Below are positions 1 to 35,138 of a stretch of DNA of 35,138 bases, one piece after another. Source of the stretch: Chloroflexota bacterium. Its GTDB lineage: Bacteria; Chloroflexota; Dehalococcoidia; Lucifugimonadales; UBA3495. The DNA lies in the NCBI GenBank assembly GCA_002698265.1, contig NZVX01000084.1:31461-66598 (forward strand). The letters are read 5' to 3'. The notes under the pieces are model-generated. The model was not told the origin of the DNA. It did not search any database and saw only the letters and a program-made list of their open reading frames with translations. Numbering within the stretch: the stretch's first letter is position 1; every line of letters begins with the position of its first letter. A program made the position numbers and the translations under genes.

Positions 1-359
1 GGGCGCAGCCGCCGGAGTTCCGGGAAATCGATGCCCCAGCGGTCCAGGATGTTGCGCCGGAAGTTGGTCATGAACACATCGCTGACCTTGACCAGTTCTT
101 TGAACACTTCCAGCCCATCGGGGGTGCGGACGTCGATGGTGATCCGTTTCTTGGCGCGCTGAAACTCCGGCTGACCGCCGCCCCTCGACCATGCCGGAAT
201 GAAGTTCATCTCATCCAGGACCTTGTTGGTCTCGACCTTGATGACCTCTGCTCCCATGGCCGCCAGTATGCGGCCGGTCATCGGCAAGGCCACGTACGGT
301 CCCAGCTCCAGGATTCGGACTCCTGCCAGGGCTTTCTTGGGAAAAGCTTGGCTGGTCAT
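1..359 (-). CDS. CaiB/BaiF family III CoA-transferase, N-terminal part (runs off the window)
   Basis: This gene starts at the ATG at 357-359 and leaves the window at base 1, so about 119 N-terminal residues of an expected 400 or so are visible. They begin MTSQAFPKKALAGVRILELG and continue with the family III pattern: a GPYVALPMTGRILAAMGAEVIKVE core, a KRITIDVRTPDG stretch and an NFRRNILDRWGID segment. Family III enzymes move CoA between acyl-CoA and a free carboxylate through an aspartyl-CoA adduct. The catalytic Asp would lie beyond the visible part. The start is supported by an AGGGAG about ten bases upstream, inside the end of the preceding gene. Only two bases separate it from that gene's stop, so the two are surely co-transcribed and may form a two-subunit enzyme. 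The substrate cannot be told. Confidence 0.9.
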   Translation of the reverse strand, partial: MTSQAFPKKALAGVRILELGPYVALPMTGRILAAMGAEVIKVETNKVLDEMNFIPAWSRGGGQPEFQRAKKRITIDVRTPDGLEVFKELVKVSDVFMTNFRRNILDRWGIDFPELRRLR

Positions 360-361
360 GA

Positions 362-1597
362 CTAGATCGCTCCCTTAGAGCGCAGTGACTCGAGCTCAGA
401 CTCGCTAAGGCCGAGTTCGCCCACAAAGATGGCTTCATTGTCCTGACCCAGGTGCGGCGCGGGGTTGGTCCCCGGCGAGACCTCTTCGCTGTCGAAGACG
501 CCCAGGGGGTATTTCAACGTACCGGCCTCGTCATGATCCAAGTCGAACCAGAAGTTACTGGCTTCTAGTTGGGGGTCGATCAGCAGGTCCGCAACCGTGT
601 TTACGGGTATGAAGACCAGGTTTCGCTCTTGGCCCTGGTGGAAGAGCTCTTCCGAGGTGAACCGTGTGGTGAAATCGATGACCAGCGCCGTGATGATGTC
701 GTTGTAGGGGGCGCGGTCCTGGTTGCCACCCTTGTAGTCTTCGTTCAGAATCTCTTCGTTGCCTGTGACCTCGTACATCCACTGGGAGAGGTTCTCCCAT
801 TCCCTGGGAGTGATGATTCCGGCCGAGATCCAGCCGTCGCTGCTGGGGTAGGCGCCCAGCGGGATCACCAAGGTCGAGTTGGTGCCCACCCGGGTGACAT
901 TCTCGCCGCGCTGCATCCAGGCCAAAGCCGGATGGGCGTCGGTGTAGTAGGTGATCATCGCTTCTTGCATGGAGACATCGATGTACTGCCCTGGGCCGCC
1001 CTGCATGTCGCGGTAGAACAGCGCACCCATAATTGCGGCCGCGGCGTGCTGGGCGCCGGGGAAGTGGGACTGCTCGTTGCCCTGGCGCAGGGGCGGGCCG
1101 TCGGGGTTGCCGGTGATCTGCATGAAGCCACTTGCGGCCGCCGATATCAGGTCTGTGGACAGAAAATCCTTCCACGGGCCAGTCTGGCCAAAGGGCGTTA
1201 TAGACGCCATCACCAGGCCTGGGTTGTCCGTTTTCAGGCTGTCGAAGTCCAGCCCCAATGTCTTCATGTATCCAACGGGAAAACTCTCGATCAACACGTC
1301 GGCCGAAGCGGCCATTTTCTTGAAAAGGTCCTGTCCCTGAGGGCTTTCCAGGTCCAGGGTGACCGAGCGTTTGTTGGTGTTATAGAAGAGGAAGTAGGCG
1401 CTCCGTTCGGGGCCTGGCTGGTCTCCGATGAACGGAGGCCGTTGCCGGGTGGGGTCTCCGGAGGGCGGCTCAATCTTGATTACGTCCGCGCCGTAGTCGG
1501 CCATCAACTTGCCGCAGAACACGCCCTCGGGGCCGGTCAGATCGAGGACGCGATAGGGAGGCAGAAGAACGCCTTCGGCCGGGGCTTGAAAGGACAT
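362..1597 (-). CDS. CaiB/BaiF family III CoA-transferase, probable non-catalytic partner subunit
   Basis: A 411-residue protein of normal family III length. Family features are YRVLDLTG near residue 15, GADVIKIEPPSGDP at 36-49, NKRSVTLDLE at 75-84 and QYIDVSMQEA near 204. The family's catalytic Asp lies in a D-x-x-x-G pattern just before an Ala-rich helix. Here that stretch reads GNEQSHFPGAQHAAAA (173-188), so by my hand alignment Ser177 stands where Asp is expected. It starts with ATG at 1595-1597 behind an AAGGA, and a good promoter lies upstream at 1650-1678. It is followed after two bases by a second CoA-transferase gene. It closely resembles the protein at 26846-28111, which has the same neighbour arrangement. 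A heteromeric enzyme with one catalytic and one structural chain is a reasonable inference. A single active chain using another residue is the alternative. Confidence 0.92.
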   Translation of the reverse strand: MSFQAPAEGVLLPPYRVLDLTGPEGVFCGKLMADYGADVIKIEPPSGDPTRQRPPFIGDQPGPERSAYFLFYNTNKRSVTLDLESPQGQDLFKKMAASADVLIESFPVGYMKTLGLDFDSLKTDNPGLVMASITPFGQTGPWKDFLSTDLISAAASGFMQITGNPDGPPLRQGNEQSHFPGAQHAAAAIMGALFYRDMQGGPGQYIDVSMQEAMITYYTDAHPALAWMQRGENVTRVGTNSTLVIPLGAYPSSDGWISAGIITPREWENLSQWMYEVTGNEEILNEDYKGGNQDRAPYNDIITALVIDFTTRFTSEELFHQGQERNLVFIPVNTVADLLIDPQLEASNFWFDLDHDEAGTLKYPLGVFDSEEVSPGTNPAPHLGQDNEAIFVGELGLSESELESLRSKGAI

Positions 1598-1649
1598 GCT
1601 TATCCTTGCCTAGACTCTCTGAATTTCTGCCGCCTGAGCGGCTTTGGCG

Positions 1650-1678
1650 ATTGTAGTTAGCCACTTGTAGACAGTCAA
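1650..1678 (-). promoter_or_regulatory. Sigma70-type promoter for the CoA-transferase unit
   Basis: Read on the minus strand, TTGACT (1673-1678) and TACAAT (1650-1655) are separated by exactly 17 bases; each box matches the consensus at five of six positions. Transcription would begin near 1643, about 46 bases before the ATG at 1597. Confidence 0.65.
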
Positions 1679-1702
1679 GACTAAATCGGTGCCCCGTGCC
1701 TT

Positions 1703-1731
1703 TTAAACAGGCCTGAATCGGCTGCTATAAT
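1703..1731 (+). promoter_or_regulatory. Probable promoter of the MFS gene
   Basis: A perfect TATAAT lies at 1726-1731, with a weak -35 (TTAAAC, 1703-1708) 17 bases upstream. The start codon of the MFS gene follows 36 bases after the first T of the -10 box. The perfect -10 is the main support. Confidence 0.4.
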
Positions 1732-1761
1732 CATCCAGGCTTCCCACCATCAAGGAACGAC

Positions 1762-3033
1762 ATGAGAACCTTACTCACCACGACTCGCGACCGGTTTCTC
1801 CTGGCGCTGCAATACCAGGATTACCGCAATCTTTGGATAGCCACCACTTTTTCCGCCTCCGCCGCTTGGGCTCTGATCATTGCCCGGGGCTGGCTGGCCT
1901 TTGAACTCACCGACGGTTCTCTCTGGGTTGGCGTAGTCACCTTCGCGGCCACCGGGCCGAGGGTGTTCTCAACGCCCATCGCCGGGTTCCTGGCCGACCG
2001 GTTCGACCGGCAGAAGTTGTTGCGTTGGATATTTGCCCTGAACATGGGCAACAACATCCTGCTGGCCCTGTTGGTCATGACTGGAAATGCGGGTCCCTGG
2101 ACGCTCACTTTCCTGGCCCTGACTAACGGCACTCTGCGGGCCGCTCAGATGACCACGGCCACCGCCCTGATTCCCAATTTGGTGGACAAAGACCACCTGA
2201 TGAACGCCATCGCCTTGAACCAGGCCACTCAACAAGGCGCCCGGATGCTCGGTGCGCTGGCCATAATTCCCCTGTTGGGTTACCTGAACATCGAGGCAGC
2301 CTTCTGGCTCTGTAGCAGCTTCTACTTCTTCGGCTTCCTGCAGGTCTCGCGCGTCAAAACCCGGTCCACCGGGGTGATCAACAAAAGCCAGGGTTTCTTG
2401 TCCAACCTGTTGGAAGGTTTCGTCTACGTCTACAAGCGGCCGACCATCATGGCCATGGTACTGCTGGTCTTGGCTCACTGCGCGTTGACCATGTCCTATG
2501 AGTCCATCTTGCCGGCCATCTCCGAAGACAAATTGGGCGCCGGATCAGTGGGTGTAAGCGCCTTGATCGCCGGGGTCGGCGGGGGCGCGCTGCTGACATC
2601 CATCTTATTGGCAGGGGTCCGTAGCGAGTCGGCCAGGGGCAAGCTGTTCTTGTTCTTCGCCTTCACCAGCGGACTGGGGCCCATGCTCCTGGCATGGTCG
2701 GACAGCAGCGCACTATCTATCTTCGCCACGGCGGTGATGGGCGCCAACCAAGCTGGGTTCATGACCATCAGCCACACCATCATTCAGTCGCTCACCGAGG
2801 ACCATGTCCGCGGCCGAGTGGCCGGCGTTTATTCGGTCCATGTGGGCGGCAGCATGGCGGTGACCAACATGGCCAACGCGGCCTTCGCAGACATCTTCAG
2901 CGCTTCAGCCGTACTAGTGTTTGGCGGCCTGATATTCGTGGTAGTCGTCTTCGTCAGCCTGGGGAGCGGGTCGTTGCGGAAGCTCTATTTCCCGGGTGCG
3001 GCACAGCCGGCAGTCGGGGCCACGGCCGATTAG
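1762..3033 (+). CDS. MFS transporter, EntS-like (MFS_3 type) exporter
   Basis: A 423-residue integral membrane protein with about twelve hydrophobic segments. The loop after the second segment carries GFLADRFDRQKLLR, the G-x-x-x-D-R-x-x-R signature of the major facilitator superfamily. The N-terminal LQYQDYRNLWIATTFSASAAW and the loop-8 stretch VRGRVAGVY are typical of the MFS_3 group, which includes enterobactin exporter EntS and similar drug or siderophore exporters. It would act in the cytoplasmic membrane as a proton-coupled exporter; the substrate is unknown. The ATG at 1762 follows AGGA with suitable spacing, and a TATAAT box lies 36 bases upstream. It leads a plus-strand series continuing 89 bases later with an aminotransferase-family gene, and it is divergent from the CoA-transferase pair. 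Confidence 0.9.
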   Translation: MRTLLTTTRDRFLLALQYQDYRNLWIATTFSASAAWALIIARGWLAFELTDGSLWVGVVTFAATGPRVFSTPIAGFLADRFDRQKLLRWIFALNMGNNILLALLVMTGNAGPWTLTFLALTNGTLRAAQMTTATALIPNLVDKDHLMNAIALNQATQQGARMLGALAIIPLLGYLNIEAAFWLCSSFYFFGFLQVSRVKTRSTGVINKSQGFLSNLLEGFVYVYKRPTIMAMVLLVLAHCALTMSYESILPAISEDKLGAGSVGVSALIAGVGGGALLTSILLAGVRSESARGKLFLFFAFTSGLGPMLLAWSDSSALSIFATAVMGANQAGFMTISHTIIQSLTEDHVRGRVAGVYSVHVGGSMAVTNMANAAFADIFSASAVLVFGGLIFVVVVFVSLGSGSLRKLYFPGAAQPAVGATAD

Positions 3034-3122
3034 GGGAGCCTCCGCTCTTACCTTGCCCCTTGCGAGGAAGAAGGGACTTCTCGTATCATTCGCCGCATCA
3101 CCCGCGCAGTTAGGAGACACCC

Positions 3123-4487
3123 ATGGCCGAGACCACCAGAGAACTTGACCGTTATCTCAAATCAACTCCCAAGTCCAAGGCCCTGTGGGAGGACGCCAAG
3201 AACTACCTGCCCGGCGGCGACAGCCGGAACTCCATCTTCTGGGCGCCCTATCCCATCTTCGTGGACCACGCCGCGGGCTGTCATGTGGTCGATTCCGACG
3301 GCGTGGACCGGCTGGATTTCATCGGCACCATGACTACGCTGGTTCTGGGTCATTCTCCCAAGCCGGTGGTGGACGCGGTCCAAGAACAGATGAAGCACGG
3401 CGTCGTCTACAACGCCCCCAACGCCCACCAGGTGCGCCTGGCCAAGCTACTGTGTGAGCGGATACCCAGTTTTGATCTGGTGCGGTTCACCAACTCGGGC
3501 ACCGAGGCCACGCTGAACACCATCCGGGCGGCGAGGGCCATTACTGGTAAGAACAAGATCGCCAAAGTCGAGGGCGGCTACCACGGTAGCCACGACCAAG
3601 TGAGTGTCAGCGTGCGAGTTAACCCCGCCAAGGCCGGTGAGCGCTCCCATCCCGACGCCATGGCCGCCACCGAGGGCCTGGGCGAGGGCACCCTGGACCA
3701 GGTGGTGGTGATGCCTTTCAATGAGACGGCCATCGCCCGGGAGATACTGGAACGTCACAAAGACGGGCTGGCGGCGGTGATCATTGAACCCATGCTGGGC
3801 TCCGTTGGGATGCTGCCAGCCACGCCGGAATTCCTGGCCATGCTGAGGGAGTTTACCACCAAAAACGGCGTCATCCTGATCTTCGACGAGGTCATCAGCT
3901 ACCGCGCGGCGTCGGGCGGCGCTCAGGAGTACTACGGGATCACCCCGGACATGACCTCGTTGGGCAAGATCATCGGTGGCGGGTTCTCCATCGGCGCCTT
4001 TGGCGGCAGCAAGGACATCATGGACCTCTACGACCCCACTGCGGCCGGCGGACCCAGAGTGGCCCACGCCGGGACCTTCAACGCCAACCCGGTCACCATG
4101 CTGGCGGGGGCGGCGACGCTGGAAGAACTAACCCCCGATGTCTACCGCAAGCTGGCCGAGATGACCGAATATTTGCGGGCCGGCATCCTCCAGGTTAGCG
4201 CAGAACTGGAGACGCCGATCCAGGTGACGGGCCTGGGGTCATTGTTCGGCATCCATTTCACCAGCGAGGAACTGGTCGGCTACCGCGACATCGCCGCCGA
4301 GGACTCGGCCTTCCGGCACCAGGTGTTCTTGGGGCTGTTAAACGAAGGCATCCTGATGGCCTCCAATCTGGTGGGAGCGGTCTCCACGGAGATCGGCGAG
4401 AAAGAAATCGACACTTTCACCGCGGCGCTCCGGCGGGTGCTGGAACGGGCTCTGACGCCGTCGGGCTTAAACCCATACCTGCCCTAA
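3123..4487 (+). CDS. Class III PLP enzyme, glutamate-1-semialdehyde 2,1-aminomutase-like
   Basis: A 454-residue protein of the class III aminotransferase family. Seen are the LPGGDSRN start of the substrate pocket, NSGTEATLNTIRAARA (phosphate and cofactor site), the GGYHGSHD motif, FDEV with Asp255 for the pyridine nitrogen, and SLGKIIGGGF with the PLP-binding Lys at residue 282. These match the HemL branch of the family. True HemL makes 5-aminolevulinate for tetrapyrrole synthesis, but many catabolic relatives share the motifs. The neighbours are not tetrapyrrole genes, so I would not call it hemL. The start at 3123 has an AGGAG (3112-3116) six bases upstream. A possible promoter (TTGCGA at 3060-3065, 18 bases, TATCAT at 3084-3089) precedes it. 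Transamination of an amino acid or amine with unknown substrate is the safe call. Confidence 0.85.
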   Translation: MAETTRELDRYLKSTPKSKALWEDAKNYLPGGDSRNSIFWAPYPIFVDHAAGCHVVDSDGVDRLDFIGTMTTLVLGHSPKPVVDAVQEQMKHGVVYNAPNAHQVRLAKLLCERIPSFDLVRFTNSGTEATLNTIRAARAITGKNKIAKVEGGYHGSHDQVSVSVRVNPAKAGERSHPDAMAATEGLGEGTLDQVVVMPFNETAIAREILERHKDGLAAVIIEPMLGSVGMLPATPEFLAMLREFTTKNGVILIFDEVISYRAASGGAQEYYGITPDMTSLGKIIGGGFSIGAFGGSKDIMDLYDPTAAGGPRVAHAGTFNANPVTMLAGAATLEELTPDVYRKLAEMTEYLRAGILQVSAELETPIQVTGLGSLFGIHFTSEELVGYRDIAAEDSAFRHQVFLGLLNEGILMASNLVGAVSTEIGEKEIDTFTAALRRVLERALTPSGLNPYLP

Positions 4488-4490
4488 ACT

Positions 4491-4564
4491 GTCATTCTGA
4501 GGCGTCAGCCGAAGAATCTGCCAACTCTCACCTTGGCAGACCCTTCTCCTCCAGCGGAAGGACC
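4491..4564. repeat. Degenerate intergenic repeat elements
   Basis: The gap after the aminotransferase-like gene holds a GTCATTCTGAG...GAAGAATCT element (4491-4519), then CCTTCTCCtccagcGGAAGGA (about 4542-4562), an imperfect palindrome. The second matches palindromes at 13271-13298 and 20720-20743. Such short imperfect repeats between genes are common in some Chloroflexota genomes; their function is unknown. Confidence 0.5.
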
Positions 4565-4615
4565 CTTTAAACCGTAAACTAAGTGCGCTCGATTATCTCT
4601 ATAGGGGGCCAGACA

Positions 4616-5488
4616 ATGTTTGAGGGATTCGAAGAGTTTCAAATCGAAGCCAACGGCACCACCATCAACCTGGTGAAGGGCGGCAGCGGGCCGCCGATGC
4701 TGATGCTCCATGGGTATCCCCAAACCCACGCCATGTGGAACAAGATCGCGCCGCGGCTTGCCGAGGACTTCACCGTGGTATGTCCGGACCTGCGGGGCTA
4801 CGGCGACAGCGCCAAGGTGGAGGGCGATCCGGAGCACATGAACTATTCCAAGCGCGTCATGGCCCAGGACCAGGTGGACGTCATGAAGCAGCTAGGGTTT
4901 GAAAAATTCTACCTGGTGGGCCACGACCGGGGTGGCCGGGTGTCGCACCGGCTAACCAAGGACCACCCGGAGAAGGTCTTGAAATTGGTGACACTGGACA
5001 TCATCCCCACCCACAAGATGTTCCAGATCGTGGACAAGGATTTCGCCACCAACACCTACCACTGGTTCTTCCTGATCCAGCCCTTCGACTTCCCGGAGCG
5101 GGTGATCGGCGCCGACCCTGAGTTCTACGCGGGCCGGGGGTTCAACCGGGTCAAGGACTCGGACAAGGTGTTCACGCCCGAGGCGCTGGCCGATTATCTG
5201 CGCTGTTTCAACAACCCGGGCACCATCCACGCCTGCTGCGAGGACTACCGGGCCGGGGCCAGCATCGACCTAGTCCACGATGACGCCGATTTCGACCAGA
5301 AGATAAACTGCCCCATGTTGGTTATGTGGAGCACGACGGGCTTCGTGGGCCGGACCCAGGACGTGCTGAAAGTCTGGCAGGACTACGCCACCAACGTCCG
5401 CGGCCTCCCCCTACCCTGCGGCCATTACATAGCAGAGGAACTCCCCGACGAGGCCTACGAAGCCATCAAGGGGTTCTTGTCAGAGTAA
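4616..5488 (+). CDS. Alpha/beta hydrolase, fluoroacetate (haloacetate) dehalogenase-like
   Basis: A 290-residue alpha/beta hydrolase. Haloacetate dehalogenases use an Asp nucleophile to displace halide, two Arg to hold the carboxylate, His-Trp-Tyr to bind the halide ion and a general-base His. All are present here: Asp104 with Arg105 and Arg108 in VGHDRGGR, His149-Trp150 in TYHWFFL, Tyr211 in CEDYRAG and His270 in PCGHYIAEE. The oxyanion-side HGYPQTHAMW motif and the spacing also follow the well-studied Rhodopseudomonas enzyme, as I recall its sequence. I chose the ATG at 4616 because AGGGGG lies at 4603-4608. A GTG at 4583 would add eleven residues but has no ribosome binding site. Substrate preference (fluoro-, chloroacetate or another alpha-halo acid) cannot be read from sequence. 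It lies between the PLP enzyme and a cupin on the same strand. Confidence 0.85.
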   Translation: MFEGFEEFQIEANGTTINLVKGGSGPPMLMLHGYPQTHAMWNKIAPRLAEDFTVVCPDLRGYGDSAKVEGDPEHMNYSKRVMAQDQVDVMKQLGFEKFYLVGHDRGGRVSHRLTKDHPEKVLKLVTLDIIPTHKMFQIVDKDFATNTYHWFFLIQPFDFPERVIGADPEFYAGRGFNRVKDSDKVFTPEALADYLRCFNNPGTIHACCEDYRAGASIDLVHDDADFDQKINCPMLVMWSTTGFVGRTQDVLKVWQDYATNVRGLPLPCGHYIAEELPDEAYEAIKGFLSE

Positions 5489-5653
5489 ACACATGGCTGA
5501 TGCACAGTCGGGGTAATACCCCCGTTCGTCCTGAGCTCGAACCATAGGTCAAGAGTCTCGATGCAATCGGACCCGTCGAAGGGCCAGATCGGCCGCGATC
5601 ATTGTTCACAAACAAAACCAATTACGTAGCAAATAAACAAAAGGGAGAACAAA

Positions 5654-5986
5654 ATGGGTTCCATCAGAATGTACACCGGTGACGACGGCAACACTCACAT
5701 AGAGGAGATCAACCCCTCGGACCACCCAGCCTGGAACGAGCTCCACGACGCCAAGGGAATCATCTTCCGCGCCCAGCAGCCCGGCTTCTTCAGCGACTGG
5801 CACATCGCCCCCCGCCGCCAGTACATCATCACCCTCTCCGGCGAGGCTGAGATCGGCCTAAAAGACGGCACCGTCCACCGTTTGGGGGCCGGCGACGTGA
5901 ACCTAGCCGAGGACCTGACCGGGGCTGGTCACACCACTCGGGTGGTTGGGGATGTTCCGAGGGTTACGGCGACGGTGCAGTTGTAA
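5654..5986 (+). CDS. Small cupin-domain protein
   Basis: A 110-residue single-domain cupin. The first conserved motif includes DWHIAPRRQYIITLSGEAEI (49-68) and the second GDVNLAEDLTGAGHTTR (80-96). His50, Glu64 and His93 are candidate metal ligands. Such proteins bind a metal and act as small dioxygenases, isomerases or sensors; the exact role here is unknown. A GGGAGAA lies just before the ATG at 5654, in an A-rich leader. The 165-base gap from the dehalogenase gene contains a broken repeat of the ...CTGAGC...GTCGAAGG type (about 5523-5583), so the cupin may have its own promoter. The N-terminal 40 residues are less typical and may extend the barrel. Confidence 0.8.
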   Translation: MGSIRMYTGDDGNTHIEEINPSDHPAWNELHDAKGIIFRAQQPGFFSDWHIAPRRQYIITLSGEAEIGLKDGTVHRLGAGDVNLAEDLTGAGHTTRVVGDVPRVTATVQL

Positions 5987-6226
5987 GGGTAAATCCCTTA
6001 GCAAGGCTTTGATAATCGGCGGGTCTTGGACTCGCCCATTTGCAAATTAGTTTGATATCTCTGTCCAGTAAGTTGGGCTAACCGCCCGTTAGATCGCCGA
6101 AGTTAATCTCGCGATGCGGTCTAAGCACCCCGATATTCGTTCGAGCGCAACTCCACGCGAATCGGGAAAGGGATTCAGTCGGATTTCGGAACGGTTGCCC
6201 AACTTGAGAAATCAGTGAAGGCTGAA

Positions 6227-7582
6227 TCACCCCCGCCGCCACCCCGCCGCCGGATGTCGCTCCGGCAGCCTAGCCCCCCCAAAAATCTTCGCCCGCAGGG
6301 GGCCTGGTGTGTACTCCGTCTGCATCAGGCCGCGTTGTTGGAGGATGGGGACTACACCATCTATGAAGTCTGTGAAGGTGCCGGGAGTTACTGAGTAGAT
6401 GAGATTGAAGCCGTCTACGCCGGCGTTTTGCCAGCTTTGTAGCGCGTCGGCGATTTGCTCTGGGGTGCCGGTTAGGAAGTTGCCGGCGTTGCGGGTGCGG
6501 ATGAGGTCGCGGAAGGTCTGGGTCTGGTCTGGGTTGGACTCGATGAGGCCCTTGACCATGCCGCGCAACCCGCAGATGTCAATGGTGTCCAGCGGCTTAT
6601 CCAGGTCTATGGCGGCCAGGTCTACGCCGACGCTGCCGCTGAGGTGGGCGAGGGCTCCCTCGGTGCTGAACTGCTCTAGGTATTCGGCTTCTTTTGCTTT
6701 GGCCTCGGCCTCGGTGCCGCCCACCACGGGTGACAGACCCTGGAAGAACAAGACGTCCTCCGGTCGGCGGCCGTTGCGGACGGCTTGAGCCCGGACGTCG
6801 GCGATGACGCTCGCCGCGCCGGTTAGGCTCCGCCGCGAGTCGACGATAAAGACGCATTCAGCGTGTTTGGCGGCGAAGCTGCGGCCCCGGGTGGAGGAGC
6901 CAGCCTGGAAGAGCAACGGCGTGCGTTGGGGCGATGGCTCGGAAAGATGCGGTCCGGCTACGTCGAAGTGCTTCCCCACGTGATTGATGGGATGGACCTT
7001 GGCCGGGTCGGCGTAGATGCCGCGTTGCGTATCGCGCAGCACGGCGTCGTCTTCCCAACTGCCCTCCCACAGCTTGTAGACCACGTCGAGATACTCATCG
7101 GCCAGGTCGTAGCGCTCCTCATGGGTCGGCAACCCGCCGAGGCCGAAGTTGAGTCCGGCGTTGGGCAGGTACGATGTCACGATGTTCCAGGCGATTCGCC
7201 CGCGCGTCAGATGGTCCAGGGTCGACATCTGCCGCGCGAAGGAAAAAGGGTGCGTCTGTAGGACCGAACTGGTGTAGGCAAAACCCAGATTCTCGGTGGC
7301 GTGGGCCATGGCCGGAACCAAGAATGCCGGGTCGTTGACCGGGGTCTGCATCCCCTCGATGATCGATGTCTCGGGCCCGCCTCGATAGGTGTCGTAGACC
7401 CCGACCACATCGGCCAGAAATAGGGCGTCGAAACAGCCTTTCTCCAGTATCTGGGCCAATTCTACCCACGGGTCTAGCTGGGTGTAATCGAGCTGGCGGG
7501 TGTCGTCGCGGACCCACAACCCCTGCTGGATGTGCGAAACGCAGTTCATGGAAAAGGCGTTCATGAGCATCCGTTTAGGCAT
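6227..7582 (-). CDS. FMNH2-dependent monooxygenase, NtaA/SnaA/DszA group (LLM family)
   Basis: A 451-residue luciferase-like monooxygenase, longer than the 330-360 residues of most family members and matching the NtaA/SnaA/DszA group. Group features are HIQQGLWVRDD near residue 20, the TRGRIAWNIVTSY segment, HEERYDLADEYL, and PSPQRTPLLFQAGSSTRGRSFAA. Members take reduced FMN from a separate reductase and oxidise nitrilotriacetate, sulfones or similar compounds. No flavin reductase gene is seen next to it. I placed the start at the ATG 7580-7582; an in-frame TTG two codons upstream (7586-7588) is also possible, with only a weak GGA nearby. The last 40 residues, ending HPAAGWRRG, are Pro/Arg-rich and probably loose. 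It is divergent from the LLM gene at 7750, with 167 bases between the starts. Confidence 0.9.
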   Translation of the reverse strand: MPKRMLMNAFSMNCVSHIQQGLWVRDDTRQLDYTQLDPWVELAQILEKGCFDALFLADVVGVYDTYRGGPETSIIEGMQTPVNDPAFLVPAMAHATENLGFAYTSSVLQTHPFSFARQMSTLDHLTRGRIAWNIVTSYLPNAGLNFGLGGLPTHEERYDLADEYLDVVYKLWEGSWEDDAVLRDTQRGIYADPAKVHPINHVGKHFDVAGPHLSEPSPQRTPLLFQAGSSTRGRSFAAKHAECVFIVDSRRSLTGAASVIADVRAQAVRNGRRPEDVLFFQGLSPVVGGTEAEAKAKEAEYLEQFSTEGALAHLSGSVGVDLAAIDLDKPLDTIDICGLRGMVKGLIESNPDQTQTFRDLIRTRNAGNFLTGTPEQIADALQSWQNAGVDGFNLIYSVTPGTFTDFIDGVVPILQQRGLMQTEYTPGPLRAKIFGGARLPERHPAAGWRRG

Positions 7583-7668
7583 ATTCAAGCGTCCATCGGG
7601 AAGCGTTCCGGGTGGGTTCGACCTGCGATCGAACTGTCACCGCCCATCATATTACAAACAGTCTGGTA

Positions 7669-7697
7669 TTGACCGCAGCCCCACACGGCACTATCAG
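7669..7697 (+). promoter_or_regulatory. Possible promoter of the LLM gene at 7750
   Basis: TTGACC (7669-7674) and TATCAG (7692-7697) are 17 bases apart, matching five and four consensus positions. A TACAAT at 7701-7706 is an alternative -10 with a poor -35. Both would start transcription 30-45 bases before the ATG. Confidence 0.3.
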
Positions 7698-7749
7698 TAG
7701 TACAATACCCCCGCTAAGCACAATTAGCTGCCACCAGGAGCAACGCACC

Positions 7750-8799
7750 ATGCGGTTCGGGCACTTCTTTTATCCCATGAAGTTTGACGACAGCCGGGAC
7801 GAGCAGGAGATCCAGGCCTGTCTGGACGAAGCCCAACTAGTCGAGGAGTTGGGGCTGGACGCCATCTGGTTCGCCGAGCACTATTTCACCGGCGAGGTCG
7901 TCTACGGCGACCCGTTGGTGTTCGCCAGCGCGGTGGCCGTTAAGACCAAGAAGATCATGCTGGGCTTCGGCATCCTGGAACTGCCGCTCCACAACCCGGT
8001 GCGCGTGGCCATGCAGACGGCCCTGCTGGATAACCTGAGCCGGGGACGGTTGGTGGTCGGCACGGGCCGGGGCTCCAATTACAACGCCTACGAATACGTC
8101 GGATTCGGGACGTCCACCGGTCTCGGCGCCGCCCAACTGGACGAGGCCGAAGAACTTCTAGTAAAGGCATGGACTGAGGACAACGTGCACTTCAAAGGCG
8201 AGTTTTTTGATGTGGCGTTCCCGTCGGTCCGGCCCCGGCCGTACCAGAAGCCCCATCCGCCGTTGGCACGGGCCTGCACCGGCGACGCGTCGCTAGTCGA
8301 GATGGCCAAGATCGGCCGGCCGGTGCTGATCCGGGGCAATTCCTGCAACGTCACGGGAGAGAAGATCAAGCTGTACCGGGACACCATGTCGGCGGCCGGT
8401 TTCAGCGACGAAGCGGTGGAGCAGAGCCTGGAGCAACTCTGGGTCTGGCGGGAGATGCACATCTCCGAGACCGACGACCAGGCTTTCGACGACTTTCTGT
8501 CTCCGCATCATGCTGCCTACCAGCATTTGGAGGATATCCGCGCCGAATGGAACCCGCCCGAGATGGAGATATCCATGCAGCGGGCGCCGCTGGGACGAGC
8601 CGACTACGGGGAGGCCTCCAACCCGGACGCACCGGAGAACTTAGTCGGCGGATACAAACGGGTGGCCGAGCAGATAGCCTCGCTCCGGGACGTTGGGGTC
8701 AGGAACTTGATGCTGACCAACCGGGGACTCGTGTCTCAGGAGAAGGCCAACAAGTCTCTGAGGCTCCTCAGCGAGAAAATCATGCCGTATTTTCGCTAG
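7750..8799 (+). CDS. LLM-class flavin-dependent monooxygenase (bacterial luciferase group)
   Basis: A 349-residue protein with the luciferase-like TIM-barrel pattern: MRFGHFFYPMKFDD at the N-terminus, LGLDAIWFAEHYFTGE near residue 36, the LSRGRLVVGTGRG flavin-phosphate region, FKGEFFDV, and the RPYQKPHPPLARACTG strand. It would oxidise an organic substrate with O2 and reduced FMN supplied in trans. The ATG at 7750 follows AGGAG (7736-7740) with nine bases between, so the longer open frame upstream is not used. It lies divergent to the DszA-type enzyme. Its sequence is closer to the protein at 12093-13178 (shared KPHPP and KGEF blocks) than to the others in the window. The substrate is not predictable. 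Confidence 0.9.
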   Translation: MRFGHFFYPMKFDDSRDEQEIQACLDEAQLVEELGLDAIWFAEHYFTGEVVYGDPLVFASAVAVKTKKIMLGFGILELPLHNPVRVAMQTALLDNLSRGRLVVGTGRGSNYNAYEYVGFGTSTGLGAAQLDEAEELLVKAWTEDNVHFKGEFFDVAFPSVRPRPYQKPHPPLARACTGDASLVEMAKIGRPVLIRGNSCNVTGEKIKLYRDTMSAAGFSDEAVEQSLEQLWVWREMHISETDDQAFDDFLSPHHAAYQHLEDIRAEWNPPEMEISMQRAPLGRADYGEASNPDAPENLVGGYKRVAEQIASLRDVGVRNLMLTNRGLVSQEKANKSLRLLSEKIMPYFR

Positions 8800-8835
8800 C
8801 TTTAGCGGACAACTGGGTGCCCTGCTTTGACGAAC

Positions 8836-8870
8836 CGCTCTTCCTGAGCCCGTCGAAGGATGCGCATAAG
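8836..8870. repeat. Short intergenic repeat of the CTGAGcccGTCGAAGGA type
   Basis: CTTCCTGAGCCCGTCGAAGGA lies between the convergent ends of the LLM and ABM genes. Related copies are the degenerate one at 5523-5583 and GTGAGCCCGTCGAACCA at 20640-20657. It is not a good terminator because no T-run follows. Confidence 0.45.
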
Positions 8871-8886
8871 TCAGGTTTTGGTCAGC

Positions 8887-9201
8887 CTAAATTTTCCCCC
8901 TGTCCTTGGTGAAAATCGGGCTCAGTTCTACCCGCGTGGGGTCGCCGTCGAACCAGGGCGAGACGGTCTCGCGCCATTTGGTGTAGTGGGGCGCCGCGCG
9001 GTGGGCGGTCTCCCAGGCGGCGCGGTCTTCGTAGACCTCATAGAGATAGACGGTGTTCTCGTCGTTGGGGTCGGCGTGGACATCGAACTGCAGGCAGCCC
9101 GGCTCGTCGTTATTCGACCCAACAGCGTCGCCCATGGTGGCCTCGATGAATTCGTCGCGGTGGCCGGCCTTGATCTTGGCCGTTACAAATAGCGCAAACA
9201 T
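8887..9201 (-). CDS. Antibiotic biosynthesis monooxygenase (ABM/YgiN-like) domain protein
   Basis: A 104-residue ABM-fold protein. The diagnostic block EPGCLQFDVHADPND, followed by YLYEVYEDRAAWETAH and the APHYTKW helix, matches putative quinol monooxygenases such as YgiN. These small ferredoxin-like dimers oxidise aromatic or quinol substrates without a cofactor, or act in detoxification. The start at 9199-9201 has a strong AGGGGAG on the minus strand at about 9207-9213. It is convergent with the LLM gene and divergent from the glutaredoxin-like gene. Since nothing is co-transcribed with it, the substrate cannot be guessed. Confidence 0.88.
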   Translation of the reverse strand: MFALFVTAKIKAGHRDEFIEATMGDAVGSNNDEPGCLQFDVHADPNDENTVYLYEVYEDRAAWETAHRAAPHYTKWRETVSPWFDGDPTRVELSPIFTKDRGKI

Positions 9202-9316
9202 TATTTCTCCCCTGATCGTTCGTTAGCAATTATCGCTTGGCTGACATAACAGTGCGGCCAACCTCGCCATTATAGCCACGCGAATAAGAGGGAACAAGAA
9301 GTTGAGGTCAACCCGG

Positions 9317-9345
9317 ATGACACCGGTGCACGCCCGTTGTAGAAT
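9317..9345 (+). promoter_or_regulatory. Sigma70-type promoter for the glutaredoxin/thioredoxin pair
   Basis: ATGACA (9317-9322) and TAGAAT (9340-9345) are separated by 17 bases, each box matching five of six consensus positions. The -10 begins 37 bases before the ATG at 9377. Confidence 0.6.
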
Positions 9346-9376
9346 GGCACTTATCAACGATTAGGGAGTCCATTTC

Positions 9377-9592
9377 ATGGCCGACATCCCAGTGGTTTAC
9401 ACGCTAACCGTCTGCCCCGCCTGCGACGCCTTGCGCGCCTCCTGGAAGCGGCAGGGCATCGAGTACCAAGAGATTCGGGTGGACCAGAGCCAGGACGACC
9501 TGGACACAGCATTGGACTACGCTGACACCGTCCCCATAATCATTCATCCCGACGGCCGGGTGGAGGTGGGCTTCGAGGGCATGACCGGTTGA
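9377..9592 (+). CDS. Glutaredoxin-like protein with CPAC motif
   Basis: A 71-residue minimal thioredoxin-fold protein. The redox motif is Cys13-Pro-Ala-Cys16 after the first strand (VVYTLTVCPAC). The cis-proline region is TVPI with Pro53, and a GFEG turn near residue 65 replaces the usual GG of glutaredoxins. The size and layout fit NrdH/glutaredoxin-type electron carriers that reduce disulfides or mixed thiols in the cytoplasm. AGGGAG lies upstream of the ATG at 9377 with good spacing, and a clear promoter precedes it. The next gene, 92 bases downstream, also has a thioredoxin fold and probably shares the transcript, which ends at the terminator at 10318. Confidence 0.85.
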   Translation: MADIPVVYTLTVCPACDALRASWKRQGIEYQEIRVDQSQDDLDTALDYADTVPIIIHPDGRVEVGFEGMTG

Positions 9593-9684
9593 GAGATTGG
9601 CTGACGGGCCGGCGGCCCGTCCCAGAGTTTCAAACCAGGTAGACCAAAATCGTTCCCAAATCGTCTAATGAATTTGGAGGAGCC

Positions 9685-10269
9685 ATGGCCAGAGAGACCA
9701 GTGTTGTAACCCCGGAGCGGTTCTCCCAGGGATTCGACTATCCCAGTTATATGAACCAGATCAAGGTCAATAAGGCGCGGTTCGAAGGCTACTACGACGA
9801 CTTCAAGATGAGCGCCGAAGATGCCGCCTTGTTCAAAGAGCTGGCCCAGCGCCCCGACGGCCCCGCAAAGATGATGGTCATCGGCGAGGATTGGTGCGGC
9901 GACGTGATCCGGGGCCTCCCGGTATTGGCCCGTATCGCCGAGGCCGCGGGAATCCCCATCAGCATCTTCCCCCGTGACTCCCACACTGACATCATGGACG
10001 AGTACCTAAAAGAGGGGAAATACATGTCCATCCCGGTGGTGGTGTTCTACACCGCCGACCATGAGTACATCTGCCACTGGATCGAACGGCCCGAAGTCGC
10101 GGTTGTTGAACAGCGGGAGATCGAGAAAGCCATCCGCGACGAGAAACCGGACATCGACGACCGGGAATTCGGCCAGCAGCGCCGGGCCCGCACCGCCGCA
10201 AGGGCCGACGACTGGATCGCAGCAACCGTGGTGGAGTTGAAGGAACTGCTCACCAAGAGTTTGGCTTAG
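9685..10269 (+). CDS. Thioredoxin-family protein with a single active-site Cys (WCGDV)
   Basis: A 194-residue protein resembling the Thioredoxin_9-type family. The active-site strand VIGEDWCGDVIRGLPVL has Trp70, Cys71, Gly72 and Asp73, but the position usually held by a second Cys is Val74. The cis-Pro is Pro117 in MSIPVVVF. The N-terminal helical part (YPSYMNQIKVNKARFEGYYDDF) and a basic C-terminal helix flank the fold. With one Cys it cannot do classical dithiol exchange alone; it may act as a monothiol partner, peroxidase-like protein or binding protein. A very strong GGAGGAG (9674-9680) precedes the ATG. It follows the CPAC protein on the same strand, and an intrinsic terminator follows at 10318-10353. 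A substrate link between the two thiol proteins is inference. Confidence 0.85.
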   Translation: MARETSVVTPERFSQGFDYPSYMNQIKVNKARFEGYYDDFKMSAEDAALFKELAQRPDGPAKMMVIGEDWCGDVIRGLPVLARIAEAAGIPISIFPRDSHTDIMDEYLKEGKYMSIPVVVFYTADHEYICHWIERPEVAVVEQREIEKAIRDEKPDIDDREFGQQRRARTAARADDWIAATVVELKELLTKSLA

Positions 10270-10317
10270 TAAGCAGGCTTTTTCGGCCCCTTACTGAGCC
10301 GGTGGTTGGAATAAAAG

Positions 10318-10353
10318 AGGCCCTGCCGATGTGTATCGGCCGGGCCTTTTTCT
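10318..10353 (+). terminator. Intrinsic terminator after the thioredoxin-fold gene
   Basis: AGGCCC (10318-10323) pairs with GGGCCT (10342-10347), and the inner CCGAT/ATCGG (10326-10330, 10335-10339) extends the stem around a GTGT loop. TTTTTC follows directly. This is a convincing rho-independent terminator for the plus strand, 48 bases after the stop codon. Confidence 0.85.
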
Positions 10354-10447
10354 TCATTCTGGCGGATGCCAGAATCCAGGTTGGTCACTTCTTCACAGGG
10401 CCGCTAGGGGAAAGCCCTCGATTCCAGCCTTCGCTAGGATGACGGGG
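10354..10447. repeat. Degenerate inverted intergenic repeat
   Basis: CATTCTGGCGGATGCCAGAATCCAGG (starting about 10356) is partly self-complementary, and GATTCCAGCCTTCGCTAGGATGACGGGG (about 10420-10447) looks like its diverged inverted copy. The pattern resembles the widespread CATTCCGGC...GCCGGAATCCAG type of intergenic repeat. It may form a long imperfect hairpin. Confidence 0.4.
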
Positions 10448-10527
10448 AGGGACGAGCGCATCATTACGGCCTGGGCCCGACGCTCCCAGCCCTCCTCAGA
10501 ACGAGCGGGTAGGTTGGAAACCCGCGC

Positions 10528-11826
10528 CTACGGCCGGTGGACGGCGGTCCCGGCCTCGACCACACCCGGTAATTTGGGCCTTCTGGCTATGAGAAATAGC
10601 ACTGCGCCCGCCATGTTCAGTCCAGCCAACACCAAAAAGGCCATGTCATAATCGCCCAGCTCGTCCCGCATGAACCCAGCCATTGGCGCTGCTATGAGCA
10701 GCAGTACGTTCATGGGCACGGTGGAGATGCCCAGTATCTTGCCGAAAGACGCTCTTCCGAAGTAATCGCCCCGGATGGCGGTGGTCAGTGGCGTGCGGCC
10801 CCCGAATCCGATCCCGAACAACACCGCGAAGGCATAGAAATTTATCATCTCGGGTCCCAGAGTCAGTAAAACGACACCCAGGCCCTGAATCGCAGTGAAG
10901 ATGAACAGGGCCACGTTTTTGGGTATCCGGTCGCCGATCCAGCCGCCAAAGAACTGGAAAACGATGGCTACCGCAGTCTGGACCATGATTACCCAGCCCG
11001 CGGTCTGCACTCCGTAGCCCATATCCCGCAACAACAACCCTAGATGAGACATGATGGCCAGAACGACCATCGAACCCAAGCCGTGGCCAAAGGAGATGCA
11101 CCAAAACGCCTGGGTGCGCAATGCCTGGCCGATTGTCAGTTCCAACTCAGGCCCGGAGTTTTCGTTTACCGATGCGGCCACAACCGGTGGTACGCCGTCG
11201 GGGTGTTGGCCGACATCCTCCGGTTTGTTCCGGACCACCTTGGGCAGCACTATCGCCGAGACCAGCGAAACCACCGCCAGTATCTCCAAGGTCCGCCGCC
11301 AACCCAGCCGGTCGGCATCGGGATCGATCAACCAGGCGATGACCGGCACTAGGACCAAAGTGCCGATACCCATGCCAACCATAGCCAGTCCCATCGCCAG
11401 TCCCCGGTGCCGCACGAACCAATGGTTCAACAAAGTCATGACCGTGAGCCAGCCGGCCTGGCCCTGTCCAACGGACATAACGAAATAGGCCAGGTAGAAC
11501 ATCCACAGGTTCTGCACCTGGCTGAATAGGAAGAACCCAACGGTGAGGACTAGGAGCCCGGTGAAAACCATGAACCGGGTGCCCATACGGTCCACCAGAT
11601 AACCGGCGATGGGCCCCGTGAGGCTGCCTTCGACGCGTGTGAAGCTTAGCGCCAAGCCCAATTGGGTTCGGGTCCAGCCGAACTGGGACTCCAACGCCAC
11701 GGCCCAGACCGCGGATGCCTGGAAGACAGGCACGGCGGTGATAACCATGATGAACCCGCTGACGGCGACCATCCACCAGCCGTAAAACCCGCCGCGCGCC
11801 TTGGACCAAGGGTTGCCCATGCTCAT
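10528..11826 (-). CDS. MFS transporter, monocarboxylate/oxalate-formate antiporter-like
   Basis: A 432-residue membrane protein with about twelve hydrophobic segments. The N-terminal FYGWWMVAVSGFIMV and QFGWTRTQLGLALS are typical of the OFA/monocarboxylate branch of the major facilitator superfamily. The loop signature is GYLVDRMGTRFMV, and a hydrophilic central loop lies around residues 205-245 (KPEDVGQHPDGVPP). It is likely a carboxylate or organic-acid symporter in the cytoplasmic membrane. The start is uncertain: ATG at 11824-11826 is used here, ATG at 11818-11820 is close behind, and none has a clear ribosome binding site. An in-frame TTG lies at 11836-11838. It is divergent from the LLM gene at 12093 with a 266-base spacer that includes a 13-base palindrome. 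Confidence 0.9.
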   Translation of the reverse strand: MSMGNPWSKARGGFYGWWMVAVSGFIMVITAVPVFQASAVWAVALESQFGWTRTQLGLALSFTRVEGSLTGPIAGYLVDRMGTRFMVFTGLLVLTVGFFLFSQVQNLWMFYLAYFVMSVGQGQAGWLTVMTLLNHWFVRHRGLAMGLAMVGMGIGTLVLVPVIAWLIDPDADRLGWRRTLEILAVVSLVSAIVLPKVVRNKPEDVGQHPDGVPPVVAASVNENSGPELELTIGQALRTQAFWCISFGHGLGSMVVLAIMSHLGLLLRDMGYGVQTAGWVIMVQTAVAIVFQFFGGWIGDRIPKNVALFIFTAIQGLGVVLLTLGPEMINFYAFAVLFGIGFGGRTPLTTAIRGDYFGRASFGKILGISTVPMNVLLLIAAPMAGFMRDELGDYDMAFLVLAGLNMAGAVLFLIARRPKLPGVVEAGTAVHRP

Positions 11827-11937
11827 TAGACTAAACAATCAACACCGGAACCGGCCTTTACCGTGAGTCGTAACACTGAACCCAGATAAGGCCGGATATC
11901 ACTCTCTTGAATCGCGATAAAGAATACTACAGCAGTC

Positions 11938-11950
11938 ATTGTATTACAAT
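11938..11950. promoter_or_regulatory. 13-base palindrome between divergent genes
   Basis: ATTGTATTACAAT is a perfect palindrome around a central T. It contains a TACAAT -10-like box on each strand. No matching -35 at proper spacing was found on either side. It could be an operator for the divergent MFS and LLM genes or a chance AT-rich dyad. Confidence 0.25.
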
Positions 11951-12092
11951 TATCCGCATCGGGCGTGCAAATCCGGGCGTTGGATTTTCTGGCCGGCCGC
12001 CATCCCTGTACTGCCTCTATGCCATTTGGCCGCGGGACGCTAGAATGGGGCTCTCGCCGGATGCCGGTGAAAATGTCGTTCTTGGAGTGACC

Positions 12093-13178
12093 ATGGAATA
12101 CGGAATCTTTATGATGCCCTCCCATCCGCCCGAACGGGAGGTCTTCCAAGCCCACCAGTGGGACTTGGACTGTCTGGTACTGGCCGACAAACTAGGCTTT
12201 TCCGAGGCCTGGATCGGAGAGCACTACACCGCCCTTTGGGAACCAGTCCCATCCCCTGACCTCATGATTGCCCAGGCCTTGATGCTGACCCAGAACATCC
12301 GCCTGGCGACCGGTGTGCACCTGCTCCCCTACCATCATCCCGCCGAGTTGGCCTGCCGTGTTGCTTACCTGGACCATATGGCCCAGGGACGCTTCATGTT
12401 TGGTATCGGCTCCGGTGGACTGCCCACCGATTACACCATGTTCGATGTGGACGGCATGAACGGCCAACACCGGGAGATGACCCGGGAGGCGATCGACATA
12501 ATCCTAAGGCTTTGGGCTGAGGACGAGCCCTTTGAATACAAAGGAGAGTTCTGGAACGCCAGCCTGCCGGAACCCCAATACGGCACATTGAAACACCACA
12601 TCAAGCCTTTTCAGAAGCCCCACCCGCCCATCGGAGTCGCGTCGGTCAGCCCAGGCTCTGAGACTCTCAAGATCGCCGGAGAGCGCGGGTTCATACCAAT
12701 GAGTTTAGCGTTCAACGAGGACTACGTCATCAGTCACTGGGAGGCGGTTCTGGAGGGCGCAAAACGAAGCGGCAAAACCCCCAGCAGAAAGGACTGGCGG
12801 ATCACCAGGGACGTCTGGGTTGCCGACTCGGACGACGAGGCCTACGACCAGGCGGTAAATGGGATGCTGGGACGGGTCTGGGGCGAGTACCTACTGCCGC
12901 TATTTGACCAATTCCAGTTGCTGCATGTCATCAAGCATGACTCCAGCATCCCAGACTCAGCAGTCACGCCCGAGTACATGGCCGAGAACGTTTGGCTCAT
13001 CGGGTCGCCAGACACAGTGGAAAAGAAGATACTCAGCCTCTACGAGATGTGCGGCGGTTTCGGCACCCTGCTCTCGCTGGTCTACGACAACCTGGACAAC
13101 CAGAAAGGCTGGGAGAAGTCCATGAAACTGCTGGCAGAGGAAGTCATGCCCCGGTTTGCGGGGATGGACCCGGACTAG
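12093..13178 (+). CDS. LLM-class flavin-dependent monooxygenase
   Basis: A 361-residue luciferase-family protein. It starts MEYGIFMMPSHPPER and shows LGFSEAWIGEHYTALWEP near residue 35, the LDHMAQGRFMFGIGSGG flavin region, YKGEFWNASLPEP and FQKPHPPIGVASVSPGS. This is the FMN-dependent alkanal/limonene-monooxygenase-like group. The ATG at 12093 follows GGAG (12084-12087). A TAGAAT box at 12041-12046, 52 bases upstream, may be the -10, though no good -35 goes with it. The long open frame further upstream is not needed. It probably uses reduced flavin supplied by a reductase encoded elsewhere. The C-terminal GSPDTVEKKILSLYE helix is standard. The substrate is unknown. Confidence 0.9.
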   Translation: MEYGIFMMPSHPPEREVFQAHQWDLDCLVLADKLGFSEAWIGEHYTALWEPVPSPDLMIAQALMLTQNIRLATGVHLLPYHHPAELACRVAYLDHMAQGRFMFGIGSGGLPTDYTMFDVDGMNGQHREMTREAIDIILRLWAEDEPFEYKGEFWNASLPEPQYGTLKHHIKPFQKPHPPIGVASVSPGSETLKIAGERGFIPMSLAFNEDYVISHWEAVLEGAKRSGKTPSRKDWRITRDVWVADSDDEAYDQAVNGMLGRVWGEYLLPLFDQFQLLHVIKHDSSIPDSAVTPEYMAENVWLIGSPDTVEKKILSLYEMCGGFGTLLSLVYDNLDNQKGWEKSMKLLAEEVMPRFAGMDPD

Positions 13179-13270
13179 GCTATTTCGAAACGCGGCTCGC
13201 CTGTTGAGGCTCTCGGTCTAGCGGAGGGTCTCGTTGCTCCGGTCCAGTGTTTTATTCTCGTGCAATTAGG

Positions 13271-13298
13271 TTCTTCTCCTTCCGCGGAAGGAGAAGAA
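13271..13298. repeat. Perfect 28-base palindrome
   Basis: The arm TTCTTCTCCTTCCG (13271-13284) is followed without a loop by its exact reverse complement (13285-13298). It lies between the LLM gene and the decayed BNR gene, which converge. No T-run follows, so it is not an ordinary terminator. It shares the CTTCTCC...GGAGAAG core with the palindrome at 20720-20743. Confidence 0.75.
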
Positions 13299-13305
13299 TA
13301 ACAGG

Positions 13306-13782
13306 CTAGAACGTGGCGGAGTACCGGAACCAGTAACGCGGATCACACGGCCAACCCCGTTTCCAAAGTAAGATCGGCGGGAGGTTATCCAGCATCAACT
13401 CCGAGGTGTCTCCGTCGTCGCGGCTGTAGAACAGTTGGCCTGTGGCGGTGCCGAGATAGATTCCGCGGGGGTCGAGATAATCGGTCGACAATCTGGCCCG
13501 AATCGCCGGAGAACCGAAGCTGCCCTTGCCTGGAAGTCCAGTCGCCACCAAGGTCGTCGCTGAATTGGATCTCTGGGCCCAGATCATCTGGTCCACTGCC
13601 GCGACAACCCTGCCGCTATTCCGTGGATCGTAAACGAAGTGAAACACCACGCTGTCGGCGCCATAGGGACCGGCCAGCGCCCACGTCCGTCACGACTTAT
13701 CACTCGAAAGTATGAACCCGCCTTTCCGCGTGCCTACGAGCAACAGGACGTATCCCTTAACAGATCCAGATCCAGTGGTCAT
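13306..13782 (-). pseudogene. Decayed BNR-repeat (sialidase-like beta-propeller) gene
   Basis: Read from an ATG at 13780-13782, with GGAG a few bases upstream, the frame gives VLLLVGTRKGGFILSSD, a typical N-terminal strand of WD40/YVTN/BNR-like exo-sialidase-type propellers. It then meets an in-frame TGA at codon 31 (13690-13692). After the stop the same frame resumes RTWALAGPYGADSVVFHFVYDP. From there it jumps to a C-terminal propeller motif (GIYLGTATGQLFYSRDDGD, then LPPILL). Only 159 codons remain of a family that usually has about 350, so a large central part is missing. The final stretch after LPPILL also departs from the family pattern. No function should be assigned. The stop and the deletion are seen directly; family membership is from recognition of the motifs. 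Confidence 0.75.
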
Positions 13783-13829
13783 ATGAATACTCCGATAAAA
13801 GCGATGCTCTGGCCTACTTCCAGGTTCCG

Positions 13830-14918
13830 CTAGGCCCGCTTGGCAATCACTTCCCTGCCGAAGTCTTCTATCAGGTCACGGGCGCCTTGGGAATCGGTGA
13901 CCGAGATGGCCACGTTGTCGATTCCGCTGGCCTCCATGCGGTCCAGCTTCTCGATCAGCTCCGGCCCGGTGCCCGTCAGAGATCTGGCGAGTACCTCCGG
14001 GTTGGCGAATTGTTCCTCCCCCGGCTTCAGGAACACCATGTGACCCCGGTGCGCGTCCAGGTAAAGTCGGTCGGACGGCGTCCCGTGGGTGCTGGCGTAC
14101 TCTTGGATATAAGCCTCGTAGGAATCTCCCATCTCCGAATTCGGCTGCATCCCCAAGTTCGAGCCGGGCCCATAGGTCGCTTCCCATTGAGCATGGATCC
14201 CCGGCAGGACGCAGGGGCCAACCCTGGCGATAACACGCTCCGAGGTCAAAGACTCGCCTTCCCGAAGCACGCAGCCGTAAGTCAGCGCCACCGTGTAGGG
14301 TTTTTCGGTGCTGCGGCCCGCTTGGCCGGCCGCATCGGCAATTGTGGCAAAATCGCCCGCCAGATCGCTTCTTCCCCTCAGGGTTGTAACCCAGCCGTCG
14401 GAGAGTTCACCCACGGCCTGTAGAGCACGGGGTCCGTTGGCCGCGAGAATGACCTGGATCGGGTCCTTGATGTTAATGAAATCGGCGTGGTCCGCGTGGA
14501 CCAACCTGATCCAACGCTCCCGGTCTCCCTCTCTGAAGAGCACATCTTCCCCGCGCAGAAGCCCCTGTACCTGCTGGGTGTATTCTCTCAGCCGTTTGAC
14601 CGACATCTGGGGCAGTCCCATGGTGTTCCGCCCGGTATAGCCCGTCCCCATGGCCAAGATGACCCGGCCGGGCGCCAGCTTGTTGATGGTTGCGATGGCC
14701 GACGCGGTAACCGGCGCGATGCGGTTGGTGGGTATGGCCACCAACGTGCCCAATTTGATCTGGCTGGTGTTCTGGGCCGCCAACGCCATGGTCGCGTAGA
14801 CGTCGCTGTAGATAAGTTGAGAATCGTAGAACCACGCGTGGGTGAAACCCGCCGCCTCAGCAGCTTGCACCTCGCGCCAGGCGTCGATGTATGAGGGGAT
14901 CCCTATTCCGTAGTCCAT
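13830..14918 (-). CDS. LLM-class flavin/F420-dependent oxidoreductase
   Basis: A 362-residue TIM-barrel oxidoreductase of the luciferase superfamily. Seen are MDYGIGIPSYIDAWREVQAAE at the start, AGFTHAWFYDSQLI, IKLGTLVAIPTNRIAPVTA, the LAPGRVILAMGTGYTGR loop that binds the flavin or F420 phosphate, and VILAANGPRALQAVGELSDGW. This layout is closer to the F420-dependent MER branch than to true luciferases. The cofactor cannot be settled from sequence alone. AAGGAG lies six bases before the ATG. The NTF2-like gene lies 47 bases upstream on the same strand, so the two probably form a unit. A small hairpin sits between them. Confidence 0.88.
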   Translation of the reverse strand: MDYGIGIPSYIDAWREVQAAEAAGFTHAWFYDSQLIYSDVYATMALAAQNTSQIKLGTLVAIPTNRIAPVTASAIATINKLAPGRVILAMGTGYTGRNTMGLPQMSVKRLREYTQQVQGLLRGEDVLFREGDRERWIRLVHADHADFINIKDPIQVILAANGPRALQAVGELSDGWVTTLRGRSDLAGDFATIADAAGQAGRSTEKPYTVALTYGCVLREGESLTSERVIARVGPCVLPGIHAQWEATYGPGSNLGMQPNSEMGDSYEAYIQEYASTHGTPSDRLYLDAHRGHMVFLKPGEEQFANPEVLARSLTGTGPELIEKLDRMEASGIDNVAISVTDSQGARDLIEDFGREVIAKRA

Positions 14919-14937
14919 GTGTCTCCTTCTTTCCGAT

Positions 14938-14955
14938 CAGACCATTTTTGGTCTG
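14938..14955 (-). other. Intercistronic hairpin
   Basis: CAGACCA (14938-14944) and TGGTCTG (14949-14955) form a seven-base-pair stem with a TTTT loop between the NTF2-like and LLM genes. On the minus strand no U-run follows, so it is more likely an RNA processing or stability element than a terminator. Confidence 0.4.
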
Positions 14956-14965
14956 GAGCGGTTGA

Positions 14966-15373
14966 TCAATTCAACTGGATGACGTTGTCTGGCGAGTGAT
15001 GGACCAACGAAACTATCTTCCATTCGCCGCCGTTTTTTCTCAGGATGAACGTTGCGCCCCTGCGCTCAAGTTCAACTCCGTCCTCGGAATATCTGACTGC
15101 CAAACTACTGGCGATGGCGGTGTCGTCGTTGAGCGCTCTGACGTTGCCTGCGGCCCGTTCAGTGTGCCCGAAACGCTGCGCCTTCAGGTCAGCAAACCGA
15201 GGCCCCCAGAACCCCTCGACTTCAGATGCAGACGGGAAGACGAATACCTCTTGGGGCACGATGAAGGTGCACGGCAGATGGAAATAGGAAACGATGGCCT
15301 TCAGGTCAAGATTACTGAAATCCCTGAAATAATCCACAAACACTTGGTCGACTTCCTGCTCAAGGTCTGTCAT
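14966..15373 (-). CDS. NTF2-like (SnoaL/DUF4440-type) protein
   Basis: A 135-residue single-domain protein with the cone-shaped NTF2-like pattern. An N-terminal helix (LEQEVDQVFVDYFRDFSNLD) is followed by LKAIVSYFHLPCTFIVPQ, then strands such as DDTAIASSLAVRYSEDG and ATFILRKNGGEWKIVSLVHH. Members include polyketide cyclases, ketosteroid isomerases and many binding proteins of unknown role. The start at 15371-15373 is preceded by AGAGGGA. It is followed by an LLM monooxygenase gene 47 bases downstream, so an isomerase, hydratase or substrate-binding role in the same pathway is possible but inferred. A terminator for the desaturase gene stands just upstream. Confidence 0.82.
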   Translation of the reverse strand: MTDLEQEVDQVFVDYFRDFSNLDLKAIVSYFHLPCTFIVPQEVFVFPSASEVEGFWGPRFADLKAQRFGHTERAAGNVRALNDDTAIASSLAVRYSEDGVELERRGATFILRKNGGEWKIVSLVHHSPDNVIQLN

Positions 15374-15402
15374 TCAATCCCTCTTTCGTTGGTTGTCCAG
15401 TC

Positions 15403-15431
15403 TAAAAAGGCCGCCCGATTTTGGGCGGCCT
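15403..15431 (-). terminator. Intrinsic terminator of the desaturase gene
   Basis: On the minus strand AGGCCGCCC (15431-15423) pairs with GGGCGGCCT (15416-15408) around a six-base AAAATC loop, followed by TTTTTAG. The nine-base-pair GC stem plus T-run makes a strong rho-independent terminator 29 bases after the desaturase stop. Confidence 0.88.
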
Positions 15432-15459
15432 ACTCATTATCAGTCTTGTTCCCTGAGAC

Positions 15460-16665
15460 TCAGGACTTCTTCTGCCGCAGGGGGGCGCTTACCTCATGGA
15501 GGAACCCCAGGATGTCTTTGTGAGACTGCCACACACCGGTCTCGTGGTAGGGGATTCCCTTTTCTTTTAAGAAAGACCGCACGATGGGTTGAGACTTTTT
15601 GAGGTTGTTGCGGGGCATGTTGGGGAACAGGTGATGCTCGATCTGGTAGTTAAGTCCCCCGTACCAGAAATCGGCCAGAGGGCTGCCCTGTACGTCACGG
15701 GCGGTCAGGACCTGCTGGTGCAGGAAGTCGAGCTCGGTATCTTTGTCCAGCATGGGCATACCCTTGTGATTGGGGGCGAAGACCGAACCCATGTAGACCC
15801 CTCCCAGCGCCCGGTGAACCGCGATGAAAGCAGCTCCGTACCAGGGTCCTAGGAAGAAAAATATCAGTGCCAAGTAAGCTGCCAACCCGGCGACCACCAA
15901 GACTGGTTCTGTGACCGGATAGCGCATGCGCTCCTTGCGAATCTGGTAGGCGATGCCGCCGAAGAGCAGACTGAGTGCGGTGAGCATCAAAAGCGGGTAG
16001 AACAAGAACGCCTGGTATCTGGCGGTGAGACGGCCCAGTCCTTTCATGGCCATTGCCTGTTCTTGACTGAAAGCAAAGAGAGAGACCTCGATATCGCCGT
16101 CGATCTCCAACTGGTTGGGCGCGCGGTGGTGAGTGTTGTGCTTGTCCTGCCACCAACTGGGCGTCATGCCCGTCATGAACCCCACTCCCAGCAGCACCCA
16201 GTCGTTGTACCTGGGCTTCTTGAAGATCTGGCGATGCCCAGAATCATGTCCCAAGAACCCAAGATTCGTGAACGTCAGGGCTAGGAAAACGGCGTTCAGC
16301 ATCTGGACCCACAACGTGCCGCTGAAGAGAATCATGACGGCGACGCTGGTTGCAACCATGGCCACCACGCTGGGAATCTTCCAGGCATAATACCCATATT
16401 GGCGGTTGAGAAGTCCGGCCTGGGTTATCCGGCGCTTCAGCTCAAGATAATCCCGGTCGCGTTCTCTTTTGGTGATGGGTTCAACCGAGTCGGACTCGGT
16501 TATCGGCCTAGGGACGAGGCCGACCGCTGAACCGATGATGTTTCCTGTGCTGATGGTATTTATCTCCCGAGACTCTTGGCAGACTCCGGTGGCCAGTACG
16601 GCCGGTGCGTTGATCCCTGCCGAATATTGTCCCGAATTATAACTGGTAGACCCGCCAGCCACCAA
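15460..16665 (-). CDS. Membrane fatty acid desaturase, front-end type
   Basis: A membrane di-iron desaturase with all three histidine boxes: HDSGH (140-144), HNTHH (176-180) and QIEHH (341-345). The Gln-led third box followed by LFPNMPR is the mark of front-end/linoleoyl-type desaturases, which insert a double bond between an existing one and the carboxyl end. Hydrophobic segments lie near 100-135, 155-170, 218-240 and 255-285. It uses O2 and electrons from a ferredoxin or cytochrome b5-like donor, none of which is encoded nearby. The start is doubtful. The open frame begins at TTG 16665 or GTG 16662 without a ribosome binding site, and a good -10 (TATAAT) lies inside it at 16636-16641. A GGGAG stands eight bases before ATC at codon 38 (16552-16554). 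A terminator follows at 15403-15431. Confidence 0.88.
   Translation of the reverse strand: MVAGGSTSYNSGQYSAGINAPAVLATGVCQESREINTISTGNIIGSAVGLVPRPITESDSVEPITKRERDRDYLELKRRITQAGLLNRQYGYYAWKIPSVVAMVATSVAVMILFSGTLWVQMLNAVFLALTFTNLGFLGHDSGHRQIFKKPRYNDWVLLGVGFMTGMTPSWWQDKHNTHHRAPNQLEIDGDIEVSLFAFSQEQAMAMKGLGRLTARYQAFLFYPLLMLTALSLLFGGIAYQIRKERMRYPVTEPVLVVAGLAAYLALIFFFLGPWYGAAFIAVHRALGGVYMGSVFAPNHKGMPMLDKDTELDFLHQQVLTARDVQGSPLADFWYGGLNYQIEHHLFPNMPRNNLKKSQPIVRSFLKEKGIPYHETGVWQSHKDILGFLHEVSAPLRQKKS
16636..16665 (-). promoter_or_regulatory. Likely desaturase promoter lying inside the open frame
   Basis: On the minus strand TTGGTG (16660-16665) and a perfect TATAAT (16636-16641) are 18 bases apart. Transcription would start near 16629, after the first TTG/GTG codons of the open frame, implying a start further in. 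Confidence 0.4.
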
Positions 16666-16706
16666 CCGTGGCCGGTGCGTGTTGAGGCTGATCCCCTGCA
16701 GGCTGG

Positions 16707-17507
16707 CTAGACTTTGACCGCCTTGGCCGCTTCTTCGCGGATGTTCTTGGCCGACGCCTTCAGGGCGTTCAGGACGATGGTCGGCGGCGCCGGGGCCACC
16801 GAGCTGTAATTAACACCCATCTTGAGCAGGTCCTGGGGCGTGAACCGGCACGCAGCATGGTTCACCGGGATGTAGACCCCGGCTTTGCCGACAGCTTTCA
16901 CCTTGGCGGCTAATTCCTCAAATGTCTCCTTCAAGCGGGGGTCAGTTGGGTCGGTCATGCCCAGAGCCGTGCTGATATCGGTGGGGCCAAGGGCGATCAG
17001 GTCGACGCCGTCCACCGCGGCAATCTCAGCGATCTCCGCAAGACCCTGCTTGTCTTCGGTCATGACTATCAGCAAGATCTCCTCGTTAGAAGTTTTCATG
17101 TGTTCCAGCCACGGGACCGAGCCGTAACCTGCCGCCCGGGAGCTGCCTGCCCCACCGCGGTCGCCCAGCGGCGGATAGCGGATGGCCTCCACCGCCTTCC
17201 TGGCGCCCTCTGCCCCGGCGATGTGGGGCACCTGAATACCCTGGGCGCCCATGTCCAGCAGCCGCAGGATAGTCTTGGGGTTCTCGTCCGGCACCCGGAC
17301 CACGGGGGTGATGTCGCAGAGGTCGGCTATCCGGATCATCTCGCCGACGGTCTGCAGGTCGAAGATCGAGTGCTCCATGTCGATGAAGGCTCCGTCAAAT
17401 CCGGCGCTGGCTATGATTTCGACCACTGCAGGGTCGGCAAACCCGACGTGGCTCACTAGGGCCAGACTGCCCTCGCGCATGACCTGCTTGATCCTATTCG
17501 GTTTCAT
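16707..17507 (-). CDS. HpcH/HpaI-family aldolase
   Basis: A 266-residue class II (metal-dependent) aldolase of the HpcH/HpaI family. Its members cleave 2-oxo-4-hydroxy acids such as 4-hydroxy-2-oxoheptanedioate or 2-keto-3-deoxy sugar acids to pyruvate and an aldehyde. The expected residues are present: FIDMEHSIFD with His46 as base, VVRVP with Arg71, YPPLGDRG at 111-118, Glu151 in VMTED and Asp177 in LGPTDIS for the metal. The length is normal. The start at 17505-17507 has AGGGAG about eight bases upstream, and a strong promoter lies at 17595-17623. The desaturase gene follows 41 bases downstream on the same strand, but that gene seems to have its own promoter. The exact substrate is unknown. 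Confidence 0.9.
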   Translation of the reverse strand: MKPNRIKQVMREGSLALVSHVGFADPAVVEIIASAGFDGAFIDMEHSIFDLQTVGEMIRIADLCDITPVVRVPDENPKTILRLLDMGAQGIQVPHIAGAEGARKAVEAIRYPPLGDRGGAGSSRAAGYGSVPWLEHMKTSNEEILLIVMTEDKQGLAEIAEIAAVDGVDLIALGPTDISTALGMTDPTDPRLKETFEELAAKVKAVGKAGVYIPVNHAACRFTPQDLLKMGVNYSSVAPAPPTIVLNALKASAKNIREEAAKAVKV

Positions 17508-17594
17508 GATTCGGCTCCCTATTTAAATGGCTATTTGCCGGTCTCGATTCCTATGATTTAGCGGTGAGGGAACCTTGTCTCCCCGGTCGAAACG

Positions 17595-17623
17595 AGTGTA
17601 GACAGGGCTCGTACCGGTGTCAA
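17595..17623 (-). promoter_or_regulatory. Sigma70-type promoter for the HpcH/HpaI aldolase gene
   Basis: On the minus strand a perfect TTGACA (17618-17623) is followed after 17 bases by TACACT (17595-17600, four of six). The transcript would start near 17588 and carry a leader of about 80 bases. Confidence 0.6.
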
Positions 17624-17648
17624 ATTCGAACGGCCGGACACAAGCAGA

Positions 17649-18425
17649 TCAGATCGCCGGCGTCTGGATCAGTTCCACGGCGTCGCCCACCGATACGGTG
17701 CCGGTGGCTTCAACTGCGCCGTAGACGCCAAAGTAGGGAGCGCGGGTACTGGGGCGGTAGCTGAGAATCAACTTCGGGACGTCAATGTCCGGCTCCCCTG
17801 TGTCGGGGTCCAGTGTGGTGATGGCGCAACGAGGGTCCGGGGCCACCAGCTTTATCCGCAGATCAGGGCCGATCCGCACTACGCCTCCCAACCAGGAGTC
17901 TTCTTCATAGGGAGAGCAGCCGTCTAAGAGGAAATTGGGGCGGAACCTTCGGCCGTCGAACGCCGGTCCGCCGTCAACCCGGCCACCCAAGTTGTCGATG
18001 GAGGCCTGGGACAGCATTGATACCGGGTATTCGTCAAAGCTTTCGCAGGGGTTGTCGGTCTTAACCAAGCGAACTGGTGAACCACAGAACTCGGATAGCG
18101 CTTCGCTCCAAGGCCCCACGACCTCCCGGCCAGGAACCTGGCGGCCCCACATGACGGTGGTGACCGCGTCGCCAAGACCCGTTGCCCCTCCAACACGTTC
18201 GCCGTCCGGGAACTGTAAGGTCAGAACTTCAGACTCAGCAGAGTAACCCGCTTGGACCAACGTCAAGCGGCCCTGCTGGCGTTGGGTCACCATGCGTCCT
18301 TCGGGGTCAATCAGATGAAACCGGCGGTCTTCAACGATCCCGTTGGGGCCCACCGTGACGGTTGCGGACCGTGACAGAGCAAGGGATTTCACAGACGAGG
18401 TAAAGATCGCCGCGACAGAACGCAC
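17649..18425 (-). CDS. MOSC-domain protein (mARC/YcbX type)
   Basis: A 258-residue protein with an N-terminal beta-barrel (MOSC_N; VEDRRFHLIDPEGRMVTQRQ near 31-50) and a C-terminal MOSC domain. The MOSC signature includes FRPNFLLDGCSPYEEDSW (161-178) and DPRCAITTLDPDTGE (197-211), with Cys200 at the position that binds molybdenum in mARC and YcbX. Such enzymes reduce N-hydroxylated compounds or handle sulfur at a molybdenum cofactor. The start is GTG at 18423-18425, chosen because AGGGAG lies five bases upstream. The HtrA-type protease gene ends 54 bases upstream on the same strand, so the two may be co-transcribed. No molybdopterin synthesis genes are in the window. Confidence 0.88.
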   Translation of the reverse strand: MRSVAAIFTSSVKSLALSRSATVTVGPNGIVEDRRFHLIDPEGRMVTQRQQGRLTLVQAGYSAESEVLTLQFPDGERVGGATGLGDAVTTVMWGRQVPGREVVGPWSEALSEFCGSPVRLVKTDNPCESFDEYPVSMLSQASIDNLGGRVDGGPAFDGRRFRPNFLLDGCSPYEEDSWLGGVVRIGPDLRIKLVAPDPRCAITTLDPDTGEPDIDVPKLILSYRPSTRAPYFGVYGAVEATGTVSVGDAVELIQTPAI

Positions 18426-18479
18426 TGGACTCCCTCCATTGATGACTGGGATGACTGACTAAAAGATGTTGACTGGGCT

Positions 18480-19709
18480 TTAGCCGGGGCGCGTGCCCAG
18501 TACTATGGGTAGCTCCTCCGACGTGCCGTCCTCGTGGACGACTTCCAGCATGATCTCATCGCCAGGTCTGGTGTTATTGGTTAGGTAGACGATGAGATCC
18601 GTCATGTCTGTGATCAACGACCCATTGATGCCGGTGATGGTGTCGCCACCCAGGGCGTATTGTATCCCGTTCACGACCTCAACCCGGTCGCTACCCGTGA
18701 GGCCGCCATCGTCTGCCGGACTATCTTGGCTCACGCTGATCACCAAGGTGCCACGGGTGCCCTTGGGCAGGTTCATCAGCTCGGCAGTCGCCGAGTCCGC
18801 CGGCCCGCCAGAGATTCCCAGCCAAGAATACTCATACTTGCCGTCCTCGATCAGGGCCGGGACCACCTTCTTGGCAATGTTGATCGGCACGGCCAGGCCG
18901 ATGCCAGCGCTGACGCCGGAGCGACTGATTATCTGGGTATTGATACCCACAACCCGACCGTGGCGGTCCAACAGCGGCCCGCCCGAGTTTCCGGGGTTTA
19001 TGGGTGCGTCGGTCTGGATCACCTCGGGAATGGTGAACTGGCTGGAACTGCCGCGGATGGTCCGGCCGATGGCGCTGACTATGCCGCTGGTCATGGTGAA
19101 AGACTGTCCAAAGGGCGCGCCGATGGCCACGGCGAGCTGTCCCACCAGCACGTCGTTGCTATCGCCTAGGTCGATGGGCACCAGACCTTCCACATCTTCC
19201 AACAACTCCAGGACCGCCAGGTCTGAATCAGGGTCTCCGCCCAGCACCTTGGCTAATACCTGGGTGCGGTCGGGGAATATGACTGTGACTGTCTCGGCCC
19301 CATCCACCACGTGTTGGTTGGTGACGATTCGGCCTTCGGTGTCCCAAACGAACCCTGACCCCTCACCCCGTTCCAAGAAATCATCGGGAATCCCGGGTAC
19401 GTTTGGCAACCGGCCGGTCCCATCATTCCCTTCCAGGCCCTGGATGACCCGGATGTTGACCACCGAAGGCAGCGCCTTCTGATATATCCGAATCATGACC
19501 GATTCTTGGGCCGCCACCAGTTCGTCGGCGGCGGTGTCATCCGGGAAAACCCGTGGCGCGGACTCGGCGGATGGCGCACCACTCTCAGGCGTGGCGGTGG
19601 CGCCACCGCCACAAGCGGCGATGACGAATAGCAGCAACACCAGCGCTCCGGGAATCAGCCAGGTTGTGAGTTTGTTTTTACGCCTTGTGTTTGATTGGTC
19701 CATTCTCAT
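18480..19709 (-). CDS. S1C trypsin-like serine protease (HtrA/DegP type) lipoprotein with PDZ domain
   Basis: A 409-residue protease. The N-terminus has basic residues, a hydrophobic segment and lipobox IAAC with Cys33, so it should be lipid-anchored outside the cytoplasmic membrane. An Ala/Ser/Pro linker follows. The protease domain shows the full triad: His133 in VTNQHVVDG, Asp163 in DPDSDLAVLE and Ser242 in NPGNSGGPLL. One PDZ domain occupies about 300-400 (GTLVISVSQDSPADDGGL, then GDTITGINGSLITDMTDL). The family degrades or guards misfolded envelope proteins under stress. The ATG at 19709 is used; a second ATG at 19703 is equally possible and the ribosome binding site is weak. It lies between an RraA-like gene (103 bases upstream) and a MOSC gene (54 bases downstream). 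A short palindrome at 19746-19758 precedes it. Confidence 0.93.
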   Translation of the reverse strand: MRMDQSNTRRKNKLTTWLIPGALVLLLFVIAACGGGATATPESGAPSAESAPRVFPDDTAADELVAAQESVMIRIYQKALPSVVNIRVIQGLEGNDGTGRLPNVPGIPDDFLERGEGSGFVWDTEGRIVTNQHVVDGAETVTVIFPDRTQVLAKVLGGDPDSDLAVLELLEDVEGLVPIDLGDSNDVLVGQLAVAIGAPFGQSFTMTSGIVSAIGRTIRGSSSQFTIPEVIQTDAPINPGNSGGPLLDRHGRVVGINTQIISRSGVSAGIGLAVPINIAKKVVPALIEDGKYEYSWLGISGGPADSATAELMNLPKGTRGTLVISVSQDSPADDGGLTGSDRVEVVNGIQYALGGDTITGINGSLITDMTDLIVYLTNNTRPGDEIMLEVVHEDGTSEELPIVLGTRPG

Positions 19710-19745
19710 TCAGGTCCATGGTGGTGATTTGCCAATTTCCAATAT

Positions 19746-19758
19746 ACGTAAAATACGT
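19746..19758. promoter_or_regulatory. ACGTA-AAA-TACGT palindrome upstream of the HtrA gene
   Basis: ACGTA (19746-19750) and TACGT (19754-19758) flank AAA, in an AT-rich stretch 37 bases before the protease start. It could be an operator or part of a stress promoter. No convincing -35/-10 pair was identified. Confidence 0.25.
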
Positions 19759-19812
19759 TCCATAATCACGTCATGGATTTCAACGGCTGTTTTCTGGGCA
19801 ATTTCCGGGTGA

Positions 19813-20538
19813 TTACCCGGTGCGTTTCTTGCCCGTTTTCTCCTCGAATAATTGCCAGGTGAGGTCGTTGAACGGATAGTATTTACCGGGCGAGCACCGC
19901 TCGATCTCGAGTTGGGCTTTGATCACCGCTTCCACTTCCTCCCGTTCGTGGGCGATGCGGATGACATCGTCAACCACCGCGGCCGGAACGACTACAGCGC
20001 CGTCATCATCTCCCACAACGGCATCTCCAGGGCGGACCAGCACTCCGCCGCACTGTATAGCGTCGTTTACCTGCCAGGGCCAGAACTCCGCCGGGCCCTG
20101 TTTAGCGGTGGTGTTGGCGGCATAAACCGGGAAGCCATAACCCTTGAGCGTGTTGCTGTCCCGGGCGGCGCCATCGGTAACCAGCCCGCCAGCCTTCAGT
20201 TGCATCATGCGCAGGAATTTGATGTCGCCTCCCACGGAACTGTACTCCCAGCCCATGGCGTCGATGACCAGTATCTCTTCCGGACCGCAAAGTTCGATCG
20301 CAACGTATTCGGCCGACTGGTCGCCTTTGGGCTTGTCCGCCACTAGATCAGGGCGGTGGGGCACGAACCTGAGGGTAACGGCCCGGCCGGCCATGTGCTG
20401 TCCGGCTTGTAGTGGCTTTGCGCCGTGGATAAAGCTCATGGGCCAGCCCATCACCCAGAGTCCGTCGATCAGGGTCTGGGTCGGGATGGTCCGAAGAACT
20501 TCTAGAGTTTCGCTGGAGATGGGTTTGGCATCCGGCAT
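19813..20538 (-). CDS. RraA-family protein (HMG/CHA aldolase or oxaloacetate decarboxylase-like)
   Basis: A 241-residue RraA-family protein. The core motif GGLVTDGAARDSNTLK holds Asp122, Arg126 and Asp127, which in 4-hydroxy-4-methyl-2-oxoglutarate aldolases bind the metal and substrate. The later segment VRPGDAVVGDDDGAVVVP is also typical. Catabolic members cleave HMG/CHA-type products of aromatic degradation to pyruvate. RNase E inhibitor RraA itself is much shorter (about 160 residues), so a catabolic role is preferred. I set the start at the ATG 20536-20538 because AGAGGA lies just upstream; the open frame continues further but has no good start. The C-terminal tail (SPGKYYPFNDLTWQLFEEK) is longer than in the minimal family. 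The HtrA gene follows after 103 bases. Confidence 0.87.
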   Translation of the reverse strand: MPDAKPISSETLEVLRTIPTQTLIDGLWVMGWPMSFIHGAKPLQAGQHMAGRAVTLRFVPHRPDLVADKPKGDQSAEYVAIELCGPEEILVIDAMGWEYSSVGGDIKFLRMMQLKAGGLVTDGAARDSNTLKGYGFPVYAANTTAKQGPAEFWPWQVNDAIQCGGVLVRPGDAVVGDDDGAVVVPAAVVDDVIRIAHEREEVEAVIKAQLEIERCSPGKYYPFNDLTWQLFEEKTGKKRTG

Positions 20539-20635
20539 GTTGAATCCTCTTTTTAGTTGTTGTGTTGGTAAAAATAGGTACTTCGATTGGCTCAGTACAG
20601 GCGGGTTTCCCTCGAATACACACGTGCAATACCGC

Positions 20636-20743
20636 TCATGGTGAGCCCGTCGAACCACCGTTTCGAGTTATCCGCATTTAACCGATGCAGCCTATTGCGG
20701 GCGGAAGCCGTCATCCTAACCTTCTCCCGTCCGCGGGAGAAGG
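20636..20743. repeat. Intergenic repeat cluster
   Basis: The 225-base gap between the acyl-CoA dehydrogenase stop and the RraA start holds CTCATGGTGAGCCCGTCGAACCA (about 20635-20657). It also holds the palindrome CCTTCTCCCG-tccg-CGGGAGAAGG (20720-20743). The latter belongs with 13271-13298. A GGCTCAGTACAGGC piece at 20589-20602 looks like another fragment of the same repeat types. Confidence 0.5.
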
Positions 20744-20763
20744 GACTTTGTATGTATGGCGCG

Positions 20764-21861
20764 TCAGGACCCCATCTGTGCAGCCAGACGGTCCAGATGG
20801 TATTCGGTATCGCCCAGGTTCGCCTCGGAGATCTTGGCGCGGGCCGAATAGAGCTGCATGTCGTGTTCAACGGTAAAGGAGATTCCGGCGAAGATAGAAT
20901 GACCGGCCTCGGTGGCCAGCCTGCTCAGCATTCCAGCCTGAGCCTTGGCCATGGAGACCTCGTCATCGGCCGTTAGGCCTTGGTCCAACTTCCAAGCCGC
21001 CTGATAGGTGAGCATCCTTCCGCCGTCCACCGCAACTCTGAGATCGGCGCACCGGTGCTGGACGGCCTGGAAAGTCCCGATGGGGCGTCCGAATGCGACG
21101 CGGTGTCCGGCGTATTCGACCACCATCTCCAAGACTTTTTGCGCCCGGCCCAAGGTCTCGGCGCATTGGGCCACGGTGGCCCGACGGACCGCCAGGTCCA
21201 AGGCTTGCATCCCCTCGGCAGTCTGACCCAGGACCGAGTCATCGGGAAGCGGCACGTCATCGAAATCGACCAGGAACTGGGGATAGTTGGCGATGGACTC
21301 CATGGACGTCATAGTCACGCCGGCCGCCTTCGGGTCCACCAGGACCAAGGTTGTATCTGGCCAGGCTCGAATTGCGGGGCGGGTGGCGCAGATGATGTTA
21401 GTGGCCAACCCGGCATAAGGGACGAAAAGGCTGTCGCCGCTGAGGGTCAACCCGCCGTCACGGGATGCGGTCTCCAGGCGGTCTCCCCTGGCCAGCGTCA
21501 GGATGACCTCACCGCTGATGACCCCAGGGATCAGAGCCGTTTTCTGATCGTCGTTTCCGGCAATCAGCACTATCTGGGCTGCCAAAACGGATGATGTCAG
21601 CAATGGGCCCGGCGTCAAGGCCCGCCCGATCTCCTCAAATAAGACGGTCTGATCTGTGAGGGAGCCGCCGGTCCCGCCGAACTGCTCCGGAAGTGAAATA
21701 CCCAGCCAGCCGAGTCCGGCGATCTTCCGCCAAAGCTCCCGTGCATGGCCTTCACCCGATTCTTCGGCTTGGCGTACCAAGGACGTAGGGCACTCCGCCT
21801 CGAGGAACTCGCGGGCGGAGTGCCGGAGGATCTCCTCTTGTTCTGTCAGGCCAAAGTCCAT
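20764..21861 (-). CDS. Acyl-CoA dehydrogenase family protein, probable second subunit
   Basis: A 365-residue acyl-CoA dehydrogenase homologue. The N-terminal domain has LTEQEEILRHSAREFLEAECP and LGWLGISLPEQFGGTGGS; the C-terminal domain has the FGRPIGTFQAVQHRCADL helix and ISFTVEHDMQLYSARA. The usual beta-domain signature (xFSEPxxGSD) is missing: the region reads ILTLARGDRLETASRDGG. This is the pattern of the partner chain in two-gene (alpha2beta2) dehydrogenases like those of steroid side-chain degradation. Its ATG at 21861 lies 12 bases after the stop of the upstream acyl-CoA dehydrogenase gene, which has the missing signature. The pair probably forms one FAD enzyme that makes an enoyl-CoA. 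The substrate is unknown. Confidence 0.88.
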   Translation of the reverse strand: MDFGLTEQEEILRHSAREFLEAECPTSLVRQAEESGEGHARELWRKIAGLGWLGISLPEQFGGTGGSLTDQTVLFEEIGRALTPGPLLTSSVLAAQIVLIAGNDDQKTALIPGVISGEVILTLARGDRLETASRDGGLTLSGDSLFVPYAGLATNIICATRPAIRAWPDTTLVLVDPKAAGVTMTSMESIANYPQFLVDFDDVPLPDDSVLGQTAEGMQALDLAVRRATVAQCAETLGRAQKVLEMVVEYAGHRVAFGRPIGTFQAVQHRCADLRVAVDGGRMLTYQAAWKLDQGLTADDEVSMAKAQAGMLSRLATEAGHSIFAGISFTVEHDMQLYSARAKISEANLGDTEYHLDRLAAQMGS

Positions 21862-21873
21862 AGATCGGTATCC

Positions 21874-23043
21874 CTAGCGGGGCATCCCGAGGCCCCGTTG
21901 GGCAATGATGTTGCGGTGAATCTCGGTGGTGCCGGCGCCGTGCAGATGCATGGCTTCGCGGTGGATACCTTCTATATTGCCCAAGAGCGGCGCCATGGGA
22001 GAGCCGTTACGCAGTGTGGCGTAGGGACCGAGGACCTCCATTGCCATCTCGGCGAAACGCAGACGCTCTTCGCTGCCGTACAGAAACGCTACCGACGCCT
22101 CTGAGTTGGGCACGGCTCCCGAGCTCTGCATCCAGGCCACGTTCCAGCAGAGCAGCTTCCAAGTCTCCATGCCCAGCCTGCGTTGGGCCAGTTGGTGGCG
22201 GACTAATGGGTGCTCGGCCAAGGGCTGCCCGCCGTCGGGGGAGGAGCCATTGCAGAATTCGACAAAGTCATCGAACACCCGCCGCACGTTGGCATAGCGC
22301 CAAAGGCCGGATCTCTCATAGTCCAGCGTGGTCATCGCGTGGTACCAGCCCCGGTTCTCCTCGCCGATCAAACACGATAACGGCAGACGGACGTTGTCGA
22401 AGATAGTTTGGGCCGCCATCTCGCCGTTTATATAGGGCAGGGGAGTTAGGCTGATACCCGATGTCTTGAGGTCGGCGATGAATAGGCTGATGCCGCGGTG
22501 CTTCTGGGCCTGTGGGTCGGTTCGGGCAAGTAGATACATATAGTTGGCGTGGTAGGCGTAACTGGTGAACATCTTGGAGCCGTTCAGCACATACTCGTCG
22601 CCGTCGCGCTCGGCCCGCAACTCCAATGACCCTAGATCGGATCCCACGTTGGGTTCGCTGAAGCCCTGGCAGTACTCGACCTCGCCCTTGGCGATGGCGG
22701 GCAGATACTGGTCTTTCTGGTCTTGGGTTCCAAATACCATGATGGCCGGGCCGACGATTCCCAGGCCGATGGAGCCACTCTTTGGCACCCGCCAGTATCC
22801 CATGTCTTCGGCCAAGATGCCCTGTTCGATGGGGCCTTTCCCGCCACCACCATGCTCTTCCGGCCACCCCACGGCCAGCCATTTCCGTTCCGCCAGTTTC
22901 AGGTTGATCTCCCGGCCGAACTGGTACTGCTCCTCGGTCAACAGACCGAAAATCTCCTGCTTCTCCACGGGGACTTCAGCAGTGAGGAATTCGCGGAGTT
23001 CTTCTCTGAATTTTTCTTGTTGGAGGGTGAAGTTGAAGTCCAT
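21874..23043 (-). CDS. Acyl-CoA dehydrogenase, FAD-binding subunit
   Basis: A 389-residue acyl-CoA dehydrogenase. Seen in order are FTLQQEKFREELREFLTAEVP, GWPEEHGGGGKGPIEQ, the family signature GFSEPNVGSDLGSLELRAERDG, the LNGSKMFTSYAYHANYMY strand and the C-terminal HGAGTTEIHRNIIAQRGLGMPR. In MCAD-like enzymes a Glu precedes the GT of this last motif; here it is Ala, so the base must come from elsewhere, as in several FadE types. The gene is followed after 12 bases by a second dehydrogenase-family gene lacking the FAD signature, suggesting a heteromer. A repeat-rich gap separates it from the LLM gene at 23208, further upstream on the same strand. Confidence 0.92.
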   Translation of the reverse strand: MDFNFTLQQEKFREELREFLTAEVPVEKQEIFGLLTEEQYQFGREINLKLAERKWLAVGWPEEHGGGGKGPIEQGILAEDMGYWRVPKSGSIGLGIVGPAIMVFGTQDQKDQYLPAIAKGEVEYCQGFSEPNVGSDLGSLELRAERDGDEYVLNGSKMFTSYAYHANYMYLLARTDPQAQKHRGISLFIADLKTSGISLTPLPYINGEMAAQTIFDNVRLPLSCLIGEENRGWYHAMTTLDYERSGLWRYANVRRVFDDFVEFCNGSSPDGGQPLAEHPLVRHQLAQRRLGMETWKLLCWNVAWMQSSGAVPNSEASVAFLYGSEERLRFAEMAMEVLGPYATLRNGSPMAPLLGNIEGIHREAMHLHGAGTTEIHRNIIAQRGLGMPR

Positions 23044-23105
23044 TTAGATTTCTCGGGTAGGTACGTTCAGGAGGATAGAGCGCCCCCATCTTCGACTCCG
23101 ACCCC

Positions 23106-23172
23106 GTCGTGAGTCTCGACTTCGTCGGACCTAACCTTCCCTTCTTTCTACGGAAGGACGACGGGGGAAGGG
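23106..23172. repeat. Degenerate intergenic repeat with imperfect palindrome
   Basis: CTAACCTTCCC (starting 23131) and GGGGGAAGGG (about 23163-23172) form an imperfect stem. The CTAACCTTC lead-in is shared with 20717-20725. The preceding GTGAGTCTCGACTTCGTCGGA resembles the GTCGAAGG-type repeat. It fills most of the gap between two same-strand genes. Confidence 0.4.
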
Positions 23173-23207
23173 TCATTAGTTACAAGGCGAGAGTTTGGGT
23201 GAGTATA

Positions 23208-24203
23208 TCAGGCTGGGGCGCAGCCGCGGATGATCTTCATGGCTTGCTCTTTGGCGCCCTCGCCCATGAACCTGGGCGAGACGATGGGCAGGGTGATACC
23301 TGCCTCACGGTATCCGGTCAGCTTTTCGCGGATCTCTTCGGCGGTGCCGACCAGGCCGATCTTGTCGATGAGACCGCCCGGCACCAAGTCCAGGGCTTCC
23401 TGGATGTCGCCTGCCTGCCAGGCCACCCGCACGCCCTCGATCTCCTCCGGAAATCCAGCATCTATCATGAGTTTGCGGTAGCGGGGAAACCGGCCGGCGT
23501 AAGACGCGATGGGCATGCGCATCAGGTCGCGGGCGGCATCCCGGTCGTCGGATACGGCGCACGGGAGCAGGCTGGCCACGTCCACGTCAGCCGGATCGCG
23601 CCCGGCGTTACGAGCGCCGAGGCCGACAGCCCGAGCCGCCTCTGCCGCGTGGTCCAAGGTGCACCACGTCAAGATCGCTCCATCGCTGATCTCGCCGCAG
23701 ACCTCGAGCATCTTGGGGAACACTGCCGCCACGTAGACGGGTATCTCAGTTCGTAGCGGCTCGAACCACAGGTCGAAACGCTCTATGTCGTAGATATCAC
23801 CATGGTAGTTCACGTCCGAGTCCTTGAGGATTGCCCGCACGATGTCCACGCATTCCCGCAGCCGCTGCACGGGGCGGGTGAACTCCAAGCCGTGTTCCGG
23901 CTCCACCTGGACCTTGTGGCTGCTGCCCACTCCAAGGATGAAACGGCCGTTTGAGAAGTAATCCACCGAGGCCGCTGCCATGGCTATCGTTGGCGGTGTG
24001 CGGACGAAGACGCTGGTGATACTGGTACCCAGTTTGATCTTCTCGGTGGCCACCGCGCAGGCGGTTAGGACGGAGAACTGGTCGCCGCCGTGACCCTCAG
24101 CCACCCAGGCCGACTCATAGCCCAAGTCCTCGGCGACCTTCACGCACTCGACGATATCTTTGGGCGACATCCCCCCCGAAAACCCAACTCCGATGCGCTC
24201 CAT
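23208..24203 (-). CDS. LLM-class F420/flavin-dependent oxidoreductase (MER-like)
   Basis: A 331-residue luciferase-superfamily enzyme. It begins MERIGVGFSGGMSPKDIVEC, with LGYESAWVAEGHGGDQFSVL, KIKLGTSITSVFVRTPPTIA, the FSNGRFILGVGSSHKVQVE loop and IPVYVAAVFPKMLEVCGEISDG. These features fit the methylene-tetrahydromethanopterin-reductase-like branch, often F420-dependent; several Chloroflexota and Actinobacteria expand it. GGGAGGAC lies a few bases before the ATG, a strong ribosome binding site. It precedes the two acyl-CoA dehydrogenase genes on the same strand with a 164-base repeat-containing gap, so co-transcription is possible but not certain. It is divergent from an MFS gene. The cofactor and substrate are open. 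Confidence 0.88.
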   Translation of the reverse strand: MERIGVGFSGGMSPKDIVECVKVAEDLGYESAWVAEGHGGDQFSVLTACAVATEKIKLGTSITSVFVRTPPTIAMAAASVDYFSNGRFILGVGSSHKVQVEPEHGLEFTRPVQRLRECVDIVRAILKDSDVNYHGDIYDIERFDLWFEPLRTEIPVYVAAVFPKMLEVCGEISDGAILTWCTLDHAAEAARAVGLGARNAGRDPADVDVASLLPCAVSDDRDAARDLMRMPIASYAGRFPRYRKLMIDAGFPEEIEGVRVAWQAGDIQEALDLVPGGLIDKIGLVGTAEEIREKLTGYREAGITLPIVSPRFMGEGAKEQAMKIIRGCAPA

Positions 24204-24363
24204 AATCTGTCCTCCCAGGTATGGGTCCTAGCCGCCTGAAATCAATAACTTGGCATTTATGCCCATTGCGGGTCTATGATATGCCATACCGTCAATGAAC
24301 CGTTGTATTTCGTCGTCCGATCTCGAGACTGGCAGCGGCAGACCGGACCGGACCTAACCATAA

Positions 24364-25590
24364 TTGACTCCCCAGACTGCAATTATCTATAGCAGATACC
24401 GCTGGACGGTCATCAGCGTATGGCTATTCTCCAGCGTTTCTTCTTTCATGGTGTTGAACACCTTGGGGATCTTGCTGCCTTCTATCAGCGCGGACCTGGA
24501 TCTCTCGCCCAGCCAGCAGGGGTTGTTGGGTTCGGCGTCCCACTGGGGAAACATCGCATTGGCCATACCCCTCAGTTGGGCTACTTCCCGGTTGTCTCCC
24601 AAGTGGCTTACCGTCGCGACCCTGACCATGGCCACTGGATGCCTGTTTATCCAGAGTTTCGCCCCAGTATTTTTAGTGCTGCTGGCAGGACGTTTGTTGT
24701 TCGGCATCAGCAACATCGCCCAGATGCCCGCCCGGGCGCTTCTGACACGGCAATGGTTCCCGCCGAAAGAAGTTATTCTGGTGAACGGGCTGTCCAACGT
24801 ACTCTTCGGGACGGTGGTCGGAGCAGGACTGGTGGCGGCGCCGGTGATACTCGATCTAACGGACGGTGACTGGCGGATGACGCTGCGGATATTCGGGCTG
24901 TATTTCGCAGGGATCACCGCGTTGTGGATAATCTTGGGCAGGGAACGGAAAAATGAGGCCGACGAAAACGTGGTCATGCCCCAGGGCCTGGATGTGGTCA
25001 AGGGCGCGCTCGGCCACCGCGACCTGTGGATCGGCGGACTGGGGTTTGTCGGAGCGACGATGTCATTCGCCGCTTTCTTGGCTTTCTATCCCACATTGAT
25101 GCTGGAGGAGTTCGATATCTCGTTGCGGCTTTCCGGCGGTATCCTAGCTCTGGGAGTGGTTGTGGGTGGAATAGGTGGCATGGTCATAGCTTGGGCGGCG
25201 AACACCCCCGTCCGGAACAGGATAATTCTTCAGGTCCTAGGAATACTGATGATTGGCACCAACGTGGGCATGGTCCTGACAGGGTCGGTGACGGCGCTTT
25301 TCGTGCTATCGTTCTTCAACGGAGTGGCCTGGACCTTCTTCCCGATCTTGGTGACAGTGCCGTTCCACTTGCCTAGGATCAGGCCCAGGGAGTTGGCGGT
25401 GGCCTTCGCGTTCACCATGATGATGACGTCGGTGGGAACTTCTTTGGGACCGTTGATTACCGGTTTCCTGCAAGAAGCCTTAGACGACCTCAAGATGGCC
25501 CTGTTCTTGATCAGCTTCACGTCGATCAGCCTGTTCATCGCGGGAAGCACCCTGAGGTTCGGGGAGCGGCGTCAAGCTGTCAAAGGCTGA
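24364..25590 (+). CDS. MFS transporter
   Basis: A 408-residue membrane protein with about twelve hydrophobic segments, starting YRWTVISVWLFSSVSSFMVLNTLGILLPSIS. Further family traits are DLSPSQQGLLGSASHWG after the first segment and LAGRLLFGISNIAQMPARALLTRQWFPPKE in the fourth to fifth. The loop 2-3 signature is degenerate (SRLSPKWL). It is likely an anion or organic-acid transporter; the substrate is not known. The start is TTG at 24364 with no evident ribosome binding site. No ATG or GTG occurs in frame before the middle of the first membrane segment, so TTG or a rarer codon seems to be used. It converges on the second CoA-transferase cassette, whose first stop is 23 bases from its own. Confidence 0.87.
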   Translation: MTPQTAIIYSRYRWTVISVWLFSSVSSFMVLNTLGILLPSISADLDLSPSQQGLLGSASHWGNIALAIPLSWATSRLSPKWLTVATLTMATGCLFIQSFAPVFLVLLAGRLLFGISNIAQMPARALLTRQWFPPKEVILVNGLSNVLFGTVVGAGLVAAPVILDLTDGDWRMTLRIFGLYFAGITALWIILGRERKNEADENVVMPQGLDVVKGALGHRDLWIGGLGFVGATMSFAAFLAFYPTLMLEEFDISLRLSGGILALGVVVGGIGGMVIAWAANTPVRNRIILQVLGILMIGTNVGMVLTGSVTALFVLSFFNGVAWTFFPILVTVPFHLPRIRPRELAVAFAFTMMMTSVGTSLGPLITGFLQEALDDLKMALFLISFTSISLFIAGSTLRFGERRQAVKG

Positions 25591-25613
25591 AGGCAAAAAG
25601 CTTACAGCTTCCC

Positions 25614-26849
25614 CTACTCCAAAACCCCTTCATCTTCCAGCGACTTGTACTCATCGTCGGTCAGACCGATCAGGTCTTTCAAGACATGGGAGTTGTGCTC
25701 CCCCAATAGAGGGGCAGGTGTGTCTAGGCTGCCCGGACTTAGCGATAAGACCATCTCGCTGCAGTCGGTGGCATAGGGACCGATCTCCTGGTGGTCCAGC
25801 CACTGGAAATGGCCACGATGCCGCAGTTGGGCGTCGTCGAAGAGATCCCGGCAGTCGTTGACCATCCCGGCGGGCACCCCAGAACTCTGCAACGTCTCCA
25901 TCAGAGCTCCCACATCCCAAGAACTGGTCCAAGTAGATAATAGTTGTTCCAGTTCGTCTTCATTGGCTTTTCTGCCCAGTAAGGTGGCGAAATCGGGGTT
26001 GTAGGGCCAGCCGGTGCCATCTTGGGAGATGGTCCGTTGCAGTCCTTCCCAATGGGCGTCGGAGAAGCAGCCCAGGGCGATCCAACGATCGTCTCCAGCA
26101 CAGGGAAAGACCCCGTGGGGAGCGGCGCCGGGGTCGCGGTTCCCCGCGCGGACCTGCTCACGTCCGTTAACCGCGTAGTCCAACAGCACCGGCGCTGAGA
26201 AGTGCAACGTAGTCTCCAGTTGGGACATATCTATATGGATACCCTCTCCGGTGCGGCGTCTGCGATCCAACCCGGCCAGAATGGCGGCAACGGCGAACCT
26301 GGGGACGATGAAATCGGTGTAAGCGCCATAGGGGTTGACGGGGTCGCGGTCGGGCCAACCGGTCAGGTTGGTCAGACCCACCAGGGAGGACAGCACTGGC
26401 CCGAAGCCTGGTTGTTTTTCCATCGGCCCGCCCCGGCCCATCATGGAGGTGCTGAACATCACGATGCCGGGGTTTTCTTGCTTGAGTTGGTCGAAACCGA
26501 GCCCCCAGCTCTCCATGGTGCCGGGTGTGAAATTCTCGGTAACTAGGTGGGCCCACTTAGCCATGCGCAGCATCAATTCGCGGGCCCTGGGGTGCCGCAT
26601 GTCGACCGTGATACCCATCTTGTTGGCGTTGTAGCTGGCGAAGTAGGCGCTGCGGTTGATGCCGGAAACCCCGTCTTTGAAGGGCGCGGCCCGCCGCAAG
26701 GTGCCGGGGCGTTTCACCGACTCCACGCGCACGACGGTGGCGCCGTATTCGCCCAGGTATTTGGTGGTCATGGGGCCAACGGCAACCCAGCAGAAATCAA
26801 GCACATTTACGCCGTCCAGAGGCTTGACTGTTTCACGTTGGGCGGTCAT
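25614..26849 (-). CDS. CaiB/BaiF family III CoA-transferase, catalytic subunit
   Basis: A 411-residue family III CoA-transferase. It has LDGVNVLDFCWVAVGPMTTKYLGEYGATVVRVES at the start, ENFTPGTMESWGLGFD near 105, and the active-site block NPYGAYTDFIVPRFAVAAI (172-190) with Asp179 as the expected catalytic residue. The later GEGIHIDMSQLE and the FPCAGDDRWIALGCFSD segments are typical. It transfers CoA between a donor acyl-CoA and a carboxylic acid. Its ATG (26847-26849) overlaps the stop of the upstream gene in an ATGA, so the two are translationally coupled. With that gene it forms a pair that mirrors 1-1597. Acceptor and donor cannot be told from sequence. Confidence 0.93.
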   Translation of the reverse strand: MTAQRETVKPLDGVNVLDFCWVAVGPMTTKYLGEYGATVVRVESVKRPGTLRRAAPFKDGVSGINRSAYFASYNANKMGITVDMRHPRARELMLRMAKWAHLVTENFTPGTMESWGLGFDQLKQENPGIVMFSTSMMGRGGPMEKQPGFGPVLSSLVGLTNLTGWPDRDPVNPYGAYTDFIVPRFAVAAILAGLDRRRRTGEGIHIDMSQLETTLHFSAPVLLDYAVNGREQVRAGNRDPGAAPHGVFPCAGDDRWIALGCFSDAHWEGLQRTISQDGTGWPYNPDFATLLGRKANEDELEQLLSTWTSSWDVGALMETLQSSGVPAGMVNDCRDLFDDAQLRHRGHFQWLDHQEIGPYATDCSEMVLSLSPGSLDTPAPLLGEHNSHVLKDLIGLTDDEYKSLEDEGVLE

Positions 26850-28111
26850 ATAACACCGCCGCGCTTAAGAGACTCGATCTCCGCCCGGGATAGGCCGATC
26901 TCTTCTTGGTATATCTCCAGATTGTGCTCACCGATCAAGGGCGGCCTGCGGTAGAGACCGGCGATATCGACGCCGTCACCCGATTTGATGAACGCGCCTG
27001 GATACTGAACGGCGACACCCAGTTCCGGGTGGTCCAGTTCCTTAAAATACCCGCGGGCTTCGAGTTGCGGGTGGCCTTGGAGGGCAGCCGGAGTGGCTAC
27101 GGGGAACAGTAAGATCCGCCGGTCGAGACTGCCCTGAACCAATTCCGCTCTGGTGTGGCCTTTGAAGAAATCTCCCAGAGGCCCGCCCAGTTGGGCCATG
27201 AGTTCCGGGGTTATCGCCCCGTATCCCATCTCTTCCCAATCGATGGCATTCAGATCGGCAGTGTCTAATCCGTCCTCTCCCATCCACCCCAACAGGGCGC
27301 GGGTGCTGTAGGCGACCGTGCCGCCTTGGACCATGTAGTTTACATAACCATCTTTGCAGGGCCAGTTGATGCGCACCCGGTTCTCCCCGGAGGTCTGGCG
27401 ATAGACGCCCTGACGCTTTAGGATCGCGCCTTCGATGTCCCAGATCTGCGGCGCGTGGGCTAGGGTCTTCGCCACGGCCTGCTGACAGGAAACGTCGACG
27501 TATTGGCCCTGCCCGGCGATCATTCGATGGGTGTGGGCCAGCATGGCGGCCGTGGCGCCGGCAGCTCCTCCGTGGAGGTAGAATTGGGGGAAGCTGATGC
27601 GGACGGGGGCGCGGTCGTCGTCACCGGTCAGATACATGAACCCGCCCAGCGCCATACCCACGATGTCGGTCGCCTGATAGTTGGAGTAAGGCCCGTCCTG
27701 TCCGAAGGGGGTGATGGACACCATGACCAGCTTGGGGTTGATCTCCGCCAGACGCTTGTAGGTCAGACCCAGCCCTTCCAGATAACCGGGGGAGAAGGAC
27801 TCCAATAGGAAGTCGGCTTCGGCGACCAGTTTCTCCATCAGGGCCCGTCCGTCCTTCTGCTCTAGGTCCAGGGTGATGCTCCGCTTATTGGCGGCGTAGG
27901 CCCACCAGAATAGGCTCTTCTCGGGCAGTGGGTCGTCGCCGTGGAAAGGTCCTATGTTCCGGGCCGGACTGCCGCCCGGGGGCTCGATCTGAATCACATC
28001 GGCGCCCAGGTCGGCCAGTATCTTGCCAGCCAGTATGCCGCGTTCGTCGGTCAGGTCGAGAACTCGGTAGGGGGCCAGCAGAAAATCTATCCCAGTCGGG
28101 TCGCCGGACAT
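26846..28111 (-). CDS. CaiB/BaiF family III CoA-transferase, probable non-catalytic partner subunit
   Basis: A 421-residue family III protein. It shares YRVLDLTDERG (15-25), GADVIQIEPPGGSPARN, NKRSITLDLEQKDG, ESFSPGYLEGLGL and VSITPFGQDGPYSNY with the 411-residue protein at 362-1597, without gaps over the first 180 residues. At the expected catalytic Asp the sequence is RISFPQFYLHGGAAGA, with Phe177, so by alignment it lacks the nucleophile. Its downstream partner does have it. It starts at ATG 28109-28111 behind TTTGGAG, and a promoter lies at 28157-28184. A structural subunit of a heteromeric CoA-transferase, comparable in gene arrangement to benzylsuccinate CoA-transferase BbsEF, is the best guess. 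Gene duplication of the whole cassette is inferred. Confidence 0.92.
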   Translation of the reverse strand: MSGDPTGIDFLLAPYRVLDLTDERGILAGKILADLGADVIQIEPPGGSPARNIGPFHGDDPLPEKSLFWWAYAANKRSITLDLEQKDGRALMEKLVAEADFLLESFSPGYLEGLGLTYKRLAEINPKLVMVSITPFGQDGPYSNYQATDIVGMALGGFMYLTGDDDRAPVRISFPQFYLHGGAAGATAAMLAHTHRMIAGQGQYVDVSCQQAVAKTLAHAPQIWDIEGAILKRQGVYRQTSGENRVRINWPCKDGYVNYMVQGGTVAYSTRALLGWMGEDGLDTADLNAIDWEEMGYGAITPELMAQLGGPLGDFFKGHTRAELVQGSLDRRILLFPVATPAALQGHPQLEARGYFKELDHPELGVAVQYPGAFIKSGDGVDIAGLYRRPPLIGEHNLEIYQEEIGLSRAEIESLKRGGVI

Positions 28112-28156
28112 GGTTACTCCAAATTCAGCGTAAAGTTGAGGGAATCTACCGTAGGT

Positions 28157-28184
28157 ATTGTAATATCCCCCAAATTTTCGTCAA
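28157..28184 (-). promoter_or_regulatory. Sigma70-type promoter of the second CoA-transferase cassette
   Basis: On the minus strand TTGACG (28179-28184) and TACAAT (28157-28162) are 16 bases apart, each matching five of six consensus positions. Transcription would start near 28150, about 39 bases before the ATG. It resembles the promoter of the first cassette (TTGACT, 17, TACAAT). Confidence 0.55.
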
Positions 28185-28317
28185 CCGCCGGCATAGCCGG
28201 GCTTACTGGGGAAGGCTGGAACGGGCGCTTTGGTTGGTTGTGTGGGAGTAGTTGGGGTTGTAGGATGGTGGTACGGGGAGTGTCGTCCCCGATAGAGACC
28301 GAGGCGATTGGGAAATC

Positions 28318-28479
28318 ATGTCCACAAGGACCAACTGGTACAGCGATCATCCGGCAGCCTGTACCTGCGCCTTCTGCAACGAGAAACGCACGATGCAGCC
28401 GGACCAGGGCAAGATTGGCCGCAACGCCAAGTGCCCCTGCAACAGTGGGAAGAAGTACAAACGCTGCCACGGCAAATAA
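28318..28479 (+). CDS. 53-residue SEC-C zinc-binding protein
   Basis: A very short gene. Its product starts MSTRTNWYSDHPAACTCAFC and ends IGRNAKCPCNSGKKYKRCHG plus a final Lys. The last part is the SEC-C metal-binding motif known from the C-terminus of SecA and many small proteins: Cys39-x-Cys41, then eight residues to Cys50-His51, binding one zinc. The N-terminal CTCAFC (Cys15, 17, 20) may form a second zinc site. TGGGA lies a few bases before the ATG at 28318. A strong terminator follows 14 bases after the stop, which supports a real, separate transcript. The family is involved in ribosome or SecB contacts when part of SecA; the role of free mini-proteins is unknown. It lies divergent to the CoA-transferase cassette. 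Confidence 0.85.
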   Translation: MSTRTNWYSDHPAACTCAFCNEKRTMQPDQGKIGRNAKCPCNSGKKYKRCHGK

Positions 28480-28492
28480 CGGCCTTGGATAT

Positions 28493-28533
28493 AAAAAAGT
28501 AAGGGCACGGCAAAGCCGTGCCCTTACTTTTTT
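28493..28533. terminator. Bidirectional intrinsic terminator
   Basis: A 19-base-pair perfect stem (28493-28511 with 28515-28533) has an AAA loop; its core is AAGGGCACGGC. The outer arms are AAAAAAGT and ACTTTTTT, so a T-run follows the hairpin on both strands. It stands between the SEC-C gene (+) and the IsdG-like gene (-), which converge, and should stop both. Confidence 0.92.
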
Positions 28534-28562
28534 GGCTGCAATGTTTTTGGTATCTCCGGCGG

Positions 28563-28868
28563 TTAGTAGTTTTCACTGGAGAGTTTGACTTCGTAGTTTG
28601 CCAACTCGCCGCCCAAGATGAAATCCGGTGGCCCTCCGGAGTGGGCCTCTCTGAATGAGGCGCTCTGGGTCCAATTCTTGAAGTCCTCTTTGGTCTCCCA
28701 GCGGGTCACCACCAGGAATACCTCGTGGTCTTCCTCGACTTCCTGGCGCCACAGTTCAAAGCTCTTGAAGCCAGGCTCTTTCTCGACTCCGCCCCGCTTA
28801 CCAAAGGTCTTTTCCATGTCGTCGCCGTGGCCCGTCTTGACTCTGATACGGTTCGTTACTGCGTACAT
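28563..28868 (-). CDS. IsdG/HmoA-like antibiotic biosynthesis monooxygenase domain protein
   Basis: A 101-residue ABM-fold protein. The sequence YAVTNRIRVKTGHGDDMEKTF, then EKEPGFKSFELWRQE, FLVVTRWETKEDFKNWTQS and FREAHSGG follow the IsdG/HmoA pattern of heme-degrading monooxygenases. The Asn in VTNRI, the Trp in DFKNWTQS and the His in REAHSG correspond to the Asn-Trp-His active-site set of IsdG-type enzymes, so heme cleavage is plausible though unproven. I chose ATG 28866-28868 because family members begin there. An in-frame ATG at 28902-28904 would add twelve residues, and neither has a strong ribosome binding site. It converges on the SEC-C gene across the shared terminator. No heme transporter is in the window. 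Confidence 0.85.
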   Translation of the reverse strand: MYAVTNRIRVKTGHGDDMEKTFGKRGGVEKEPGFKSFELWRQEVEEDHEVFLVVTRWETKEDFKNWTQSASFREAHSGGPPDFILGGELANYEVKLSSENY

Positions 28869-28960
28869 ATCCCTGCTCGCTGCCGGCCTTCCACCGACAT
28901 TCATCTCTGGTTAGGCTAGATAGATTCTCTCGCGAATCGCGAGTGGGAGCAAGCCAAGTA

Positions 28961-29197
28961 TCAAAAGGCGAGTTGGTACACCACGATGCCAACCACTGCA
29001 CCCACCCCGGCCCCAACCGAACCGGCTTTCATTCCGAGGGACATCATCATGCCGCAGTTCACGACTTCACGGTGACGGTATTCGGGATCCACCGCGCCAG
29101 GCACACGAATTCCCAGGCCACCCCGGACCAGCAGCGTGCCGAAGACAGCGACCAAGCCGCCGATGACGCCGCCGATAATGATGGCAAGGACAACCAT
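28961..29197 (-). CDS. Small two-span membrane protein of unknown function
   Basis: A 78-residue protein. The first membrane segment (VVLAIIIGGVIGGLVAVFGTLLV, about 2-24) is Gly-rich, as is the second (about 58-76, AGSVGAGVGAVVGIVVYQLAF). A polar loop with DPEYRHREVVNCG lies between, followed by MMMSLGMK. GGGAGG lies shortly before the ATG at 29195-29197, which makes it a convincing gene despite its size. I do not recognise a family. The Gly-zipper-like spans could allow oligomer formation; that is inference. It sits upstream of the IsdG-like gene, 92 bases away on the same strand, and downstream of a small lipoprotein gene. Confidence 0.7.
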   Translation of the reverse strand: MVVLAIIIGGVIGGLVAVFGTLLVRGGLGIRVPGAVDPEYRHREVVNCGMMMSLGMKAGSVGAGVGAVVGIVVYQLAF

Positions 29198-29369
29198 TGC
29201 TGCCTCCCAGAGCCCTGCGGCCCAACAGGTTGGGCGGTAAAGGCCGTATTTAGCTTAGTTTAATCGGCCACTGGCGATGAATTCAACGCTGCAAGGGCCA
29301 ATATCCGTCCATTGCCAGGCTTTGATGAATGCCTTCAGATCGGGAGGAGTAAACCGGATTCGGAGACGG

Positions 29370-29768
29370 TTATTCTACGGTACAGCCCCGTAGTTCGACG
29401 CCCAGCAGCAGTCTGTCGCCTTGGCCTTTCATCGAGACCGTTTGACCCTCTTCAAGCTTAAGCATGACGGCGTCTTCGTTGTCGCTAAAATTGCAGCGGA
29501 CTCCGGCTTCCAATTCCACGTATGGGGTCTGAAGGATGCCCCGGTAGATCGTGCTGATAACCCCCGTGACCAAGACTACTTTCCCTTTGTACTTCTCGTC
29601 CCCCGCGGACTCGCTTTCCTCGTAGTCCGCGACCATCTGGGCAGCCGAAACTACCAACTCTGGTTCCTTGTCCGCGATCTCCTTGGCGATACCCGTTTCA
29701 GTTTCGCAGGCGACCAGGACGGCCAACAAAGCCAATAGGACTGCCAATGGGAACAATTTCATCTGCAT
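29370..29768 (-). CDS. Lipoprotein with OB-fold (tRNA_anti-like) domain
   Basis: A 132-residue secreted lipoprotein. The signal peptide (MKLFPLAVLLALLAVLV) ends in lipobox LVAC with Cys21. The mature part has VSAAQMVADYEESESAGDEKYKGKVVLVTGVISTIYRG, then YVELEAGVRCNFSDNE and GQTVSMKGQGDRLLLGVELRGC. This matches the tRNA_anti-like family, an OB-fold placed in the envelope whose ligand is unknown. Despite the name, tRNA binding is not implied. Either ATG at 29768 or 29762 can be the start. The gene is 172 bases upstream of the small membrane protein and divergent from a second small lipoprotein gene. Confidence 0.8.
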   Translation of the reverse strand: MQMKLFPLAVLLALLAVLVACETETGIAKEIADKEPELVVSAAQMVADYEESESAGDEKYKGKVVLVTGVISTIYRGILQTPYVELEAGVRCNFSDNEDAVMLKLEEGQTVSMKGQGDRLLLGVELRGCTVE

Positions 29769-29957
29769 TTTTGGAATCCGGGCGCCTTCGATCCACGATC
29801 AGCGTGTCTGATTCCAATTAGCTTATCACGTGCCTAGGACGGCGTAGCCACCTATTTGGGCCCTCGCATCAGTTGGTTTGGTCCGGGAACTATTGGCTCC
29901 TCTGGTCCGTCTTGATGATTGCAGTATATTTAAATTGGATTGTTGGAGGATCAGATC

Positions 29958-30275
29958 TTGAGCATCAGATCGTTTTCATTCTTGACCGGGCTTATTATTT
30001 TGACCATCGTGGCCTGTTTGCCGGAAGAGTTCGCCACTGTTGTGCCCGGCAACGAGACAGGCACGCTGGCCGGTTCGGTAAAGATCGGGCCGCTGTGTCC
30101 GGTTGAACCATATTCCACCCAGGTGGGAGATACCTATTCGTCGCGGCAACTCCAAATCCGTAGTGAACCAACCAGCGACATCGTGGTCTCATTAAACCCA
30201 GACGGCTCGTTCGAAACAGGGCTGCCCATCTGTCGCTACGAAGTGGACCTCACAGACTGCGAGTTTCTCGGCTGA
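29958..30275 (+). CDS. Small lipoprotein with GPLCPVEP domain, TTG start
   Basis: A 105-residue secreted lipoprotein of a small uncharacterised family. I chose the TTG at 29958-29960 because GGAGGA (29945-29950) lies seven bases upstream; a TTG at 29940 has no such site. The signal segment SFLTGLIILTIVAC ends in lipobox IVAC with Cys20. The mature part contains GTLAGSVKIGPLCPVEPYS, YSSRQLQIRSEPTSD, LNPDGSFETGLPICRYEVDLTDCEFLG. This layout (GPLCPVE, Y-x-x-R, DGSF, closing C-E-F-L-G) recurs in hypothetical bacterial lipoproteins I have seen, and it looks like a beta-sandwich. Cys pairs suggest an extracytoplasmic disulfide. It is divergent from the OB-fold lipoprotein gene. The function is unknown. 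Confidence 0.72.
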   Translation: MSIRSFSFLTGLIILTIVACLPEEFATVVPGNETGTLAGSVKIGPLCPVEPYSTQVGDTYSSRQLQIRSEPTSDIVVSLNPDGSFETGLPICRYEVDLTDCEFLG

Positions 30276-30324
30276 GCGATCTTCTTGGCGGTCGACATAG
30301 ACACATGGTTCAAGGGAAAGCTGA

Positions 30325-30510
30325 ATGAGCAATATAGTCACCGTGGAATGCAGCTTGGGACGCCGCTGGATCTTGCCGCTACGCAGGACCAGCTACGTCA
30401 CCTTTCCAGCCCAGTGCCTCAAGTTCATCAAGGTTCCCAACAAGACGATCGCTGCCACTGTGATTTTTCCGGACAACGGCTCACCGTCCGTTATCATCGC
30501 CAAGCAGTAA
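30325..30510 (+). CDS. Doubtful hypothetical 61-residue protein
   Basis: An ATG-started frame (MSNIVTVECSLGRRWILPLR...) fills most of the 260-base gap between the lipoprotein and the LLM gene. A GGGAAAG lies some ten bases upstream. Nothing in the sequence matches a family I recognise, and the composition is not decisive. It could be a remnant or noncoding. Confidence 0.25.
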   Translation: MSNIVTVECSLGRRWILPLRRTSYVTFPAQCLKFIKVPNKTIAATVIFPDNGSPSVIIAKQ

Positions 30511-30535
30511 TCGTGGGCCGTTTTGAGACCAGAAG

Positions 30536-31600
30536 TTATAAGGCTGGAATTATCTCGTCACACAACAGGCCGAGCGCTTCGTCGATGTCCGGTCCCAATT
30601 CGGAATACATCAACTGGTGGAAGCCTTGTTCTCGCGCGGTATCTTGGACTTCAATCATGCGTTCCAGACAGTCACCGGGCGTCCCGGCGATGAAGATGGC
30701 GTCGACCATGTCGTCCGTGACCAGGTCGTCGAACTCGGCGGCGGACGCCCCGGCCTTCTCGGCCTGGTTCAGTTGGTCCGCATCCTCCAGATCGACCCCC
30801 AACCGCTGGATATCCTCATGGCTATAGCCCCTGCGGTACATGTTCAAGATCCGACTTCCTGAGCTCTCTTTAACGAAGTCTCTGGCTGCCTGCCCGTCCT
30901 TCGATAGAGATATCTTGATCTCCGCGACTCTTGGGATATCCTCGCCCTTTCCGGACTCCTTGGCGGCGTCGTTGAAGATTCGCAAGTGTTCGGGCACACG
31001 TCCGGTGCGCAAGGCCGCCATATAATGGCCGCCGAATATCAGGCCGTCCATGTCCTGTCCGCCAACTGCCAGGCCCAGTGGGCCGTTGGCGCCACAGTAT
31101 TGGAGGACCGGGGTCTTGGCGCTGAAATTCAGCTTGAACAACCCTTTGGGATTGAAGTTGAAATAGTCGAGCAGGTTTGGATAATCAGCGAAACTTACTT
31201 CTTCGCCGTTCAGGAGCCGGCGCAGGCTCTGAGAGGTCTCCCGCAAGAAGCTGATGGGTTTGGGGGTAGCAACGAAATTGTAGGTCCTGGGATTGCCGAA
31301 ACCCAGACCGATGCTTAGTTCCCGTCCATCCATCAACTCGCTGATCGTCGCCACCATGTCGGCCAGATCAACTGGATTGCGGAAGTACTGGACCGTGATG
31401 GCAGTCCCGAGCTTCACCTTGAGAACACTGGCAAACGCCGCCAGCACGACGAAGCTGTTACGGCTCCTAAGATTGTCGGTCACCCAGAATTGCCCGACGC
31501 CCTTCGATTCAGCCTTCTTGGCCAGTTCGACCAGGCGCGGCAGTGGCACGTGGGCATAAGTAGGCAGATGGAATTGGACTCCTGTTTCCAGACCTGGCAT
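30536..31600 (-). CDS. LLM-class flavin/F420-dependent oxidoreductase
   Basis: A 354-residue luciferase-superfamily protein. Seen are MPGLETGVQFHLPTYAHVPL, SKGVGQFWVTDNLRSRNSFVVL, VKLGTAITVQYFRNPVDLADM, the MDGRELSIGLGFGNPRTYNF loop and the Gly-rich VLQYCGANGPLGLAVGGQDMDG. It fits the MER-like branch but is the most divergent of the six family members here; the cofactor is open. The ATG at 31600 has AGAGGG at fair spacing. The C-terminal half has an insertion-rich helical part (SSGSRILNMYRRGYSHEDIQRLG). The decayed dienelactone hydrolase gene lies 116 bases upstream on the same strand, so they may once have shared a transcript. Confidence 0.87.
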   Translation of the reverse strand: MPGLETGVQFHLPTYAHVPLPRLVELAKKAESKGVGQFWVTDNLRSRNSFVVLAAFASVLKVKLGTAITVQYFRNPVDLADMVATISELMDGRELSIGLGFGNPRTYNFVATPKPISFLRETSQSLRRLLNGEEVSFADYPNLLDYFNFNPKGLFKLNFSAKTPVLQYCGANGPLGLAVGGQDMDGLIFGGHYMAALRTGRVPEHLRIFNDAAKESGKGEDIPRVAEIKISLSKDGQAARDFVKESSGSRILNMYRRGYSHEDIQRLGVDLEDADQLNQAEKAGASAAEFDDLVTDDMVDAIFIAGTPGDCLERMIEVQDTAREQGFHQLMYSELGPDIDEALGLLCDEIIPAL

Positions 31601-31716
31601 GTTTTTCGCCCTCTTTAAATTTGAAACATTATTGGTATTTGAGTTCGTTGGGACTTATCCCTGATTATGCCATCTTCCATCTGCGGTTGGAGCCTCCACC
31701 GGCCAGGCGGCCAATC

Positions 31717-32514
31717 TCAGGCCAGGCGCACTTTTTTGGTGAAATCATAGTCTGGGGCGATGTTGGACTGGAAACGCCAGATCACCCGGTCGTCGGGAAA
31801 CTCTCCAGCGTGTACCAGATCCATGAAATCCAAAATCATAGACCCAGCCTGTTCCGTTTCCTTGGGACGATAGCGGCCCGGCATCGTGGAGTTCATCCAG
31901 CCGTGGGGCATGCCGGGGAACAGGGCGAACTCATAGGTCTTTCGGTTGGATTCCAGGACGTCTCTCAACCTCCGCATGTCCTCCACCGAGACCACCTGAT
32001 CGTCCTCACCCCAGATCTCTAGGACCGGCGCTTGGACTCGCTCCAGGATGAACTCGTAAGGCTCGGGCCTTCTTGATTAACTTCCCATTTGCTGGCCTGC
32101 GCTCCGCCGTGGATGACGATGTTGGCCGCTATCTCGTGGCGCACTGTTCAACACCAATGGATAATCGCCGCTCTGGCAGACCCCCATAGCGCAGATTCGG
32201 TCGGGGTCCACTTGGGGGTGGGTCAGCAGGTGGTCTAGGCTGTCACCCATGTAGGATCTGATGTCCACATCGGAGATCCTCACACTGATGTCGCCACGGG
32301 TTAGGGCCTCTTTGTCCCCGCCCCACCGCGAAAACATGTCGGGGGTCAAGCCGATGTAGCCGTAGGCGGCGAACTTCGCGACCAGGTCTAGAGTGTGTTG
32401 GACCAGGCCGTACCTTTCGTGACCCAGTATCACTGCACCAAAGGGGCCTGGCTGGTTTTCCGGAACGGCAAGAAACCCGCGGACCCGGTTGCCGTAGGCG
32501 ATCATAGAAGTCAC
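31717..32514 (-). pseudogene. Dienelactone hydrolase-family gene broken by two compensating frameshifts
   Basis: The N-terminal part (from GTG 32514 or ATG 32505) reads VRGFLAVPENQPGPFGAVIL, GHERYGLVQHTLDLVAKFA and GVCQSGDYPLVLNSA, with the DLH nucleophile Cys in GVCQSG. Near 32135 the protein-like reading moves to another frame (HEIAANIVIHGGAQASKWEVNQEG). Near 32068 it returns to the first (PYEFILERVQAPVLEIWGEDD). It then runs to the end with FPGMPHGWMNSTMPGRYRP, holding the catalytic His. The first frame has a TAA at 32077-32079 inside the shifted stretch. The net shift is zero, as from one inserted and one lost base about 70 bases apart. In-frame sequence upstream of 32514 (SYPINQQPTYHSA) also looks coding but has no start. 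A sequencing error or real decay are both possible. Confidence 0.82.
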
Positions 32515-32639
32515 GGCGCTGTGGTAGGTGGGTTGCTGGTTGATTGGGTAACTCTTAGTCCGCCCTTCTCGGCCCGATTTGCAATCTGTTGCCGACGATT
32601 CTACACCTAGCCCGGCTCTTGGGCGGAGATCGCCTTTGG

Positions 32640-34325
32640 TTAAATATCTCCCGAAGAATGGACCACCTGGCCGCCGAGCATGGTCAATACCGAGTTCAGT
32701 TCAGGGATTTCGTCTTCCGGGACGGAAAGGTAATCGTCAGACAAGACCGCGAGATCGGCCAGCTTTCCCCCCTCCAGAGACCCCCGGTTGTTTTCCTCAA
32801 AACAGAAGTAGGCACCACCCATGGTGATCGCCTTCAGCGCTTCCATCCGGGTGATGATCTGTGTCGGCCCAAGAACTTTCTTAGTCGTGCGCTCTTGCCG
32901 AGCGATGGCCGCCCAGATAGTGGGAAACGGACTGTATGGTTTGTTGTCGGTTCCCAGGCCAAAATTGACTCCTTGGTCCAGGTAATCGCGGTGGGCTACG
33001 GCCTGATTCGCGGCCTCGGGTTCCTCCAAGAACCGGTTGCCGCGCAGCCACAGATGGGTCAGGGGGATAGTCTCGATGATGAGGCCCAATTCACGAATCA
33101 ACTGTAATTGCTCGGAAGAAGTTTCGATTACATGGCCAATCATCCAGCGCTCTTTGTCGATGGGAATCTCCCGGTGTACGTCTTTAAAGACCTCCAACAC
33201 TTCTGCTAAACAGTCGGCCACGATGGTGTTGACCCGGAGCTTGTGCTGGGCTGCCAGCTTGACCAGCCGGCGGAAACGGGCAGGTGGGTTGTAGCCCTGA
33301 GCAAAGCCCGCCCAGCCGGTAAATGGAAGCTCTGCGGTCCTGGCCCGGGCGGTGTATTCGCTGCCGCGGTAATGGATGTAGTATCCGCTCACATGGAGCA
33401 TGGAATCGCCGAAACCCCAGCCCGAAGCAGAATGCGCCCATCGCTCCATCTCTTGGGCGGCTTGGGCGACAGTTTTCCACCCAGGACTCAGAACAAGGTG
33501 GGCCCTGACGGTCATCTCCCTGGCGTCCCAAACTTCCTTATAGGCCCGCATCACCTCCGGGGCTACACCGTGGCCCTCGTAGGTGCCAGTCGTTCCCACT
33601 GCGTTGTAGAGCCGCATGGACTCCTTCAGCGCAGCCACGCGTTGTTGATGGGTGAAACGGGGCACGACCTTCATAAGCGTGAATTCCACCGATGGGAACC
33701 TACCTGTATCGACAAAGATTCCAGTGGGTTCGCCGTCGTCATCGTGCTCGATGGTTACGCTGGAATCGGGCGACTGGGTGTGGCGGTCGATGCCGGCGAG
33801 TTGCAACGCCGCGCTGTTGGCGATAGCCACCGACGGAGGGACGTTCCAGGGGGTCCAGATGCCCCGGATGTAGACGGGGTTGTTGGGCGAAACCTTATCG
33901 AGGTCCCACCTGTTGGGGAACCGCCTCTCTTTTAGACTCTCTGGTACGTCAGCATAGTTGGGCGGCTCGCCCACCGGCATGGTGACCACCCACTCGCCGG
34001 GACGCTTTTGGGCCACCTGTTGCTCGATGATGCTCAAAATCTCTGGGATCGAGGTTGCGCCCTCAAGGGAGGGATTAATCCGCTTCAGGCCCTCACGGTC
34101 CATGTGGGCATGTATGTCGATGATGCCTGGGATGACTGTCTTTCCCCGCAGGTCGATGGTCTTGGTGTCGGGTCCGGCCAAAGCGAGTACGTCTTGGTCG
34201 CTGCCCACGGCCTGAACCGAGTCCCCGCGAATGGCGACTGCATGTTCGATGCTGTCATCGGCGTCGACTGTGAGGACTTTACCTGCATGCAGGATAACGT
34301 CGGCTTTTTCAGAGTCTCTTGGCAT
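32640..34325 (-). CDS. Amidohydrolase family 3 (YtcJ-like) metal-dependent hydrolase
   Basis: A 561-residue amidohydrolase. The N-terminal composite beta-sandwich (ADVILHAGKVLTVDADDSIEHAVAIRG) is followed by VIPGIIDIHAHMD with metal ligands His72 and His74. Later come MIGHVIETS, with a likely metal His, and the closing Asp motif NFGLGTDNKPYSPFPT. The C-terminal SLEGGKLADLAVLSDDYLSVPEDEI returns to the sandwich. Relatives act on N-substituted formamides, amides or exo-cyclic bonds; the substrate here is unknown. I set the start at ATG 34323-34325 because GAGGG lies eight bases upstream and family members begin about there. An open extension to 34439 has no comparable support. It is divergent from the MaoC gene, and the broken dienelactone hydrolase gene follows it after 125 bases. 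Confidence 0.9.
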   Translation of the reverse strand: MPRDSEKADVILHAGKVLTVDADDSIEHAVAIRGDSVQAVGSDQDVLALAGPDTKTIDLRGKTVIPGIIDIHAHMDREGLKRINPSLEGATSIPEILSIIEQQVAQKRPGEWVVTMPVGEPPNYADVPESLKERRFPNRWDLDKVSPNNPVYIRGIWTPWNVPPSVAIANSAALQLAGIDRHTQSPDSSVTIEHDDDGEPTGIFVDTGRFPSVEFTLMKVVPRFTHQQRVAALKESMRLYNAVGTTGTYEGHGVAPEVMRAYKEVWDAREMTVRAHLVLSPGWKTVAQAAQEMERWAHSASGWGFGDSMLHVSGYYIHYRGSEYTARARTAELPFTGWAGFAQGYNPPARFRRLVKLAAQHKLRVNTIVADCLAEVLEVFKDVHREIPIDKERWMIGHVIETSSEQLQLIRELGLIIETIPLTHLWLRGNRFLEEPEAANQAVAHRDYLDQGVNFGLGTDNKPYSPFPTIWAAIARQERTTKKVLGPTQIITRMEALKAITMGGAYFCFEENNRGSLEGGKLADLAVLSDDYLSVPEDEIPELNSVLTMLGGQVVHSSGDI

Positions 34326-34425
34326 CAAGGTCACCCTCGAATCTTTGGTTGCTGAACCCTTGCAATCCTGACCGACGCAGGCTGTCTTTGCAACAGCGGG
34401 CCGCTCGACCGTGGCCGGGAGGATG

Positions 34426-34431
34426 TAGAAT
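34426..34431 (+). promoter_or_regulatory. Possible -10 box of the MaoC gene
   Basis: TAGAAT lies 39 bases before the ATG at 34465, the same distance and sequence as at 9340-9345. No convincing -35 is present at 16-18 bases; CTCGAC at 34404-34409 is the nearest candidate. Confidence 0.3.
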
Positions 34432-34464
34432 GCCAGCAAAGCATTCGTGAACTAGGAGAGGGAC

Positions 34465-34935
34465 ATGGCTGTAGCAGAAATGGTGGAAGAAATTACCGGC
34501 AGGCTGGGCGAAGAGACCCATTTGAGTGATTGGTTAGACGTGGACCAGACGATGATTCAAGGGTTCGCCGACGTGACAAAAGACCAACAGTGGATACACG
34601 TTGATGTGGACCGGGCGGCGAAAGAATCACCCTTCGGAAGCACCGTTGCTCACGGATTTCTGACGTTGGCTCTGATCCCTCATCTAAGCGGACACGTCGA
34701 TGCCGACCGGCCACCGTATCCCGGTCTGAAGCTGGCTGTCAATTACGGACTGAATCGGGTCCGCTTTCCAAATCCCGTGATTGCAGGCTCAAAAGTTCGG
34801 ACCCGGAGCAAGCTTGCGGGTGTCGATCAGATCAACGAAGAGTGCTTTCAAGTAGTCACAGAAGTGACTATAGAAATCGATGGTCAGCAAAAACCGGGTT
34901 GCGTCGCTGAGACCGTGACCCGGTACTATTTCTAA
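34465..34935 (+). CDS. MaoC-like (R)-specific enoyl-CoA hydratase
   Basis: A 156-residue single hot-dog domain protein. The hydratase motif reads FADVTKDQQWIHVD, with Asp40 and His45 as the catalytic pair, followed by STVAHGFLTLALIP (59-72). These match NodN/MaoC-type dehydratases that hydrate trans-2-enoyl-CoA to (R)-3-hydroxyacyl-CoA. AGGAGAGGG lies directly before the ATG at 34465. The length is normal, with complete N- and C-terminal strands (EVTIEIDGQQKPGCVAETVTRYY). It is divergent from the amidohydrolase gene. It could serve beta-oxidation of acids activated by the CoA-transferases in the window; that link is inference. The last 200 bases of the window after it show only an imperfect hairpin and no clear gene. 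Confidence 0.9.
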   Translation: MAVAEMVEEITGRLGEETHLSDWLDVDQTMIQGFADVTKDQQWIHVDVDRAAKESPFGSTVAHGFLTLALIPHLSGHVDADRPPYPGLKLAVNYGLNRVRFPNPVIAGSKVRTRSKLAGVDQINEECFQVVTEVTIEIDGQQKPGCVAETVTRYYF

Positions 34936-35138
34936 AGAGTAGCTGAGGGAGAAACGACCGACGGGTAATCCGTGGGCGCGATAGCAAAATACCCAGACCA
35001 CTTCGATGAAGTCTGGGCCAATTCCGTTCCTAAAAACCTGGTGACGAAGGTCAGAGTCGAACTGACACGGGGTCACTCCCACCGGTCTTTGAGTTTGCTA
35101 CCGTGCGTACTGATAGGTTTTTATAGTCCCGTGAACCA

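Follow-up and report, generated by a model that had tools for sequence, protein, structure and literature searches.

The DNA analysed here (the window) is a stretch of 35,138 nt corresponding to bases 31461–66598 of the 66.6-kb contig G000:C46, which belongs to a 2.1-Mb draft genome with a completeness of 78.5%. Based on homologue searches, the closest named relatives of this genome are SAR202/Dehalococcoidia MAGs. On the minus strand, positions 26846–28111 encode a protein of 421 amino acids, referred to here as the alpha (upstream) subunit, and positions 25614–26849 encode a protein of 411 amino acids, the beta (downstream) subunit; the two ORFs overlap by 4 nt and are designated cassette 2. 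Both products are members of PF02515, with whole-domain matches of 322.9 and 244.1 bits (cut-off 23.3). Their best PDB matches are the two chains of BbsEF, the succinyl-CoA:(R)-benzylsuccinate CoA-transferase (PDB: 9fn0, 9fol, 9fun), namely chain A for alpha (9fn0_A; E value 1e-65) and chain B for beta (9fn0_B; E value 2e-90). The AlphaFold models of the two subunits have mean pLDDT values of 85 and 86; in structural comparison each model again finds its own BbsEF chain first, 9fn0_A in the case of alpha, and the beta model has a Z score of 41.5 against 9fol_D. The pair falls below the NCBIfam cut-off for the single-gene equivalogs (FRC, SUGCT, mesaconate and carnitine CoA-transferases), the best score being 196.8 vs 750 bits. 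A sigma-70-like promoter, TTGACG-16-TACAAT, is located on the same strand at 28157–28184, 45 nt 5' of the alpha start codon, and a 10/12 match to it with the identical 16-nt spacing is present in 9 of the 11 relatives of cassette 2 that were inspected.

A further pair, cassette 1, is situated about 24 kb away on the same contig, with the same strand and gene order. Its alpha subunit (362–1597; minus strand) has 411 amino acids, belongs to PF02515 and matches 9fn0_A best (E value 4e-54). The beta gene (1–359; minus strand; best PDB match of the product 9fn0_B, E value 9e-49) follows after a gap of 2 nt and is truncated by the window start, so that 119 residues are inside the window; the whole gene (G000:C46:30581–31819) encodes 412 amino acids and is also a PF02515 member. 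The sigma-70-like promoter of this cassette, TTGACT-17-TACAAT, is an exact motif match at 1650–1678, again on the minus strand. A first-pass annotation of this DNA had described the two pairs as sharing gene order, strand, close junctions, several sequence motifs and a TTGACx...TACAAT promoter, and all of these features were borne out for both pairs: the window contains just two copies of TTGACN-N15–18-TACAAT, one ahead of each cassette, against a chance expectation of 0.01. The upstream proteins of the two cassettes share 38.7% identity (390 columns) and the downstream proteins 29.8% (396 columns), while alpha and beta inside one cassette share only 24–25%. Compared subunit to subunit, the cassette proteins have 37–39% identity with the BbsEF chains.

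The source genome has about 40 PF02515 matches in a profile search and contains roughly ten tandem CoA-transferase pairs, both window cassettes among them. It also carries two CoA-transferase remnants, at L021 (G000:C54) and L022 (G000:C51), one with an internal TAG and the other with domain pieces in the wrong order. Parts of the report by Landry et al. (2017; PMC5395668) describe an expansion of CaiB/BaiF paralogues, the family to which the cassette proteins also belong, in SAR202, a group of presumed oxidisers of recalcitrant dissolved organic matter in whose genomes CoA-transferase paralogues are prominent. In those parts the paralogues are treated as one family, with no mention of pairs or of missing nucleophiles.

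The position of the catalytic nucleophile was assigned from the structure with PDB code 9fol, entitled 'BbsEF, D178-CoA adduct', in which chain B carries Asp at residue 178 and chain A carries Ala. The numbering of FRC was checked against 2vjk, and FRC Asp169 maps to the column of BbsEF residue 178. In cassette 2 this position is occupied by Asp179 in beta (codon 26313–26315, minus strand) and by Tyr178 in alpha (codon 27578–27580, minus strand), and the heterodimer should thus have one nucleophile. The alpha subunit of cassette 1 has His178 at this position; the corresponding codon of its beta subunit contains an ambiguous base in this assembly and the residue is unreadable. Among 64 pairs, the Asp is present in 62 betas and in none of the alphas, and it is likewise found in each of the 42 solo copies of four genomes. 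The pattern at the FRC Glu140 position is the opposite one, an acid being kept by alpha and absent from beta (Asp149 and Gly150, respectively, in cassette 2). Alpha also differs from FRC at Asn96, Arg104 and Lys75, while beta mostly retains FRC Asn96 (82%) and Pro20 (96%). An earlier candidate assignment, in which column 149 held the catalytic Asp and the upstream subunit would be the active one, was ruled out because column 149 corresponds to FRC Glu140 and FRC Asp169 to column 178. The related proposal, in which the conserved small domain of beta was taken as proof of a composite site whose nucleophile comes from alpha, fell when FRC Asp169 was mapped to beta.

The same distribution was observed when pairs were collected by adjacency. 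The members of the 64-pair trees had been chosen by column 149 (one protein with an acid, one without), a criterion that was not used in the adjacency surveys. In four genomes, 33 of 36 adjacent same-strand domain pairs have exactly one nucleophile; the three exceptions are the unreadable codon mentioned above, one Asn, and one beta beside a separate solo-type gene. A same-class relative, G129 (2.9 Mb, draft; 135 domains of PF02515), was analysed alone to exclude mere species history, and the Glu140 region was masked when its domains were assigned to classes. This genome contains 48 alpha-beta adjacencies, a few of which share one subunit (41 alpha-first, 7 beta-first, 8 fused). One nucleophile is present in 43 of these, and an Asp in both subunits in the other 5, which may have two sites. 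Two conserved types of solo protein, RPGFGTIAECMSG and PANNPCVQGMGGW, carry Gly or Asn at the FRC Glu140 position with the nucleophile Asp retained (loci L006, L159 and L171, and L018, L156, L157 and L179). At L143:1950–4316 (G028), a fused alpha-beta gene has Pro at the FRC Glu140 position of its alpha part.

A tree of 126 domains places almost every pair member in one of two sister clades, which have 35 and 36 rows (SH-aLRT 100 each) and contain one BbsEF chain each; the DddD-like and a few other fusions lie outside of them. Separate trees of the two subunits, the comparison by which the first-pass annotation had proposed to show that they evolve as a unit, match in topology. For the 64 pairs, the alpha and beta trees have 41 of 61 splits in common (permutation mean 0.2, maximum 2), and the alpha and beta distances are correlated with r 0.72 (permutation maximum 0.24). 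Within G129, 25 of 45 splits are common to both trees (permutation maximum 3; r 0.74). Natural alpha-beta fusions also exist. It is well supported by these sequence comparisons that the subunits evolve as one unit, presumably that of a heteromeric enzyme.

A different question is whether the two cassettes arose from one another by duplication of a single cassette within this region, as had been suggested in the first-pass annotation. Of that suggestion, the part that treats each pair as a whole heteromeric enzyme agrees with the mirrored trees and the BbsEF chain matches, and the part that invokes a local duplication does not stand. The shared contig, the separation of about 24 kb and the identical strand and order would fit such an event, as would the arrangement in G023, the closed chromosome of another genus, where relatives of cassette 2, of cassette 1 and of a DddD-like fusion are found at 1.893, 1.928 and 1.970 Mb, those of the two cassettes about 32 kb apart. 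However, the identities between the cassettes are just 39% and 30%, and each has its own relatives at 71–76% in another genus. In both subunit trees many lineages, including Proteobacteria and Actinobacteria, fall between the two cassettes, and cassette 2 has a closer relative in BbsEF than in cassette 1. Constraining the cassette groups together was rejected by AU tests for the upstream (p-AU 0.0145) and the downstream subunits (p-AU 0.00018). Taken together with the intervening lineages, these tests lead us to reject a local origin, which we regard as highly improbable. The cassettes are instead two of about ten ancient pairs of the source genome, and the clustering of their relatives in G023 suggests, from the two genomes compared, that the neighbourhood may be old. 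The putative change of substrate between the cassettes is plausible.

We predict that the gene pair encodes the alpha and beta subunits of a heteromeric family III CoA-transferase of the BbsEF type, with a probability of roughly 85%. The two distinct subunits are encoded side by side, each has a different BbsEF chain as its nearest relative, and only one of them has the nucleophile; with respect to PF02515, beta contains the nucleophile Asp and alpha has the fold without the catalytic residue. Cassette 2 belongs to this known type, and it is notable for the unusually large co-diversified set of which it is a member. BbsEF likewise consists of two unequal family III subunits, one with the nucleophile Asp; unlike BbsEF, the cassettes are deeply diverged and accompanied by many paralogous pairs per genome. 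No match to the glycyl-radical enzyme family (PF02901) was found in the source genome, which is 78.5% complete, and benzylsuccinate is therefore an unlikely substrate. The homodimeric enzymes FRC, YfdW, YfdE, SUGCT and Mct have the fold and, according to the literature, the interlocked domain layout in common with the cassette products, as well as the nucleophile Asp (in beta), but they are encoded by one gene and have two equal sites, whereas in the cassettes the nucleophile is in one subunit only. SmtAB, the succinyl-CoA:malate CoA-transferase of Chloroflexus, has been described as a family III enzyme encoded by two genes, likewise in a member of the Chloroflexota. An asymmetric double-domain design is also found in DddD, which has two fused CaiB-like domains. 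The fusions that we call DddD-like from their architecture, not from an alignment with DddD (L001:3728–6109 on G000:C46, L165 and L176), carry the Asp equivalent to FRC Asp169 in their second domain but not in the first. Since they form a separate lineage in the tree, such asymmetry apparently has more than one origin.

Alternatively, the two products might function independently: beta would be a conventional homodimeric CoA-transferase, and alpha would be a different enzyme with this fold (e.g., a racemase, lyase or isomerase) that is only co-transcribed. Homodimers are the rule for this fold (PMC3720670), and a complete beta homodimer is possible in principle, as this subunit has the nucleophile as well as a conserved small domain. 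The co-diversification over 64 pairs and inside one genome argues against independent products, as do the near-constant adjacency and repeated fusion of alpha and beta and the heteromeric nature of the nearest solved relative, which is built of exactly these two types; we consider independence unlikely. Alpha might also be suspected to be a decayed, pseudogene-like copy that serves no purpose, given its missing nucleophile, the loss of several CoA contacts and its weakly conserved small domain. Yet the large domains of alpha and of solo copies are equally conserved (2.59 vs 2.58 bits), the reading frames are intact and kept beside beta across phyla, and the alpha tree mirrors the beta tree, so that a roleless alpha is hardly credible.

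In the heteromeric CoA-transferase that we propose, alpha and beta would be interlocked in the manner of other family III enzymes. Asp179 of beta would first be acylated by a CoA donor, which might be succinyl-CoA as it is for BbsEF, attack of CoA on the acyl-Asp179 would give the aspartyl-CoA adduct, and the acceptor acid would then pick up CoA and depart as its thioester. Alpha, which lacks the nucleophile and most of the canonical CoA contacts, would contribute its small domain, closing over the beta site. The active site of the fold is known to be formed by the large domain of one subunit and the small domain of its partner (PMC3720670, PMC9196870). By this published architecture the beta nucleophile should face the small domain of alpha, which is by far the least conserved part of the pair. 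The mean conservation per column is 2.49 bits for alpha large, 1.55 for alpha small, 2.26 for beta large and 2.46 for beta small; the contrast between the two small domains has a p of about 1e-12, and it persists with independent alpha and beta alignments and after thinning of close relatives. The fast-evolving small domain of alpha is accordingly a candidate determinant of acid specificity and likely the place where the acid is recognized. The nucleophile-free half (alpha large and beta small) is more conserved than the nucleophile half, a pattern not expected from simple decay of a second site. One might speculate that this half serves a separate function, for instance in regulation, in ligand binding or in a second chemistry, and that the alpha small domain meanwhile retunes the single catalytic site, a proposal that we regard as rather doubtful; if true, SAR202 relatives would hold dozens of asymmetric enzymes on one chassis.

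The neighbours of cassette 2 include a pair of acyl-CoA dehydrogenase genes, MaoC, luciferase-like oxidoreductases and transporters, and they point to catabolism of an organic acid via a beta-oxidation-like route. The two adjacent dehydrogenase genes (20764–23043; minus strand), candidates for the next step, have PimD and PimC as their closest curated models, with scores well under the cut-off for both, and possibly encode a heteromeric dehydrogenase. They start about 2.6 kb downstream of cassette 2, with an opposite-strand transporter gene and a luciferase-like gene in between. In distant relatives of cassette 2 (L093–L099, L105 and L127), the CoA-transferase pair is immediately preceded by a similar dehydrogenase pair, and in L099 the four genes (1408–2643, 2647–3768, 3775–5001 and about 4998–6212) are nearly contiguous. 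With BbsEF, CoA transfer is followed by dehydrogenation by BbsG (PMC10818641). From the gene order in the relatives, CoA transfer and then dehydrogenation is the likely sequence, and the two pairs in the window may be functionally linked as well. Six luciferase-like oxidoreductase genes are present in the window between 6227 and 31600; the one at 23208–24203 is closest to F420-dependent models, below cut-off.

The downstream protein of cassette 2 has 91% identity with that of the SAR202 cluster bacterium OSU_TB47. Its relatives, with the taxon of each MAG contig taken as deposited, come from SAR202 and other Dehalococcoidia, Entotheonella, Tectomicrobia, Burkholderiales, Deltaproteobacteria, Binatota and Nonomuraea. 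The partner adjoins in most of 80 loci (58 as a separate gene and 4 fused), and many of the others are at contig ends or have the partner slightly further away.

If many of the SAR202 paralogues are obligate two-gene enzymes with one nucleophile, expression of single genes or annotation based on the upstream gene would miss or misname their function. The matched alpha and beta trees offer a ready design for tests of specificity in which subunits are paired or swapped. The many co-evolved pairs in this genome and its relatives suggest a large candidate toolset for degrading unusual carbon compounds.
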